Positions 1-64,000 of a DNA stretch of 64,000 bases are shown one piece after another. The stretch is taken from contig NZ_JACJPI010000058.1 in NCBI RefSeq assembly GCF_014695975.1, positions 124,001 through 188,000 of the forward strand. Direction: 5' to 3'. A program made the position numbers and the translations under genes. The notes beneath the pieces were generated by a model. That model did no database searches. It saw only the letters and a list, made by a program, of their open reading frames with translations, and was not told the origin of the DNA. The stretch comes from Leptolyngbya sp. FACHB-321. GTDB lineage: Bacteria; Cyanobacteriota; Cyanobacteriia; Leptolyngbyales; Leptolyngbyaceae. The first letter of the stretch is position 1, and each line of letters opens with the position of its first letter.

Positions 1-9
1 GAGGTAGCT

Positions 10-756
10 ATGACCGCGCCCGCTCACAACCACCCTCCGACCACTGTACTTGCTGCACCTTCAGATAGCCCTCCAACCCACCTCCTGAATGGGCATATTA
101 CCGTTTACCCACCGCCAGCGATGCCGACAACAAAGCAACTCAGAGCCAATATGCCTAAAAAGCGTAGCAAAAAAGAGTTGGCAGCACAGTCAGCGCTACA
201 AGCACGCGAGGCTTGCCTGCGAGAATTGGGTCAAGTGATCCGGCAGGCGCGGCAAGAAAAAGCCTGGTCTCCGTACCATCTCCATATGAAGACCCAAATT
301 CCCGTTCATCAATTAGAAGCGTTGGAAATGGGGCGTATCGATCGACTACCAGAGGACATTTATCTGCGTGGCTTTATTCGCCAGATTGGTAATACTTTGG
401 GTTTGGATGGCAACCACCTGGCAGCATCGTTACCGGAGATCGAGACTGCAACAGCTGTTATACCGTCATGGCAACAGCCAAAAACGCACGTTGGGTTACG
501 CTTGGACTCGATGCACATCTATGTAGGGTATGCAGCCCTTATGGCTAGCGGCATCGCCTGGGTTTCGCAGCAAGCCGCCCCCCCGCAGGTAAATTCAGCA
601 CCAATGCCACCACCAGTAACAGTCGAGCCGTCAACGGCTCCTGCTCAAGCGGCAACTGCTAAGGCTAGCCAGAAAAATGTATCAACGCTCAGTGGCAAGC
701 AGAGTACGGCAATGCCAAGCAATATGTCACCACCCGAACGTAGCCCTGTGCGGTAA
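10..756 (+). CDS. RodZ-like helix-turn-helix membrane protein
   Basis: Probable RodZ-type protein: a cytoplasmic Cro/CI-like helix-turn-helix domain followed by one membrane helix. The HTH_25-like segment spans about residues 70-137 and includes the typical LPEDIYLRGFIRQIG stretch; a hydrophobic segment lies at about 168-186, and the rest is Pro/Ala/Thr-rich and probably periplasmic. RodZ proteins link the cell-shape machinery to the membrane, but role transfer here is inference. The start at position 10 has GAGG at positions 1-4; however the frame is open to the window edge, and another Met lies at residue 48 (position 151) just before a basic KKRSKK stretch, so the first 47 low-complexity residues may not be translated. 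It precedes lipA on the same strand. Confidence 0.7.
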   Translation: MTAPAHNHPPTTVLAAPSDSPPTHLLNGHITVYPPPAMPTTKQLRANMPKKRSKKELAAQSALQAREACLRELGQVIRQARQEKAWSPYHLHMKTQIPVHQLEALEMGRIDRLPEDIYLRGFIRQIGNTLGLDGNHLAASLPEIETATAVIPSWQQPKTHVGLRLDSMHIYVGYAALMASGIAWVSQQAAPPQVNSAPMPPPVTVEPSTAPAQAATAKASQKNVSTLSGKQSTAMPSNMSPPERSPVR

Positions 757-843
757 AAACTGGGTTGCAGCCGCTAGAGCTACTGCCTTCTAACGTTTGC
801 CTGATAGGATGGACGATAGGTTGTTTCACTAACGGCATCAAAC

Positions 844-1782
844 GTGGTTGTTAAGCCAGAGTGGTTACGGGTAAAAGCGCCGCAGTGGGAGCGGGTCGGT
901 AACGTTAAGGAAATCTTGCGTGATTTGGGGCTGAACACAGTTTGTGAAGAGGCATCCTGTCCCAATATTGGCGAGTGCTTTAACAGCGGCACTGCCACCT
1001 TCCTGATTATGGGACCTGCTTGCACCCGTGCTTGCCCCTACTGCGATATTGACTTTGAGAAAAAGCCAAAACCGCTTGACCCGGCAGAACCAGAGCAATT
1101 GGCAGAAGCAGTGCGTCGAATGCGGTTGAACCATGTGGTGGTTACATCGGTTAATCGGGATGATTTGCCCGATGGTGGCGCAGCTCAGTTTGATCGCTGT
1201 ATCCGTGCTATCCGTGCAGCGTCACCAGGAACCACGATCGAAGTGCTGATCCCTGACCTCTGCGGCAACTGGGATGCGTTAGCAACCATCTTGCAAGCAA
1301 ACCCAGATGTGTTAAACCACAACACCGAGACGATCGCGCGCTTGTATCGTCGGGTGCGCCCACAAGGTAGCTATCAGCGATCGCTCGAACTCTTGCAGCA
1401 TACTCGTGCTTTCGCTCCCTGGGTTTACACCAAGACGGGCATTATGGTGGGCTTGGGCGAAACCGATGCTGAAGTGCGGCAGGTGATGGATGATCTGCGA
1501 TCAGTCGATTGTGACATTCTGACGATCGGGCAATACCTCCAGCCCAGCCAAAAACATCTCGGTGTTGTAGAGTTTGTGCGACCGGAGCAGTTCAACGCTT
1601 GGAGAATTTATGGTGAATCGCTGGGCTTCTTGCAAGTAGTCGCTTCGCCGCTTACGCGCAGTTCCTACCATGCCGAGCAAGTCAGAGCGCTAATGGAACG
1701 GTTTCCACGGGAAAGAGGCGATCGGCTTCAAGCGGTTAGCCCACCGCAGTCTGCGATCAAACCATCGCACGCTGAGAGCTGA
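844..1782 (+). CDS. lipA: Lipoyl synthase
   Basis: Radical-SAM enzyme that inserts two sulfur atoms into protein-bound octanoyl groups to make lipoyl cofactors for 2-oxoacid dehydrogenases and the glycine cleavage system. Both iron-sulfur cluster motifs are visible: C34-x4-C39-x5-C45 for the auxiliary sacrificial cluster and C60-x3-C64-x2-C67 for the radical-SAM cluster. The C-terminal RSSYHAEQ carries the conserved Arg-Ser-Ser motif. The 312-residue length is normal. The start is GTG; no ATG is available near the conserved N-terminus. The gene lies 12 nt before gpsA, so the two are probably co-transcribed. Confidence 0.95.
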
Positions 1783-1794
1783 TCGCCTTAGCTT

Positions 1795-2730
1795 ATGTCA
1801 CAACGTACGATCGTTATTCTAGGTGCTGGAGCCTGGGGCATCACGTTAGCGGGATTGGCAGCCGCAAAAGGGCACAGTGTACATCTGTGGTCACGCCAAC
1901 AGGGTGACTTGCAAACTGTTCTCGGTGACGCTGATCTTGTCATCTCGGCTGTCTCTATGAAGGGAGTGAGTGCAGTAGTCGAGCAAGTGGGGCAGGTGGC
2001 GATCGCCTCGCATACGGTTTTTGTTACTGCAACCAAAGGGCTGGCAGCCACTAGCAGCGCTGACACCATGCCCCTGCTACCGTCCCAAATCTGGCAGGCA
2101 GCCTTACCATCGCATCCTATTGTTGTGCTGTCAGGTCCCAATCTCTCCCAAGAAATTCAGCAGGGCTTACCCGCCGCCAGTGTTGTTGCCAGCCACGATC
2201 GAGCCGCCGCAGCAACGGTGCAGGCAGCGCTCTCGTCTAATGCGTTTCGGGTTTATACCAATCCCGATATGCTGGGCGTTGAGCTGGGTGGGACGCTCAA
2301 AAACGTGATTGCGATCGCGGTGGGGGCCTGTGATGGTCTGCAACTGGGCACAAATGCGAAAGCAGCGCTAGTCACTCGCGGACTTACCGAAATTATTCGT
2401 GTGGGCACTTACTGGGGCGCGAAACCAGAAACCTTCTACGGTTTGTCTGGTTTGGGTGATTTGCTGGCAACCTGTAACAGTGCGCTTAGTCGCAACTACC
2501 AGGTTGGTTACCAACTGGCTCAGGGCAAAACACTCACCGATGTCATCGCCCAACTTCAGGGCACAGCAGAAGGCGTGAACACGACCCAGGTCTTGATAAA
2601 ATTAGCCAACGAGCAAGCGATCGCCGTACCCATTTCACACCAGGTCGATCGCTTGCTCAAGGGCGATATTACACCACAGGCTGCCGTCGAAGCACTGATG
2701 CTACGGGACTATAAGCCAGAGATTCACTAA
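1795..2730 (+). CDS. gpsA: Glycerol-3-phosphate dehydrogenase, NAD(P)+
   Basis: Cytosolic enzyme that reduces dihydroxyacetone phosphate to sn-glycerol 3-phosphate, the backbone of glycerolipids. The N-terminal Rossmann motif GAGAWG is at about residues 10-15, the SGPNLSQEI substrate-domain motif is central, and the catalytic-lysine segment GGTLKNVIAIAVG is near residue 165. Length (311) is slightly shorter than the 330-340 of many homologues: the first half has a compact stretch between the nucleotide site and the SGPN motif, as in other cyanobacterial proteins. It follows lipA closely and the small ORF at 2758 is 27 nt downstream. Confidence 0.95.
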   Translation: MSQRTIVILGAGAWGITLAGLAAAKGHSVHLWSRQQGDLQTVLGDADLVISAVSMKGVSAVVEQVGQVAIASHTVFVTATKGLAATSSADTMPLLPSQIWQAALPSHPIVVLSGPNLSQEIQQGLPAASVVASHDRAAAATVQAALSSNAFRVYTNPDMLGVELGGTLKNVIAIAVGACDGLQLGTNAKAALVTRGLTEIIRVGTYWGAKPETFYGLSGLGDLLATCNSALSRNYQVGYQLAQGKTLTDVIAQLQGTAEGVNTTQVLIKLANEQAIAVPISHQVDRLLKGDITPQAAVEALMLRDYKPEIH

Positions 2731-2757
2731 GGTTCATTTCAGGGATTAAGAGTTACA

Positions 2758-3036
2758 ATGCCACTCATTACAGCGATCGCAGCCTTGTTTAGTCAGCCAC
2801 CGATTCCGTTTAAGCCAGAGCAGCAAACGTTAAAGGGCTGGGCAATGTACTGCTTGCGCGATCGTGGCTTCAAAGTCATTTATGCCCAAAACGCCGATTT
2901 TGCTGTTGAAACGCGGGAAGGCAGCAAGGTTTATTTCAGCGTCACTGAGGATGCGACGAATCTGGACAAAAAGATTGGTTGGATTGTGCGCGATAGTGCG
3001 ACTAATCAAATTACCGTGATTCCACCCCAGTCTTAA
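2758..3036 (+). CDS. Conserved small protein of unknown function
   Basis: A 92-residue soluble protein without signal peptide or membrane segment. The middle has a charged alpha/beta pattern (TLKGWAMYCLRDRGFKVIYAQ, then strand-rich AVETREGSKVYFSV) that looks like a small compact domain, possibly related to restriction-endonuclease-like folds, but no motif is clear enough to assign a function. It begins 27 nt after gpsA in the same direction and contains a GCGATCGC (HIP1) site near its 5' end, so it probably belongs to the lipA-gpsA transcription unit. Confidence 0.7.
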   Translation: MPLITAIAALFSQPPIPFKPEQQTLKGWAMYCLRDRGFKVIYAQNADFAVETREGSKVYFSVTEDATNLDKKIGWIVRDSATNQITVIPPQS

Positions 3037-3063
3037 CTAGCTACAAGCGCAAGCTTGATGCAC

Positions 3064-3681
3064 TCAGGAAACCCTTGCTTTAGACGATGGTCGCATTTTA
3101 GAAGCCTGACTACGCATAAAGCGATCGGCAATTTTAGACCGTTGCTGCCAGCTTGACCGGAGCGGGTTATCGACCCTCACAGGACTCAGCAGATTAGAGA
3201 TTTCATCCCAAAGCGAACGATCGGCTGTATGGAGATCGACGAGTACCAGGATAACCCCTAATAACAGCAGCGTGACACCAAACATAAACAGACCCAACGA
3301 CATGGGCACGAGCCATTCCAGGTCGATCAACGTCCTTAACGCTAGCGCGAAGGTACTGGCGATCGCACATAACAACGCATAAGCATTTGCCAAAACCCCG
3401 TACCGCACGACTTGGTAGCGATACTGTAGTTGACGGAGAGACTTTTTGGCTTGGAGGATGCGATTAGTGCTGCGATCGACTCCCTTGCTATCGCTTCTTG
3501 CTTTGCCGCGCATATCACTAGCCTCCAGCAAATCAAGACACTGGCGACTAGCGACTTGCAGCGTTTCTTCGAGTGCTGTCTGGCGTAGACTGACGCGATT
3601 CAACAGCAGCACGCAGGCAAACGTCATCAGCACCGAGTTCAAAATTAGTTGGATTAACTGAGTAGTCTGCTCAACGCTCAT
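3064..3681 (-). CDS. DUF2721-like membrane protein
   Basis: Integral membrane protein with three hydrophobic segments: one near the N-terminus (about residues 10-30), then a long charged helical stretch, then two more (about 108-130 and 135-160). The layout, N-terminal membrane helix followed by a coiled basic stretch and a helical hairpin, resembles DUF2721 proteins; the assignment is by overall look, not a diagnostic motif. The start at 3681 is chosen over an ATG six codons upstream because GAGGGG lies 6 nt before it. It is transcribed toward the preceding gene pair (convergent with the ORF at 2758). Confidence 0.65.
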   Translation of the reverse strand: MSVEQTTQLIQLILNSVLMTFACVLLLNRVSLRQTALEETLQVASRQCLDLLEASDMRGKARSDSKGVDRSTNRILQAKKSLRQLQYRYQVVRYGVLANAYALLCAIASTFALALRTLIDLEWLVPMSLGLFMFGVTLLLLGVILVLVDLHTADRSLWDEISNLLSPVRVDNPLRSSWQQRSKIADRFMRSQASKMRPSSKARVS

Positions 3682-4019
3682 GGGGATCCCCTCAGCCATG
3701 CGGCTATGTAGGCAAATGATACGGGTTGTTTGTCAACGACGCAACCAATAGTCATCAATATCATAGATTACTTCAGTACAAATGAACTATCTAGGTGGCA
3801 ATTAGTTTAAGTTAGACGGCTAGCTTTACCAAGTTCCAACGGCTGATCAAGAGCCTTAAAGCAATACCAGAGTCCAGAGTCACAAAGCTATTCATCCTTA
3901 CAAGTAAAAATAAATTGCATTATGTTGCTGCGCCACCTAATCAGTGACGTGAGGATGCGTTGCCAGGATAAGATCCCCCTTAACTACATTGTGATGGTCG
4001 ATCGCCCGCTTAAGAGCAA
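3682..4019. other. Intergenic stretch, no gene seen
   Basis: AT-rich spacer between two divergently transcribed genes. No coding pattern, tRNA or strong hairpin was found; it presumably holds both promoters. Confidence 0.5.
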
Positions 4020-5705
4020 ATGCCAAAGAAAACGCTGCTAACCAATACAACGTGTGAAGAGAATGGCAGTTCCAGTCAACTGGTTGTCCTTCTTCATGCG
4101 TATACGCATACATCTCAGCAGATAGACGAGGTGCGATCGGCGGTGAAAGAGTCCTTACCCAATGCAGATCTGCTGGTGCCTGATTATCCAGCGGGGATTT
4201 TCGCGAATACAAACCCTAGCAGAGTTGCCGAGAATTTGGTGCAACATATTGAGGATGCCGTCACGCAGCGAACCAACCGATTAGACTACTAATCGTACGA
4301 TCGCATTCTTTTGGTTGGGCATAGTGCTGGGGCGCTCATCCTTCGCAAAACCTATGTCATGGCAATGGGGTATGACAGTGACCATGTGATGCTGGGCAAG
4401 ATACCTCAGCGCGCATGGGCAACGAAGGTCGATCGCATTATTTTGATGGCTAGTATTAATCGAGGGTTTTCGCTGGCGCAGCGACCTGAAGATATGAACT
4501 GGATCAAGTTTCAATTACAGCGGCTAGGTTTCGCCCTCCTCGCCCTCACCAACACTGGAAGATTTATCCGCCGCTTGCAACGAGGTAGCCCGTTTGTTGC
4601 CAATCTACGGATTGACTGGATTCGGCTTAGTCAAAACTCCACCGCTGTACTACCACAGACGATTCAGCTTCTCGGCGATCTGGATGATGTTGTCTGTGAA
4701 GAAGATAACGTTGATGTTGCAACCGATCAGAACTTTAAGTATCTCAAAGTCCGAGACACCGGGCATGAATCGATCGTGCGCTTTCAGGAACCAGAGATTG
4801 GAGCCTATCGCAAAGCCCGGTTTCAACACGCCCTTACAACCCCCTTTGAAGCCATCGAAGGCGACATCATTCCAGATGCAACCGTTGATCTATCGGTAGA
4901 CCAGGTTGTCTTTATCATGCATGGCATCCGCGATACAGGGTTATGGACAAACGCTGTACGCCAAGCTATTGAAGCGCAGAAAAAAACGGCTTATGTCAGT
5001 GTTGCGGGCTATGGCTATTTCCCCATGCTACGGTTTTTGCTGCTAGGTGCACGGCAAACGAATGTGCACTGGTTTATGGACGAATATACTGAAGCGATCG
5101 CCCGCCATCCCAGAGCTGCCCTAAGCTATATCGGTCATAGTAACGGCACCTATTTAATTGCCAGCGCTTTAGAACGATACCGCGCCTGCACAATGGATCG
5201 TATTGCGTTTGCTGGCAGCGTTGTCCGTAGTGATTATGATTGGGATGGCTTAGTGAGGCAGGGGCGTGTCCAAACCATTCGCAATGATGTTGCCTCTGCC
5301 GATTGGATTATGAGCATCTTTCCCGGCTTTTTTGAACTTTTGCGCTTCAGTGACTTGGGCACCGCAGGACATAACGGCTTTGCCGCTCACGAAGGCAAGA
5401 AAAATACGGTTGCCTACTTCAAGGGTGGTCATGGTGCCGCCCTGCAACCGCAAAACCACAACTCGCTGGCACACTTTGCGCTGACCGGCGAAGTTGTGCG
5501 AGAAGACACGCTTCTCGTCAAACAACAGTCCAATGTTGTGGCTATGGTGTCGAAACTGTGCTGGGCAGTGTGGGCTGCGATCGCGATCGCCCTACTGCTG
5601 CTGGGCTTTGCCATCGTTTCCCTGCTTGCTCTACTGAGTGTTCCTGCTGGCGTTTCCTGGCTGCTTTATGCTTGTCTGGTGCTGCTGTTGCTCTATACGC
5701 TGTAG
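4020..5705 (+). pseudogene. Tandem alpha/beta-hydrolase, split by an in-frame TAA
   Basis: The reading frame 4020-5705 is continuous except for a single TAA at 4290-4292. Upstream, 90 codons give the start of an alpha/beta-hydrolase fold (VVLLHAYTH, the usual first strand and oxyanion loop). Immediately after the stop, the same frame resumes with SYDRILLVGHSAG, the next strand and nucleophile elbow. A second hydrolase module follows, with VVFIMHGIRDTG and its own elbow YIGHSNG, then GGHG/HNSLAHF motifs. Two hydrophobic helices at the C-terminus suggest membrane anchoring. A downstream start (TTG at 4311 or a later ATG) could still give an intact second module. Either a recent nonsense mutation, stop readthrough, or a sequencing error. 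Confidence 0.75.
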
Positions 5706-5720
5706 CGTTCTGTTTATACA

Positions 5721-5751
5721 GGTGAGCCGATAAACCGCTCATCGACTCACC
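5721..5751. terminator. Hairpin between convergent genes
   Basis: GGTGAGCCGAT at 5721-5731 pairs with ATCGACTCACC at 5741-5751 with one mismatch across a 9-nt loop. It sits between the stop codons of the hydrolase remnant and treY, so it could end transcripts from both sides. There is no clear T-tract. Confidence 0.45.
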
Positions 5752-5775
5752 TCCTATTGGAAACACTGCCTGGGT

Positions 5776-8568
5776 TTAACTGCTGACCAAAAGGGCAACT
5801 GGAAAATGCTGAAGTGCATCACCAATGGCGATCGTGTTCTGGCTTTGCAGCAACTGAGTTGTAATGACGTTTGTCCAGGTCGAAGGTAAGCCCGACGGCA
5901 GTATGAGATGGGTGTCTTTCCAGACTGCCGTACCAAGCGGACGTTCTCCAGGCTGAACCAACGGGGTGAAGAAGCGAGGGGCAATCGCGATCGCTGCCTG
6001 TCCACCTACCGTTCTAGCGAACGCAATAATGTGATTCTGCAAGTCGCCTGCCACCTCAAGCGGTTGATAATCACCCTGTTGAAACAAGTTGGCAAAGGCC
6101 TTCCGGGCTTGCAGTAACTGATAGGTCAAAAACAATTTAATGTTGCCTGTTGCCCGTGTTTCAAAGAGATCATCAATCAGCGCTAAAGGGTTATGCGGCA
6201 ACTTGGTCTTAAGCTGATCTAGTACCGCCATACGTTGCTGATAGTCGATCGGACGACGGTTATCAGGATCAACAAAACTTAGATTCCAGAACTCGTCGCC
6301 TTGATACAAATCAGGTACGCCAGGAGCCGCATTTTTCAGTAAAACCTGTGAGAGTGAATTGAGTATGCCATACTCGGCAATCATTGCCTGGAAGGGTCTA
6401 AATTGAGCAAGAAACTCATTCGTTTCAGGTGCATCTAGTAACTTTTCTGCAAAAGCAATAAACTCATTCTCATACTCGCTATCAGGACGCAACCAAGCAG
6501 TATGAACCTTTGCCTCGCGGACTGCTTTAATCAAGTAATCTTTGAGACGCTCAACGAAGGCTGGAAACTCTGCCTCATCAAAGGGAAAAGAACCAACTAA
6601 TGTTTGGTACAGAAAGTACTCATCATTGCGATCAGGTATGGTTCTACCACCCAGCCGTTCTTTTTTACTAAAGTTAATGTCTGCCCATTGCTTAACCTGC
6701 TCTGCCCACGCATCCGGTATTTCTGACAACACGTTTAAGCGCGCTCTAACATCTTCACCACGTTTTGTATCGTGAGTGGATGTTGTATTCATTGAATGCA
6801 GCCAATGGTCTACCTTTTGCTGATTAAAGGTATGAAACTGCTCTGGAAGAATACCAAAATGGCTCGGATTACCGCCCACTTCATTCAAAGACAGTAAGCG
6901 GTTATAACCATAAAGCAGTGTGTCTTCAATGCCTTTTGCCATCAACGGTCCAGTCAATTGCTGCATCCGCATCACAAAGTGCAAGCGATCGGCTTTTTGC
7001 TCGTCAGTCAGATAGTCTTCATTGTTTCGTAGCAAAATGGCTTCGATATATTCAAGCTCTCGTTGTAAGAGCGGTACTTGCTTCTTCGCTGCGGCGATCG
7101 TGGTCTGAATAACCTGACGATCGGTTTCACTCACTGCATCAGATGTAATGTAGGTTCGATAGATTGGAAAGAGTGCCAAAATTTCACTTAATGCACGTTT
7201 CAAGCCATAGGCAGTAAAGTCACCGCCTGATCGCGTTTGCCCTGCTATCCGCTTCAGCCGTTGAGCAAGATTTTCGACATCACCCGCTAGATTCTTTTCA
7301 ATAATGAGCCATTTCTTCTCGGCTGAGAGGCGATCGTAACTAGACGCTACGCCTGTGAACGTGGTGTAAAAGCGATCGAACGCAGGTTCATTATTAGCAT
7401 CGCAAAAAAGCCCATTCACGTAGTTAAGAAACTCATAGCCACTTGTGCCTTGAACCTGCCAGCCTGTTGGCAATGACTCTGTTAGTTCCAGTATTTTTTC
7501 GACTGTGATATAGACATCACCAATTTTTTCACGAAGCCGCTCTAAATATTCGACTGGATTATAAAGACCGTCAATGTGATCAATGCGTACTCCGGTAAAA
7601 ATACCGTCTTCAACGAGTTGAGCAATGAGCGAATGTGTTTTATGAAAAACTTTAAGCTCTTCCACTCTGACTGAAATCAACTCATTGACAGTAAAGAAGC
7701 GACGATAGTTAATTTCTTCTGCTCCAACCTTCCAAAAGGAAAGCCGATAAAATTGTTCATTGAGCAAGCTATCGAGTAGGTTAAAGCTTTCTGGGCTACC
7801 GACTTCACCATTAAAAGACTGCACATTAGCTGCAATTAATTCTTTGACAGCTTCATTTTGTTCGTGCAGTTCCCAGAGTAGCCCTTTCACAAATGCCACC
7901 TGGTCGTACCGTTCTCTACCCTTTGCTTCTGCTGGCAGATTTTTGAGCAAGTAAAGGATGCCCAGCAGTTTGACAAAATCTGGGTGCCGTCTACCTAAAG
8001 CCTTCGTTAGCTGCCCCAAATTATAGGTGATGAAGCGTGCATACGATTCAATACGAACAGGCAACCGCAAACTATAGTAATTAACACTTAAGCCTGTTTC
8101 ATCATACGCAAGTTTTATTTCGCCATTTTCAATACAATCGCTGTATAAGTTACCTAAAAGTGGTGCCAGTACACGCTCACGAATCTCTTCGTAAATGTGA
8201 TTCCAGTCAATATCAAAATAGTCAAAACTATCCGAATCGGAACCATTTTCCAGCACATCCATGAGCCACAAATTTTGGCTATCGTACGCCATGTGGTTGG
8301 GCACAATATCCTGTAGCCAACCCATTTGATGCTGTTGAATAGCGCTTACTAAAGCATCAAATGCTTCGCGATCGCCTAGTTCGGGATTAAGTTGAGTTGG
8401 GTCTACAACGTCATAGCCGTGGCTGCTTCCCGCTCTAGCTTTAAAGATGGGAGATGCGTACAGATCAGAAATACCTAGCGCTGCAAGATAAGGTACGATC
8501 GCCGTGGCAGCAGCAAAGTCATACTCTTGGCGAAACTGAATGCGATAGGTTGAAACTGGAATTCTCAT
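5776..8568 (-). CDS. treY: Malto-oligosyltrehalose synthase (TreY)
   Basis: GH13-family enzyme that converts the reducing-end alpha-1,4 bond of malto-oligosaccharides into alpha,alpha-1,1, giving maltooligosyl trehalose; TreZ then releases trehalose. The N-terminus has the TreY signature STYRIQF and SPIFKARAGSSHGYDVVDP. Catalytic segments are GVRIDHIDGL (about residue 330, nucleophile region), VEKILE (about 357, acid/base Glu) and TSTHDTKRGEDVRAR (later Asp). Length about 930 is typical. The start at 8568 (MRIPVSTYR) is preferred because homologues begin there; the frame could extend 18 codons upstream. It is downstream of treZ, 93 nt apart, same strand. Confidence 0.95.
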   Translation of the reverse strand: MRIPVSTYRIQFRQEYDFAAATAIVPYLAALGISDLYASPIFKARAGSSHGYDVVDPTQLNPELGDREAFDALVSAIQQHQMGWLQDIVPNHMAYDSQNLWLMDVLENGSDSDSFDYFDIDWNHIYEEIRERVLAPLLGNLYSDCIENGEIKLAYDETGLSVNYYSLRLPVRIESYARFITYNLGQLTKALGRRHPDFVKLLGILYLLKNLPAEAKGRERYDQVAFVKGLLWELHEQNEAVKELIAANVQSFNGEVGSPESFNLLDSLLNEQFYRLSFWKVGAEEINYRRFFTVNELISVRVEELKVFHKTHSLIAQLVEDGIFTGVRIDHIDGLYNPVEYLERLREKIGDVYITVEKILELTESLPTGWQVQGTSGYEFLNYVNGLFCDANNEPAFDRFYTTFTGVASSYDRLSAEKKWLIIEKNLAGDVENLAQRLKRIAGQTRSGGDFTAYGLKRALSEILALFPIYRTYITSDAVSETDRQVIQTTIAAAKKQVPLLQRELEYIEAILLRNNEDYLTDEQKADRLHFVMRMQQLTGPLMAKGIEDTLLYGYNRLLSLNEVGGNPSHFGILPEQFHTFNQQKVDHWLHSMNTTSTHDTKRGEDVRARLNVLSEIPDAWAEQVKQWADINFSKKERLGGRTIPDRNDEYFLYQTLVGSFPFDEAEFPAFVERLKDYLIKAVREAKVHTAWLRPDSEYENEFIAFAEKLLDAPETNEFLAQFRPFQAMIAEYGILNSLSQVLLKNAAPGVPDLYQGDEFWNLSFVDPDNRRPIDYQQRMAVLDQLKTKLPHNPLALIDDLFETRATGNIKLFLTYQLLQARKAFANLFQQGDYQPLEVAGDLQNHIIAFARTVGGQAAIAIAPRFFTPLVQPGERPLGTAVWKDTHLILPSGLPSTWTNVITTQLLQSQNTIAIGDALQHFPVALLVSS

Positions 8569-8603
8569 ACATGGTTGCTCGTTAATTGACTCATTCAGTA
8601 GAT

Positions 8604-8644
8604 TCAGGCATAGCGTGATCAAAAGGAAATGAGGCTATGCCTGA
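8604..8644 (-). promoter_or_regulatory. Intercistronic hairpin between treZ and treY
   Basis: TCAGGCATAGC (8604-8614) and GCTATGCCTGA (8634-8644) form a perfect 11-bp stem with a 19-nt loop in the space between treZ and treY. It could attenuate or protect the mRNA, or mark a separate transcript end; no T-tract follows. Confidence 0.45.
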
Positions 8645-8661
8645 GTAAAGGAAAAATCAGC

Positions 8662-10479
8662 TTATGCTTGATAAAGGGCAAAACTCAGCCCAGGAATCGT
8701 AAGGAGCTGATTAGACTCTAATGCGGTTGGTAAGCTTGCCTTTGTTCCTAACCACTTTTCATCCGCCGAATCCAAAATCTTTTGCCATTTTGCATCAGGA
8801 AGTTTGGACTCGAAGCTAACTGCTTCCTGGTTGAAATTCATGATGCAGAAAATTTGGCTATCAGCAGACCAGCGGTGCAGCAAGATCAGTTTTTGATCTT
8901 CTAAGGCAGTCGCTTCTAAATTCTGCTTATCCAGCTTTTTGAGAGCAGGGATGGTGCGCCGAAGCTGAATGAGATGCTGGTAGAGTTCACGCAAGGTTTT
9001 GTGATGACCTTCGTTACGTTTTTCCCACCGTAGCTGCGATCGCTCAAAGGTTTCTTTACTTTGTGGATCAACGTATTCACCTTCCAAATGAAAGTGCGAA
9101 AATTCGCGTTTTCTGCCTGCCCTTACGGCTTCCACTAGATTTGCATCCGTGTGGCTAACAAAGTAAAGAAACGGTGCGTCTTCACCATATTCCTCGCCCA
9201 TAAACAGTAGTGGTACATTGGGCGACAGCAACAGGACGGCTGCACCTAGCTTCAGCGCGTCGAAGGACACAAGATGCGTAAGACGATCGCCCAGCATCCG
9301 ATTGCCTACCTGATCATGGTTTTGAATACAGACGACAAACTGCTGACCTGGAAAAGCGCTAGAGTCGCTACCATGCCAACGATCGCGAAACGGCGAATAT
9401 TCCCAAGAAAAGACAAAGCCTTGCTTGATTGCCTTTGCTAACTGCCCACAAGTGCCGTAATCCTGGTAGTAGCCGATCTGTTCGCCTGTAAGCAGGGTAT
9501 GAACACAGTGATGAAACCCATCATTCCATTGGGCATCCATCCCATAGCCACCCTCATCCAACCCACGCAAAATCTGGACGTTATTCACATCATTCTCAGC
9601 TGTGAGGTAGAACTTCCGCCCTTGCTGCTGGGAAAACTCAGCCACCCGCTCTGCCAACTCTTGAAGGAAGTGTTTGGCGTTCAGGTCAATGATGTGATCC
9701 GTCGCATCTAGGCGCAGCATATCAATGTGAAACGTCTCAAACCAATACAGTGCATTTTGCAGAAAGTAATTGCGGACTCCGTAACTTTGGGCGTCATCAA
9801 AGTTCAGCGCACTACCCCAAACGCCGTTGTACTTATCGGTAAAGTAAGGTCCGTAATCGCTGAAGTAGCTCCCCTCTGGTCCAAAGTGGTTATAAATGAC
9901 ATCCAGTACGACCGCCATGCCCTGCTGATGGCACGCATTGACGAGACGCTTTAAGCCCTCGGCGCCACCGTAAGAGTTTTGCACTGCAAAGGGATAAACC
10001 CCGTCGTAGCCCCAATTGCGATCGCCAGGAAACTGGGCAACGGGCATCAGTTCGATCGCATTGATCCCCAGTGCTTGCAAATCGGGCAGCCGGTCAATAA
10101 TGGCATCAAACGTGCTGTCAGGAGTAAACGTGCCGGTATGTAGCTCATAGATGATGAGTTCGTCTAACGGAATGCCCGACCACTGCTGGTCTTGCCAGTC
10201 AAAAGCCGCATGATCAACCACCTCAGAGGGACCATGCACACCATCTGGCTGATAGTGCGAGGCAGGATCAGGGCGTTCGATATCGTTACCCAACTGATAA
10301 AAGTACTGTGTTCCCGGAGCGATGTCTTCAGCAGTCACTTGCCAATACCCTGAGCCAACAGGCTCCATCGGCAACAAGCGCCCGCTGGGAGAAACAAGAT
10401 TAACTGCAACCTTCTCATGCCGTGGTGCCCAAACTGTAAACTGACAGCGATCGCCCTGATAAAAAGCGCCAACATCCAT
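8662..10479 (-). CDS. treZ: Malto-oligosyltrehalose trehalohydrolase (TreZ)
   Basis: Hydrolyses maltooligosyl trehalose to free trehalose, the second step of the TreYZ pathway. Domains: N-terminal beta-sandwich (about residues 1-100, CQFTVWAPRHEKVAV), then the GH13 barrel. GH13 motifs: DVIYNHFG (about 193-200), MLRLDATDHI with nucleophile D258, TAEND with acid/base E295, and QNHDQVGNR with the third catalytic Asp. The C-terminal beta-domain is complete. Length 605 is normal. It is upstream of treY and likely in one operon; the debranching gene treX that often joins them is not in the window. Trehalose is a desiccation and salt protectant in cyanobacteria, so osmotic regulation is plausible but not visible. 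Confidence 0.95.
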   Translation of the reverse strand: MDVGAFYQGDRCQFTVWAPRHEKVAVNLVSPSGRLLPMEPVGSGYWQVTAEDIAPGTQYFYQLGNDIERPDPASHYQPDGVHGPSEVVDHAAFDWQDQQWSGIPLDELIIYELHTGTFTPDSTFDAIIDRLPDLQALGINAIELMPVAQFPGDRNWGYDGVYPFAVQNSYGGAEGLKRLVNACHQQGMAVVLDVIYNHFGPEGSYFSDYGPYFTDKYNGVWGSALNFDDAQSYGVRNYFLQNALYWFETFHIDMLRLDATDHIIDLNAKHFLQELAERVAEFSQQQGRKFYLTAENDVNNVQILRGLDEGGYGMDAQWNDGFHHCVHTLLTGEQIGYYQDYGTCGQLAKAIKQGFVFSWEYSPFRDRWHGSDSSAFPGQQFVVCIQNHDQVGNRMLGDRLTHLVSFDALKLGAAVLLLSPNVPLLFMGEEYGEDAPFLYFVSHTDANLVEAVRAGRKREFSHFHLEGEYVDPQSKETFERSQLRWEKRNEGHHKTLRELYQHLIQLRRTIPALKKLDKQNLEATALEDQKLILLHRWSADSQIFCIMNFNQEAVSFESKLPDAKWQKILDSADEKWLGTKASLPTALESNQLLTIPGLSFALYQA

Positions 10480-10766
10480 AGAAAATCGCCCTGTGCTTCC
10501 GATACTTTGTAGGGACTATATTTCTCCTCAATACAGCAAGGCAACCTATCAAAAAGAGGATTTTTGCCATGATTTACAAAAGGACGGCAACTTTATCCTG
10601 ATCCCCTAACTCTATGCCACGTTTAAGAGGGGTGTCAGGGTGCCACAACTCACGCTTTAAACAGTTTCTCAACTAGGTGCATTAATTGCTTGACTCTCTG
10701 GTCAGCTGGAGAGTCCAGAATAACAACATCACTTTTCTGATCCTCTATTGCAGGCAAAAGAAACCT

Positions 10767-11477
10767 ATGTCACATTACTTCTTTGCAAAAGGTTCTCTCG
10801 CTCTCATAGTAGGGGCGATCGCCACTGCCAGTTTTCTCAACGCTTGCTCCACCACTGCCCAAAACCAAACTCAAACTGCTAGCCCTACTGCCACTACTGC
10901 TGGAGCCAAACAAATGGATCACGGCAATATGCATCACGGTCGCATGAACCATGGCAGCGGAGACCATATGTCGATGGATCTGGGTCCAGCCGATGCTGAG
11001 TTTGATCTGCGCTTTGTCGATGCTATGACACCGCACCATCAGGGAGCCGTCGAAATGGCAAAAGAGGCACAGCAGAAATCCAAACGTCCTGAAATGCAAA
11101 AGCTGGCGGCTAACATCATTCAGGCTCAGGACAAAGAGCTGAACCAGATGAAGCAGTGGCGGCAAGCCTGGTATCCCAAAGCCAGTGCCGAGCCGATCGC
11201 CTACCACGCTGAGATGAAACACTCCATGCCCATGACTCAAGACCAGATCAAGAGCATGATGATGAGTGTGTCTTTGGGGGCAGCAGACGACCAGTTTGAT
11301 CTGCGGTTTCTCAACGCCATGATTCCTCATCACGAAGGTGCTGTAGTGATGGCACAGGATGCTTTGAATAAATCGAAGCGACCCGAAATTAAAAAGCTGG
11401 CGCAGGAAATCCTTGACTCTCAGAAAGCTGAAATCCAGCAAATGCAGCAGTGGAAACAAGCCTGGTACAAGCAATAG
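10767..11477 (+). CDS. Lipoprotein with two DUF305 domains
   Basis: Exported lipoprotein: hydrophobic leader followed by lipobox LNAC with C27, then a His/Met-rich linker (repeated HG, MNH, HGNMHHGRMNHGSGDHMSM) and two copies of DUF305. Each copy has DLRF, then TPHHQGAVEMA or IPHHEGAVVMA, a KSKRPE turn and an MKQWRQAWY-type end. DUF305 is a four-helix, ferritin-like fold often found next to copper and other metal resistance genes; its exact role is unclear. The start at 10767 gives a normal leader; an upstream in-frame TTG would add 27 unlikely residues. It heads the metal-efflux block that follows. Confidence 0.85.
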   Translation: MSHYFFAKGSLALIVGAIATASFLNACSTTAQNQTQTASPTATTAGAKQMDHGNMHHGRMNHGSGDHMSMDLGPADAEFDLRFVDAMTPHHQGAVEMAKEAQQKSKRPEMQKLAANIIQAQDKELNQMKQWRQAWYPKASAEPIAYHAEMKHSMPMTQDQIKSMMMSVSLGAADDQFDLRFLNAMIPHHEGAVVMAQDALNKSKRPEIKKLAQEILDSQKAEIQQMQQWKQAWYKQ

Positions 11478-11555
11478 TTCTGGCTACGAGCTTTCATCTT
11501 GCTTTCATTGCTACCTGAAACGCTGGTAATTAAGTGCTTGTGGAGGAACCTGCCA

Positions 11556-13235
11556 ATGACTCATGCCTCTCAACGATCCCCGACTCAAATCACAGTCTCT
11601 CTACTCATGTTGCTGCTTCTAGCAGCTCCGCTGCGCGTTTTGGCTCATGCGGGTCACGGCAACGAATTTCAGGGCGGCAGTCATGCGGCTCAATCTGTTG
11701 ATGCTGTGCAGGTCGATGCAGAAACAGCGAAACGGTTGGGGCTAAAGGTTGAAGCCGTGTCGCGTCAACGCTTGGCGTTTGGCATCAAAACCACTGGTCA
11801 GATTGAATCACTACCGAACCAACAGGTGGAAGTGACAACTCCAGTTAAGGGAACGGTGACGCAGCTTTTGGTGCAGCCTGGGGATCGAGTGCGTGCCGGT
11901 CAGGCAGTAGCAATTATGACCAGCCCAGAATTAGCAGAACTGCGAACCACGGCGTTAGACCGTCGATCGGAGGCGATCGGCTCGACCCAACAGGCACAGG
12001 CAGACTTGAGACTGGCGCAGCAAAACGTTGCTCAACAACAGAAAATTGCGGCAACGGACATCGCTCAAGCCCGCACCCAACTCAGCTTTGCCCAAGAACG
12101 GTTCGACAAAGATCAGGTGCTAGCTGCCAGTGGTGCCCTTCCCCGACGCACCTTTCTAGAATCCGAAACTAAACTGGCGGAAGCAAAAGCGGCTCTGACC
12201 AAAGCTACCAGCCGCTTGGAGGTCTCCGAAGCCGCTGCCCAACTGCAACGGGCAGAAGCCGCCGTACAGGTGGCTCGATCGCAAGTGCAACTGAGTGCAG
12301 AGACGTATCAAGCTCGCCTACGTCAACTGGGCGCGAGAGCAAACCAGGATGGCACCATCACGATCGCGGCTCCCATTTCAGGCACCGTTGCTGATCGCGA
12401 AACCACGGCGGGCGAATCGGGTGAGGATGCGGGCAAAAAGGTAATGACCATCATCAACGGCAGCAGCGTTCAAGTGAGCGCCAATGTTTATGAAAAAGAC
12501 CTCGATCGCATCCAAACTGGGCAACGAGTCCAGCTAAAAGTTGCTAGCTTGCCCAAGCGAATGTTTCAAGGACAAATTAGCGTCATTGGTTCTACTGTTC
12601 AAGGTGAAACTCGCGTGGTGCCCGTGAAGGCGCAACTCGACAATCCTGATGGAGTGCTGAAACCAGGGATGTTCGCGGAGTTGGAAGTGCTCACAGATCG
12701 AACTCCCGTTGCTAGGTTGGCAATTCCTAAGTCTGCTTTAGTGACAACCAACGATCAAAAGACGATCGTCTTTGTGCAAAATGGCACTACTTTTCAACCG
12801 ACAGAAGTCACCTTGGGTCGAGACGCAGGCGAGTTCGTTGAGGTCAAAAACGGGTTGTTTGATGGCGATCGCATTGTGACTCAGCGTGCAAATCAGCTCT
12901 ATGCTCAATCGCTGCGAGGTGGCAAGCCAACCGAGGATCACGGAGAAACGATCGCTGCGCCTGTTTCTAACCCGCAAGCCTCAATTCCCTGGTGGATTGG
13001 TGTTCCCCTAGGAGGAGCAATGATGGCGGGGACATTTGCCGCTGGCATGGTGTGGGCAAATCGCCGTCACCGTAAGGCGTTCGTTTCACCATCTAATGGT
13101 CATAACCAGCATGAATCCGTCGATGACTTTAGCCTAACTGACGATGCTGGCAAGCCAACCCCTGCTTTAAAGTCGGCGATCGAAGAATCCCTTCCGGCAG
13201 CGTCAGAAAATCAGGAGTCTGCAAGACGACGATAG
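11556..13235 (+). CDS. RND efflux periplasmic adaptor subunit (CusB/CzcB type)
   Basis: Membrane-fusion protein that bridges an inner-membrane RND pump to the outer-membrane channel. Signal peptide about residues 8-33, then a His-containing mature start (AHAGHGNEFQGGSHAAQ). A lipoyl-like half motif (VKGTVTQLLVQPGDRVRAGQAV), a long Ala/Gln-rich alpha-helical hairpin (about residues 130-245) and the matching second lipoyl half (TIAAPISGTVADRETTAGES) follow, then beta-barrel and membrane-proximal domains. Unusually, a hydrophobic segment (VPLGGAMMAGTFAAGMVWA) lies near the C-terminus, so the protein may be anchored at both ends. GGAGG at 11542-11546 supports this start. The cognate permease starts at 14327, separated by the toxin-antitoxin genes. 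Confidence 0.88.
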   Translation: MTHASQRSPTQITVSLLMLLLLAAPLRVLAHAGHGNEFQGGSHAAQSVDAVQVDAETAKRLGLKVEAVSRQRLAFGIKTTGQIESLPNQQVEVTTPVKGTVTQLLVQPGDRVRAGQAVAIMTSPELAELRTTALDRRSEAIGSTQQAQADLRLAQQNVAQQQKIAATDIAQARTQLSFAQERFDKDQVLAASGALPRRTFLESETKLAEAKAALTKATSRLEVSEAAAQLQRAEAAVQVARSQVQLSAETYQARLRQLGARANQDGTITIAAPISGTVADRETTAGESGEDAGKKVMTIINGSSVQVSANVYEKDLDRIQTGQRVQLKVASLPKRMFQGQISVIGSTVQGETRVVPVKAQLDNPDGVLKPGMFAELEVLTDRTPVARLAIPKSALVTTNDQKTIVFVQNGTTFQPTEVTLGRDAGEFVEVKNGLFDGDRIVTQRANQLYAQSLRGGKPTEDHGETIAAPVSNPQASIPWWIGVPLGGAMMAGTFAAGMVWANRRHRKAFVSPSNGHNQHESVDDFSLTDDAGKPTPALKSAIEESLPAASENQESARRR

Positions 13236-13403
13236 ACTTCATTGCGCTCACGCTCTGAAGCTAAGTATGCGTCCCAGACTTCTTTGCGAACTAAAGGGTT
13301 TAGAATGTTGAGCTTTTCGATCTCGCACATACTCCAGAATCTCTGGCAGTGCGGACTCAGGAACGTCGTTCAGTGCTTGCATAATCAGGTCTTTCGTAGT
13401 CAT
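13211..13403 (-). pseudogene. Frameshifted small antitoxin-like gene
   Basis: Read on the minus strand from ATG at 13403, the frame gives MTTKDLIMQALNDVPESALP..EYVRDRKA and ends at 13248 after 51 codons. One base forward, from about 13318, another frame continues sensibly as EKLNILNPLVRKEVWDAYLAS...YRRLADS and stops at 13211-13213. The N-terminal part resembles the small cyanobacterial proteins with a 'LP EhLeYV' helix that are often antitoxin partners; the C-terminal 'VWxAYLASxxERxxVYRRLA' tail fits the same family. The simplest reading is a one-base indel near 13316-13320. The 3' end overlaps the adaptor gene. A genuine 51-residue protein is the alternative. Confidence 0.5.
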
Positions 13404-13517
13404 ACGCTTTTGAGATTACCTGCCGCCAGCTTATAACCTTGCTCAAAATGCTGCTTTGGAGGGGAATGGTTTGTATCCCCTATTCTAGAATCAGAGCCAC
13501 TAACCAGCCAGAAAACG

Positions 13518-13763
13518 ATGAGTATTTTGATTTCTGACGAACTTCTACAATCAGCGCAGATGACAGAAGCAGAACTACGGCAAGAGATTGCTGTCCTACT
13601 ATTTCAGCAGGAACGACTTACCCTGGGACAAGCGAGTCGATTGGCTGAGATGAATCAATTGCGATTCCAGAGACTCCTTGCCGATCGCCACATCCCTTTA
13701 CATTACGATCTGGCTGAGTTGCGAGAGGACGTGGAAAGCCTAAAAGCATCGGGTTGGCGATGA
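13518..13763 (+). CDS. UPF0175 family antitoxin-like protein
   Basis: Small 81-residue protein of the UPF0175 family, usually the antitoxin-like partner of PIN-domain toxins in cyanobacteria and archaea. Visible features: N-terminal helix with TEAELRQEIAVLLFQQERLTLGQASRLAEM, a typical UPF0175 helix-turn-helix-like core, then RLLADRHIPLHYDLAELREDVESL, the family's C-terminal signature. The stop codon overlaps the start of the next gene by 4 nt (ATGA at 13760-13763), a translationally coupled arrangement. It probably binds the PIN protein and its own promoter. Confidence 0.85.
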   Translation: MSILISDELLQSAQMTEAELRQEIAVLLFQQERLTLGQASRLAEMNQLRFQRLLADRHIPLHYDLAELREDVESLKASGWR

Positions 13764-14242
13764 TTGTTGTTAGCGACACATCTCCGATTAGTAACTTAGC
13801 GGCGATCGGACAGTTGGTCATTCTCCAACAACTTTATAGCGAAGTCATCATTCCAACAGCCGTCCATCAAGAACTGCTTAATTCTGGTTCTGAAGATCCC
13901 GCAGTGTTGGCAATTCAAACGCTTGATTGGATTCAAATTCGTTCTGTTACCAACGCTGCTTTACTTCAGCCGCTACAGACAATCCTAGATGTAGGTGAAG
14001 CCGAAGTCATTGCTCTAGCCATTGAACTAACCGCCGATCGCTTGCTGATGGATGAGCGGCGAGGGCGACAACAAGCGATACAAGCAGGTCTCAAAGTTAC
14101 AGGGCTATTAGGCATTTTATTGGCTGCAAAACAGCAGAAGGTGGTTACGACAGTAAAACCGCTTCTTGATGCTCTGATTGCAAATGGATTTTGGGTACAT
14201 GGTGAACTTTATGCAGAAACGTTGTCTTTAGTAGGCGAATGA
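13760..14242 (+). CDS. DUF3368 PIN-domain toxin-like nuclease
   Basis: PIN-like ribonuclease family protein (DUF3368), the likely toxin of a type II pair with the UPF0175 gene. Acidic PIN residues are visible: the N-terminal DTSPISNLA motif, a Glu in VHQELL, GEAEVIALA in the centre and LMDERRGRQQA after it. Length about 160 is standard. The ATG at 13760 overlaps the antitoxin stop by 4 nt; an in-frame TTG two codons upstream is less likely. The pair is inserted between the RND adaptor and permease genes and is transcribed in the same direction. Confidence 0.85.
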   Translation: MIVVSDTSPISNLAAIGQLVILQQLYSEVIIPTAVHQELLNSGSEDPAVLAIQTLDWIQIRSVTNAALLQPLQTILDVGEAEVIALAIELTADRLLMDERRGRQQAIQAGLKVTGLLGILLAAKQQKVVTTVKPLLDALIANGFWVHGELYAETLSLVGE

Positions 14243-14326
14243 AACCGCTCAATTTCATTCTGATCTCATCTCTATTTGTCACGGTGGTGAAACTACGTCA
14301 CCAGGAAGGTTACTAATGAAAGCCTT

Positions 14327-17300
14327 ATGCTGAGTTCCGTTATTCAATGGGCGATCGCCCGACGCTGGTTAGTGATTTTAGGCGCGATTATCCTGATGAT
14401 TTGGATTGTTCGCACCATTAGCCAAATGCCGTTGGATGTGTTTCCCACTTTTGCACCACCGCAGGTTGAGATTCAAACCGAAGCGCCAGGACTGGCTCCC
14501 GAAGAAGTGGAATCACTGGTAACGTTGCCGATCGAAAGCGCCGTCAATGGTACACCGGGAATTTCGGCAGTGCGGTCTTCGAGCGCAGCCAGTATTTCAG
14601 TGGTGCGAGTGGTGTTCAATTGGGGCACTGATCTTTATCAAGCCCGACAGCTTGTGACAGAACGGTTGCAGTCGGCTCAAAGCAAGCTTCCAGCGGGGAT
14701 CGAGACTCCGCAAATTGCGCCCATTAGTTCACCCATTGGCACGATCGTCACCTATGCCTTCACATCCAAAACCAATGACTTGATGGAGGTGCGGCGCATT
14801 GTGGATTGGCAAGTCACAAACCGCTTGCTGGCAGTACCGGGAGTGACGCAGGTGATCGTGTTTGGTGGCGATGTCCGGCAGTATCAAGTGCTGGTTGCGC
14901 CTGAAAAACTACAAGCATTCAACATCTCCCTCCAGGACGTATCAGAAGCAGTGGCAGCGGCAAACGTCAATGCGCCAGGAGGTTACTTGATCACGCCCGA
15001 TCGCGAAAAATTGATCCGAGGCATTGGGCGGATTGAAGATATTCAAGCCTTAGAGCAGTCTGTAATTACGGCTCGCAATGGCACACCTGTGAGGATTTCA
15101 GACGTGGCTGCGGTCAAAATTGGCGCAGCCGTAAAGCGGGGAGATGCCAGCGTCAACGCTCAGAAAGCAGTGGTAGCGATCGTCAACAAACAGCCCCTAG
15201 CTGATACACCCACCGTTACCCGCACTGTAGAAGCCGCGATGAACGAGGTGAAAGCAGGCTTGCCAGAAGGGATTCAGGTTGCCGTGACCTTTCGCCAGGA
15301 AGCTTACATTGATGCGTCGATCGCAAATGTGCGAGAGGCATTAATCGAAGGCAGCATTATTGTTGCCTTGATCCTGATTCCCTTCTTGATGAATTGGCGC
15401 AATTTAGCGGTCTGCTTGGCGGCTTTACCACTATCTTTATTGGTCGGAGTACTGGCGCTCAACTGGCTCGGACAAGGCTTGAACACGATGACCTTAGGCG
15501 GGTTGGCAGTGGCGATCGGGTCTGCGGTCGATGACGCGATCGTCGATGCCGAGAATGTCTATCGCTGCCTGCGAGAAAATAAGTACTCTCCCCAGCCCCA
15601 CCCCGTTTTAGAGGTAGTGTTTGAGGGGTGCCAGGAAGTGCGCGATTCTGTGTTTGGAGCCACCATCATTACGATCGTCGTCTTCTCGCCGATCTTTGCG
15701 CTGACGGGTGTCGAAGGCAGCATTTTTATCCCGATGGGATTGGGTTATTTAGCGGCAGTATTAGCGTCTAGCGCCGTCGCCCTCACCGTCACACCTGCCC
15801 TCTGCGCGCTTTTGCTGCCTTATGGTCGTTTGCCTGAACGGGAACCCTGGGTGGCTCGCTTTTTCAAACGACTTTATCTGCCGTTGCTGCACTTTTCGAT
15901 GCGACGAGCGACCGTTATTTTAAGCATCGCGGCGGCAAGTTTGGTAACAGCCGCGATCGTCGTGCCATCGTTTGGACGCATCTTTCTGCCAGAGTTTCAG
16001 GAGCAATCGCTGGTCAACACGCTCTTGCTGTATCCTGGCTCATCGCTGGAAGCGACAAACAGTGCCGCCTCTGTGCTGGAACATAAGCTGAAAGACAATC
16101 CCAACTTTCAAAGCATTCAAGTGCGATCGGGTCGGGCAGTGGGTGATGCCGATGCCGCAGGCGTGAACCTGGCTCATGTGGATGTGGAGTTGAGCGAGTC
16201 AGGCATGAAAGATCGTCAAGCAAGCGTGGCATTGCTGCGCGAGGAGTTTGCCAAAGTGCCGGGAGCCGCACCAAATGTGGGAGGCTTTATTTCTCACCGG
16301 ATGGATGAAGTGCTGTCGGGTGTCAGAAGCGCGATCGCCGTTAAAATCTTTGGTCCTGAATTGGAGCAGCTCCGCACTCTTGGACAGCAAGTGAATGATG
16401 CCATGCAAGCGGTGGAAGGCATTGTCGATCTCCAACTTGAACCGCAAATTCCGGTCGAGCAAATTCAGATTCAGTTCGATCGCGTTGCGGCTGCTCGGTA
16501 CGGCTTAACGATTGGGCAACTGTCAGACACGATCGAGACAGCGCTGAATGGGCGAGTGGTTTCGCAGGTGTTGGAACAGCAGCAGACTTTTGATCTGGTG
16601 GTGTGGCTCAAGCCAGAAGCCCGCCAAAGTCTGGACACCATCGGCAACCTCATGATTGATACGCCCAGTGGCAATAAAATTCCTCTGGCACAGGTGGCAA
16701 TGGTGCGAGATAGCACAGGACCCAACACAATTAATCGTGAAAATGTCTCTCGCTTGATCGTCGTGGCTGCTAACGCACAGGGAAGACCTTTGCGATCGGT
16801 CGTGAATGACATCCAGACTAAAGTGAAACAGCAGGTGCAGCTTCCCGCTGGTTACTACATCCAGTACGCAGGACAATTTGAAGCCGAAGCACGAGCATCC
16901 CAAAATATTCTGATTTTCAGCGCGATCGCTTTCGTCGTCATTACCATCATCATGTATCTCTCAGTGAAATCGGTCGCTTCCACTGCCATGATCATGATCA
17001 ACCTGCCTCTAGCATTGGTTGGTGGCGTGATTGCGGTTGCGCTGACGGGCGGTATCTTGTCGATCGCTTCGCTTGTGGGCTTTGTCACCCTATTTGGAGT
17101 CGCTACCCGCAATGGGTTGCTGCTGGTAGACAACTACAACACTAAATTCGCCGCTGGAATGCCGCTAAACGATCTGCTGATTCAAGGCTCAATGGAACGG
17201 CTCAACGCCATTCTCATGACAGCGTTTACTTCAGCGTTAGGCTTAGCACCCCTGGTGATCGCGGGCGGACCCGGAAAAGAATTGCTGCAACCTTTATCGA

Positions 17301-17461
17301 TCGTTGTGCTGGGTGGACTCTTCACTTCCACTGCCCTGACGTTGCTGATCTTACCCGCACTCTATGCCAGGTTCGGCAAAGCTCTCTTTCCCAAACGGTT
17401 GGCTATTGAGAACGGAAAAGTTCCTCAGCCAACGCTAGAGCAAATCCAAGGTAAAGCTTAG
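14327..17461 (+). CDS. RND heavy-metal/cation efflux permease (CusA/CzcA type)
   Basis: Inner-membrane proton-driven RND pump. Twelve membrane helices in the usual layout: one at the N-terminus, five after the first periplasmic domain, and the mirror set in the second half. Motifs include DVFPTFAPPQVEIQTEAPGLAPEEVE near the N-terminus and VDDAIVDAEN in helix 4 at about residue 402, the proton-relay Asp pair; the form is closer to the HME branch than to drug RND pumps. Length 1044 is complete. The strong SD-like AGGAAGG at 14303-14309 is 17 nt before this ATG but only 6 nt before an ATG at 14316 that opens a five-codon frame ending over the permease start. Confidence 0.9.
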   Translation: MLSSVIQWAIARRWLVILGAIILMIWIVRTISQMPLDVFPTFAPPQVEIQTEAPGLAPEEVESLVTLPIESAVNGTPGISAVRSSSAASISVVRVVFNWGTDLYQARQLVTERLQSAQSKLPAGIETPQIAPISSPIGTIVTYAFTSKTNDLMEVRRIVDWQVTNRLLAVPGVTQVIVFGGDVRQYQVLVAPEKLQAFNISLQDVSEAVAAANVNAPGGYLITPDREKLIRGIGRIEDIQALEQSVITARNGTPVRISDVAAVKIGAAVKRGDASVNAQKAVVAIVNKQPLADTPTVTRTVEAAMNEVKAGLPEGIQVAVTFRQEAYIDASIANVREALIEGSIIVALILIPFLMNWRNLAVCLAALPLSLLVGVLALNWLGQGLNTMTLGGLAVAIGSAVDDAIVDAENVYRCLRENKYSPQPHPVLEVVFEGCQEVRDSVFGATIITIVVFSPIFALTGVEGSIFIPMGLGYLAAVLASSAVALTVTPALCALLLPYGRLPEREPWVARFFKRLYLPLLHFSMRRATVILSIAAASLVTAAIVVPSFGRIFLPEFQEQSLVNTLLLYPGSSLEATNSAASVLEHKLKDNPNFQSIQVRSGRAVGDADAAGVNLAHVDVELSESGMKDRQASVALLREEFAKVPGAAPNVGGFISHRMDEVLSGVRSAIAVKIFGPELEQLRTLGQQVNDAMQAVEGIVDLQLEPQIPVEQIQIQFDRVAAARYGLTIGQLSDTIETALNGRVVSQVLEQQQTFDLVVWLKPEARQSLDTIGNLMIDTPSGNKIPLAQVAMVRDSTGPNTINRENVSRLIVVAANAQGRPLRSVVNDIQTKVKQQVQLPAGYYIQYAGQFEAEARASQNILIFSAIAFVVITIIMYLSVKSVASTAMIMINLPLALVGGVIAVALTGGILSIASLVGFVTLFGVATRNGLLLVDNYNTKFAAGMPLNDLLIQGSMERLNAILMTAFTSALGLAPLVIAGGPGKELLQPLSIVVLGGLFTSTALTLLILPALYARFGKALFPKRLAIENGKVPQPTLEQIQGKA

Positions 17462-17502
17462 CCGTTTGAGTTAATTTTGTTCATTCACTTAAGAGGAAAA
17501 TC

Positions 17503-17988
17503 ATGCAATTGAAATTTGGTGTCATAGCTTTTTCGGCGATCGGGCTTCTATGCTTGAGTGCTTGCGGCAGTGGCAATCAGCCCACCACGACCACGAGTAG
17601 CCCTATGGCTTCCACGCCTGCAGCTCAACCGTCTACAACCGCTTCTCCTGCTGCCAAATCTAGTGGTGATCACGGTGGGCAAGGTGGACAAGTGATTGAA
17701 TCTGGTCCCTATCACTTAGAGTTGGTCACGGCAAAAGAATCAACCGGAACACACATCGACTTCTTCTTGCAAAAAGGCGACAACCACGAAGCCATTTCCA
17801 ATGCAAAGGTAACGGCTCAAGTGCAGTTGCCCGATGGCAGCCAGAAGTCCTTGCCTATGACGTATGATGCAAGCGATAAACACTACACAGCCATCTTGCC
17901 TAATGTTGTCCCAGGAGAATACAAAGTTGCTATTCTGTCAGACATCAGCGGTGAGAAGGTGAATGGGCGGTTTACCTTTAAGCAGTGA
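17503..17988 (+). CDS. FixH/YtkA-like lipoprotein
   Basis: Lipoprotein with lipobox LSAC (C21), a Ser/Thr/Pro-rich spacer, a HGGQGGQ patch and a C-terminal beta-sandwich-like domain (YHLELVTAKES, VTAQVQLPDGSQ, HYTAILPNVVPGEYKVAI) typical of FixH/YtkA-like small domains. In many cyanobacteria such proteins follow metal RND genes; the His/Gly patch before the domain is a plausible metal site. The gene starts 41 nt after the permease and has AGAGGAAAA just upstream, so it is probably co-transcribed. Function is inferred from context only. Confidence 0.7.
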   Translation: MQLKFGVIAFSAIGLLCLSACGSGNQPTTTTSSPMASTPAAQPSTTASPAAKSSGDHGGQGGQVIESGPYHLELVTAKESTGTHIDFFLQKGDNHEAISNAKVTAQVQLPDGSQKSLPMTYDASDKHYTAILPNVVPGEYKVAILSDISGEKVNGRFTFKQ

Positions 17989-18093
17989 CACTAAGCTGCG
18001 TTTCATCTGGATTTGATTTCTTAGCCTTCATCGGAAGGTAAGGCTGTTCTCAAAGGCTACTGCTAGCTCTTGCTCATTCAATTAGGAGTGGAT

Positions 18094-18345
18094 ATGCATA
18101 AATTACACGGAATTAAGGTTGTAGCTGCTGGAGCGATCGCGCTGCTTTCCCTGACAACGATCGCAGCCAGTGATGCTTTTGCTCAAGACACGCCCAAGCC
18201 TGCGGCTCAAGAGAACCAGAAACCTGCCGCTCAAACTGAGCCAATGGGTTGCTGCAGTTGCTGCAAGAAAATGGCGGCACAGAAACCAAACGATAGTCAA
18301 AACAAGATGCCAGGCATGAATCATCCGGCTCCAACCGGAAAGTAG
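18094..18345 (+). CDS. Small exported Cys-rich, probably metal-binding protein
   Basis: A 83-residue protein with a clear signal peptide (cleavage likely after AFA at residue 30). The mature part is Ala/Pro/Gln-rich with a compact CCSCCKK cluster (C53, C54, C56, C57), followed by a Met/His tail KMPGMNHP. Thiol plus Met/His ligands point to binding of a soft metal such as copper or silver. It starts after AGGAG (18085-18089), 105 nt after the FixH-like lipoprotein, and closes the metal-handling block. No known family was recognised. An upstream TTG is in frame but has no ribosome binding site. Confidence 0.7.
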   Translation: MHKLHGIKVVAAGAIALLSLTTIAASDAFAQDTPKPAAQENQKPAAQTEPMGCCSCCKKMAAQKPNDSQNKMPGMNHPAPTGK

Positions 18346-18492
18346 GCGACGTCTGCTATGGCTCAAGCGATCGTAGGCAAGAGCCACTGGCAGAAACTGC
18401 ACTCGATTAAGGAGCGGTGATTCGTCGTGTCCTGAATCGGAAAAAGTCGGTGGTGGATTGGGTTTAAGATGGCAGCACCGCTCAGGTAGATC

Positions 18493-19443
18493 TCAGGAGC
18501 CATGTTCCTTAAAGCGATCGATCGCCTGGGTCAGCAGTTGGTAAAACCCCTCTGCTTCAATGGATTCGATCACAGTGGCGTTGGCTGGCTGGTTCGTCAC
18601 GTGCCATTGATCGATCACAGTACGCCCCATTGTGAGTTCGCTCGTCGTTTCGATCGCGACATAGGCACGGCGCCTGGTAAACAGATCAGGCTGCAAAAGA
18701 TAGGCGATGACACACGGATCATGCAGCGGTGGACCGGGAAAGCCATAACGCTGCATATCATACGCGCCATAGTGATTCAGCAAACCGATGGCGGCAGCGC
18801 TGATCGGAGAGTTGATCGCTTCAATGGTGCTGAGTCGTTCTGGTGTCGCGATCGCCTGGTGTGTCACATCCAAACTCACGATCGTCAAGGGAATGCCGGC
18901 AGTAACGACAACCTGTGCCGCATGAGGATCAACGTAGACATTAAATTCGGCTGACGGTGTAATGTTGCCCTGAGTCGCCGCCCCGCCCATCATCACTACT
19001 TCTTGAAGGCGCTGGCAGATCTCAGGTTGCTTGACGATCGCTACGGCAAGATTGGTCAGTGGTCCCAGGGTAGCAAGCGTTATGTTGCCAGTTGATCGCA
19101 TCACTGTATCGATCAAAAAATCCACCGCATGTTGCTCTTGCAACGGCATCGTCGGCTCTGGCAAATGAATGCCGTCCAGCCCCGTTCTGCCATGTACGTC
19201 TTCGGCAGTGATCAACGGGCGCAGCAACGGACGGGGACAGCCAGCATAAACAGGTAAATCAGCCCTGCCTGCCAGTTCACATAGGCAACGAGCGTTCTTT
19301 TGCGTCAAGTGCAGTGGTACATTGCCAGCCACCGTCGTAATGCCGAGCACGTCCAGCTTTTCGGGAAACGCCAGCGCCAGAAAGAGCGCGATCGCATCAT
19401 CGGCTCCCGGATCACAGTCAATAATGATTGGTTTAGCAGCCAT
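18493..19443 (-). CDS. Nucleoside hydrolase (inosine-uridine preferring family)
   Basis: Cleaves ribonucleosides to base and ribose for salvage. The N-terminal calcium-binding signature DCDPGADDA (D9, D11, D15, D16) is intact, and the later GPLTNLA, MMGGA and AEFNVYVDPHAA segments complete the active-site shell. HDPCVIAYLL near residue 240 supplies the catalytic His-Asp. Length 316 is normal. AAGGAAAGG lies about 10 nt upstream of the ATG. It starts 18 nt after the preceding minus-strand gene, so the two are likely an operon. Confidence 0.93.
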   Translation of the reverse strand: MAAKPIIIDCDPGADDAIALFLALAFPEKLDVLGITTVAGNVPLHLTQKNARCLCELAGRADLPVYAGCPRPLLRPLITAEDVHGRTGLDGIHLPEPTMPLQEQHAVDFLIDTVMRSTGNITLATLGPLTNLAVAIVKQPEICQRLQEVVMMGGAATQGNITPSAEFNVYVDPHAAQVVVTAGIPLTIVSLDVTHQAIATPERLSTIEAINSPISAAAIGLLNHYGAYDMQRYGFPGPPLHDPCVIAYLLQPDLFTRRRAYVAIETTSELTMGRTVIDQWHVTNQPANATVIESIEAEGFYQLLTQAIDRFKEHGS

Positions 19444-19461
19444 GCAGACGCTTACCTTTCC

Positions 19462-20013
19462 TTAAGCACGACGAGCTAGGACTGGAGCCGTCTGGACAAA
19501 CTTGGTGATGGATTGACCAAAGGCGATCGTCACCTTGAAGGGCAATGTCTGAGCGCGAAAACCTAGCGGCAACGGTTGGAGATTGAGGAAGGAAACATCC
19601 CACCGTGCCTCTTGCAATGTCCAGGCAGTTAACCCCCCCTTGCTGGTAGGGCTGGGGTAAAGACTCTGTGGCACATAGGTCACGCCGATGGCATCAAAAT
19701 CAGCTCCAGCATCATACAATGCGCTCCGTACCCCTTGCCAGCGATCGACCGTTACTTGATAGTGTGGTAACTCATCATGGCTGAGCGAAGCACCGAGTAA
19801 GTCTGTCAGCTTGGCACAAATTTCTTCAAGACGGGCACGATCGCCCCGTAACAGCATTGCCTCTTCTGGTAAAAGCGCTTTGTGTGCGTCGGGCATCCAA
19901 AGCTCAAAGCAGGTACGAGCATCAATGGGAATGGTCGTGAGTTTAAGGTTAAACGGTAGCCCCAACGGATTGGGCGCAACTGCAAGTTCTACTGGAATAA
20001 AGGAGTCAAGCAT
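19462..20013 (-). CDS. Unrecognised 183-residue protein
   Basis: Soluble protein without leader or membrane segment. The N-terminal part contains SFIPVELAVAPNPLGLPFNL and a charged helix RARLEEICAKLTDLLG; the C-terminal part has WRWDVSFLNLQ-like strands. No known family was recognised. It lies 18 nt upstream of the nucleoside hydrolase gene on the same strand, which suggests a shared operon, but gives no clear clue to its job. Confidence 0.6.
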   Translation of the reverse strand: MLDSFIPVELAVAPNPLGLPFNLKLTTIPIDARTCFELWMPDAHKALLPEEAMLLRGDRARLEEICAKLTDLLGASLSHDELPHYQVTVDRWQGVRSALYDAGADFDAIGVTYVPQSLYPSPTSKGGLTAWTLQEARWDVSFLNLQPLPLGFRAQTLPFKVTIAFGQSITKFVQTAPVLARRA

Positions 20014-20321
20014 AAGCGTAAAATTCCTTCAAAATGCTTGAAGGATGAATAAAACTACAGCCAGTTGACATGAATTTATCAGTACAGACAAGTGGCTTAC
20101 GCCCCTTATCAAGACAGAGCGGCTGTTCTACGCCTAAAGGTATAGGTGCCGTCTCTATTAGAATGGCTTTTGCCAGCCACTTTTTTGTTCTGTAATGATA
20201 AAAAGAGGGTGAAGTAGGGATGAAATCTGACAGCACATTGGTCTACCGAGTGGATGAGTCAGTGCTGCAAGACCCTTTAAGATGGTAGATAGAACGTTAT
20301 CTAGATCACAGTTTGAACTTG
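20014..20321. other. Intergenic stretch, no gene seen
   Basis: Space between divergent genes at 19462-20013 (minus) and 20322-20714 (plus). A 76-codon open frame on the minus strand (20006-20236) has no homologous look and is discounted. No clear hairpin or tRNA. Confidence 0.4.
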
Positions 20322-20714
20322 ATGCAGACCATGAACCAGGCTCTTGCCGATGCCACCGCGATCGATCAAAAGCTGTCTAAGCGTCACATTGACCTTGATC
20401 CTGGCGGCTATGTCATCATCTATCTCGATTATGAACAAGGGCTAATTTGCGCCAAGCATTTCACAAACTTTATTGACGATCGGGGTCTCGCCTGCGACCC
20501 GGAAACTGGCAAGCCTATCCCCATCCGCGGCAAGATTGAACGGCAGCCAACCCAGATTTTTACGGGCAGAACGGCGAAAGAGCTTTGTGTACAGCTTTTT
20601 GAGCAGGCAAAACCCTGCCCCATTACACTACTTGACCACGCCTCGTACCTAGGGCGAGAGTTTCAACGGGCGGAGGCAGCGCTACTGAGTGGGCAGGAAT
20701 ACGTGCAGGATTGA
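20322..20714 (+). CDS. DUF4346 domain protein
   Basis: About 130-residue cyanobacterial protein matching DUF4346: RHIDLDPGGYVIIYLDYEQGLICAKHFTN is the family core, followed by LACDPETGKPIPIRG. In other bacteria this domain is often fused to a dihydropteroate-synthase-like domain, but here it stands alone. The ATG at 20322 is preferred; an in-frame TTG three codons earlier and another ATG at 20331 are alternatives. No clear ribosome binding site. Function unknown. Confidence 0.7.
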   Translation: MQTMNQALADATAIDQKLSKRHIDLDPGGYVIIYLDYEQGLICAKHFTNFIDDRGLACDPETGKPIPIRGKIERQPTQIFTGRTAKELCVQLFEQAKPCPITLLDHASYLGREFQRAEAALLSGQEYVQD

Positions 20715-20909
20715 AAAAGTTGGTGAAGGCATATTTCAGCGGCAAGGGCTGCAAGGATAGCTTTTAGAAGCCATGCGATCGAGCTATCAAAGTTCAGCCT
20801 CAAAAGCAGCTTTCGCTCCAATTCGGTCAGCTCATCTACAAATTTGACTAGCTGCATTAGGATGAGCAGAGTAGTTTCAAAGAGCTGTGACCACCAGGGG
20901 GCGCAAACT

Positions 20910-21662
20910 ATGAGTTCAATGGCTAGTAAAGTGGCAATTGTTACCGGGGCAAGCTCTGGGATTGGTCGTGCAACTGCGATCGCCTTTGCCAAAGCTGGAG
21001 CAAAGGTTGTGGTTGTGGCTCGCCGTGCCGACAAGGGAGAAGAAACCGTTCGACTGATTACAGAAACTAGTGGTGAAGCGATCTTTGTTCAGGCAGATGT
21101 CACCAAAGCCTCTGATATTGAAGCAATGGTTAAGAAGACGGTCGAAACTTACGGTCGTCTTGACTACGCCTTTAACAATGCTGGTTCTGGAACTTCTGGC
21201 AAAATTACTGAGCTGTCAGAAGCAGATTGGGACTATGAGATTAATGCGAATCTTAAGTCGGTGTGGCTGTCGATGAAGTACGAAATTCCTGTGATGCAGC
21301 AATCAGGAGGCGGCGCGATCGTCAATACTTCGTCCCAAGGCGCACTCCTTGGTGTTGCAAACTATGGAGCCTACGGAGCGGCAAAAGCGGGAGTCATCGC
21401 CCTCTCTCGTGCAGCAGCAGCGGAATATTCTGCGGATCGCATTCGGATTAACACCGTTAGCCCTGGAGCAGTGAAAACTGATTTGTGGGCAGAAGCACCA
21501 CCTGAAATGCTAGATCAAGTTGCAGCCGGGATTCCACTACAGCGAATCGGTATGCCAGAAGATATTGCTGAGGCAGTCGTTTGGTTGTGTTCTGATGGAG
21601 CTGCCTTTGTGACTGGGCATAACTTAGTCGTCGATGGTGGCTTCACAGCCGTTCAGAAGTAG
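20910..21662 (+). CDS. SDR family oxidoreductase
   Basis: Classical short-chain dehydrogenase/reductase, about 250 residues. The cofactor motif TGASSGIG and the following acidic/basic pattern (VVVARRADKGE) suggest NADP(H) use. NNAG, the catalytic Ser in TSSQG and YGAYGAAK (Tyr-x3-Lys) are all present, and the C-terminal VDGGFT motif is typical of the 3-oxoacyl/glucose-dehydrogenase branch. The start at 20910 follows AGGGGG (20896-20901); the frame is open 22 codons upstream but that region looks non-coding. Substrate is unknown. It stands alone between the DUF4346 gene and psb32. Confidence 0.9.
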   Translation: MSSMASKVAIVTGASSGIGRATAIAFAKAGAKVVVVARRADKGEETVRLITETSGEAIFVQADVTKASDIEAMVKKTVETYGRLDYAFNNAGSGTSGKITELSEADWDYEINANLKSVWLSMKYEIPVMQQSGGGAIVNTSSQGALLGVANYGAYGAAKAGVIALSRAAAAEYSADRIRINTVSPGAVKTDLWAEAPPEMLDQVAAGIPLQRIGMPEDIAEAVVWLCSDGAAFVTGHNLVVDGGFTAVQK

Positions 21663-21797
21663 TCCCTCACATAACAGCCCGCTCCAACAGAACTGCTATG
21701 TGGAAGCAGAGATAATTGACAGCCACTTAACCAAAGTATGAACTGCCAACAGTTGGAAGTCGGGTTTCTCTAACAACTAACAACCAAAAGCTATCAG

Positions 21798-22523
21798 CTA
21801 TCCCTCTCGTGATTGGAGGAAGAGGTAGAAATAGTAGGTTGCCATTGGTACGACGGTTGCTACGACAAGGAAGCCAATGACCCAGACAGTAGCGTTGCTT
21901 TCTTTGGTTTCTTCTGGTGTTGCAAACGTGCCTTCAACCTGAATGTTGTCAGTGAGCGTTGGCGGACCCGGATCGGGGCGACCAGATAGCACAGCCGCGA
22001 GGCGATCGCTGGCACCCAAAAGCGCTTGATTATACTTATTTCCTTCTTTAAGCGGAATAAGTACAGTTTCTTGCGTCACGCTTTGAGCAACATCGTCTGA
22101 CAGTTTTGTTTTGACCGTTTCACCCGCATGCAGCGCTACGTTATTCGTAAGGTTATCTAACACCAGCACCGTTTGGTTTGCGCCTGCCTCTGCTGTTGGA
22201 AACCACAGGTCAAAGAGCTTGTTGGTAAAGGTTTCGATCGTTTCGCCATAATCCAATCGATGGATTGTGACTAGGCGCACCTCATTACCAGTCTGCTTTG
22301 CCAAATCCTTTAGAACGGTGGCAATTTTGCCTTCGTTAGAGCGACTAAGCACCTCAGCCTGGTCAACAATCCACGTGCCTGCTTTGGGTTTGGGTACTTC
22401 GCTCACACCTGTAGCATGGGCAGGAGTCACAAAAAGCTGTGTCGCCAAAACAAAAACTGCCACAAAAAGCAGTAGGCGTTGACCGATGTGCTTCCAATGG
22501 CATTGGTTGAGGAGGCGTTGCAT
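21798..22523 (-). CDS. psb32: Psb32, TPM-domain photosystem II repair protein
   Basis: Thylakoid-lumen TPM-domain protein that helps protect and repair photosystem II. N-terminal hydrophobic signal (about residues 16-38, ending THAHA-like AHAT), then the TPM domain (about 45-175, with WIVDQAEVLSRSNEGKI and EVRLVTIHRLDYGETIE), a Pro-rich spacer and one C-terminal membrane helix (about 210-232). This domain order is that of cyanobacterial Psb32. Length 241 agrees. It is transcribed toward the SDR gene and is followed upstream by a purine-rich repeat region. Confidence 0.88.
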   Translation of the reverse strand: MQRLLNQCHWKHIGQRLLLFVAVFVLATQLFVTPAHATGVSEVPKPKAGTWIVDQAEVLSRSNEGKIATVLKDLAKQTGNEVRLVTIHRLDYGETIETFTNKLFDLWFPTAEAGANQTVLVLDNLTNNVALHAGETVKTKLSDDVAQSVTQETVLIPLKEGNKYNQALLGASDRLAAVLSGRPDPGPPTLTDNIQVEGTFATPEETKESNATVWVIGFLVVATVVPMATYYFYLFLQSREG

Positions 22524-22576
22524 AGTACCGCTCTAAGAAACGTATTTCTCCAAAATACTACGCTTAGGGTGAAGAT

Positions 22577-22690
22577 GGACAATCTGGAGGTGAGGAGTAA
22601 GAGGAGAGAAGTAAGGAGTGAAGGGAGAGGAGTGAAGGATGAAAGTTTTGATTACTTACTTCCCCTACTCCCCCCTCCCTACTCCCTGCT
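22577..22690. repeat. Purine/pyrimidine strand-biased repeat (GGAGTGAAG-type)
   Basis: An irregular run of GAGGAGTAAGAGG/AAGGAGTGAAGG units (22590-22645) is followed by a mirrored pyrimidine run CTTACTTCCCCTACTCCC...CCCTACTCCC (22657-22690). The two arms can fold into a long imperfect hairpin. This type of degenerate purine repeat is common between cyanobacterial genes; it lies between psb32 and gdhA. Confidence 0.6.
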
Positions 22691-22695
22691 TTCCA

Positions 22696-23988
22696 CTAAT
22701 GACCATTTAGATAATAGTCCCGCGTGCCTTTCGCGCTGATAGCTTCACCGAGGCGAGTGAGCGCGTGGACGTAGGCGGCGGTTCGCAGGTCGATCGATAA
22801 GTCGCGGGCAACTAACCAGATTGACTCAGCTTCTTCCACGATCCGAAGCTTCAGCCGTTGGTTGATTTCGGCTAGCGTCCAGTACAAACCGCTGCGGTTT
22901 TGCACCCATTCAAAGTAACTGACGGTCACACCACCCGCGTTGACGAGAATGTCTGGAAAGACGTAAATGCCTTTGTCGGTCAGAATGCGATCGGCAGCAG
23001 AGGTAATAGGACCATTGGCAACTTCGTAGATCAGTTTTGCCCGAATAGTGTCGGCATTCGCTTCGGTAATTTGATTTTCGAGGGCAGCAGGCACCAGAAT
23101 ATCCACATCCAGGGCTAACAACTCGGCATTGGTGAGAACCTCTTCGGCGGCGGTATGACAAACCGTACTGTCGCAGTAGAGCGCTTTGACACCTCGACTC
23201 GCGTCTTTGAACTGACGAAGGCTGGGAATGTCTAGCCCATTTTTGCTGTAGATACCTCCTTGAGAGTCGCTGACGGCAACGACTTTATAGCCTGCTCGAA
23301 AGAGCAATTCTGCAAGGATCGCCCCGGCGTTACCAAACCCTTGCACGGCTACAGTTGTATTGCTTGGATGACGATCGAACTTCGGTAGCGTCGCTTCAAT
23401 GACAAAAAAGGCACCCATTGCCGTTGCGGCTTCACGCCCCAGACTACCGCCCATACTGACGGGTTTGCCTGTAACCACCGCAGGACAAATTTGGCGCTTG
23501 ATGATGCTGTATTGATCCATCATCCAGCCCATGATCATGGCATTGGTGTAAACGTCGGGTGCCAGAATATCAACGTCAGGTCCAATGAAGTCGGCGATTG
23601 CATCAATGTAGCCACGGCTCAGACGCTCCAGCTCCATTCGGGACAGTTCTTTTGGGTTCACCGTGATGCCACCCTTAGCGCCACCAAACGGAAGGTTTAA
23701 GGCGGCACATTTAAAGGTCATCCAAAATGCTAGCGATTGCACCTCATCCAGCGACACATGGGGATGGTAGCGCACTCCCCCTTTGCCAGGTCCTCTAGTG
23801 TCGTCGTAGCGCACACGATAACCCTGAAAAATTTTGAGGGTACCGTTATCCATGCGAACAGGAATCGAGACCGTGAGACTGGTTTGGGGAAATTTCAGCG
23901 TTTCAACGGCATCATCTGAAATGGATGTGTATTTCAACGCTTGTTCCAGACGTTGATTGGCATCAGCTAAAATTGAACCGGGTAGCAT
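22696..23988 (-). CDS. gdhA: Glu/Leu/Phe/Val dehydrogenase (glutamate dehydrogenase)
   Basis: Reversible oxidative deamination of glutamate to 2-oxoglutarate and ammonia, or an auxiliary ammonium assimilation route in cyanobacteria. The catalytic lysine K105 is in the GGAKGG loop; RYDDTRGPGKGGVRYHPHV is the substrate-side signature; VAVQGFGNAG is the nucleotide-binding Gly motif. Length 430 fits the hexameric type. A good SD (GAGAGG) precedes the ATG at 23988. The promoter must lie in the 297-nt space upstream, where a GCGATCGC site is visible but no confident NtcA box. Confidence 0.93.
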   Translation of the reverse strand: MLPGSILADANQRLEQALKYTSISDDAVETLKFPQTSLTVSIPVRMDNGTLKIFQGYRVRYDDTRGPGKGGVRYHPHVSLDEVQSLAFWMTFKCAALNLPFGGAKGGITVNPKELSRMELERLSRGYIDAIADFIGPDVDILAPDVYTNAMIMGWMMDQYSIIKRQICPAVVTGKPVSMGGSLGREAATAMGAFFVIEATLPKFDRHPSNTTVAVQGFGNAGAILAELLFRAGYKVVAVSDSQGGIYSKNGLDIPSLRQFKDASRGVKALYCDSTVCHTAAEEVLTNAELLALDVDILVPAALENQITEANADTIRAKLIYEVANGPITSAADRILTDKGIYVFPDILVNAGGVTVSYFEWVQNRSGLYWTLAEINQRLKLRIVEEAESIWLVARDLSIDLRTAAYVHALTRLGEAISAKGTRDYYLNGH

Positions 23989-24285
23989 AAGATTTTTCCT
24001 CTCAGTAAAGGTGCGATCGCACCGATCGTTAAAAAAGCAATGTTGTAATAAAAGCTGTTTGTTTCTTCAGTAATCCTGTCAGTGATAGTAACGTCTGTGA
24101 CAGCAGCGAAATAGGACAACCCCTTGCTTTTCTCTATAGTTCCCAACTGCTGCATAACCTATGACAGTGTGATCCCCACCGTTTAGAAAAGAACGTTTGC
24201 GGGTTTTGGATTAACACGAAAGCCTTCTAAAAAGAGTAAATATTTGAAACGTTTTTTGGGTCATTGTTCATAGCGAGACGTGAGT

Positions 24286-25080
24286 TTATAACCACCCTCT
24301 TAAACGATAAACGACTAGCCCCAGATATTCTTTCAAAGCTCGTGTTGTGCGGCTAAAACGATCGGCTTCTGGTAAAGCACTAAGTACCATTGCTTGGGTA
24401 CTGCCCTGCATCGTCTGCCAATCGCGCTCGGTCGTGTTGAAATCGGTGGGCGCGGCGATCGCCTCAATGCCCAGATGCTTGAAAATCAGGAGCGATCGTG
24501 GCATATGCATTGCCGATGTCACTAGCAAGACACGATGGATGCCCTGTGCTGCCATAATTTGCTTAACATTGACTGCGTTTTCGTACGTGTTAAGCGAGGA
24601 TGGGTCTTGTAAAATCGCCGTTTTGGGCACTCCCATTGCCTCAATCAGTTGTGCCATATCATTGGCTTCTGACAGCCCACCGTCCCCTCTCCAAACAACC
24701 CGACCGCCGCTGAGAATGATACGGGGCGCTTTGCCGTCTCGATACAGTTTAGCTCCATACAGCACACGATCGCCCTCTTCACTGACTTCTACCCAGGGCC
24801 GTGGCGGTACGGCTGGCTTGGTGCAGCCACCCAAAATGACGATCGCGTCTGCCTGAGGCACTTCGGTCAGTGGGAGATGTTGAAACTCTAGCGATCGCAC
24901 CAGCCATTCGCCAACCCAGCCATTGCTACCCCCTAGCAGCAGGACCAGCGATAGCACGATCGGCAGGACTGTCCACCGCGATCGTCGCCAAAGCAACACC
25001 AATGACAGCAGCAGTAGCAAACACGTCAACCCCAAAGGGTAAAGAAAGAGCGGTAGTAATTTGGAAAGATAGAGAAACAT
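24286..25080 (-). CDS. YdcF/ElyC/SanA-family membrane protein
   Basis: Two N-terminal membrane helices (about residues 5-28 and 38-52) followed by the DUF218/YdcF domain, with ADAIVILGG, GDRVLYGAKLYRDGKAPRIILSGG and the conserved acidic/His patches (SLNTYENAVNVKQI, VTSAMHMPRSLLIF). Proteins of this family act in envelope polysaccharide or peptidoglycan precursor handling, but the exact reaction is unknown. Length 264 is normal. The gene lies alone between gdhA and the nitroreductase, both outside its operon. Confidence 0.88.
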   Translation of the reverse strand: MFLYLSKLLPLFLYPLGLTCLLLLLSLVLLWRRSRWTVLPIVLSLVLLLGGSNGWVGEWLVRSLEFQHLPLTEVPQADAIVILGGCTKPAVPPRPWVEVSEEGDRVLYGAKLYRDGKAPRIILSGGRVVWRGDGGLSEANDMAQLIEAMGVPKTAILQDPSSLNTYENAVNVKQIMAAQGIHRVLLVTSAMHMPRSLLIFKHLGIEAIAAPTDFNTTERDWQTMQGSTQAMVLSALPEADRFSRTTRALKEYLGLVVYRLRGWL

Positions 25081-25281
25081 AGTGCAATCTCGCGTTTAGC
25101 GGTGTCTTGAGCAGGACGTTGGCTCAAGAATAATGGTCAGCCGTGACTTGTTGACGTTAATCTTAGGGGCTTGAGACGCTTGCTCCAAGGGTAAAACACA
25201 AAAGATGAACCAAAGGGCTGCAAAACGTCTAACATTTATAGTCCAGATTTAACTAACAGATAGCGTTGCGAAAGGATTGGC

Positions 25282-25950
25282 ATGACTATTGATTTACAGC
25301 CGACGACCGGGTTAAAAGATTCGATTGAACAGCGTCGTGCTGCTCGTGCCTTTCTCTCAGATCCCATTCCAGAAGTCATTCTCGAACAAATCTTGCATCT
25401 TGGGCTGCGATCGCCCTCAGGGTACAATTTGCAGCCTTGGCGTTTTGTCGTTTTAAGGGAGCAGCAGAGCAAAGAAACGCTCCAAAACTTTGCCTTTAAT
25501 CAAACCCAAATTGCCCAAGCGCCTGTTGTCTTGCTTTGTTGTGGCGATCGCACTGCTGGCAACAGTGACAATATCGAAGCCGTCATTAAGCTAGGGCAGG
25601 CAAACAACGCGATGCCAGAGACATTTGCGGAGTATATGAGATCGCAAATCCCATCCTTTTTTGAACATCACCCCAGTTTTGAGTCCCTCGAAGCCTGGAC
25701 AAATCGCCATACAATGCTCGCCGTTGCCCACTTGATGATTGTGGCAAAAAGCTTTGGGGTCGATAGCTGCCCGATGGAGGGGTTTGTGGGCGCTCAAGTC
25801 AAAACTGCGTTCAACATTCCTGATACAGTCGATGTCTGCTGTATTTTATGTTTGGGCTATGCCGACAAGCCATTCAAAGCCTTTGGTGGTCGGTTCAGCC
25901 CGGAACAAGTTTGCTTTGGCGAAACCTATGGTGCTGCCTTCTCCTTGTAG
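25282..25950 (+). CDS. Nitroreductase family FMN protein
   Basis: FMN-dependent oxidoreductase of the nitroreductase superfamily. The N-terminal RRAARAFLSD motif binds the FMN phosphate; RSPSGYNLQPWRFVV is the second signature; the C-terminal SCPMEGFVGAQVKTAF and LGYADKPFKAFGGR complete the site. Length 222 fits the homodimeric type. Physiological substrate is unknown. A second member of this superfamily lies at 62936-63595, only distantly similar. No operon partner is visible. Confidence 0.9.
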   Translation: MTIDLQPTTGLKDSIEQRRAARAFLSDPIPEVILEQILHLGLRSPSGYNLQPWRFVVLREQQSKETLQNFAFNQTQIAQAPVVLLCCGDRTAGNSDNIEAVIKLGQANNAMPETFAEYMRSQIPSFFEHHPSFESLEAWTNRHTMLAVAHLMIVAKSFGVDSCPMEGFVGAQVKTAFNIPDTVDVCCILCLGYADKPFKAFGGRFSPEQVCFGETYGAAFSL

Positions 25951-25987
25951 AAACGGACGGTGAGAGAGGGAACGCTAAAAGCTAAAG

Positions 25988-26006
25988 GCTAAAAAGTACT
26001 TTTAGC
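25988..26006. repeat. GCTAAAA hairpin in a GCTAAAG repeat
   Basis: Heptamer-type repeats (GCTAAAAGCTAAAGGCTAAAA) follow the nitroreductase stop, and GCTAAAA at 25988-25994 pairs with TTTTAGC at 26000-26006 across five nt. It may act as a terminator before the next gene; the same GCTAAAAG-type repeat recurs near 60770. Confidence 0.4.
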
Positions 26007-26032
26007 TTTCAGTTACTTCATACCTTTCTCCC

Positions 26033-26656
26033 ATGCCGCACTTCCACAACACCCGCGCTGAACTTAACCGATTGCTGCAAGAGCGTAACGACTACCCAGA
26101 GCGATCGACTGCGATCGATACTCAAATCTGCGCGATCTTTGAGCAAGACTGCGCCATGTTCATTTTGGATCTGTCTGGCTTTTCGCGGCTTACTTTGCGC
26201 TATGGTGTCATCCACTTCTTGGCAATGGTGCATCGTATGAACGCGATCGCTACACCCCTTGTAAAGCAGCATCACGGAAGAATCGTCAAACAAGAAGCAG
26301 ATAATCTATTTGCAGTCTTTCCAACGGTGCAAGGAGCGATCGACAGCGCGGTTGCGATCTTAAAAGGGTTTGCTGCCGTAAATACTCGTTTACCTGACGA
26401 GCAAGATTTGTATGCTGGTATTGGCATTGGCTACGGCAAAACGCTGGTTATAGATGAAACCGATCTGTATGGTAGCGAGATGAATCTAGCGTGCAAATTG
26501 GGAGAAGATCTCGCTCGGCGGGGCGAAGTGCTGCTGACGGAAGCTGCTTTTGGTCAGCTTCAGCCAGACCCACAGCAATGGGAGCGGCTCGACCTAACAA
26601 TTTCCGAGCTGGAGCTAATTGCCTACAAATTAAGGACAACACCAACAGCTCACTGA
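26033..26656 (+). CDS. Stand-alone class III nucleotidyl cyclase-like domain
   Basis: Homology to class III adenylate/guanylate cyclase catalytic domains: metal-binding D46 (LDLSGFS) and D90 (VKQEADNLF), purine-binding candidates K86 and D144 (ETDLYG), and transition-state Asn N151 are visible. The position normally held by the transition-state Arg (NxxxR) is Lys (N151-LAC-K155), which predicts weak or no cyclase activity. Length 207 is one bare catalytic domain with no sensor, membrane or regulatory region. It may act as a nucleotide-binding or dimer-partner subunit. No linked partner gene is evident. Confidence 0.75.
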   Translation: MPHFHNTRAELNRLLQERNDYPERSTAIDTQICAIFEQDCAMFILDLSGFSRLTLRYGVIHFLAMVHRMNAIATPLVKQHHGRIVKQEADNLFAVFPTVQGAIDSAVAILKGFAAVNTRLPDEQDLYAGIGIGYGKTLVIDETDLYGSEMNLACKLGEDLARRGEVLLTEAAFGQLQPDPQQWERLDLTISELELIAYKLRTTPTAH

Positions 26657-26969
26657 AAGCGATTACCCCGCAATTGCAGCAGCACTATCATTTCTAGCGG
26701 ATGGTGGTACGTACCGATGGCAGGCGATGCAGCTTGCTTGTAAGAGGCTGCTTGAATAAGTATTTAGTGGTTAAAACCGCGACTACAGAAACAACGTTCA
26801 TCGTCGCGGCTTACTGAAACACGAAGGTCTTGCAGCCTATATCGGTAGGTTATAGCCCTTTGGGCATGGCTGCGCTAATGTTTGTGTCGCTGCGACTTTA
26901 GCCAAAGCCACAGGAACTTGGACTTTTAAAGCATCCTCTCCAACAGATCCTTCCGTCGTGCGTCTTCCT
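26657..26969. other. Intergenic stretch with a CCGCGAC/GTCGCGG inverted repeat
   Basis: Between convergent genes. CCGCGAC (26777-26783) pairs with GTCGCGG (26803-26809) around a 19-nt spacer that resembles repeat fragments seen in many cyanobacterial genomes. No coding pattern; the rest shows nothing clear. Confidence 0.45.
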
Positions 26970-27476
26970 TTACTGTGCTTCCTCACTGCTGAGGTTGCCA
27001 CGCTGTAGAAAGTCCTCGGGACGAAGGTTGGACAAAAAGTCACGGAAGGCTTTGCGCTCGGCTTCATCGGCATCACGATCGACCGGAATAGAGGCATCGG
27101 CAACGACTTCTTCGAGTACCCAGATAGGGCTGTTTGTGCGGAGGGCGATCGCGATCGCATCGCTGGGTCGCGCATCAATTTCTTTTTTGGTTTCACCGTG
27201 AGTCACGGTGAGCACAGCGTAAAACGTGTTGTCTTGTAAAGAATGAATCACCACTCGCTCCAGACTCATGTTGCATTCTTCGAGGAGGTTGGCAAACAGG
27301 TCGTGGGTCAACGGGCGGGGTGGCGTTTGATTCTCTAAAGCATTAATAATGGCTTTTGCCTGATCCTGACCGATATAGATTGGTAACTGTCGCCGCTCGG
27401 TGGCATCTCTCAGAAGCACAATGGGGCTGCGCGTAGCGGCATCCAATGCAATTCCAGCGACTTTCATTTCAATCAT
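26970..27476 (-). CDS. Bifunctional nuclease family protein (DUF151)
   Basis: DUF151/BFN-like protein; plant and cyanobacterial members have been linked to DNase/RNase activity and to stress responses, but a firm role is lacking. The core pattern LPIYIGQDQAKAIINALENQTPPRPLTHDLF and the acidic patch KEIDARPSDAIAIALR with RTNSPIWV are typical. Start is placed at 27476 (MIEMKVAGIAL), as homologues begin near MIEMKV; the frame runs 18 codons further without family likeness. Length 168. Convergent with the cyclase-like gene. Confidence 0.88.
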   Translation of the reverse strand: MIEMKVAGIALDAATRSPIVLLRDATERRQLPIYIGQDQAKAIINALENQTPPRPLTHDLFANLLEECNMSLERVVIHSLQDNTFYAVLTVTHGETKKEIDARPSDAIAIALRTNSPIWVLEEVVADASIPVDRDADEAERKAFRDFLSNLRPEDFLQRGNLSSEEAQ

Positions 27477-27871
27477 TGTCTTAGCCTCTAGAATACCTGA
27501 AACAAACGGGAAACCAAGTAACGAAACCAACCCAAGCAGCAGGACGAAACACAGGCTTAAACCGATTTACTCTTCGTTCTAGGGCTTAGCCACCTTTGAA
27601 GCCTGTCGAGGCAGGCGGAGCCAAATGAGCCAAGGCATGAGGTCAAAAGAAACCGTTAGCACCGAGAAGAACAGAGCTAAGACCGACGGAAGCCAGCCAT
27701 GTCATGATGAAAGGAACCTAATCTTAAGTATGCCCTGATTTCTGCCCTGATCCTAATGGATCAATTGATAAATTTGACAATCTGAAAAAGTTTCTCAAGC
27801 ATCGATCAGGGCGGCATTTTGGCGCAAATAGAGCAAAACGAATTGTAAATTAGCAAAAGCTGAGAAAAACT
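27477..27871. other. Long divergent intergenic region upstream of ribE
   Basis: Holds the promoters of the DUF151 gene and riboflavin synthase. A short hairpin GCCTG-TCGAGG-CAGGC lies near 27600. I looked for FMN and glutamine riboswitch patterns and found none convincing; a GACGGAAG...GAAAGGAAC stretch near 27677-27716 only faintly recalls the glnA-type motif and lacks the matching CGTTC arm. Confidence 0.4.
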
Positions 27872-28549
27872 GTGTTTACTGGTCTTGTTCAGAGTTTAGG
27901 GACGCTGCAACCCTTGGGAGTTGATCGATTAAAGATCACCTGTGCGCCTTCTACGTCGGGGCTTATTCTGTCAGACTTGGCGATCGGCGATAGTGTGGCG
28001 GTGGATGGCGTGTGCCTCACTGTCGTTGAGTGTTTGCCGCAGGGCTTTATGGCAGACGCTTCACCAGAAACGCTCGATCGCTCCAGCCTGGGGCAAGGCG
28101 ACGATGTCCCAGTCAATCTAGAAACATCCCTACGGGTGGGAAGTAAGCTGGGCGGGCACTTTGTCACTGGGCATGTAGACGGCATCGGCTACCTACAAGC
28201 GTCTGTGCAAACCGCTACCTCCTGGGAAATGACGTTTACGACTGATCAGGAGCAGGTTGCTCGCTACATCATTCCAAAAGGCAGTATTGCGGTAAATGGT
28301 GTGAGCCTTACCATAGCGGACTGCGGCCCGGCGGGAAGCTGGTTCATGGTAGCAGTGATTCCCCATACCTACGCCGAAACGAATCTGCATTATCTCCGAC
28401 CGGGCAGTGTTGTGAACCTAGAGGGTGACATCCTCGGTAAGTACGTTGAGAAGAGTCTGCGGCACGCTAAGGGTAGCGGAAGTATGTCAGAGCCATCTGC
28501 ACCAGAAAGCCTCACGCCAACCTTCTTAGCAGAGCACGGTTATTTGTAG
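27872..28549 (+). CDS. ribE: Riboflavin synthase alpha chain
   Basis: Dismutates two molecules of 6,7-dimethyl-8-ribityllumazine to riboflavin and the pyrimidinedione. Two lumazine-binding repeats are visible: the first begins MFTGLVQ, has DSVAVDGVCLTVVE and GGHFVTGHVDG; the second repeats GSIAVNGVSLTIADCG. The C-terminal helix with VNLEGDILGKYVEKSL is typical. Start is GTG at 27872, which gives the invariant MFTGLV N-terminus. Length 225 is normal. It is not next to other rib genes in this window. Confidence 0.95.
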   Translation: MFTGLVQSLGTLQPLGVDRLKITCAPSTSGLILSDLAIGDSVAVDGVCLTVVECLPQGFMADASPETLDRSSLGQGDDVPVNLETSLRVGSKLGGHFVTGHVDGIGYLQASVQTATSWEMTFTTDQEQVARYIIPKGSIAVNGVSLTIADCGPAGSWFMVAVIPHTYAETNLHYLRPGSVVNLEGDILGKYVEKSLRHAKGSGSMSEPSAPESLTPTFLAEHGYL

Positions 28550-28712
28550 TAAACCTAGTGCTGCAAAGCTGTTTGTAACAAGCTAAATAGTGGCGGTACC
28601 GATAAGGGCGATCTTGCCTTTTATGAATCAATCAGGAACCAGGAAAGAGCTTGGCAAGCTGAAGTTCTAAAGCTGGGCGATCGCTAGTAACCATCCCTTT
28701 GTGTCGTTCCCT

Positions 28713-29885
28713 CTACCTTCTCCTTGCCTTGCTCACCATCTTGCGCGAAAGCCGCAAATGCAGCTTTTCGTCCTCTGCCCAATCTTGCAACAGACGATAA
28801 AACGTTTGGCGATCGTCCATCTTCAACACAGCGGTTTGGTCAGCGGTTTCAATCACATAGGGATAGCCGCTGCCGATGATCACTTCGCCACGTACCCAAT
28901 CAAGTACGTTTTCTAGCAAACCTGCGTCAGCAATCCAGGTAGGCAACTCTAGCCGCACCGGAAAGCCATCGTGTGCTTTCAGGTAGGTAAAGCCGATTCG
29001 ACTGGCGATCGCACTGGGGTATTGCCTTAAAATGCCGGGTCGTCTACAGCGGAATAAGGGAGTGCGATCACCCCACTGCATTCCCCGCAGCAGCGACGCA
29101 TCATGAATAGCGGGTGCATCGGGTAAGCCGGGTGACACCCGTTGCAGCATCAGGGTCAGGTCACGTGCATAAGACGTGTCAATATAGCCAACTAGTGGTA
29201 CCTGATACTTTTCGCTTGCTTGCAGGAGGCGTACGACGCAATCAATGTAGTGTTGCTGCGTCGCTTCATCAAAGGCTTCGGCAAACGTTGCCACCAGTGA
29301 ACCATCCAAAAACGCCAGACAGGTGCCACAGCCTGCCCGGTCTTCCATGTATTGTACTAACCGCTCTGTTTCCATCTCAAAGCGGCGCATATTGACTCGG
29401 CGATCGACTGGATCGCCGCTGGTATTTGCTCTCAGATCCGCTGGAGTCATTACATCTACAGCGATATCCTTCTCGTATTGCCCACCTGGTTGGTGCCGAT
29501 TTTCAAACCAACCGATTTGCACCAGCGCCACAGGAATCGAAAAATCTTTGCTGGGATAAATTTGGGAACCATCGACAGCAAAGGTCGCAATGCCTGTGAG
29601 GCAAGCACGCACCCACTCATGGCTCTCCTCACGACTCTGCCACGAAAGCCCAGAGGTCATTTGCCAATTTGGATAATTGCCCAATGCTTCTAAGGGTTCA
29701 GCACCGCGATCGTACGCCACATACTCCGCCAACCGCTCTAGCAGATCCTCACTCGTTTCCTGCGATGCCGATGCTAAAGCTCGGCGGTATTTCTCTAGTG
29801 CCTGTACTGTCGTTTGGTCAAACGAGGCAAAGTCATCCCGCTTCTCTTTCAGTAAGCTAAGGATTTGAGACGGTTTCAGAGTCAT
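28713..29885 (-). CDS. NurA domain protein
   Basis: NurA-type nuclease: the N-terminal metal-site motif VDGSQIYP (D105) and the second acidic motif FLDGSL (D194) are both present, and WHxDR-like and GYPYVIETADQTAVLKMDDRQTFY in the C-terminal half complete the RNase H-like fold. Archaeal NurA works with HerA in double-strand-break resection; in cyanobacteria the gene is conserved without HerA close by and the role is unsettled. Length 390 is longer than archaeal NurA by about 50 residues. No herA-like gene occurs in the window. Confidence 0.85.
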   Translation of the reverse strand: MTLKPSQILSLLKEKRDDFASFDQTTVQALEKYRRALASASQETSEDLLERLAEYVAYDRGAEPLEALGNYPNWQMTSGLSWQSREESHEWVRACLTGIATFAVDGSQIYPSKDFSIPVALVQIGWFENRHQPGGQYEKDIAVDVMTPADLRANTSGDPVDRRVNMRRFEMETERLVQYMEDRAGCGTCLAFLDGSLVATFAEAFDEATQQHYIDCVVRLLQASEKYQVPLVGYIDTSYARDLTLMLQRVSPGLPDAPAIHDASLLRGMQWGDRTPLFRCRRPGILRQYPSAIASRIGFTYLKAHDGFPVRLELPTWIADAGLLENVLDWVRGEVIIGSGYPYVIETADQTAVLKMDDRQTFYRLLQDWAEDEKLHLRLSRKMVSKARRR

Positions 29886-29977
29886 AAGCAGCGGTAGGAC
29901 AGAATCGTTATCAGTACGGGCGTTCCAGTCAGTCTCTACTACCCTACACCCAAAAAAACAAACTCTACACTTAAAAA

Positions 29978-30646
29978 TTACTGGCGTCGTAGCCAGATGC
30001 CACGCATTCCAACGGCTTTTGCTGCTTGGTAGTCTTCTTCAAAGCTGTCACCAATGTGCCATGCACCACTGGGCAAGCAATTGTGTTTTTGCAGAGCGAT
30101 CGCAAACACCCTCGGATCCGGTTTTGCGGCACCCACTTCCGTTGAGATTGTTACCGATGCGAAAAACTCTGCCAAAGCAAGCGTCTCTAGCACTGCATAC
30201 AGCCGCGAATCGAAGTTAGAGAGAATGCCAAGGGGTACTCCAAGGTGTTTCCAGCGTTCCAGCGCAGGCAGTACGTCAGGGTAAACAATCCAGGGGTCAG
30301 CAGTGGCAAAGTGAGCATAGAGTACAGCAAAGAACTCGGCAAAATCAGCAAACTGTTCTAACACACCTGCTTGCTGAAATGTATTGGTGGCGATCGCTAA
30401 CCACCACTCAAACTCTTGCCTTTGTCTGGCTATGCGATCGGTGCTCCCAAAGGCTGGCATTCCCGCTGCCCGAAAGCTCTGAGAAAACGATCGATTGAGC
30501 GTCGTTGCTGGGACTACAACCCCAAACCGCTGCGCCACTTCAGCATAGATTTCACCCACGCTCCCTTTTACACCGAACAGCGTACCAACCGCATCCAAAA
30601 AAATCACGTTTGGAAGTTTGCTTCGCTCACTCATCGGCTTAGACAT
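29978..30646 (-). CDS. HAD-superfamily hydrolase, subfamily IA (HDHD3-like)
   Basis: HAD fold with motif I FLDAVGTLF (nucleophile D18), motif II LSNFDS, motif III KPD (about residue 176) and motif IV HIGDSFEEDY. The usual general-acid Asp two residues after the nucleophile is replaced by Val (D18-A-V), as in the HDHD3-like branch. Many such proteins are poor phosphatases. Substrate is unknown. It starts about 90 nt upstream of nurA on the same strand, so they may share a transcript. Confidence 0.88.
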   Translation of the reverse strand: MSKPMSERSKLPNVIFLDAVGTLFGVKGSVGEIYAEVAQRFGVVVPATTLNRSFSQSFRAAGMPAFGSTDRIARQRQEFEWWLAIATNTFQQAGVLEQFADFAEFFAVLYAHFATADPWIVYPDVLPALERWKHLGVPLGILSNFDSRLYAVLETLALAEFFASVTISTEVGAAKPDPRVFAIALQKHNCLPSGAWHIGDSFEEDYQAAKAVGMRGIWLRRQ

Positions 30647-30883
30647 CTTGGGTATAGCGCTTTGCCATGTTGAGCCATTTTTTCACTACTAGGGTTGGGA
30701 TGAAGCTTAAGGTTCATCAACCTGGCTACTTCTTCCTTATAGCCTGACCCCATCATACGCTGAGGGCAAGAGACATCGATAGTCTGGCTCGTGTAATGAA
30801 TGCCAGCGCTTCATGCACAATATTCCAAAGAGCTGCCACCTTCTGCTCTTAATAAAAACAGGCTCTTTCTCGCTCCGTTTCCA

Positions 30884-31735
30884 TTAACCGGGCGTTGGCA
30901 GATCTGGCATCACGACACCGCGCAGGTTGGCTCCAAGCAGGTTAGCGGCGGTAAGATTAGTTTCAGTCAGGTTGGTACCGCGCAGATCGGCACCGCTGAG
31001 GGTGGCACCGCTGAGGATGGTGCCCGTGAGCTTTGCCATGGAGAGATTGGCTTCATTCAGGTTCACCCCACTGAGGTTGGCATCGGTCAAATCCGCACCC
31101 CGCAGATCGGCACCTCGTAGTTTAGCGCTAGTCAAATTGGCACCAGAGAGATTGGCACTGCTCAGTTCTGCCTCACTTAAGATGGCATCTTGCAAGTTTG
31201 CCCCTACCAAAATTGTCCAGCTTAGGTTAGCACCACTCAGGTTTGCTTCACGCAAATCGCCACTTAAAATTGCCTGGCAGAGGTAAGCACCTCGCAAATT
31301 AGCAGTGCGTAAATCAATATCAATCAGTTTCGCCGCACAGAGGTTTGCGCCCCAAAGGTGAGCACCGCTTAAGTCTGCTTCGCTAAGGTTGACTGAGTTC
31401 AGGTTTGCCTTGTTTAGAATGGCTTGCACTAAACACGCTGTTCGCAGGTCTGCTCCGGCTAAATTGGCTTCGGTCAGGTTTGCGCCTTGCAAATCGGCAC
31501 CGCGTAAATCGGCACCCCAAAGCTCGGCTCCAGTTAAGTCTGCCTCTGCCAACTTTGCCCCATTGATGGACGCTTCCCGCAGGTTAATGCCGCGCAAGTT
31601 TGCCCCTCTCAGGTCAGCTTGGCGCAGATCAATGCCTTTCAAATTGGCTTTGCTTAGGTTGACCCCCCACAGACTAATCTGGCTAAAGTCTCTTTCTCCT
31701 GCGGCGTAACGCTTCAGGAGTTCACTCGCACGCAT
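30884..31735 (-). CDS. Pentapeptide-repeat protein
   Basis: About 250 of 283 residues are pentapeptide repeats of the A(N/D)LxX type (for example ANLKG, ADLRG, ANLRG, ADLTG, AELWG), predicted to form a right-handed quadrilateral beta-helix. The N-terminal leader RASELLKRYAAGERDFSQISLWG is a common cap in cyanobacterial members. No enzymatic motif. Such proteins may bind proteins or protect DNA gyrase, but here no function can be assigned. The long antisense open frames in this span are shadows of the repeat. Confidence 0.9.
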   Translation of the reverse strand: MRASELLKRYAAGERDFSQISLWGVNLSKANLKGIDLRQADLRGANLRGINLREASINGAKLAEADLTGAELWGADLRGADLQGANLTEANLAGADLRTACLVQAILNKANLNSVNLSEADLSGAHLWGANLCAAKLIDIDLRTANLRGAYLCQAILSGDLREANLSGANLSWTILVGANLQDAILSEAELSSANLSGANLTSAKLRGADLRGADLTDANLSGVNLNEANLSMAKLTGTILSGATLSGADLRGTNLTETNLTAANLLGANLRGVVMPDLPTPG

Positions 31736-32161
31736 CTAGCTATCCCTCAATACTTTTGGTATTTGCCCCTGGCTTCTTTGAATTCAGTATGTGTGCTGTC
31801 TAAATTTGCCTAATTCTCACCTCACCTATGACTAAAATGACTGGATAGCGACAACAATCTTCACAATAGAGCTTAAGGAAATTGCTACCTTTGGAAGTCT
31901 TAAGCGTTAGGGGCTAAAATGCTTGACTAAGCGAATGTCCGTTCAAGTAGCGTTAAACGGAACGGCAGCAGGGTCAACATCCACCATCAGCAATAGGGCT
32001 TTCTGGGTGGAAGATTGCTTGATCGGCTCGCCCAGGATCTAGTTGTCGTGTGAAGACGTTAGTTCTCTTAGCCAGTATGCCCGTAATGATGGATGAACTC
32101 TCTATGATCGTCACAAATACGCTTGCAACAGACTGTGCCACTACTAGAGCAATGGCATAAA
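31736..32161. other. Long intergenic region between two minus-strand genes
   Basis: A 46-codon GTG frame (31974-32114, minus) shows a protein-like sequence in its middle but no family likeness or good SD and is not called. Otherwise no gene, tRNA or clear hairpin. Confidence 0.4.
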
Positions 32162-33364
32162 TTAATCATCGATCGCGGCTACTGCATCACGCAAAGGTTG
32201 AGCAATCCAGTTCAATCCAACGCGAACCTGATGTTCGAGTGTGGGCATCCGGTAGAGGTAAGCCAGCCGACGTGCCACGTAAGCAAGAGAACCGTCTAGC
32301 TTAAGCCCGAAGCCAGTCAAGGTTGCGTTATCAATGCCCAGAGCCATCATTTCGCCCAGATGCTGATACCGGAACGGCAGTAACGGACGCTCTGTAAGCG
32401 ATGCCCAGAGATTCCAACCCACGTACTCGGACTGTTGGAAGGCGGCTTGTGCTGTACCGGGCACTTGTTGTCCGTCAGCATCTTTGCAATCAACAAGGTC
32501 GCCCAAAGCAAAAACATCCGGGTAATCAATTGCTTGCAACGTGGAAGATACCACAACCTGTCCCCGCACATTTTTCTTAAGTGGTAGAGCGTTGATGACT
32601 TCAGCGACGCGAGTGCCTACTGTCCACAGCACAAGGTCAACCGGGATAGTATCGACGTTACCTTTATAAAGCAGGGAAATGTTGTCAGCACCGATCGCCT
32701 CTACAGACGTTTCCAAATCGATCCATACATTTCTTGCATCCAAGGCTTTTGTAGCGGCAGTACGATTAAAATCGGGTGACGTTCTCAGGATGAGATCGGT
32801 TTGCTCAACCAGTCGGATGCGTCCACGGCTGCCCAATCGATCGGCAAGCTTGCAAGCCAGTTCCACGCCAGCATAACCAGCACCCACGATCGCCACTCGT
32901 AACTTGTCAGCCTCAGACTCTTCCAGTTGCCGCAGTCGTTCTTCTAGACGATAGGCATCCGCAATCGAGCGAAAGGGTAAGGCATGTTCTGCCGATCCAG
33001 CCACTAGGTCAAGCGGCGTTTCACCACCCAGGCTTACCACCAGACGATCGTAGGGTAATGCGTGCCCTTCCTGAAGTTGTACGTGTTTTACTGACAGATC
33101 AATACCTGTAACATGGCCCTGATGAAAACGCACTCCAGTGCCAGCTAACAATTCTTCAAACGGTGGCGCAATCTCCCATGTTTGCAATTCGCCTGTCATC
33201 AATTCATAGAGCAAGGGCGAAAAGAGAAAGCGATCGCTGCGATCAACCAGAATAATCTCTGGTTTCTCCTGCTTTGTCCAGGGCAACTGACTAAGGCGTA
33301 GAGCTGTGTAGAGACCACCAAAGCCTCCACCAAGAATGCAAATACGGGCAGGTTGTTGAGTCAT
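32162..33364 (-). CDS. Type II NADH dehydrogenase-like FAD oxidoreductase (NdbB-like)
   Basis: Two-dinucleotide-binding flavoprotein. The FAD motif GGGFGGLYTA begins at residue 12; the second Rossmann motif VAIVGAGYAGVELACKL (about 157-173) binds NAD(P)H; the C-terminal FALGDLVDC motif is the FAD-ribityl site. Length 400, single domain without a membrane helix. The N-terminus RICILGGGFGGLYTALRLSQLPW-type pattern resembles cyanobacterial NdbB, known as a demethylphylloquinone reductase; that paralogue call is tentative. menG, the next step in phylloquinone synthesis, is in the same window at 60076 but not linked. Confidence 0.85.
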   Translation of the reverse strand: MTQQPARICILGGGFGGLYTALRLSQLPWTKQEKPEIILVDRSDRFLFSPLLYELMTGELQTWEIAPPFEELLAGTGVRFHQGHVTGIDLSVKHVQLQEGHALPYDRLVVSLGGETPLDLVAGSAEHALPFRSIADAYRLEERLRQLEESEADKLRVAIVGAGYAGVELACKLADRLGSRGRIRLVEQTDLILRTSPDFNRTAATKALDARNVWIDLETSVEAIGADNISLLYKGNVDTIPVDLVLWTVGTRVAEVINALPLKKNVRGQVVVSSTLQAIDYPDVFALGDLVDCKDADGQQVPGTAQAAFQQSEYVGWNLWASLTERPLLPFRYQHLGEMMALGIDNATLTGFGLKLDGSLAYVARRLAYLYRMPTLEHQVRVGLNWIAQPLRDAVAAIDD

Positions 33365-33709
33365 GAATTCTGATGGCGCAGGGGCTGCTGTTAACGCTGC
33401 CCCTTCAGGATAACAATTGCGCCCTCTCTGCGAGTGCCTTTAGAAAACAGAATGCTGGGGAAGAACCCTGACGATTTGTCAACGCCATTGTACGACGGAG
33501 CAACAAAGCAGCTCATATTCTCTCTGAAATAATACTAATTAGAGCTTTTGAGCAAAGTCTTTCAACCAAAGACCCTTGGACAAAACTGTTTGCTGTTGGT
33601 TATGCAGCGGAACAGCCCATGAAAAATGCTTCAACGATAGCTGTCGGAGTAAGTTGAACTAAATAACAAATAATAATGAAGCATACTTCATCCATCTGCG
33701 AATTATTGT

Positions 33710-33915
33710 AACGTGAGTTCGGGATAAGGAATCGCTAGAAGCCCTGATTTTCTGCGGCTTGCCACCACGCTCTCGGTCAAGTTCTTGTCAATAAGTCTCA
33801 CAGTTGCAAATACTTGCAGTAGCAGGTCTTATTGAGAAAGGGTGACTGGCTGGCTACTTAACTCAAGCTATTCATAGTAGGGGTTTTAGCCTTCGGCTTA
33901 ACCCGAACTCACGTT
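33710..33915. mobile_element. MITE-like element with TIRs and target duplication
   Basis: A 206-bp non-coding element. The 19-nt ends AACGTGAGTTCGGGATAAG (33710-33728) and the reverse complement AACGTGAGTTCGGGTTAAG (33897-33915) differ at one base. Both ends are flanked by the 5-bp direct repeat ATTGT (33705-33709 and 33916-33920), as expected from transposition. No transposase gene fits inside, so it must have moved in trans. The GTGAGTTCGGG end pattern is like that of cyanobacterial insertion sequences, so it may be an internally deleted IS. Confidence 0.85.
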
Positions 33916-34090
33916 ATTGTAAGGCGCTTAGCAATTTGCAGCTAAACCGTGTATCTACTTGGCAAGGTTCAATTATGAAGCAGGTTCTTTCCTTAAAGAC
34001 GTAAGCATTTCAGTGGTTCAACGCTGGCAGGATAGACTCAGCTCTGTAATTCTAGACATACTGTGCATCTATCCCTATCGTCACTTACCT

Positions 34091-34324
34091 ATGCGTCAAC
34101 TTACGATTTGTTTTTCTTTGCTAACCCTCATGCTATCGCTTGCGACAACTGCGACAGCAGCGGAGAGAGAGGGTGTACCGGGTCGCCGAGTTGGTGGTGG
34201 CACCCGTTGGACAGCACCACGGCTAAAGCCATCGCATTCAATGCAGGGCAGAATCAGCGCTTTGGCATTTGCTTCTCGTACAGGATTGCCAATGTCTTTG
34301 CGGCTTAAGGCAATTTACGGCTAG
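34091..34324 (+). CDS. Short DUF928-like N-terminal fragment
   Basis: Signal peptide (about residues 1-23) followed by REGVPGRRVGGGTR, which resembles the conserved N-terminal start of cyanobacterial DUF928 secreted proteins ('GxPGRRxGGGTR'). The sequence loses likeness soon after and ends at residue 77, whereas DUF928 proteins are about 200-270 residues. It is probably a truncated remnant, with a possible frame change after GGGTR. It lies 175 nt after the MITE-like element. The longer frame starting at 33959 is not supported by the leader. Confidence 0.45.
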   Translation: MRQLTICFSLLTLMLSLATTATAAEREGVPGRRVGGGTRWTAPRLKPSHSMQGRISALAFASRTGLPMSLRLKAIYG

Positions 34325-34349
34325 GTGTAGTTCGAGGTGAACTACACCT
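34323..34349. terminator. Bidirectional hairpin between convergent genes
   Basis: AGGTGTAGTTC (34323-34333) pairs perfectly with GAACTACACCT (34339-34349) over a 5-nt loop GAGGT, an 11-bp stem between the end of the DUF928-like fragment and the stop of the PLD gene. It has no T-tract but is the best candidate for a shared terminator. Confidence 0.6.
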
Positions 34350-34360
34350 TAGCAAGCGTT

Positions 34361-36061
34361 TCACCATGTTACCTGTGTTTCTAATCGCTTCAGCAGTTTG
34401 GGACCTACGCCAGAAATACGGTCTAAATCGTCCAGGGACTTAATTGGACGCTGTTGTCGAGCAGTAATGATACGCGCTGCTAGTTTAGCGCTGATACCCG
34501 GAATTGCATCAAGCTCGGCTTGAGTCGCAGTGTTGATATTGACTAGCTGCTTTTGCTCCCTAGCGACTCTAGTAACTTTAGTAGGAGTTGGTGCTGTTGC
34601 AACTTGAGCGCGCTTGATCGTCTTTAAAGGTTGAGGGCTAGGTTGATTTAACTGGCACTGCCGTCGTTGAGCCTCTACTTTCTTTTGGATGGCGGGTGGT
34701 ATGCCAAGAATGGCGTTCGTATAAAGCCGTTCAAATTCCCGTTGATAGTGGGCAGCAACGGTCGCGCTATGTACAACCAGCACCGTTTCGTCATTGCCTG
34801 TGTTGGCAGCATCCGTCCAGTTGTGAGAGCCAGTAATAACAGTTTCTTGATCGACAATGCCAAACTTATTGTGCAGCAAGTCTCCTGGTGGTAAGCGGGG
34901 CACGCCAACCGTAGTAATCGGGTTCTGCCAGGGACGGTTTTCTGCTTCAGTTTTGCAGTCATCCGCTAACGTAATGCCCAACATATCTAGCGCTTCGCTA
35001 TACGGGCGATAGGCAAAGCCTGGTTCGATCAATCCTCTTACCTCGGTTCCATTTTTGCGAATGGGGTCTAGCAAGTTGACCAGTTTTTGGTCAGAGAAAA
35101 CGAACAGCGCCAGGTCTACTGATTTTTTGGCATTACTTAGGGTTTTGCCAATCAAGCCATTGCTGCTGCTGCTCCAGGGAAGGGAGGCGCGGGTGGGCGA
35201 AAACTGGACTTCAACCAGGGTTGCGCCAATTTTGACTGGCTGCGCTGGGTAAAAGGGCTTTTTGACTCCAAACTTGCTGTCTGTTTTGCCGCCAGGCCCA
35301 TCGCCCCACATAACGTTAAATTGCTGTGTAAATAGTGCTGCTAACTCGGGGCTGTTGATTTGCAGCAGGTTGTTAGCATTGCCACGGCTGGCAGGCGATT
35401 TGAAGTCACCATGTACATCGCTAGTAGTGAAATTTGCTGAGGTGACAATGATAGTGCGACCATCGACCACAACGAATTTATGATGCATTAGGGCACTACC
35501 AGCCGACCCATCAGCCATGTCATCGAGACGAGGTACTCTGGCACGATCAAGGATAACCAGTGCATCCCCTTGAGCAATTTCTTCCTGGCTCAGTTGTCCG
35601 TTCTCATCACGATCGACCAGTTGGCGAAATTCTTCGTAGCGTCCGCGATCGCGCTCTGGCTGCTTAGCAATCTCTTCTGGTGTTACTGTGCTAAAGGGGC
35701 GTGAGTAAGTATTTTCTAAAATCACGCGCACCTTTACGCCTGCGGCGCTTCGCTCTGCTAAGGCTGCTGCAATTTTGGGTAGACGTAGTTCCTGTACTGC
35801 TACATCTACAGTTGTTTGGGCAGCCGCGATCGCGTCAACGATTTTTTGTTCCAGGTCATCTCCATCGCGCGTCTGCTTACGGTATGGCTCGGTGTAGCGT
35901 GCGGCAGGTTCATGATTTGTATAGACCTGAATCAAGTCATCCTGGGGGAGGGGCGTAGGACGGACAGGCTGAGAGTATCCCTGCTGGCAGGCAGAAACAC
36001 TAAGAGCTAGTAAGACGGCGAGTGAACTTTGAAGACGATGATGTAGATGTAATAGAGGCAC
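34361..36061 (-). CDS. Exported PLD-like nuclease with EF-hand and C-terminal helix-hairpin-helix
   Basis: Lipoprotein leader with lipobox SVSAC (C25). Two phospholipase D HKD motifs follow: H193-x-K195-x4-D200 (HHKFVVVDG, then TSANFTTSD) and H397-x-K399-x4-D404 (HNKFGIVD, then GSHNWTDAANTGND). Between the motifs sits a perfect 12-residue EF-hand loop (D150-D152-N154-G155-E161). After a basic Pro/Thr-rich linker, residues about 503-566 form a ComEA-like double helix-hairpin-helix (VNINTATQAELDAIPGIS... ISGVGPKLLKRL). The set suggests an envelope-bound, possibly calcium-responsive nuclease or lipid-acting enzyme that binds DNA; activity is not proven. It is transcribed alone. Confidence 0.88.
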   Translation of the reverse strand: MPLLHLHHRLQSSLAVLLALSVSACQQGYSQPVRPTPLPQDDLIQVYTNHEPAARYTEPYRKQTRDGDDLEQKIVDAIAAAQTTVDVAVQELRLPKIAAALAERSAAGVKVRVILENTYSRPFSTVTPEEIAKQPERDRGRYEEFRQLVDRDENGQLSQEEIAQGDALVILDRARVPRLDDMADGSAGSALMHHKFVVVDGRTIIVTSANFTTSDVHGDFKSPASRGNANNLLQINSPELAALFTQQFNVMWGDGPGGKTDSKFGVKKPFYPAQPVKIGATLVEVQFSPTRASLPWSSSSNGLIGKTLSNAKKSVDLALFVFSDQKLVNLLDPIRKNGTEVRGLIEPGFAYRPYSEALDMLGITLADDCKTEAENRPWQNPITTVGVPRLPPGDLLHNKFGIVDQETVITGSHNWTDAANTGNDETVLVVHSATVAAHYQREFERLYTNAILGIPPAIQKKVEAQRRQCQLNQPSPQPLKTIKRAQVATAPTPTKVTRVAREQKQLVNINTATQAELDAIPGISAKLAARIITARQQRPIKSLDDLDRISGVGPKLLKRLETQVTW

Positions 36062-36765
36062 GATTGGACCGGTAGCAACGGTAGATCAGTCTTGGTTGAG
36101 ACAACGTTCTCTCGTACAAGAGTGCCCACGCAGTCAGTCAGAAGCACAATTGTCTTGAATAATTCTCAAACGTAGAATTATGGCGTACAGGTAACGATAA
36201 GCCTTTATTTAAGACCAACTCCAGCTTCATAAGCTGCACCTACCGTCCCTGCAACTGGCTGCTCTTTAAACCCTTTTTCTCTTTACAAGAAGTTATGGTT
36301 AACCCAGTTGAAACATGCTTTGAGTTGGTCAGCCATAAACGCTATGTCTAGTGCAGCTGCAACGCCCTAGGCTAGGAGGTCTCACTAAAGATTGATTTGG
36401 TCAGTTGCTGAATACTCTAAACTCGATTTACGATATTTTCGCTCCACACATTTAGCAAATCACTTTATATATCCCTATGCAGATTGGACGATCAGAACTG
36501 ATCAAGACTCTTGAGGCTGGTACTTTTGCGCTTACTTTAATTTTGCTGGCGTTGGCACAAGCTCCTTCTACATCGAACTATGTCGGCCTTGTCGTTGATA
36601 CTGCTGTGCTCTCTAACAGCCGCTAACGCTGGCACATCCCTACAGTGGTTGTAAGAAAGCTCTTAATTAGCGTTCTTTTGCAACAGGTAATATGTGGTCG
36701 TTTTCGGTTTTTCATAGAAGCATAACCATCTGGTAGAATTGCTAAGGTTTCTATAACTTTGACCA
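36062..36765. other. Long intergenic region before plsX
   Basis: About 700 nt between divergent PLD and plsX genes. Apart from one weak 49-codon ORF (listed separately) I see no gene, tRNA or repeat. TAGAAT at 36732-36737 could be a -10 element for plsX but no matching -35 is convincing. Confidence 0.4.
36477..36626 (+). CDS. Possible 49-residue exported or membrane peptide
   Basis: ATG frame with a short polar start (MQIGRSELIKTLEAG), one hydrophobic segment (about residues 15-28, TFALTLILLALAQA) and a short tail. It has the layout of a signal peptide or single-pass peptide, but no SD, no family and no conserved neighbour; it may be a leader remnant. Low-confidence call. Confidence 0.2.
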   Translation: MQIGRSELIKTLEAGTFALTLILLALAQAPSTSNYVGLVVDTAVLSNSR

Positions 36766-37812
36766 ATGGGATCGACGCAGGCGCGGATTGCGATTGATGC
36801 AATGGGCGGGGATCATGCTCCGGCTGAGATTATTGCCGGGGCACTCCGTGCACAGGAAGAACTGGGTGTGAAAGTGTTGCTGGTAGGCGATCCAGCGGAG
36901 ATTCGGGCGGCTGTAAAACACCATACAAACGCCTCTCTGCTTGAGATTGTTGCTGCGGAGGGCACGATTGAGATGGGTGAAGAGCCACTGAGCGCACTCA
37001 GGCGTAAGCCCAACGCCTCGATTAATGTGGCAATGGATTTAGTGAAACAGAAACGGGCTGATGCTGTTGTTTCTGCGGGTCATTCTGGTGCAGTAATGGC
37101 AGCCGCACTGCTGCGCTTGGGTCGTCTACGGGGCATTGATCGTCCTGCGATCGGAGCTGTGTTGCCAACGATGATTGCGGGCAAGCCTGTCATTATCCTG
37201 GACGTAGGCGCAAACGTAGACTGTCGCCCTAAGTTTTTAGAGCAGTTTGCTTTAATGGGTACGGTTTATTCTCAGTACGTTCTGGGTATCAACAGCCCTA
37301 AAGTAGGGTTGCTAAATATTGGCGAAGAACCGAGTAAGGGCAATGAGCTAGCGTTACGCACGCATCAATTGCTGCAAGAGAATCCTCAAATTCCCTTTGT
37401 AGGCAATGCTGAAGGGCGCGATGTGCTGTCGGGCAACTTTGATGTGATTGTTTGCGATGGCTTTGTTGGCAATGTGTTGCTGAAGTTTGCAGAAGCGGTT
37501 GGTGAGGTCGCGTTGCAAATTCTGCGCGAAGAGTTACCTCAGGGTGTTCGCGGCAAGATTGGAACATCAGTGCTGAAGCCAAACCTGCGACGCATTAAGC
37601 AACGGATGGATCATGCAGAGCACGGCGGTGGGCTACTGCTAGGTGTGGATGGTGTTTGCATTATTAGCCATGGCAGTTCTCAGGCACCAACGATTTTCAA
37701 CGCAGTGCGACTGGCAAGAGAGGCGATTGACAACCATGTGCTAGACCGGATTCAGTCTTGCTATCAAAAGGGTGGTAAGCAATCAGCGGTCAGCGGTCAG
37801 CCTGACGGTTAG
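36766..37812 (+). CDS. plsX: Phosphate acyltransferase PlsX
   Basis: Converts acyl-ACP to acyl-phosphate for the first acyl transfer to glycerol 3-phosphate. The N-terminus RIAIDAMGGDHAP is the family signature; SAGHSGAVMAAAL and CDGFVGNVLLKFAEA mark the phosphate-binding and helix regions. Length 348 is normal. It opens a lipid cluster: fabH starts 49 nt downstream, fabD follows, and plsC is further on. All are on the plus strand, giving a coordinated unit for membrane lipid initiation. Confidence 0.95.
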   Translation: MGSTQARIAIDAMGGDHAPAEIIAGALRAQEELGVKVLLVGDPAEIRAAVKHHTNASLLEIVAAEGTIEMGEEPLSALRRKPNASINVAMDLVKQKRADAVVSAGHSGAVMAAALLRLGRLRGIDRPAIGAVLPTMIAGKPVIILDVGANVDCRPKFLEQFALMGTVYSQYVLGINSPKVGLLNIGEEPSKGNELALRTHQLLQENPQIPFVGNAEGRDVLSGNFDVIVCDGFVGNVLLKFAEAVGEVALQILREELPQGVRGKIGTSVLKPNLRRIKQRMDHAEHGGGLLLGVDGVCIISHGSSQAPTIFNAVRLAREAIDNHVLDRIQSCYQKGGKQSAVSGQPDG

Positions 37813-37861
37813 TGTGATGATGGTTGACACACTGGTTAAGCCCGCAAGCGATGGATAGAGC

Positions 37862-38866
37862 ATGAACTTACAACAATCAGGTCTGGGTGTTGCAATTACG
37901 GGAAGCGGCTCGGCGTCTCCCCTGACAGCCCTAGATAATGAGGGCCTAAGCAAGCTTGTAGAAACCTCTGACGAGTGGATTGCCTCTCGTACTGGCATTC
38001 GTCAGCGCCGACTAGCAACCCCAGCCGAATCTGTCACTACGATCGCGACTCAAGCAGCTCAGGGCGCGATCGTTATGGCGGGTTTGACACCTATGGACTT
38101 AGACTTGATCATTCTGGCAACGTCAACTGCTGATGATCTATTTGGTAGTGCCAGTCAAATTCAAGCTGAACTTGGGGCGCAAAAAGCTGTAGCGTTTGAC
38201 CTGACGGCTGCTTGCTCTGGTTTTGTCTTTGGCTTGGTGACGGCTGCACAGTTTATTCGCACAGGTACTTATCAAAACATTCTGCTGATTGGGGCAGATG
38301 TGCTGTCTCGCTGGGTGGACTGGAACGATCGCCGGACGTGCATCCTTTTTGGTGACGGGGCTGGGGCTGTTGTACTACAGGCAAATGAGCACGATCGACT
38401 CCTTGGCTTTGAGCTTCGTAGCGACGGCACTCAAAATAAGTGTCTGAACCTGGCATACCAGCCCGAACCAAAAGAATTAGTGGACGGCGTGACGATCGGG
38501 CAAGGCAGTTTTCAGCCCATTACGATGAATGGGCAAGAGGTGTATCGCTTTGCTATCCGACGGGTACCAGAGGTGATTGAAAAAGCCCTCTTTCGCGCCA
38601 ACTTGAGCGTTGAAGATATCGACTGGCTGCTGCTCCATCAGGCAAATCAGCGCATTCTGGATGCCGTTGGCGAGCGCCTGAACATCCCTTCACACAAAAT
38701 CATTAGCAACCTTGCTAAACACGGTAATACCTCTGCTGCCTCCATTCCCTTAGCGCTCGATGAAGAAATACGTCAGGGCAAAATCCAGGCTGGAGATACG
38801 ATCGTCGCTTCAGGCTTTGGAGCCGGATTAACCTGGGGCGCGGCAATTTTCCAGTGGGGACGGTAA
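37862..38866 (+). CDS. fabH: 3-oxoacyl-ACP synthase III
   Basis: Starts fatty-acid synthesis by condensing acetyl-CoA with malonyl-ACP. The catalytic triad is visible: C118 in DLTAACSGFV, the His in LLHQANQRI and the Asn in KHGNTSAAS. The ending SGFGAGLTWGAAIFQW is typical of the family. Length 334 is standard. It is between plsX and fabD; the gap to fabD contains a repeat sequence. Confidence 0.95.
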   Translation: MNLQQSGLGVAITGSGSASPLTALDNEGLSKLVETSDEWIASRTGIRQRRLATPAESVTTIATQAAQGAIVMAGLTPMDLDLIILATSTADDLFGSASQIQAELGAQKAVAFDLTAACSGFVFGLVTAAQFIRTGTYQNILLIGADVLSRWVDWNDRRTCILFGDGAGAVVLQANEHDRLLGFELRSDGTQNKCLNLAYQPEPKELVDGVTIGQGSFQPITMNGQEVYRFAIRRVPEVIEKALFRANLSVEDIDWLLLHQANQRILDAVGERLNIPSHKIISNLAKHGNTSAASIPLALDEEIRQGKIQAGDTIVASGFGAGLTWGAAIFQWGR

Positions 38867-38873
38867 GGGGAAA

Positions 38874-38899
38874 GGATGAAGGATGAGTTAATTCTGACT
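38874..38899. repeat. 26-nt arm of an inverted repeat flanking fabD (left)
   Basis: GGATGAAGGATGAGTTAATTCTGACT begins here in part; the exact reverse complement is at 39900-39925, so the two copies enclose fabD. The left copy lies directly after the fabH stop and continues into further CTGCCTTCTGCC-type repeats. Confidence 0.8.
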
Positions 38900-38950
38900 C
38901 CTGCCTTCTGCCTCTCTTCACCAACTAACCACTAACTACTAATCACTTCA

Positions 38951-39835
38951 ATGACTAAGACTGCATGGGTGTTTCCTGGACAAGGCTCACAAGCGATCGG
39001 GATGGGTATAGACCTCTTCGATCTGCCCGAAGCGACAGTGAAATTTGAGCAAGCAGAGCAAATTTTGGGTTGGTCAATCCCTGACCTTTGCCAGCATCCA
39101 GAGGATAAAGTTTCGCGTACCCTCTACACGCAGCCATGTTTATATGCGATCGAGAGCATTCTGGCAGACCTTGTGCGATCGCGAGGGCAGCAGCCTGATT
39201 TTGTTGCCGGTCACAGTTTAGGCGAATATGTAGCGCTTTACGTGGCTGGAGTCTTTGACTTTGAGACAGGGCTACGACTCGTCAAGCAACGGGCAGAACT
39301 AATGGATCAAGCCTCTGATGGCATGATGGCAGCGCTGCTTGGCTTTAATCAGGAACAGCTTGAGCAGCAGCTTCAGCAAACCCCAGATGTAGTATTGGCA
39401 AACGACAATAACGCAGGGCAAGTGGTGATTTCTGGCACGCCTGCTGCTGTTGAAACCGTATTGAGCCAAGTCAAAGCAAAGCGGGCAGTCAAGCTGAATG
39501 TTAGTGGAGCCTTTCACTCACCCTTGATGGCACCCGCTGCCGCTGCCTTTCAAACAGCGCTGGATGAGATCGTCTTTAACGCCGCTCAAGTCCCTGTACT
39601 ATCTAACGTTGATCCGACTCCCAGCATTGATGCAGCCGTGTTGAAAACGCGGTTGAGCCAGCAGATGACCAGTAGCGTGCGCTGGCGAGAAATTTCATTG
39701 CGCTTACCCGAAGAAGGTGTGAGTCGTGTCGTTGAGATTGGTCCCGGCAAAGTGCTGACGGGTGTGATCAAACGCACTTGCCCAAGTCTGACGTTAGAGA
39801 ACATCGGCAGTGTGGCAGAATTACCGCTGCTATAA
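38951..39835 (+). CDS. fabD: Malonyl-CoA:ACP transacylase
   Basis: Loads malonyl groups onto acyl carrier protein. The N-terminal FPGQGSQ motif, the nucleophile elbow GHSLGEY (S89) and the catalytic His in SGAFHSPLM (about residue 197) are all present; the ending FxIGPGKVLTG-like VVEIGPGKVLTG is typical. Length 294 is normal. It follows fabH by 84 nt and sits between the two arms of a 26-nt inverted repeat. Confidence 0.95.
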   Translation: MTKTAWVFPGQGSQAIGMGIDLFDLPEATVKFEQAEQILGWSIPDLCQHPEDKVSRTLYTQPCLYAIESILADLVRSRGQQPDFVAGHSLGEYVALYVAGVFDFETGLRLVKQRAELMDQASDGMMAALLGFNQEQLEQQLQQTPDVVLANDNNAGQVVISGTPAAVETVLSQVKAKRAVKLNVSGAFHSPLMAPAAAAFQTALDEIVFNAAQVPVLSNVDPTPSIDAAVLKTRLSQQMTSSVRWREISLRLPEEGVSRVVEIGPGKVLTGVIKRTCPSLTLENIGSVAELPLL

Positions 39836-39899
39836 AAGTTGTTAGTTGTTAGTTGTTAGTTGTTAGTGAAAAGAGCGGAGTCAGGAGTCAGGAGTCAGA
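39836..39899. repeat. GTTGTTA and GGAGTCA short tandem repeats
   Basis: Right after fabD the heptamer GTTGTTA is repeated four times or more (39838-39867), then GGAGTCA units follow (39877-39898). Such short tandem heptamers are typical between cyanobacterial genes. Confidence 0.75.
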
Positions 39900-39925
39900 A
39901 GTCAGAATTAACTCATCCTTCATCC
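39900..39925. repeat. 26-nt arm of an inverted repeat flanking fabD (right)
   Basis: AGTCAGAATTAACTCATCC followed by TTCATCC is the exact reverse complement of 38874-38899. Pairing would enclose fabD and the tandem heptamers in one large loop; more likely it reflects dispersal of a common intergenic repeat. Confidence 0.8.
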
Positions 39926-39933
39926 CTCAAAGC

Positions 39934-40512
39934 TCAGCCTGACAAGCAAATTCTGAAGCGCTTGCCTTCGTTTTGTGCTTTGATTAAGACGCTTTCTAGT
40001 TCCTCTAACTCGGAAAGCGCCCCCTGATAGTCTTCTGTATCCTCATCTAATTCTCGATCGTCACTAGAGAGCAAATCCCACTCAGGCAGAAGAGATCGTA
40101 AATGATGAATCAATGCACGTACAGTTTTTAGTCCTTGTTCTGGCAAAGACCACTGAGGTTCGATCGACCATAATTCACGTCCTTCGTAATACCAGACCCC
40201 ATCTATAAGTTCTCCTAATTGTTCAAATTCCTCTAGCTCCTCGTCATCGAAGGGCAGAGGACTTTCGCTACGAGTACAGTTTATAAATTCGCTTATTGGT
40301 TCAATCTCTATCTGCTCAGCTATTCCATCAAGCTCCTCCAACATTGAAGCTACTGATTTCCAATCTCCTGAACGGTGAATGAAAAAGTAGTCTCTTTCAT
40401 ACCCCTCTAAAACAGGAAATAGCTGAACGCCCATAATCTGATACTGTTGCTTACAAATACTTCTGGAACAGCCCATCAAAGCTAATTGAAACATTAGCAG
40501 TGACTTACCCAT
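39934..40512 (-). CDS. Unrecognised acidic protein between fabD and plsC
   Basis: Up to 192 residues, strongly acidic in the middle (DDEELEEFEQLGELIDG, SSDDRELDEDTEDYQG) with a basic N-terminus and a Cys/Gln-rich start. No family recognised. It runs against the plsX-fabH-fabD-plsC direction, and its start region abuts the plsC start (4 nt apart). The start is unsettled: ATG at 40512 has no SD; a Met at 40434 (MGVQLFPVLEG) looks like a better N-terminus. Base composition is lower in GC than the lipid genes, so it may be a recent arrival. Confidence 0.5.
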   Translation of the reverse strand: MGKSLLMFQLALMGCSRSICKQQYQIMGVQLFPVLEGYERDYFFIHRSGDWKSVASMLEELDGIAEQIEIEPISEFINCTRSESPLPFDDEELEEFEQLGELIDGVWYYEGRELWSIEPQWSLPEQGLKTVRALIHHLRSLLPEWDLLSSDDRELDEDTEDYQGALSELEELESVLIKAQNEGKRFRICLSG

Positions 40513-40516
40513 TATT

Positions 40517-41155
40517 ATGCCGAGAAGTCGTGAGCCGTTTGCCAGCCTGTTGCTCTACCACTTGTTTAAGTGGTCAGTGGTGAGTCCAGGGCTGCATCTT
40601 TATTTTCGGGGACGTGTCTATGGCGCAGGGAATGTGCCAAAAACGGGACCGCTTGTTGTGGTAAGTAATCACGCGAGCGATTTTGACCCGCCGCTGTTGT
40701 CTTGCTGTGTCGGTCGTCCGGTGGCATATATGGCAAAGGAGGAACTGTTCCAAGTGCCTGTGCTAAAACAAGCGATCGCCCTTTATGGTGCCTATCCGGT
40801 CAAGCGGGGTTCAGCTGATCGCAGTGCCCTTCGAGCAGCAATGGGTTTTCTAGAGCAAAACTGGGCAGCAGGCGTCTTTCTTACGGGCACACGCACACCC
40901 GATGGCAAGGTAACTGATCCAAAGCTGGGTGCAGCATGGCTCGCTGCCAAAACTCAGGCTCCGTTATTACCTGTTAGCTTATGGGGTACTCACGCCATTT
41001 TTCGCAAAGGTTCTGCCGCTCCCCGTTCGGTGCCTTTAACGATCCGTATTGGTGAGGTCATTCCACCACCGCAAGCGGGCGATCGTGAGGCGCTAGAAGC
41101 CGTTACTCAGCAATGTGCGGCTGCCATTAACGCTCTGCATGATTTAGGACGCTAG
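40517..41155 (+). CDS. plsC: 1-acyl-sn-glycerol-3-phosphate acyltransferase
   Basis: Adds the second acyl chain to lysophosphatidate. The catalytic HX4D motif is NHASDFD (H52, D57). The usual glycerol-phosphate motif EGTR is changed to FLTGTRTPDG, with Thr in place of the Glu; the Gly-Thr-Arg core is kept. A membrane-associated N-terminal stretch precedes the motif. Length 212 fits short cyanobacterial PlsC. The gene completes the plsX-fabH-fabD-plsC lipid cluster despite the intruding opposite-strand ORF. Confidence 0.9.
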   Translation: MPRSREPFASLLLYHLFKWSVVSPGLHLYFRGRVYGAGNVPKTGPLVVVSNHASDFDPPLLSCCVGRPVAYMAKEELFQVPVLKQAIALYGAYPVKRGSADRSALRAAMGFLEQNWAAGVFLTGTRTPDGKVTDPKLGAAWLAAKTQAPLLPVSLWGTHAIFRKGSAAPRSVPLTIRIGEVIPPPQAGDREALEAVTQQCAAAINALHDLGR

Positions 41156-41157
41156 GG

Positions 41158-41290
41158 TGTTAGCGGTCAGCAGTTAGCGGTTAGCGGTTAGCGGTCAATA
41201 GTATGATTTAAGCCTGGAAGCCGATAGCTGAAGTCAGGAGTAAACTCTACGCTGAAGGCTGAAAGCTGATCGCTGACAGCTTAAAAACGT
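41158..41290. repeat. GTTAGCG heptamer repeats and inverted CTGAAGGC units
   Basis: GTTAGCG occurs three times in tandem at 41173-41193 and once near 41159; related GCTGAAGGCTGAAAGCTGATC units follow. These fill the space between plsC and DUF2288 and belong to the short tandem heptamer class of cyanobacteria. Confidence 0.7.
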
Positions 41291-41314
41291 TTATACAGCA
41301 AAAAGGATTGCTAC

Positions 41315-41608
41315 ATGAGTGATTTAAGAGCAGAGCTGGCTGAGGCACTAGCGGAAGCAGAATGGGACTGGCTTGCCCCTCATGCCCGTCGGGATTCTCT
41401 GATTGTGGTGGAGTCGGGACTGGATGTGGTGGATGTAGCTGTGGCGATCGCTAACGACGACACAGCGCGAGTCCAACCCTGGATTGAAGAAAACCTGATC
41501 CATAAGCCGTTTCCAACGCAATTGTCAGACTGGAATATAAACCAGTCCACGCGCTTCAACGCGCTCATTGTGCAGCCGTATGTGCTGATTCAGGAAATGT
41601 CTAGTTAA
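41315..41608 (+). CDS. DUF2288 family protein
   Basis: Small 97-residue soluble protein whose sequence fits DUF2288: DLRAELAEALAEAEWDWLAPHARRDSLIVVESGLDVVDVAVAIA and then the C-terminal LIVQPYVLIQE. The function is unknown; it is frequent in cyanobacteria and proteobacteria. SD AAAAAGGA lies upstream of the ATG. Followed closely by the acetyltransferase gene, perhaps co-transcribed. Confidence 0.85.
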   Translation: MSDLRAELAEALAEAEWDWLAPHARRDSLIVVESGLDVVDVAVAIANDDTARVQPWIEENLIHKPFPTQLSDWNINQSTRFNALIVQPYVLIQEMSS

Positions 41609-41666
41609 GCTTGACGATCACTAACGCCCCGAATGGTTGAACGATCGCTATACCTGCCAAAGCACC

Positions 41667-42254
41667 ATGAGCGACACATCAAAAACCGAAAAGCAAAAGA
41701 TGCTGGCAGGTGAACTGTACCTTCCCATTAATGATGCTGAGCTGGTAGCAGAGAGCCAGCGGGCATTACGGCTCTTGCGACTCTACAACCAAACAACTGA
41801 AACAGAAGGGGACAAGCGCATTCAGACCCTACGAGCGCTCTTTGGTGCGATCGGTGAGAAGCCCCAAATTGTGCCGCCGTTTCACTGCGATTACGGCAGC
41901 CATATTACGATCGGCGATCGCTTCTATATGAACTACGGTGGTGTGATTCTCGATTGCAACAAGGTACACATTGGCAATGATGTCCTTTGCGCTCCCTATG
42001 TTCAAATCTACGCCGCCTATCATCCCACCAATCCCACCGTGCGGCTGACAGGACGCGAACTTGCCGCACCGATTCGCATTGGCAACAACGTTTGGATTGG
42101 CGGAGGGGCGATTATCTGTCCTGGCGTGACGATCGGCGACAATACGACCATTGGTGCTGGCAGCGTTGTTACCAAAGACATTCCCGCGAATGTGGTCGCT
42201 GTGGGCAATCCCTGTCGAGTGCTGCGGTCTGTAGATGCGCCAGCCCTGGAATAA
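41667..42254 (+). CDS. Sugar O-acetyltransferase (maltose O-acetyltransferase family)
   Basis: Left-handed beta-helix acetyltransferase of the Maa/NodL/LacA group. The N-terminal KMLAGELYLPINDAELVAE helix is the Maa domain; hexapeptide-repeat turns such as ITIGDRF, VHIGNDV, IRIGNNVWIGGGAIICPGVTIG follow; the catalytic His is in YAAYHPTNP. GAGSVVTKDIPANVVAVGNPCR is the family ending. Start at 41667 gives the proper N-terminus. Transfers acetyl from acetyl-CoA to a sugar; the substrate is not fixed. Confidence 0.92.
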   Translation: MSDTSKTEKQKMLAGELYLPINDAELVAESQRALRLLRLYNQTTETEGDKRIQTLRALFGAIGEKPQIVPPFHCDYGSHITIGDRFYMNYGGVILDCNKVHIGNDVLCAPYVQIYAAYHPTNPTVRLTGRELAAPIRIGNNVWIGGGAIICPGVTIGDNTTIGAGSVVTKDIPANVVAVGNPCRVLRSVDAPALE

Positions 42255-42264
42255 GGACTCCTGT

Positions 42265-42966
42265 CTAACCGCCCTTCTGACGCTGGATTGCAACTTTAAC
42301 GATCGGGGTTAACTTTGCCCGCCAAAAGCGATTCTCTGGAAACGTTTGGACTTTGCTCAGTACGTCTTCCCAGCGTTTAGCTGCGATCGCTCGTTGCATT
42401 TCTGCAAAGGTGGTTTCTGCGGTCTTCCAGTCGCGCTGCCATTGGTTGACCGCACCTTTAGCGGGTTGATACGCTACGCTGGTCGCGGGGATTGCTTTTG
42501 CCAGAGCGATCGCGGCTTCAAGGTCGCCAGCTTGATAGCGTTCATTTGCTTTGGCTAAAACGCTTAAACCATCATCAGTTGCAACGGGTGTGCTCGTCTG
42601 TGTCTCTGCCGCCGCTGAAATGCAGCTTGTTACGGTTAAATTCTCATAAACCCAGCCCTCTTGTGGCTGCTTGATCCGTAGCCAGCCTTCATTGCGATCA
42701 ACAACCGTTAATTGGGTGCCATTCCGCACAGTGCCCACGACATTATCAGGTGCAACGACTGGGCTGGAGCGAACATTCAGCGGTGGTGACGGATCTGTCG
42801 CTATTGTTTTGCAAATCGTTTTAGGTGCTGTTGCAGCTTTGCGGACAGCTTGTAGCCCTGCCACCAACGACGGTTGAAAGTGCAAGGTAGCAGCCGTAAC
42901 ACTAGCAGCCGTGAGAAAAATCGCTGCACCAAAACCAATCAGGGCAGGTTTAGGAACTGTAGTCAT
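42265..42966 (-). CDS. SH3b-domain exported protein
   Basis: A membrane or signal segment at about residues 9-28 is followed by an SH3b domain (about 60-105: LNVRSSPVVAPDNVVGTVRNGTQLTVVDRNEGWLRIKQPQEGWVYENLT) and a helical C-terminal domain with an AxxxYQAGDLEAAIALA tetratricopeptide-like pattern. SH3b domains bind cell-wall peptides, so a periplasmic or wall role is possible. No enzyme motif. It converges on the acetyltransferase gene. Confidence 0.75.
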   Translation of the reverse strand: MTTVPKPALIGFGAAIFLTAASVTAATLHFQPSLVAGLQAVRKAATAPKTICKTIATDPSPPLNVRSSPVVAPDNVVGTVRNGTQLTVVDRNEGWLRIKQPQEGWVYENLTVTSCISAAAETQTSTPVATDDGLSVLAKANERYQAGDLEAAIALAKAIPATSVAYQPAKGAVNQWQRDWKTAETTFAEMQRAIAAKRWEDVLSKVQTFPENRFWRAKLTPIVKVAIQRQKGG

Positions 42967-43086
42967 CCTGGATATCCTGTGAAGATGCGCCCGATCGCTG
43001 ATTAGATTGAGTCTAGGCTAACTGACCATCCGCCAAATAGCGTACGTAGTTTTCCGAATTTTTGAAAGCAAAGAGTGTTGAGACCC

Positions 43087-44688
43087 ATGGCTAAGAACAT
43101 CGGCATCGTCTATTTCGTCGGGTCGGGACCGGGCGCTGCCGCTTATTTAACTGTACAGGCACAGCAGCTACTAACCAAGGCAGAGGTGCTGGTCTATGAC
43201 GCACTGGTAGACAGCGCCTTGCTACAGCTAGCACCCCCAACCTGCTTGCTGCTTAACGTGGGCAAACGCGGTGGTGAGCTTAGTATGGTACAAGCGGAGA
43301 TTAATGCTTTGCTGGTGCACCACTGTTTGCAAGGACAACACGTGGTTAGATTAAAGAGTGGTGATCCGTTTATCTTTGGTCGAAGCCATGCCGAAATCGA
43401 AGCGTTGACGGCAGCAGGCTGTGCGTTTGAGGTAGTGCCTGGGTTATCTTCAGCGCTGGTGGCACCGTTGCTGGCAGGTATTCCGCTGACTGATCCAGTC
43501 TTAAGTCGCTGTTTTACAGTGCTTAGTGGTCATCAGCCAGACGAGCTAGACTGGCTGACGCTGGCACGAATCGACACCCTGGTTATTCTTATGGGTGGGC
43601 GGCACTTGCCTGAGATTCTACGTCGCCTTCAGATGCATGGGCGATCGCCCCAAACACCGATCGCCATTGTTCGCTGGGCTGGTCAGTCACAGCAGCAGCT
43701 TTGGGAAGGCACCCTGCAAACCATCTTGCAGCAAACTGCAACCGCAGCACTCTCTCCCTGTGTGATTGTGATCGGTGAAGTCGTCAAGCTACGTTCCTAT
43801 CTTCAACCCCGTTCCTTTGCCCCCTTTTCGACTGTGCTTACTACTCCAGATTCAACGTCCGATGCGATCATTGCTGATGCTACCACTGCCGCTCTGCCCC
43901 TGGCTGGCAAAACGGTGCTAGTGACACGATCGGCAACCCAGTCTGGTCAATTTACCGCACGCCTCCAGCGTGATGGGGCAACGGTCATCGAAATGCCAGC
44001 CCTCGAAATTGTGCCGCCTTCTAGCTGGCAGCCACTGGATCACGCGCTGGCTCGGCTGTCAGACTTCGACTGGCTACTGCTAACGTCTGCAAACAGCGTC
44101 GATTACTTTTTTGAACGTTTGGCGACTCAGATTCGTGACATTCGTGCGCTGGCAGGGTTAAAAATTGCCGTCATTGGCGATAAGACAGCGTACAAGCTAG
44201 AGCAACGCGGCTTGCAGCCTGATTTCGTACCGCCAGAGTTTGTTGCCGATTCGCTGGCTAGCCATTTCCCTGGTTCCTTGCAGGGAGCCAGAGTGCTTTT
44301 CCCCAGAGTAGAAAGCGGTGGTCGGGATATGTTGGTGAAAGATTTTATCGACCGCGGTGCCGCTGTTACCGAAGTAGCGGCATACCAATCGCGTTGCCCA
44401 GAGGCGATCGCCCCTGAAGCTCTGACCGCCCTCCAAACCCGCACTGTCGATGTGATTACCTTCGCTAGTGCCAAAACCGTGAAGCACTTTTGTCAACTGT
44501 TAGAACAATCACAGGTAGATAACTCCTGGCAAGCCTGGTTAGATGGAATCTGCATCGCGTCGATCGGTCCTCAAACGACCAAAGCCTGCACTAGCTTGTT
44601 AGGCAGAGTAGATGCAGAAGCGCAGGCATATACGCTAGATGGTTTAGCTCAGGCGATCGCTCAATGGGTTGCAGCCGCAGAGAGTTAA
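43087..44688 (+). CDS. cobA-hemD: Fused uroporphyrinogen-III C-methyltransferase and synthase (CobA-HemD)
   Basis: Bifunctional tetrapyrrole enzyme. The N-terminal half (about residues 1-245) is SUMT: FVGSGPGAAAYLT, VRLKSGDPFIFGR and VVPGLSSALVAP motifs. It methylates uroporphyrinogen III toward siroheme or cobalamin. The C-terminal half (about 275-533) is HemD: GKTVLVTRSATQSGQF, LLLTSANSVDYFF and the C-terminal ITFASAKTVKHF. It cyclises hydroxymethylbilane to uroporphyrinogen III. The fused order is common in cyanobacteria. Start at 43087 is preferred (MAKNIGIVY); a GTG four codons earlier is in frame. Confidence 0.92.
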   Translation: MAKNIGIVYFVGSGPGAAAYLTVQAQQLLTKAEVLVYDALVDSALLQLAPPTCLLLNVGKRGGELSMVQAEINALLVHHCLQGQHVVRLKSGDPFIFGRSHAEIEALTAAGCAFEVVPGLSSALVAPLLAGIPLTDPVLSRCFTVLSGHQPDELDWLTLARIDTLVILMGGRHLPEILRRLQMHGRSPQTPIAIVRWAGQSQQQLWEGTLQTILQQTATAALSPCVIVIGEVVKLRSYLQPRSFAPFSTVLTTPDSTSDAIIADATTAALPLAGKTVLVTRSATQSGQFTARLQRDGATVIEMPALEIVPPSSWQPLDHALARLSDFDWLLLTSANSVDYFFERLATQIRDIRALAGLKIAVIGDKTAYKLEQRGLQPDFVPPEFVADSLASHFPGSLQGARVLFPRVESGGRDMLVKDFIDRGAAVTEVAAYQSRCPEAIAPEALTALQTRTVDVITFASAKTVKHFCQLLEQSQVDNSWQAWLDGICIASIGPQTTKACTSLLGRVDAEAQAYTLDGLAQAIAQWVAAAES

Positions 44689-44969
44689 GTACTGGAATCT
44701 CCGTTGATCGCCTCTAAGGACGATGCCTGTAACGTCCCTACTAAAAGCACTAATTGGAAGCAACGATCGCTAAAGCATCATTGGTTTTTCAGTTCACACC
44801 ATTTCAACGTTTAATGTCTAATAGGTTCAGCAGATTGTGTTAAAGTGATCATCTTGCTTCTCAAATTTTTAAGCCATCGCCAACCAGCTTGAAACACAGG
44901 CTGCGTTTTTTAGCGATAATTTGAGCGCTAATTGGCTTATTACTGTCGGTTGTCTTATAAGGGGTACTC

Positions 44970-45158
44970 ATGGCTAAACGCCGCAACCAAAAGAAAGAAA
45001 AAGCTCTCCGTAATCAGGCGTACGCCCGGAAGTTCCGTAAGAAAACGAATACAGGTCGCTTTGGTAGACGACGCACTGATGGCGGTGGGCGTGACGAGGC
45101 TGAGGGTGGTGATCAAGATGGTGCAAATCGGGCTGGTGAAGGCGCTGCTGACGCGTAA
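44970..45158 (+). CDS. Small basic conserved cyanobacterial protein
   Basis: A 62-residue protein with a strongly basic N-terminus (MAKRRNQKKEKALRNQAYARKFRKK) and a Gly/Asp/Glu-rich tail. It is translated with a good SD (AAGGGG before the ATG). The basic start resembles a conserved cyanobacterial family of small nucleic-acid-binding-like proteins, but no fixed function is known. It is followed by a strong terminator hairpin. Confidence 0.75.
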   Translation: MAKRRNQKKEKALRNQAYARKFRKKTNTGRFGRRRTDGGGRDEAEGGDQDGANRAGEGAADA

Positions 45159-45267
45159 AAGCGCTTTTTAAGCCAGAAAACGTATTTGCCATTGCTTAGT
45201 TTGCTAGCGGTCTCTGGTTGCGATCGCAGCCATAGCTTTAACGGTTAAGCCGCTGTAAAGCAATAAC

Positions 45268-45303
45268 AAAATTACCCGAAGCTAAAAAGTTTCGGGTAAT
45301 TTT
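45268..45303. terminator. Strong bidirectional terminator hairpin
   Basis: AAAATTACCCGAA (45268-45280) and TTCGGGTAATTTT (45291-45303) form a perfect 13-bp stem with a 10-nt loop. T-rich ends on both strands make it a good intrinsic terminator for the small basic gene and the convergent FAD enzyme. Confidence 0.85.
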
Positions 45304-45330
45304 GTGGCTGGATATTTGGGCTAAGAATTA

Positions 45331-46428
45331 TCAGGTGTTAAAATGCTCTGCAACGGCTAACCCTGACAAAAAGGCTTGTTCCACCTTCATGCCGCCGCAC
45401 CAGTCGCCAGCACAGATAAGTGGTACTGGGGTTGCTGCTGCAAGGTAGGGCTGTGACAGGGGTGTTTTGGCAAACGCGTATCGCCAGCGATGCACTTGGA
45501 GCCAGTCTGGCTTTGCTAGCCAGGGAGCCAGTTTTTCAGCCGATCGCTTTAGCAGTTGATAGCCTGCCGCTTGCAGATCGATCGCATCCAAATACTGTTC
45601 GGCAAACATACTTGTACTCTGCACCACAAAGACAGTCTGAGATAATGTCGTTTGAGGCAATGCAGTCTGGGGCACGAGAGACCGTTTGCTGCTGTCTAAG
45701 CCAAGCCAGGAAAGATTAGCATCCTTCATAAAAGTCAGCGATCGCACTTCAGGATACTGCGAGAACCAATCCTGCTGACGATCGGGCGTATAACCAGCCA
45801 TCACGCTTAAGCAGGGCGTAAATGTGACCGCTCTTACCTGCTGCAAAAATGCTTCTGGCAAAACCTCCGAAGGCACGGATTGCAGTAGAACAGCAGCTTG
45901 AGTGGCTGGGATCGCTAGGACGATCGCCCCAGCCGTTAGGGTCTCAGTTGTTTTTGTTGCATCTGGATTCGTTTTTTGAATCGTTAGTTGCCAATGGTCG
46001 TCCACAATCGCTAACGCTTGTACCAGGTGGCTCAGGCGAATGTCCAAACTCTTGGCAAGCCATTTGGCGATCGCCGTCATGCCAGCAGGCGCAGCGTAGC
46101 GAGGATAACGGTCTGTCGCAGGTGATGCGCTGAGGGTGCCAGCGGCACTCAGTTCATGTACTGTATCTGTCCAGGACTGTACAACGCCTGCTGCTACCAA
46201 TCGCTTAAGCAACGCCTGAAATGCTTCTCCTTTGGGCGTGAGGTAACAGGTGCCATGATCTGCCAACGTCTCATGCAAGCGCCGAGTCGCTATCCGTCCG
46301 CCTACACCCCGCGACTTTTCTAAAATGACTACGCGCTTTCCTGCCTGTTGCAGCTGTTGCGCGCAGGTCAGCCCTGCCATGCCGGCACCAATGACAGCAA
46401 GATCAAAGTCAAGCGAAGGGTTGGTCAT
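45331..46428 (-). CDS. FAD-dependent oxidoreductase, renalase/amine-oxidase-like
   Basis: Flavoprotein with the N-terminal FAD motif VIGAGMAGLTCAQQLQQAG (residues about 11-29), followed by VVILEKSRGVGGRIATRR, the amine-oxidase/renalase pattern. The C-terminus FAD contact PLICAGDWCGG is present. Length 365 fits a single-domain renalase-like protein. Substrate is unknown. The minus-strand stop lies 27 nt beyond the terminator hairpin. Confidence 0.85.
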   Translation of the reverse strand: MTNPSLDFDLAVIGAGMAGLTCAQQLQQAGKRVVILEKSRGVGGRIATRRLHETLADHGTCYLTPKGEAFQALLKRLVAAGVVQSWTDTVHELSAAGTLSASPATDRYPRYAAPAGMTAIAKWLAKSLDIRLSHLVQALAIVDDHWQLTIQKTNPDATKTTETLTAGAIVLAIPATQAAVLLQSVPSEVLPEAFLQQVRAVTFTPCLSVMAGYTPDRQQDWFSQYPEVRSLTFMKDANLSWLGLDSSKRSLVPQTALPQTTLSQTVFVVQSTSMFAEQYLDAIDLQAAGYQLLKRSAEKLAPWLAKPDWLQVHRWRYAFAKTPLSQPYLAAATPVPLICAGDWCGGMKVEQAFLSGLAVAEHFNT

Positions 46429-46808
46429 GAAACGTGTATTTTTTGAAGCTCGATCGATTATATCGAGGAAGCCAGACGCTAGAAGTGGAACGCTAAAGGC
46501 TCAAGCTCTATGTTTGGCTTTGACAGCAGTCTTCAAAAGAAAACACCACAGGAGCGAACCCAAATAACTTAGGATCGTGAATTTGATTAATCCGCAAACT
46601 GTAGGGGCGAGCTTAGTAGACTAAACTGCATCCTGCCATGTCTTTGACAGCAAAACCCGCCCCTACCTCGAACTTATTTAGTTCCCATTCCTTAGCAGAG
46701 CAATGTCTCAAGGCAATGATTGCTCAACTGGTGGCAGAAGCAGGAGGGGAGAGGCAGGAGAAATGATAGATTACGGTTAACCGCTTTCCTTACTTCCTTT
46801 TGCCTCTT
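46429..46808. other. Intergenic region with a GTAGGGGCG repeat element
   Basis: Between divergent genes. Apart from the element at 46601-46666, which is listed separately, no gene, tRNA or clear regulatory site was found. Confidence 0.4.
46601..46666. repeat. GTAGGGGCG inverted-repeat element
   Basis: A 66-bp stretch bounded by GTAGGGGCG (46601-46609) and its complement CGCCCCTAC (46658-46666), with ACAGCAAAACC before the right end. GTAGGGGCGGGTT-type ends are a widespread cyanobacterial repeat. No coding capacity; the copy is short and probably degraded. Confidence 0.65.
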
Positions 46809-47522
46809 ATGTCTCTCGATTGGTTAACGCCTAGCCACTTTATTATGTTGGGCTTGCTGCTGAGTTTTGCGATCGCTCACAGTGGTCTGGCAGCATTACG
46901 TCCTTGGGGCGAAAGCCAGATTGGTCCACGACTCTACCGGGTTTTCTTTGCGCTGGTGAGCTTGAGTCTGGCAGTCGTGCTGATTATTTACTTTTTTAAT
47001 CACCGCTACGATGGCAAACAACTCTGGCAGTTGCAGGGCATCACGGGAATACAAACCATTGTTTGGCTTTTGTCAGCAATTTCTTTTCTTTTCCTTTATC
47101 CAGCCACGTTCAATTTATTAGAAGTAGCAGCGATTCAAAAACCAGAAGTTCACCTGTTTGAAAGTGGCATCATTCGCGTTACGCGCCATCCACAAATGGT
47201 AGGGCAAATCATTTGGTGTGTAGCGCACACGCTATGGGTGGGGACATCGTTTATGGTCGTGACTTCGATCGGGTTAATTCTGCATCATTTGTTTGGCGTG
47301 TGGCATGGGGATCGTCGGCTGCTTGCCCGGTACGGTACTGCATTTGAAGCGGTCAAGGCGCGTACCTCTGTCATTCCCTTTCAGGCGATTGTGCAAGGGA
47401 AGCAAACTCTAAAATGGCAAGAATTTCTTCGTCCTGCCTATCTAGGGGTCGGTGGTTTTGTTCTACTTTTTTGGTGGGCACATCCAATTTTAATCCGTGC
47501 AACAAATAGCGTTGGCTGGTAG
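46809..47522 (+). CDS. NnrU family protein, probable 15-cis-zeta-carotene isomerase homologue
   Basis: Integral membrane protein with about six hydrophobic segments. The N-terminal stretch AHSGLAALRPWGE, then IGPRLYRVFFAL and INHRYDG-like FNHRYDGKQLWQL match the plant/cyanobacterial Z-ISO pattern that isomerises 15-cis-zeta-carotene; candidate haem ligands are H24, H127 and H140. Z-ISO is related to the NnrU family by known homology. Carotenoid use fits the photosynthetic setting. No linked carotenoid gene is present. Start at 46809 chosen over an in-frame TTG at 46800. Confidence 0.85.
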   Translation: MSLDWLTPSHFIMLGLLLSFAIAHSGLAALRPWGESQIGPRLYRVFFALVSLSLAVVLIIYFFNHRYDGKQLWQLQGITGIQTIVWLLSAISFLFLYPATFNLLEVAAIQKPEVHLFESGIIRVTRHPQMVGQIIWCVAHTLWVGTSFMVVTSIGLILHHLFGVWHGDRRLLARYGTAFEAVKARTSVIPFQAIVQGKQTLKWQEFLRPAYLGVGGFVLLFWWAHPILIRATNSVGW

Positions 47523-47579
47523 GATGATCCCAAGGCAATTATTAAGCATCTATAAATCGTAAGGAAGCATAGAGTTGTA

Positions 47580-47942
47580 ATGGGCGAACAGACTTTTGTA
47601 GAAGAAGTTTTGGAATCTCCTACCCCTGTCGTTGTGCATTTTGGAGCACCCTGGTGTGGTCCTTGTAAGATGATCGAGCCGCTCTTAACGCGCTTGCAGG
47701 CGGAATGGGGCAAGCGGTTTAAGCTTATTGGGATCAATGCCGACGAAAACTTCAAGCTCTCGATTCGCTATCGCATTACAACCCTACCAACTATTCTCCT
47801 CTTTGAGCGGGGTGAGGTTGTGCATCGGTTAGAAGGGCTGCATCGTCGTGACGAACTTTGGCGAGAGCTACAGAGCGTACTTGCGAGTCCGTCTCAAACA
47901 AGCATCCCCCCAGAAGCAATCCCATCCGATCGCAGCAGTTAG
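47580..47942 (+). CDS. Thioredoxin-like protein
   Basis: Thioredoxin fold with the canonical active site WCGPC (C26, C29) and the cis-Pro in TTLPT. Length 120 with no leader; it is slightly longer than classic TrxA because of a Pro/Ser-rich tail. Probably reduces disulfides of target enzymes in the cytosol, light-linked through ferredoxin-thioredoxin reductase. Its stop overlaps the convergent urea carboxylase stop by 4 nt (47939-47942). Confidence 0.9.
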
Positions 47943-50900
47943 GTCTGAATAATTGCCAGCAGCTGTCCAGCGGTAACGAGTTGACCTGGAGTGCAGAGGA
48001 TCTCGGTGACAATGCCCGCTTCCTCTGCTAATAGCGTCATTTCTTGCTTCATTGCTTCTAGAATCACAATGCCTGTGTCTTCGGTGACGCGCTCGCCTGG
48101 TTTGACCAAAATTTGCCACACGCTAGCGGTCGTCGCTGCGGTAATGGCATAGCAACCCTCTGGAACCGTGATTGTTGCTGTTGGCGGCAAGTCTGGTTCG
48201 TCAGCGATCGTGCTTTCATCGAGTGCGTTCAGTGCCCAGCGATCGCGCTCTTCACGAAAAGCAGCTTGCTGTCGAGTTTTGAAGGTGGCGGCTTCCTCAG
48301 CAATGCTTTGTAAAAACTGCTGATAGTCTTGCAAATTAAAGGTTGTTTCTTCGATCGTCAGTTTAAACTTGCCTTCAATAAAGTCTTCGCGCAGTTGCGT
48401 CAGTTCGGCATTGGAAACGGGGTAGAACCGGATCTGATCGAAAAACCGCAGCAGCCAGGGATTGCCATCCTTGAAATTTGCTGTTTGCTTGTAGCGATTC
48501 CATACTGGCACTGTACGTCCCACAAACTGGTAGCCGCCCGGACCTTCCATGCCGTAGATGCAAAGGTAAGCGCCGCCAATGCCAACTGCATTTTCGGGTG
48601 TCCAGGTGCGAGCGGGATTGTATTTGGTAGTGACGAGGCGATGACGGGGATCAAGCGGTACAGCAACCGGGGCACCGAGGTAAACATCGCCCAGCCCCAT
48701 CACTAAGTAGCTGGCGTTAAACACAATGTGCTTCACGTCTTCAATGCTGTCTAACCCGTTGATGCGACGAATAAACTCAATATTGCTGGGGCACCAGGGC
48801 GCATCGTTTCGCACCGACTGCATATATTTCTGGATCGCTAACTGCGTTGATTCGTCATCCCAGGATAAGGGTAGGTGGACAATACGGGTTGGTAATGTTT
48901 CTAAAGCGGCGATCGCAGGCAGCTTTACTTCAATTGCTTGTAGTGCCGCCAGCAAGTCTTGTTGAGACAACACGCGGCTGTCGTAATGTACCTGGAGCGA
49001 TCGCATTCCGGGCGTGAGTTCCAAAATGCCTGCCAGCGGGTTGGCTTGTAGATAGGTCATCAACTCATGCACCCGAAAGCGCAGATTCAAATCCAGCACC
49101 AGTGGACCATATTCAATCAGCAGATACTTATCGCTTGCCTGACGATAGGTGACAGCTACTTGCATCTCAGTGGCAGGCAGCGTGGCGAGAATAGCGCGGT
49201 CGCGGGTGCCGTCATCGTCCACTGTAAGAGTCTGACTGAGTTGCAAAGTTTGAATTTGGCGATCTAACTGCAACTCTTGCTGCAATGCCTGATTAAAGGT
49301 GAGGCGATGGAACTGAATCGTATTGCCTGGTTTGAGCTGTCCAATTTTCCACAGCTCCGCTTCGGCGATCGTTGCAGGGCACACAAAGCCACCCAGACTA
49401 GGACCATCCAACCCAAGAATGATCGGCATATCACCTGTGAAGTCGATCGTGCCAACGGCATAGGCATTGTCATGAATATTGGAGGGATGTAGCCCTGCCT
49501 CGCCGCCATCCTGCCTTGCCCACTGGGGTTTGGGTCCAATCAGCCGAATCCCAGTGCGTGCCGAGTTGTAATGAACTTCCCAGTGCGTACTGAAAAACGT
49601 GTCGATGTCCGTATCAGTGAAGAAGTCGGGCGCCCCGTGAGGACCATACAGCACGCCAATGTCCCAGTGTGTGGGATAGGTAGGAATAAGTTCTGGCGGT
49701 AGCGTTTGCGGTTCCTGTGATGAGACTGGATGAACCTTCAGCACATCCCCTACTTGTAGCGCCCTGCCACCGTGCCCACCAAACCCACCAAGGGTAAAGG
49801 TGGCTTTGCTCCCCAGATAAGCGGGCACATCAAAGCCACCTTGAACAGTAAGGTATGTCCGAAAGCCGTTGCCTTGAAGAGTGCCTAGGCGTAAGGTGCT
49901 GCCTGCTTTAACGGGAACTGCCGTCCAAAAGGCGATCGGCTCTTTGTCTAACGTTGCCTTCATCGTGGCACCCGTTAGGCAAATCACTGTGTCTGTATTG
50001 AAACGCAAGGTGGGTCCCGATAGCGTACATTCCAACCCTGCTGCCGTCTCTGGGTTGCCTACCAGACGGTTGCCTAGGCGGAAAGCTAGGGAATCCATTG
50101 GACCCGACGGCGGTACACCCACATCCCAGTAACCCACCCGTCCGGGATAGTCCTGTATAGTCGTCATAGTCCCTGCAACGAGAACATCGATCGTGCTGGG
50201 ATGGTAAGCAAAGCGATCGAGAAAACGGGTTGTTAGAGCAGCCTCGGCAAAGGCAGAACCCGCAATAATTTGGCGTAGATACTCTAGATTCGTTTCAATG
50301 CCGTCCAGACGGGAGTCAGCCAAGGCAGCTTGGAGGGTAGCGATCGCTGCCTCCCTCGTTTCTCCATGCACAATGACTTTGGCTAGCAATGGATCGTAAA
50401 AGGGCGAAACCTCTGTTCCTGTAGCGATCCAGGTATCGCAGCGGACGGCATTGGGAAACTGGACGTTGGTAAGTATCCCCGCACTAGGCTGAAAGTTTTT
50501 GTTAGGGTCTTCAGCATAGACCCGCACTTGAATCGAGTGTCCGTTAGGTTGATAGCGGTACGTCTCTAAGGACAGCGCTTCGCCTGCTGCCTGCCGGATC
50601 ATCCACTCCACCAGATCTACACCTGTAATGGCTTCGGTCACGCCATGTTCAACCTGGAGGCGAGTGTTCACTTCCAGAAAGTAAAACTGCTCAGTATCGA
50701 CATCGTAGATAAACTCAACGGTGCCTGCCGACTGATAGCTTACCGTTTTACCGAGTTTCATGGCAGCTACAAACAACTGCTGCCGCAGCGCCTCGGGAAT
50801 GTTAGGTGCAGGGGCTTCCTCAATGACTTTTTGGTTGCGTCGCTGAATCGAACAATCGCGTTCACCCAGAGCCACAACGGTACCTTGCCCATCGCCAAAA

Positions 50901-51535
50901 ATTTGGACTTCGATGTGGCGTGCCCGTTCAACATATTTTTCGAGAAATACACCGCTCTGGTTGAAATTATTGCGGCTTAAGCGCTGCACAGTTTCAAAGA
51001 GTCCTGCCAGCGTTGCTTCCTCACGGCAAAGCTGCATCCCAATACCGCCGCCGCCTGCCGTGCTTTTAATCATCACGGGGTAGCCGATCGCTGCTGCCGC
51101 TTGTCTCACTTGTGTTAGATCATCCAGTAAGGGCGTGCCAGGAACCAGGGGCAACCCAGCCTGCTGGGCAATCGCCCGTGCCTCATGCTTTAGCCCAAAC
51201 TGCCGGATTTGCTTAGGGCTGGGTCCAATAAAGGCAATCCCTGACTGCATACAGGCTTCGGCAAACGCAACATTCTCACTCAGAAAACCGTAGCCTGGAT
51301 GGATGGCATCGGCTCCAGTTGACTGTGCTGCTGCCAGAATGGTATCTGCCTGCAAATAGCTCTGAGATGCTGGTGCCGCCCCTACACAAACAGCTTCACT
51401 TGCAGCCGCAACGTGTGCAGAGTGAGCATCGGCTTTGGAATAAACGGCAACGGAGGCAATACCCAGACGATCGAGTGTACGTATAATCCGGCAAGCGATC
51501 TCACCCCGATTAGCAATCAGCACCTTTGTAAACAT
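47939..51535 (-). CDS. Urea carboxylase-type biotin carboxylase/carboxyltransferase
   Basis: Biotin enzyme of the urea amidolyase carboxylase type. Domains: biotin carboxylase (about 1-450; [19 protein letters not shown] loop), AHS2/KipA-like carboxyltransferase (about 455-760; [20 protein letters not shown]), AHS1/KipI-like domain (about 780-1010) and a C-terminal biotinyl domain with LEAMKQEM (K1163 carries biotin). The family carboxylates urea to allophanate; close relatives act on guanidine. No allophanate hydrolase or carboxyguanidine deiminase gene lies in the window, so the substrate is open. Length 1198 is complete. A 54-codon ORF ends 2 nt upstream of its ATG. Confidence 0.88.
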
Positions 51536-51537
51536 GG

Positions 51538-51702
51538 TCAGGCTTCAATGGAACAGCGTTGCAGCGGTAATCTAGCATACGCTGTAAACAGGGGCATAGG
51601 GCGATCGCTGCTTCCTAAACCGCAGACCGCATCGTCTACGAAAACCGCTTCACCTACCTTGCGAATTAAGTAATGGCGGTTCTTATCCAGATAATATTGC
51701 AC
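51538..51702 (-). CDS. 54-residue small ORF coupled to the carboxylase
   Basis: GTG start at 51702, stop at 51538-51540; the next gene's ATG follows after 2 nt. The translation [20 protein letters not shown], then [15 protein letters not shown] and a C-terminal [13 protein letters not shown], is dense in aromatic and charged residues and looks like a folded small domain, not random sequence. AGGT at about 51713-51716 is a plausible SD. No known family was recognised. Tight spacing suggests translational coupling to the carboxylase. The frame is open further upstream but has no start codon there. Confidence 0.55.
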
Positions 51703-51816
51703 CCAGCAACCTAACTTTACCAGGTGTACAGTGATTAGCTGAAGAAGCGTCTCGAAGCAAGCGACAACTGCCCTGTAGCCTCCTAGAGCAAGCCAATTTG
51801 CTATAGCCGTTGTTAA

Positions 51817-54093
51817 TTAATTAAGTGGCTCAGTTTGAGGTGGACCAGAAGTCGTCGATGGCGGTGCTGGCTCGGCTGGGGGCAACTCTGGTGCAGCCTC
51901 TTGAGGTGGTGCAGGCTCAGGGGCTGCTTCTGGTGCAGGCTCGGGTGCAGCCTCGGGTGCAGGGGCACTATCTGCGGAGCCGCCTGATGACTCGGCAGCA
52001 GGTTCCGACCATTGCTCCTCTTCGCGATAACCGTCTGAATAACCACTTTCCGGTTGCGGTGCTTCGCCATCATACATACTTGCGGGACGCACAGGTTTTG
52101 CTTTAAGGCTTCCTTTACGGTTGTCAAGCTTGGGCAGCTCAGGAAACTTCTCAGGCGGCATCCCTTTGACAACTGTGGTCATGAAGTTGTGCCAAACTTC
52201 AGCAGCGGTGCTGCTATAGCTCCAGGTGGGGCTGTTATCGTCATTGCCCAACCATACGCCAGTAGCCATCTGTGGCACAAAGCCAATAAACCAGAGATCG
52301 CGTGCTTCTTCAGATGTCCCTGTTTTGCCAGCAACAGGTCTGCCGATCTGCGCTGCCCGCCCAGTGCCGCTGTTAACGACGTTCTGCATCATCCAGGTCA
52401 CGATCGCAACGGTCGTTTCATCAACCGCTCGTTTCGCTTTCACCTCAGTCGTGTAAATGACATTGCCCTTGCGATCAAGGATGCGACGAATGCCGTGCGA
52501 TTCTCTATGAATGCCTTTTGCTGCTAGAGTCGCGTAGGCATTTGTGATCTCCAGCAAGTTAACTTCAGATGCGCCCAATGCCAGAGAATAGGTAGGCAGT
52601 AGCTTCGATCGAATGCCCAGGTTGTTCCCTAGCTTGATCACTGGATCAAAGCCAACCTCAATGAGTAGGCGGACTGAAACCAGATTGATCGAGTTGGTAA
52701 GAGCATCGCGTAGTGTCATCCAACCGTTATATTTTCTGCCGTAGTTCTGAGGCTTGTAACCATCTACCGTTAAAGGCGCATCTAAATAAGAGGCATAGGG
52801 AGAAATGCCTGTTGCGATCGCGGTTGTGTAAAGAATCGGCTTAAAGGACGAGCCGGGCTGCCGCTGCGCCTGAGTCGCACGGTTAAACTGACTGTTGATA
52901 AAGTCAGTTCCGCCAACCATTGCCCGGATCTCGCCGTTGCGGGGATCAACCGCGACCAGTGCCGCCTGCTTAAAGCCTTCTGCCGGACCAATGTTTTTCA
53001 CGGCATCTTGAACCGCTTTTTCAGCCGCCTTCTGCCATTTGGGATTAAGACTGGTCTCAACGGTCAACCCACCCGCTTCTAGCTGCTCTTTCGAGAGCAA
53101 TTTGGGCAACTGTTGCTGGATGTAGGAGGTAAAGTACGGGGTATCGCTGTAGAGTTTTTTGGGCGCACTAGGTTTAAGGGTGAGTGGTTGCACACGGGCT
53201 TGCTCGACCTCAGCGGCAGTGATGTAGCCTGCTTCCAGCATCCGCTCAAGCACAATGTCGCGCCGCTGGCGGGCAGTTTGCAGATTTACCAGTGGGGAGT
53301 AGTCACTGGGGGCAGGGGGCAAGCCAGCGATCGTCGCAATTTCTGGCAACGTCAATTGATCAACTGTCTTGCTGAAGTAAACCCAGGCGGCATCTGCTAC
53401 GCCATAAGCGCCTGATCCCAAATAGACCAGATTAAGGTACTTCTCTAGCACCTGGTCTTTGCTCAAGGTGCGCTCAATCTTTTGTGCTAAAAACGCTTCC
53501 TGAACCTTACGCCCGAAGTTGAGATCTTGATTCAGATAAATAATACGTGCCACTTGCTGAGTAATGGTGCTGCCACCTTCAACCAGGTCACGGGCAAGCA
53601 AGTTTGATCCCACTGCTCGCACGATCGACTGATAATCAACGCCATTGTGCTGATAAAAGCGGCGGTCTTCAGCCGCAACAAAGGCTTTAACAACATGATC
53701 GGGCATTTGCTTGATCGTGAGCTTTTGCCGTGTTGCAGGTCCAAGCTGCTGCAACACACCGCCATCAGCTGCTTTAATCGTCAGCGTCCCATTTTGAGCA
53801 AAGCTAGCAATGTCTGAAACATCGGGCAGACCCTTATCAATTGCCCAAACGCCAACAGCTAGGGCACCGCCACTACCTAACGCCAGCGCTACCCAGAAAA
53901 GGGGCTGACGGTGCAGCTTACCCAGTCGCAAACGCTTGATGCGTCGAGCGATGGAAGCAGGACGATCGACCTCCTGTACTGCCTCTGACGGCGGTTTTGG
54001 CGATCGATTAGCAGCATTGTCAGAGCGTTGAAGTGCTCTCGCACCGTTTGAGCGGGTCGATAAGTTTTTGAGCTTTGAAAGAAAGTTTTCCAC
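51817..54093 (-). CDS. Class A penicillin-binding protein (PBP1A family)
   Basis: Bifunctional peptidoglycan polymerase and crosslinker. One membrane anchor (about residues 66-84); GT51 glycosyltransferase with catalytic E142 in AEDRRFYQHNG and GGSTITQQ; transpeptidase with S415xxK418 (SSFK), S468-I-N470 and KTG (in VAGKTGTSEE). The C-terminal tail (about 690-758) is a long Pro/Glu/Ala-rich linker without a recognised domain. Length 758 is normal. It follows the carboxylase region on the same strand but with its own 3' end. Confidence 0.93.
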   Translation of the reverse strand: MENFLSKLKNLSTRSNGARALQRSDNAANRSPKPPSEAVQEVDRPASIARRIKRLRLGKLHRQPLFWVALALGSGGALAVGVWAIDKGLPDVSDIASFAQNGTLTIKAADGGVLQQLGPATRQKLTIKQMPDHVVKAFVAAEDRRFYQHNGVDYQSIVRAVGSNLLARDLVEGGSTITQQVARIIYLNQDLNFGRKVQEAFLAQKIERTLSKDQVLEKYLNLVYLGSGAYGVADAAWVYFSKTVDQLTLPEIATIAGLPPAPSDYSPLVNLQTARQRRDIVLERMLEAGYITAAEVEQARVQPLTLKPSAPKKLYSDTPYFTSYIQQQLPKLLSKEQLEAGGLTVETSLNPKWQKAAEKAVQDAVKNIGPAEGFKQAALVAVDPRNGEIRAMVGGTDFINSQFNRATQAQRQPGSSFKPILYTTAIATGISPYASYLDAPLTVDGYKPQNYGRKYNGWMTLRDALTNSINLVSVRLLIEVGFDPVIKLGNNLGIRSKLLPTYSLALGASEVNLLEITNAYATLAAKGIHRESHGIRRILDRKGNVIYTTEVKAKRAVDETTVAIVTWMMQNVVNSGTGRAAQIGRPVAGKTGTSEEARDLWFIGFVPQMATGVWLGNDDNSPTWSYSSTAAEVWHNFMTTVVKGMPPEKFPELPKLDNRKGSLKAKPVRPASMYDGEAPQPESGYSDGYREEEQWSEPAAESSGGSADSAPAPEAAPEPAPEAAPEPAPPQEAAPELPPAEPAPPSTTSGPPQTEPLN

Positions 54094-54319
54094 ACTACAG
54101 CCTCATCACCACCAAGCGATCGCCGTTTTCATTGTACGGGTTGGGATTAAACTCCACCCTGTGGTATTAGCAAACCCTGACAGCTTCAACCCGTAGCCAG
54201 ATCCCCACTCATAAAAGAAGAGGGGTTTGATATATCTTGACAGAATCCTAGCAGAGGTCAAGTCGGGGATCGTTGGTTGGATTAACGCCCTCAACGCAGT
54301 TAGTACTGATTATGATCAT

Positions 54320-55363
54320 TCACACTCCAGCGTGACCAAGCGCCAAAGCGGCAACCAGCATACCTAATACAAGGAATGGTTGAGCGCTTGCCTGGTATTT
54401 CACGTCGTTCTTCAGAGGGTCGCGTAAAAAGTACATATCCTGAAAAGTAATTTGCGGAATCACCAGCAACAGCAGGATTGCCGCATACAAATTTTCATGA
54501 ATGCTTACCAGGTAAGCCGCAATGCCAGCTTGAAAAAGGTCGATCATACAAACACAAATCCAGGCAGCAGTCGTGATGCCAAACATGACAGGCAGCGATT
54601 TCAAGCCAAACTGTCGATCGCCCTCCACGCTCTTAAAATCGTTGACAACAGCAATACCCAGACCAGCCAGGCTGTAGAACAGCGTTAGCACAACGATCGT
54701 CGCGTTCAAATCGCCAAATAGCGCATGACCCGCCCACCACGGCAACGCAATGTAGCTTGCACCAAGCGCATAACTACCCAGCCAACCATTTTGTTTGAGC
54801 TTTAGAGGGGGCGCAGAATAAATATAGGCAACGAAAGCGCCACCCAGAGCCAATACCGTCAGCGTTGGAAACGTATGACCTGCCCACTGATCGAGGGCGT
54901 AAGGGATTGCAATGCCAGCGGCAAGCAGCACCAGGATCTGCGTCACAACCTGCGACGGCGCGATCGCGCCAGAGGGAATCGGGCGGTACGGTTCGTTCAC
55001 TGCATCAATTTCGCGATCGTAGTATTCATTAACCGTCTGCGTGTAGCCTGTCAACAGCGGACCCGCAAAAAACATACAGGCAGCTGAAATCAACACATTC
55101 TCTAGCGTCCAGCGAAAATTGCCCGACGATGCTGCCCCGCAGATAACACCCCACATCAGCGGAATCCAGGTGATAGGCTTCATTAATTGCAGCCGAATTT
55201 TCCAGATCGAGGTGTCGCCTGTCTGCGCCCCCTTCATGCCAAGCAGTTGACGTGTTCTAGCGCTGCGATCATCCGCAGGTGAAACAGACGCAACTGCCGC
55301 CTCTGGAGCAAGATCGGCAGCAACAGGTTCGTCTGACAGTGGAGCAGGATTCGATTCAGTCAT
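54320..55363 (-). CDS. chlG: Chlorophyll synthase
   Basis: UbiA-superfamily membrane prenyltransferase that esterifies chlorophyllide with geranylgeranyl or phytyl diphosphate in the thylakoid or plasma membrane. First aspartate-rich motif NEYYDREIDAVNEPYRPIPSG and second motif NDFKSVEGDRQFGLKSLPV bind the prenyl diphosphate with magnesium. About nine membrane helices follow a 50-residue acidic N-terminal extension. Length 347 is typical of cyanobacterial ChlG. It proves a photosynthetic host. Confidence 0.95.
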   Translation of the reverse strand: MTESNPAPLSDEPVAADLAPEAAVASVSPADDRSARTRQLLGMKGAQTGDTSIWKIRLQLMKPITWIPLMWGVICGAASSGNFRWTLENVLISAACMFFAGPLLTGYTQTVNEYYDREIDAVNEPYRPIPSGAIAPSQVVTQILVLLAAGIAIPYALDQWAGHTFPTLTVLALGGAFVAYIYSAPPLKLKQNGWLGSYALGASYIALPWWAGHALFGDLNATIVVLTLFYSLAGLGIAVVNDFKSVEGDRQFGLKSLPVMFGITTAAWICVCMIDLFQAGIAAYLVSIHENLYAAILLLLVIPQITFQDMYFLRDPLKNDVKYQASAQPFLVLGMLVAALALGHAGV

Positions 55364-55549
55364 ACAGTGTCAATGTCCGCATCAGAACTTAAGTGGGCTT
55401 GAAGATGTATCGCTTGATTAGAGGCAGATTGCTAGCGTCTTCGTATGCAGCCAATGGCTTTAGTGCCAAACCTAAAGGTACTTTGTTTGCTAAAGCTCTT
55501 CCTTAAAATTCAGGAGCTAGAAGCCAGGGGCTACAAGGAAATGAAGCAA

Positions 55550-56647
55550 TCAGAAAGAAATAATGAGGAAACTGTCTTGAAATTTTGCCCCCGTTACAGG
55601 TCTGCCGCTTAATTCGGGTGGTAATAGGATGTTGCGCCGCTGATCGCCCGCCTCGATCGTGATTTCTGGCCCAGACTGTGTGAGCTTGACTTGCTTTTTA
55701 TCAAAACCAGGCAAAAAGAGGCTGACTTTACGTTCTGCAACATTAATAGCTATCGGTCGGGGAGCCTGTGACGCTTGCTCCAGGTCAGGTAATGCATCAA
55801 TCAGCGGTTGCCAATCATCGACTGCTTGCGTCGGAATGGGCGTGACTGCGAGGGGTGCAAACGTCTGAGCTACAGCAGCACTGTCGTGGGCTCGGTTGAG
55901 AATGACTCCACCAACGGTCAGCCCTACCTGCTGTGCTGCACCCCAGAGATAGGTTGCAGTGGCGATGGCGGCTGGCTCTTCCGTTGTCACCAAATACGCT
56001 GCCACTCTGTTGGGATCAGCTAATGCCTGTCTACCTTGCTCCAGAATATTGGTTGCTTGCTTGGCGGCTGGCTGATTGAAAAGATCGTCTGTCCAGCTTA
56101 CGTTCAACACAGCACTGGCAAGCGGCTGCAAAAAGGGCGTTACCGTCTTACCCAAATCTGAATCAGCAAAAACCTTACGAAAGCGACGGGTATACCAGCT
56201 TAGAATCTCAGGCATGCCGAACAGCCGGAGTGTTGCCTGGTCACCCGCACCGTCATACACAATCACATCGTACTGACCACTCGCATCGTACTCCCGGAGA
56301 GCATTCAAGACGAGCGCATTGTCCATGCCAGGTAAAACCCCTAGCTCTTGCCCAAAGACTTCTTTAAAGAATGGCGTACGAAGGTACTGCGCTTCCAGTT
56401 TTTTTACTTCTTCCCAACTGCGTTCGAGCAGGGCAGAAGCTTGAAACTGCACCACAAAAAAATTGGGCGCTAGTGCCTGCGGCTCAACACCAGGGACCTC
56501 ACCTAAAAGAATGCCTACAGCAGCTTCTGGTTCCTGGAATGCCAGCAGTACCCGTTTCCCCTGGGCTGCGAAACGTTTAGCCGCCGCGATCGCGATCGTC
56601 GTCCGACCCACGCCACCCTTACCCAAAAAAGTCAAAATTCGCGCCAT
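55550..56647 (-). CDS. ArsA/GET3-type ATPase with C-terminal HSP20-like domain
   Basis: P-loop ATPase of the ArsA/GET3 family. The deviant Walker A motif is GKGGVGRTT (residues 9-17) with the signature Lys K10 and Arg at the usual second Lys position. VYDGAGD is the Walker B-like region. After about residue 285, an alpha-crystallin-like beta-domain follows (RKVSLFLPGFDKKQVKLTQSG, ending DSFLIISF), known as the ArsA_HSP20 fusion. Role is probably chaperone-like protein targeting or metal handling, not proven. Start at 56647 follows the N-terminal ILTFLGKGG; an 18-codon upstream extension is unlikely. Confidence 0.85.
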   Translation of the reverse strand: MARILTFLGKGGVGRTTIAIAAAKRFAAQGKRVLLAFQEPEAAVGILLGEVPGVEPQALAPNFFVVQFQASALLERSWEEVKKLEAQYLRTPFFKEVFGQELGVLPGMDNALVLNALREYDASGQYDVIVYDGAGDQATLRLFGMPEILSWYTRRFRKVFADSDLGKTVTPFLQPLASAVLNVSWTDDLFNQPAAKQATNILEQGRQALADPNRVAAYLVTTEEPAAIATATYLWGAAQQVGLTVGGVILNRAHDSAAVAQTFAPLAVTPIPTQAVDDWQPLIDALPDLEQASQAPRPIAINVAERKVSLFLPGFDKKQVKLTQSGPEITIEAGDQRRNILLPPELSGRPVTGAKFQDSFLIISF

Positions 56648-56832
56648 GTGTCTAACCCCAAGCCCAATGCCTAACGTGTGCCAGCCAAAAATCGCCAGCA
56701 TTTCCCCTTATGGTAACGATTGCTCAGAATCCGCACACATCTGTCTGCAATGTGGCACATCTGTAAACATGAGCGATTGCACTGCGATGGCGCGATCGTC
56801 TGTTTAAGCCCAAAAAACGAGCCGAAACTTGA

Positions 56833-57036
56833 TCAATTGTCCCCCGTTGCAGGTCTCACCTCATCCTCAAAAAACCACGTTGCTGAATTGTCCGTAAACT
56901 TCACCAAAAATCCAACGCCGCTTCCATCCGTCATCTTGTAATCCTGAACCACGCCGATCTGCCCCAGTCGCTTAGCAATTAATGGAGACACGCGATCCCG
57001 CAACCGATACACACACACTTTTTGACCGACTTCCAT
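56833..57036 (-). CDS. petP: PetP, cytochrome b6f-associated small protein (DUF2862)
   Basis: Small 67-residue cyanobacterial protein of the DUF2862 family, matching PetP, which binds the cytoplasmic side of the cytochrome b6f complex. Sequence pattern VGQKVCVYRLRDRVSP...IGVVQDYKMTDGSGVGFLVKF...TWFFEDEV is the family hallmark. The start at 57036 is chosen because the longer open frame upstream is low-complexity and lacks likeness. It lies upstream of the ArsA-like gene on the same strand with a 185-nt gap. Confidence 0.85.
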   Translation of the reverse strand: MEVGQKVCVYRLRDRVSPLIAKRLGQIGVVQDYKMTDGSGVGFLVKFTDNSATWFFEDEVRPATGDN

Positions 57037-57094
57037 CGTCACTCCAAGACTATTAAAACCAAGGATTAGTGTATCAGCGTCAGGGAGAAATTGG

Positions 57095-57290
57095 GGCTTG
57101 GAGAAGAAAAGGGAGCAGGGGAGATGGGGGGAGAAAAAGGGAGCAGGGGTAGCCAGAACGTGCGGTACGAATAGTAAGAGGACGCTTAGCATTTTGAAAC
57201 TTAAACTACTTCCCTTGCTTCCCTTGCCTCCCTTGCTTTTTCTGCTTCCCCTGCCTCTCTGCTTTTCCCACTCTTTTCTCCCGCATCCCT
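57095..57290. repeat. Purine-rich GGGAGCAGGGG repeats with pyrimidine complement
   Basis: GGGAGCAGGGGAGATGG and similar units (57109-57150) are followed by pyrimidine runs CCCTTGCTTCCCTTGCCTCCC (57203-57240). The arms are partly complementary, so a long imperfect hairpin is possible. It lies between petP and hisF, like other purine repeats in this window. Confidence 0.65.
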
Positions 57291-57333
57291 AAACGCATTA
57301 GAATTCATAGAGTTCAACCGTTTATAAAACACC

Positions 57334-58104
57334 ATGCTGGCAAAACGAATTCTGCCCTGTTTGGATGTCAAAGCAGGGCGCGTGGTGAAAGGAGTCAATT
57401 TCGTCGATTTGCGGGACGCTGGTGATCCCGTTGAGTTAGCGCAAGTCTACAACCAGGCTGGAGCCGATGAGCTAGTGTTTTTGGATATCACGGCAACGCA
57501 TGAAGACCGGGGCATCATTTTTGATGTGGTGTATCGCACCGCAGAGCAGGTTTTTATTCCGCTGACAGTAGGCGGTGGCATCCAAAACTTAGAAACTATT
57601 AAACAATTGTTAAGAGCTGGGGCGGATAAGGTAAGCATTAATTCAGCAGCCGTACGTGATCCTAATCTGATTGATCGTGCGAGCGATCGCTTTGGCAACC
57701 AATGTATTGTGGTCGCGATCGATGCTCGTCGTCGTGTGGATGTAGATAACCCTGGCTGGGATGTGTATGTTCGGGGTGGGCGAGAGAATACGGGTTTAGA
57801 TGCGGTCGCTTGGGCAAAGAACGTTGAGCAACGCGGTGCTGGCGAACTGCTGGTAACAAGCATGGATGCAGATGGTACCCAAGCAGGGTATGACATGGAG
57901 CTAACACGCACGATCGCCGAACAGGTAGAAATTCCCGTGATCGCATCCGGTGGTGCAGGCAATTGTGAACATATCCACTCCATCCTCACAGAGGGCAAGG
58001 CAGAGGCGGCATTGCTTGCTTCTTTGCTCCATTACGGGCACCTAACGGTAGCTCAGATTAAGTCTCATCTTGCAGCTCAACAGGTGCCTGTCCGCCTCGT
58101 CTAA
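57334..58104 (+). CDS. hisF: Imidazole glycerol phosphate synthase cyclase subunit HisF
   Basis: Histidine biosynthesis: uses ammonia from HisH to convert PRFAR to imidazole glycerol phosphate and AICAR. The TIM-barrel begins [18 protein letters not shown] with catalytic Asp D11; the second catalytic Asp lies in VVAIDARR at about residue 130; [12 protein letters not shown] and ASGGAGN are conserved loops. Length 256 is normal. No hisH or other his gene is nearby, as usual in cyanobacteria. A palindromic hairpin lies downstream. Confidence 0.95.
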
Positions 58105-58150
58105 GTGTTCTTTCTACCCGATCACTCTTCGAGCACTTCCTAAAGGGTTA

Positions 58151-58172
58151 GCTTCAGCAGCACTGCTGAAGC
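58151..58172 (+). terminator. GCTTCAGCAG palindromic hairpin downstream of hisF
   Basis: GCTTCAGCAG (58151-58160) and CTGCTGAAGC (58163-58172) are perfect complements with a 2-nt centre, so the hairpin will have a slightly shorter stem and loop. It lies 46 nt after hisF. No T-tract follows, so a terminator or mRNA-stabilising role are both possible. Confidence 0.45.
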
Positions 58173-58292
58173 CGATGTCGCTTGACTATATCTGACTCAA
58201 TCTTAGGAGCTGATTTTAGCGATTAGAGTTGGTCGGTCTATTTTTCTTTGCAATGGTGACGGAATCTGAGTATCTGTTACAATACTTCAAGT

Positions 58293-58625
58293 ATGCTGAT
58301 ATTTATTCTCGTTTTCGTTATCGCTCTGGTTGCTTGCTCGTTGCATCTAATGCAGCAGGCAGTCGATCGCGATGAGTTTTCGCTGATGCTGGCTGGTACA
58401 TTGGTTGCGGCATCAGCGGCGGCAATGCTTGTAGTCTATTTTTTAATGGGCAACTACATTGGATATATTACTGCTACAGCACCAATCGCTAACTCTCGTA
58501 ATGCTTCTACAGATTCTGCGGCATGGGTTTTAGAGGCAGATGGTAGCGAACTCCCTACCAGCTTTTTTCTGTCCGGTGCACTGACACCGCTTACGTTCCC
58601 AGCCAGCGAGCCGAAATCGTTGTAA
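58293..58625 (+). CDS. Small membrane protein of unknown function
   Basis: A 110-residue protein with two hydrophobic segments (about 2-18 and 29-53) separated by a charged turn (QQAVDRDEFS) and a polar C-terminal half. No family recognised. A TACAAT near 58278 may be a -10 element. No SD is evident. It stands alone between hisF and the response regulator. Confidence 0.55.
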   Translation: MLIFILVFVIALVACSLHLMQQAVDRDEFSLMLAGTLVAASAAAMLVVYFLMGNYIGYITATAPIANSRNASTDSAAWVLEADGSELPTSFFLSGALTPLTFPASEPKSL

Positions 58626-58954
58626 CTTTCGGTTGTAGCTCTTGGCTTTGGTGATTTCTCGCCTTTAAAACACTTTCTTAGTAGCGCTTATTCCGCAGCG
58701 ATTGTAAGCATCGCTTTCTTTGTCGTGAGGAGAAGCGAGCGCGGCTTTGACTATTTAGGGTAGGCATTGTCGCGTTATTTTTGCGATTGAGTTAGAAACG
58801 TCGCAAAAGTGGCAAGACTAGGTTTCATACAGGCAGTAGGACAGTGTTGAATCAGGTAATTTAACTTGGTGCTGTGCTGCGTTTCATCAAGACGCAGCGT
58901 TTATGATAAAGACGTTTTTACTCAATTGCCTGACTGCTTTACTGCCCTGTATCT
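58626..58954. other. Intergenic region with a GCTGCGT/ACGCAGC hairpin
   Basis: Upstream of the response regulator. GCTGCGT (58876-58882) pairs with ACGCAGC (58892-58898); a second weak hairpin AGCGAT/ATCGCT followed by TTCTTT lies near 58697-58720 and could end the previous transcript. No gene or tRNA seen. Confidence 0.45.
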
Positions 58955-59974
58955 GTGGCTATGCAGAGCTTTGAATACCTTCCTCTCTCAGTCTTGCCAA
59001 AGGAGCTAGCTGGAACTATGGACTACGCCATTCCCGATCTCGATACCCTTAGCCGCCAGTTAACAAGCTTGGATCGGACTAAAAAAGCAAAAATGCTGGT
59101 AGTTGACGATGAACCGGACAATCTTGACTTGCTTTACCGGACTTTTCGACGCGACTTTCAAGTGCTGAAGGCAGAAAGCGGCGTGCGTGCCCTTGAACTG
59201 CTGGCATCAGAAGGTGAGGTTGCGGTCATCATTTCTGACCAGCGGATGCCAGAGATGAAGGGCACTGAGTTTCTGAGCCGTACGGTGCCTCAGTTTCCAG
59301 ATACCATGCGGATCATTCTCACAGGCTTTACAGATGTCGAAGATCTGGTTGAGGCAATTAACTCTGGGCAAGTTTATAAGTACATTACTAAGCCGTGGGA
59401 CCCGAATGAACTGAAAGCAGTAGTGCAACGCGCTGCCGAAACCTACGAACTGTTGAAACAGCGTACCGAAGAACTCCGACGATCGCAGGCACAAACGGCT
59501 CTCCTGACAACGATTGTGCGAGCTGCCCAAGATGCCACTCATTTAGAAGCCTCTTTAGAGCCGATCGCGACAGCCTTTGGCAAAAGCTTCCAGGCAGACG
59601 GCAGCATTTTGCAATTGGTAGAAGGCAATAGCTTGGTTGCCAGTCAGGGCAAGTTCAGCCTGAATGGTGCTTTAGACAATTGGCTAGAGAAAGATCCCTT
59701 AGTAGCCGCGGCGATCGAATCTCAAAAAATGCAGGTTGCTGTTAACATTCCGGGGGATGCAACGCTTGCAGCACTGGATCACTACACGGCTTCTGGCGTG
59801 CAAGCGCATTTGCTGGTTCCTGTTAGCTACCGTGAGGAAGTGCTTGCAGTACTCTCGTTGCAGTGGCACCAACCCTGCACCTTACGGGAAGATGAACTCG
59901 TCTTGCTGCACCTTTCTGCCCAGCAGGTTGCTTTAGCATTAACCTGTGTTCGGTATTACCGTCCCGTTACCTGA
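58955..59974 (+). CDS. Response regulator with receiver and GAF domain
   Basis: Two-component output protein without DNA-binding or enzyme domain. After a 45-residue N-terminal extension, a receiver domain (about 46-165) has metal-binding D51/D52, phospho-acceptor D95 (IISDQRMPEMKG), switch Thr in LTGFTD and Lys K146 (ITKPWDP). A coiled helix (about 160-185) leads to a GAF domain (about 190-335). GTG at 58955 and ATG at 58961 are alternative starts. The GAF may bind a small ligand or chromophore; a Cys-bilin motif is not evident. No histidine kinase lies nearby. Confidence 0.85.
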   Translation: MAMQSFEYLPLSVLPKELAGTMDYAIPDLDTLSRQLTSLDRTKKAKMLVVDDEPDNLDLLYRTFRRDFQVLKAESGVRALELLASEGEVAVIISDQRMPEMKGTEFLSRTVPQFPDTMRIILTGFTDVEDLVEAINSGQVYKYITKPWDPNELKAVVQRAAETYELLKQRTEELRRSQAQTALLTTIVRAAQDATHLEASLEPIATAFGKSFQADGSILQLVEGNSLVASQGKFSLNGALDNWLEKDPLVAAAIESQKMQVAVNIPGDATLAALDHYTASGVQAHLLVPVSYREEVLAVLSLQWHQPCTLREDELVLLHLSAQQVALALTCVRYYRPVT

Positions 59975-60075
59975 GCCAAAGACTAGAGACGGTAGACTGT
60001 AAGCGTTGAACTAGACGAAAGGTTCAGCACTTAGCGTCTACTGTTTAAAGGTCCAGTACTGAGAATTCAGCTAGC

Positions 60076-60771
60076 ATGACTGCCGATCGCGTTCGCACAC
60101 TTTTTAACCGCATTGCCCCTGTTTATGATCAGCTAAATACCTCACTTAGTCTGGGGCAGCACCGCGTTTGGAAGCAGATGGCAGTGAAGTGGAGCGGAGC
60201 CGCAACGGGCGATCGTTGTCTGGATGTCTGCTGTGGCAGTGGTGATTTGGCGCTTCTATTAGCTGAGTGCGTGGGCTTGCAAGGACACGTAATTGGCATT
60301 GATTTTGCAGCGGCACAGTTGGCGATCGCGCAGCAACGCGCTCAGGCTCGTTACCCCCAGCCATCAGTTACCTGGCAAGAAGGAGACGCCCTGGCTTTAC
60401 CATTTCCAGCTAATCACTTTGACGCTGCCACAATGGGCTACGGGTTGCGAAACGTTACTGATATTCCACGTAGCCTCCGCGAACTCCAGCGCGTCCTAAA
60501 ACCTGGCGCGAAGGCTGCCATTCTCGATTTCCATCGTCCGTCAAACGCGATGATACGCACCCTTCAGCAATGGTATCTAGAGGCGATCGTCGTACCTGCC
60601 GCACAGCAGTTTGATTTGACTGACGAATATGCCTATATCGCTCCCAGCCTCGATCGCTTCCCTACTGGCAGTGAGCAGGTAATGTTGGCGCGTCAGGCTG
60701 ACTTCGCTACTGCCACACACTATCCCATTGCTGGCGGTACGATGGGAGTGTTGGTGGTGATGAAAGGTTAA
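60076..60771 (+). CDS. menG: Demethylphylloquinone methyltransferase MenG
   Basis: UbiE/MenG-type SAM methyltransferase; in cyanobacteria it methylates 2-phytyl-1,4-naphthoquinone in the last step of phylloquinone synthesis for photosystem I. VRTLFNRIAPVYDQLN is the UbiE N-terminal signature; LDVCCGSGDLALLLAE is the SAM motif; MGYGLRNVTDIPRSLRELQRVLKPG is the typical second block. Length 231 is normal. It is followed by GCTAAAG repeats and then DUF445. Confidence 0.9.
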   Translation: MTADRVRTLFNRIAPVYDQLNTSLSLGQHRVWKQMAVKWSGAATGDRCLDVCCGSGDLALLLAECVGLQGHVIGIDFAAAQLAIAQQRAQARYPQPSVTWQEGDALALPFPANHFDAATMGYGLRNVTDIPRSLRELQRVLKPGAKAAILDFHRPSNAMIRTLQQWYLEAIVVPAAQQFDLTDEYAYIAPSLDRFPTGSEQVMLARQADFATATHYPIAGGTMGVLVVMKG

Positions 60772-60845
60772 AGCTAAAGGCTAAAAGCTAAAGGCTAAAA
60801 GCTAAAGACTAAAGTATTTATCCTTCATCCTTTATCCTTTATCCG
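60770..60845. repeat. GCTAAAAGCTAAAG and ATCCTTT short tandem repeats
   Basis: After menG, AAGGCTAAAAGCTAAAGG units repeat (60772-60810), then ATCCTTCATCCTTTATCC units (60821-60843). The GCTAAAG heptamers resemble those near 25975, supporting a dispersed repeat family in this genome. Confidence 0.7.
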
Positions 60846-60853
60846 TCTCTTCC

Positions 60854-62083
60854 TTGAATCTCTCCACGCTCTGGCTGTTTGTTGCTCCACCTGTAGTTGG
60901 CGGCATTATTGGTTATTTCACCAATGATATTGCCATTAAAATGCTGTTTCGTCCCTACACGCCGCGCTACATTGGCGGACGACAGGTGCCGTTTACACCG
61001 GGGCTGATTCCCCGTAATCAAGAGCGGCTGGCAAAGCGCATTTCAGACACCATTATGGGGTCGTTGCTTACGCCGGACGAACTGCAAAAACTGGCGAAAC
61101 GGTTGTTACAAACAGAGCGGGTACAAGGGGCAATCTCGTGGTTGCTCAAGCTAGCGCTAGAGCAGATCCAAACGGATAAGGAACAAAAAACAGCGAAATT
61201 GCTGGCAAGCATTTTGCAGGATCTATTAGGTCAGTCGTTGCCACGGTTGCTGAAGGTGCTAGCCCGTCGCGAAGATTTTCTAGAGACACAGTTGAATCAA
61301 GTTTTTGATCAAGTGTTGCTGGAGTTTCAGCTTAATGATGAGCAGTCTGTAAAATTGGCGGATTGGCTGCTGCAAGTAGTTGTACCGCCAGATTCGATCC
61401 GGTTGGCGCTGATCGATTTTTTGACCGATCGCAATATCCAGGTCATTGACGAAGGCTTTCGTGAGCGCACCAGTGGTACTTACTGGGTAGTTGCCAACCT
61501 GTTTGGTGTCCGCAACTCTCTAACACGGCTCCGTACCTTCTGTCTGGATGAGAAAGAAGCCAGCAATATCCGCATTGCAGACTTGGTTTCGACACTGAAC
61601 CTACGGCGACGGCTACAGGAATGGCTGCAAAATCTATCGTTGCAAAACCTGCCTATTTCAACCGTGCGGCAACTGCGAAAAACCATGCGTGACAGTGTGC
61701 GCGTTTACATTCAGGACAAAGGTTCTGATGTGCTGGAAGAATTGGGCAAGTCTGTTGATTGGGAGAACGTAGCCACGATCATTCTCAATCGCTTACGCAC
61801 GTCTGAAGTAGTAAATGCGTCGCTGGAAGTAGTTAGCCTGGATTTGGCGCTGATCCTGGAACGCTATTTGGAGCGCGATTTGGAGTCATTGGTGATGCAA
61901 GCGATTCCCATTCTCAATATTGATCAGGTGATTATTGAGCGCGTTCAGGCGACATCGCCCCAAGACCTTGAAAATGCGATCAATGGTATTGTGCGAAGTG
62001 AACTACAGGCGATCGTTAATCTAGGTGGAATTCTGGGGTTTGTAATTGGGTTGCTCCAGAGTGGTGTGCTGCTGCTGCGCTAA
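60854..62083 (+). CDS. DUF445 family membrane protein
   Basis: DUF445 protein of about 409 residues with one hydrophobic helix at each end (about 5-23 and 388-405) and a long helical middle. The N-terminus [20 protein letters not shown] and [18 protein letters not shown] are the family signature. These proteins resemble an unassigned membrane curvature or envelope group (YheB/YjiN); function unknown. The start is TTG at 60854; no ATG is available before the conserved start and no SD is clear. Confidence 0.85.
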
Positions 62084-62123
62084 CCAGACGTCAGATTTTT
62101 TAAGAAGTTCGGCTTCTAGGCAT

Positions 62124-62939
62124 TTACCAGGGCAAGCGACTGCCATCCCAGGAGAAAAACTCGCCACTATCGCTTTCTTGAAGTTGATCAAGTACGGTAA
62201 GCAATTGCTTGACGGTGCGATCGACGGTAAAGAGTTTTTCTGGCGGCACATGGCGCTGAAAGGGTTTCGATAGCTGTGTGTCGGTAGTGCCAGGATGCAA
62301 GGTGACGACGATCGCTCGTGGGCAGGTGCGCTTGTATTCGATCGCGGTTGATCGCATGAACATATTTAACGCGGCTTTGGATGCTCGATAGCCGTACCAT
62401 CCACCCACGTGATTATCACCAATACTGCCAATTTTTGCGGAAATAGTTGCTAGAACGGCGCGCTCGCTATGCTTGAGCAACGGCTGTACGTGTTTTGCTA
62501 GCAGCACAGCACCAATGCTATTGACCTGAAAATAATGGAGCAGCTGATCAGTGTTGAGATGCCGCAAGCTTTTTTCGGGCTGCATTACGCCTTCATGTAA
62601 CACACCGACGCAGTTGATGACATAGTGCAGGGCTGGGCTTTCTGCTTGAATCGCTTGCCTTACCGCAACAATTTGCGCTTCGTCTGTAATATCCATCGGC
62701 AAACAACGGAGACGCGGATCGGCGATCGCCAATAGATCCGCTTGCGGGTTGCGGTAGGTGGCATAGAGACGATCGACCCGGTTTGCCTGCAAGAACTGTC
62801 GCGCAAACTCTAACCCAATACCCTGACCTGCTCCAACAATCAGTGCTGCTTTGGGTGGACGATCGCTACTCAGATCCCCGACTTCTTCAAGAAGTTGGGG
62901 ATCTGGCGATGTCAGGGAGTTGAAGCTAACAGCTGTCAC
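62124..62939 (-). CDS. SDR family oxidoreductase (carbonyl reductase-like)
   Basis: Short-chain dehydrogenase with cofactor motif GAGQGIG (starting about residue 37) and YGYRASKAALN catalytic Tyr-Lys; the Ser is in TISAKIGS. It resembles the C-factor/sniffer type carbonyl reductases. The N-terminal 30 residues, encoded partly by a palindromic repeat, precede the core. GTG at 62939 starts the frame and overlaps the TGA of the upstream nitroreductase (GTGA at 62936-62939), so the two are translationally coupled. Substrate unknown. Confidence 0.88.
   Translation of the reverse strand: MTAVSFNSLTSPDPQLLEEVGDLSSDRPPKAALIVGAGQGIGLEFARQFLQANRVDRLYATYRNPQADLLAIADPRLRCLPMDITDEAQIVAVRQAIQAESPALHYVINCVGVLHEGVMQPEKSLRHLNTDQLLHYFQVNSIGAVLLAKHVQPLLKHSERAVLATISAKIGSIGDNHVGGWYGYRASKAALNMFMRSTAIEYKRTCPRAIVVTLHPGTTDTQLSKPFQRHVPPEKLFTVDRTVKQLLTVLDQLQESDSGEFFSWDGSRLPW
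62872..62904. repeat. 33-bp palindromic repeat inside a coding region
   Basis: AGATCCCCGACTTCTT (62872-62887), a central C, and AAGAAGTTGGGGATCT (62889-62904) form a palindrome with one mismatch. This type of AGATCCCCGACTTCTT hairpin is widespread between genes of filamentous cyanobacteria; here it lies within the SDR gene and is read in frame as residues of its N-terminal extension. Confidence 0.8.
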
Positions 62940-63595
62940 GACACGTACTGTACCAACTGTTGAGCTGGGTAGCGTACTTTCGCCTGCGATGCACTTTTAT
63001 CATCCTCTGCTCGATAGCCTGCCGGACAAAGCACGACAGAGGCATAGCCTTGCTCTGTCAACCCTAAAATCTCATCGTATTTTGGTGGGTTGAAGCCTTC
63101 CATGGGGCAAGTATCAATGCCTAACAGAGCGGCGCTTGTCATAAATTGCCCTAACGCGATGTAAACCTGTCGCTTCGACCACTCATCAATATCAAGAGGA
63201 TAGGGAGGCTTAGCCATAAAGCCGTTGATTACCTTAGCGAATCCCTGCAAGTTTTCGATCGGCACCTGACGCACGTCCGCCATATTTTGCATAAAGCGAT
63301 CAACGTCGTCTGTATTCAAACCCTTTTTGAACGCTAGTACTACTAGATGGGATGCCTCAACGACCTGGGTTTGTCCCCAGCTATGCTCAAGTAACTGCTG
63401 ACGAGTTTCGGGGTTGGTGACGACAAAAAACTTCCAGGGCTGTAACCCAAATGAAGATGGAGCCAGAACTAGGCTCTCTATCAGGGCTTGCCAAACATCA
63501 GGCGTAATCGTCTTTGTCGAATCAAACTTTTTGGTAGCGTAGCGCCAATGTAGCTGTTGCAGTAATTGTTCGGTTGAAACGACAGCAGTACTCAT
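62936..63595 (-). CDS. NAD(P)H-dependent oxidoreductase, nitroreductase family
   Basis: FMN enzyme of the nitroreductase superfamily, NfsB-like. RYATKKFDSTKTI is the N-terminal FMN motif; LAPSSFGLQPWKFFVV the second; TCPMEGFNPPKYDEILGL the third. Length 219 is normal. It is cotranscribed with the SDR gene downstream (4-nt GTGA overlap). Together they may reduce quinones, aldehydes or nitroaromatics as a detoxification pair, but the substrate is unknown. Confidence 0.9.
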   Translation of the reverse strand: MSTAVVSTEQLLQQLHWRYATKKFDSTKTITPDVWQALIESLVLAPSSFGLQPWKFFVVTNPETRQQLLEHSWGQTQVVEASHLVVLAFKKGLNTDDVDRFMQNMADVRQVPIENLQGFAKVINGFMAKPPYPLDIDEWSKRQVYIALGQFMTSAALLGIDTCPMEGFNPPKYDEILGLTEQGYASVVLCPAGYRAEDDKSASQAKVRYPAQQLVQYVS

Positions 63596-63657
63596 ATGTA
63601 TCGCTCTGTAAAGGCACCCCGATTATAGCGAACACAATCGTCTGAGCGTTGAATAAT

Positions 63658-64000
63658 CTAACTTAACGCCTCGAACTGTTGCCAGCAGAGGTAAAGCGCC
63701 CGTGGAACATGGAAGCAGCCTTTCCATTTGCCACCTTTAAGGTTTAAGAGAACTTCGCCACGACGATCGAGGTAGCCAAACCACTCTCCGTATTGAGGAT
63801 CAGCAAAGTGTGACCAGGTGTAGGTATGCAGTTTTTGATACCACTCCCAGCACGCCTCTCGTCCCGTCAGGCGATAGCTCATTGCCAGTGCTACCAGCGC
63901 TTCTAAATGCACCCACCAAAGCTTTTGATCCCATTCCAATTGCTGCGTCGGATGACCCTCTGCATCCATAAAGTAGTACAAGCCGTTGTATTCTTTATCC
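63658..64000 (-). CDS. N-acylglucosamine 2-epimerase-like protein, C-terminal part (cut by window end)
   Basis: The visible 114 codons end at 63658 and the frame remains open to position 64000, so the N-terminal part is outside the window. [43 protein letters not shown] and the [20 protein letters not shown] ending match the alpha6/alpha6-barrel N-acyl-D-glucosamine 2-epimerase family; cyanobacterial members epimerise N-acetylglucosamine to N-acetylmannosamine or act on related sugars. It lies 62 nt from the nitroreductase start. Confidence 0.85.

Follow-up and report, generated by a model that had tools for sequence, protein, structure and literature searches.

A lipoprotein with two HKD motifs, an EF-hand and a helix-hairpin-helix tail

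The window, i.e. the entire stretch of 64,000 nucleotides from Leptolyngbya sp. FACHB-321 that was analysed, contains at 34361-36061 on the minus strand an open reading frame which starts with GTG and codes for 566 amino acids (ORF list). Its features are:

34361..36061, minus strand: whole gene, 566 aa; PLD-EF-HhH lipoprotein, well-supported ComA/ComEA (Slr0197) ortholog
35987..36061, minus strand: signal peptide and lipobox VSAC with Cys25, residues 1-25 (sequence)
35300..35863, minus strand: first PLD half-domain, residues ~67-254 (Pfam PLDc_2 in two stretches; limits from the model)
35543..35656, minus strand: inserted EF-hand helix-loop-helix, residues 136-173 (secondary structure of the model)
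35579..35614, minus strand: EF-hand loop DRDENGQLSQEE, 12 residues, 150-161 (D1 and E12 invariant, 142/142)
35432..35485, minus strand: HKD motif 1, residues 193-210 (H193, K195, D200, S208 and N210 invariant in alignment A1)
34724..35146, minus strand: second PLD half-domain, residues 306-446 (Pfam PLDc_2)
34820..34873, minus strand: HKD motif 2, residues 397-414 (H397, K399, D404, G411, S412 and N414 invariant in alignment A1)
34556..34636, minus strand: flexible linker, residues 476-502 (pLDDT <50 at 480-502)
34364..34555, minus strand: ComEA-like double helix-hairpin-helix (HhH) tail, residues 503-566 (matches to HHH_3, comE TIGR01259 and ComEA/EEPD1)

The lipobox VSAC occupies residues 22-25 and ends in Cys25. 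Pfam recognised PLDc_2 twice (E 1.5e-43) and HHH_3 at residues 503-565 (E 3.7e-15). Both HKD motifs are complete: the first reads H193-x-K195-x4-D200-x6-T-S208-x-N210, i.e. TSxN replaces GSxN, the second H397-x-K399-x4-D404-x6-G411-S412-x-N414. Two HxK(x)4D motifs and a PLD fold place the protein in the PLD superfamily (Pfam, alignment and model). An AlphaFold model was built from 47 sequences (mean pLDDT 89.1), and disorder was confined to the linker at 480-502. The best fold matches in the PDB were a phospholipase D (7e0m, top) and the PLD3/PLD4 exonucleases. In the window's own genome the homolog search gave a single full-length match. A preliminary description of the locus had read the lipobox and the two complete HKD motifs correctly, as it had the C-terminal double HhH of this particular protein; across the family, the latter turned out to be inconstant (see below).

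The EF-hand

The loop DRDENGQLSQEE is located within the first PLD half, ahead of HKD motif 1. It had been called a perfect 12-residue EF-hand loop and is indeed canonical. Its conservation was examined in 142 distinct cyanobacterial sequences from the entire class. Position 1 is D and position 12 is E in each of them; positions 3 and 5 are N or D with one exception (position 3 also S), and position 9 is S or T in 137. The non-ligand positions 2, 4, 10 and 11 vary freely. Because the ligand positions are conserved amid freely varying ones, we regard the loop as a real metal site and not as a chance resemblance. In the model, a helix (136-149) precedes the loop and another (159-165) follows; a 12-residue loop, ligands at positions 1, 3, 5 and 12 and two flanking helices are all present. 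EF-hands mostly occur in pairs; here, a second one was looked for in sequence and model, and none was found besides this single loop.

Ligand invariance argues for calcium as the bound metal. A lone EF-hand often is purely structural. The putative calcium site could serve to keep the inserted segment folded near HKD motif 1, or it could be regulatory. The earlier term 'calcium-tuned' therefore stands as far as an invariant calcium-type site is meant; tuning itself is plausible, as is a structural role. We found no report on this protein that deals with an EF-hand or with calcium in the literature covered, which was largely open-access.

The EF-hand insertion is missing from a Vibrio plasmid homolog (alignment). 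Similarly, neither the insertion nor the HhH tail occurs in five exported PLDs, several of them lipoproteins, that belong to other classes of Cyanobacteriota. Therefore, within what was sampled, only the class of the oxygenic cyanobacteria appears to have the insertion. An origin of the EF-hand older than the class was rejected on the basis of the same five PLDs.

The protein is an ortholog of Slr0197

At two loci from one genus (L152, L153) a full-length homolog was found with 48% identity over 562 aa and the identical PLD-EF-HhH domain order; a search for this order elsewhere had been proposed in the preliminary description. The genes there run on one strand in the order RNA-binding protein, rpiA, a 183 aa protein, a 120 aa protein and PLD-EF-HhH. 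In Synechocystis 6803 rpiA is slr0194. Therefore, the third same-strand gene after rpiA, which is PLD-EF-HhH, corresponds to slr0197. Gene order and sequence both agree with this assignment, the order slr0193-slr0197 being present in the two genomes by way of which the comparison was made. In the literature slr0197 bears two names, comA and comEA, and the window protein, with its lipobox, PLD with two HKDs and HhH, matches the published description of ComA. In a published knockout construct, the part taken from the slr0197 ORF measures 844 bp or more (PMC10667661). This is too long for a canonical ComEA. Knockout of slr0197 in Synechocystis abolishes transformation according to the literature.

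Orthology with cyanobacterial ComA/ComEA (Slr0197) is well supported; Slr0197 itself was recognised here by its place in the gene order, the length of its ORF and the domains described for it. The preliminary description missed that the gene encodes a known competence protein. Its proposal of a nuclease for DNA uptake, however, is well supported by the knockout phenotype of the ortholog, with the nuclease activity as a prediction. The likeness to Synechocystis sp. PCC 6803 Slr0197 comprises the PLD-EF-HhH order, an N-terminal membrane anchor and the 48% identity obtained via the genomes with slr0193-slr0197 order; Synechocystis-type orthologs have a transmembrane helix where the window protein has a lipobox. 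With canonical ComEA (Bacillus subtilis, Vibrio cholerae) it shares a C-terminal (HhH)2, which matches TIGR01259 and ComEA entries of the PDB. Yet canonical ComEA is small and has no enzyme domain, whereas the 566 aa of the window protein are mostly a two-HKD PLD with an EF-hand. The comE profile scored 50.5 bits compared to a cut-off of 152.

Most orthologs possess a lipobox; others have an N-terminal transmembrane helix instead (e.g. L045, L151-L153, L155, L173). Because such a helix anchors the protein in the inner membrane, the shared site of action would be the periplasmic face of that membrane and not the cell surface. ComA has also been predicted in the literature to be a plasma-membrane protein with periplasmic domains. 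The surface location proposed initially is thus probably wrong.

Distribution in the class

Of the 291 genomes of the class, 263 carry the PLD gene. It is missing from the smallest genomes: 17 of the 20 listed absences fall into one family whose genomes measure 1.6-2.4 Mb. Similarly, comA was reported absent from small Prochlorococcus genomes (PMC5101192). The phyletic pattern of the PLD gene thus matches that of comA, which supports orthology. Among 27 genomes tested, the two without the PLD gene are also without ComEC, and the other 25 carry both. The window's genome also encodes ComEC and DprA.

Three genomes from the window's family (L054 in G014, L055 in G015, L024 in G013) have the gene broken up into two or three frames, due either to sequencing errors or to recent loss of competence. 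One genome carries beside an intact copy a second PLD-core copy full of stops (G146:C464:12497-13522), probably a pseudogene.

The HhH tail is optional

Of the class sequences, 50 have the HhH tail and 29 lack it. Parsimony on the tree required 15 changes, and even if only well-supported branches are counted, at least five remain; a single gain of the tail was rejected accordingly. One tail-less genome (G064) encodes a KaiC identical over 519 residues to PDB 1u9i, which is S. elongatus KaiC. When this genome was searched with the window protein, the sole match was a PLD-EF lipoprotein that has no HhH. S. elongatus is naturally competent and requires its ComEA (PMC7125226). In four genomes with the PLD gene (G037, G049, G085, G155) no HHH_3 domain was detected genome-wide at E 1e-5. 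Because the tail is patchy and missing even in an S. elongatus-type genome, PLD and EF-hand are, as judged from the sequences, the conserved core of the family and the tail is optional. The preliminary description thus placed excessive emphasis on the HhH, and the tail-less orthologs put the label 'ComEA' in doubt.

A 178-aa HhH protein without obvious signal peptide is encoded at L141:1153-1689; short HhH ORFs of similar size occur in many other cyanobacteria.

Genomic neighbourhood

No competence gene adjoins the PLD gene at the loci examined, which speaks against the proposed role in DNA uptake. A competence operon by synteny was rejected for this reason, and because adjacency to plsX is restricted to the window's family. 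The gene seen most often beside it codes for an NDH-2-like oxidoreductase, at 22 of the 58 long loci in the set of the best 80. In the window such a gene (Pyr_redox_2) lies downstream at 32162-33364. A gene for a NurA-domain nuclease (28713-29885) is located on the same strand as the PLD gene, at a distance of about 4.5 kb; NurA near the PLD gene together with HAD, pentapeptide and NDH-2-like genes was seen only in the closest relatives. An origin from phage or plasmid was rejected: no such record covers 80% of the protein, the best being the Vibrio plasmid homolog with 36% over 64%.

Nuclease or lipase

A PLD fold alone does not tell a nuclease from a lipase. In profile searches the nearest sequence profiles were NucT, DrmC and MitoPLD; NucT and DrmC scored 60-67 bits compared to 16-17 bits for cardiolipin-synthase profiles. 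This ranking supports a predicted nuclease rather than a lipase. With Nuc/NucT-type PLD nucleases, MitoPLD/Zucchini and DrmC the protein shares the HKD motifs. It differs from them by having both HKDs in one chain, an EF-hand insertion and an HhH tail, and its scores are far under the family cut-offs. Membership in DISARM as a DrmC was rejected since 66.8 bits are half of the curated cut-off of 133. The PLD3/PLD4 5' exonucleases, which are membrane-anchored and outside of the cytoplasm, have the same two-HKD fold and are among the best fold matches, yet identity is only ~15% and they have neither EF-hand nor HhH.

For most Gram-negative bacteria it is unsettled which enzyme makes a single strand out of the double-stranded DNA that is taken up. 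The standard model has EndA or the ComEC metallo-beta-lactamase domain degrade one of the strands (PMC6299819). The likeness of the window protein to EndA of Streptococcus pneumoniae and to this ComEC domain lies in the proposed role, i.e. processing of incoming transforming DNA; their folds are unrelated to its PLD. We searched for the HxHxDH and LDVGQG motifs in ComEC from 26 cyanobacteria (the window's genome and 25 others). None of the 26 contained either motif; both are present in the positive control, E. coli YcaI. All 26 retain a C-terminal domain which resembles a metallo-beta-lactamase without the metal-binding motif (L176:739-2997, L186-L210). According to published domain profiling, ComEC without Lactamase_B is the main form in cyanobacteria. 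Because the catalytic motif of ComEC is missing and the HKD residues of ComA are invariant, the PLD domain of ComA is, by complementarity, a natural and good candidate for the nuclease that the strand-processing step otherwise lacks.

A model of ComA in DNA uptake

We consider it likely that this Slr0197 ortholog is a periplasmic PLD at the inner membrane which cuts incoming DNA for ComEC and is equipped with a calcium site in the EF-hand and an optional HhH; enzymatic activity, the substrate step, and both the binding and the role of calcium are inferred. The protein would be exported and anchored by a lipid, or by a transmembrane helix in other species, with the enzyme facing the periplasm. 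The two HKD half-domains would make up one PLD-type phosphodiesterase site. Most likely, the enzyme cuts or degrades double-stranded DNA brought into the periplasm by the type IV pilus, which would let a single strand pass through ComEC. The EF-hand ahead of HKD motif 1 may bind one calcium ion; this probably keeps the active domain in working shape or couples the enzyme to periplasmic calcium. Where present, the ComEA-like HhH tail on its flexible linker could provide an extra grip on DNA.

Could the protein be a DNA receptor only? Like canonical ComEA it would bind DNA in the periplasm, the PLD domain contacting the phosphate backbone, and cutting would be irrelevant to transformation. The literature calls slr0197 a DNA-binding ComEA and the HhH tail matches ComEA profiles. 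Nevertheless, we consider this unlikely: all HKD residues are invariant while many lineages, among them the S. elongatus-type genome, have no tail, which argues for catalysis. Quite unlikely is a periplasmic nuclease which scavenges external DNA as a nutrient or protects against foreign DNA, with a secondary role in competence. Exported PLD nucleases exist, DrmC from the DISARM defence is among the better profile matches, and the gene occurs in many cyanobacteria never shown to be competent, which counts against the competence explanation as such. However, knockout of slr0197 abolishes transformation and does not raise it, DrmC scored far under its cut-off and no recognised defence system was present among the examined neighbours; a role in defence, as suggested initially, has no support. 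A lipid-acting phospholipase D or a cardiolipin-modifying enzyme is very unlikely, since the top fold match to a phospholipase D and the adjacency to plsX-fabH-fabD-plsC in the window's own family are outweighed by the low cardiolipin-synthase scores, the restriction of this adjacency to the window's relatives and the effect of Slr0197 loss on transformation.

Returning to ComA as the nuclease of DNA uptake, we tentatively propose that in oxygenic cyanobacteria a calcium-dependent PLD under control of periplasmic calcium may have taken over this step from ComEC. ComEC would have kept the channel and lost the metallo-beta-lactamase active site; ComA would be mislabelled as a ComEA-type receptor, and its HhH would be dispensable. 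With a transformation-essential protein that has an intact two-HKD site and a degenerate ComEC domain, the question is open to point-mutant tests. The invariant EF-hand would be a concrete link between calcium and cyanobacterial DNA uptake.

A related PLD on a Vibrio plasmid

The Vibrio coralliilyticus plasmid PLD (WP_064487096.1; L137:3815-5266) resembles the window protein in being exported and having two HKDs (37% identity); it differs in that EF-hand insertion and lipobox are absent. Its C-terminal HhH-like tail is weak (25.6 bits, cut-off 27). This suggests that the pairing of PLD and HhH exists beyond cyanobacteria.
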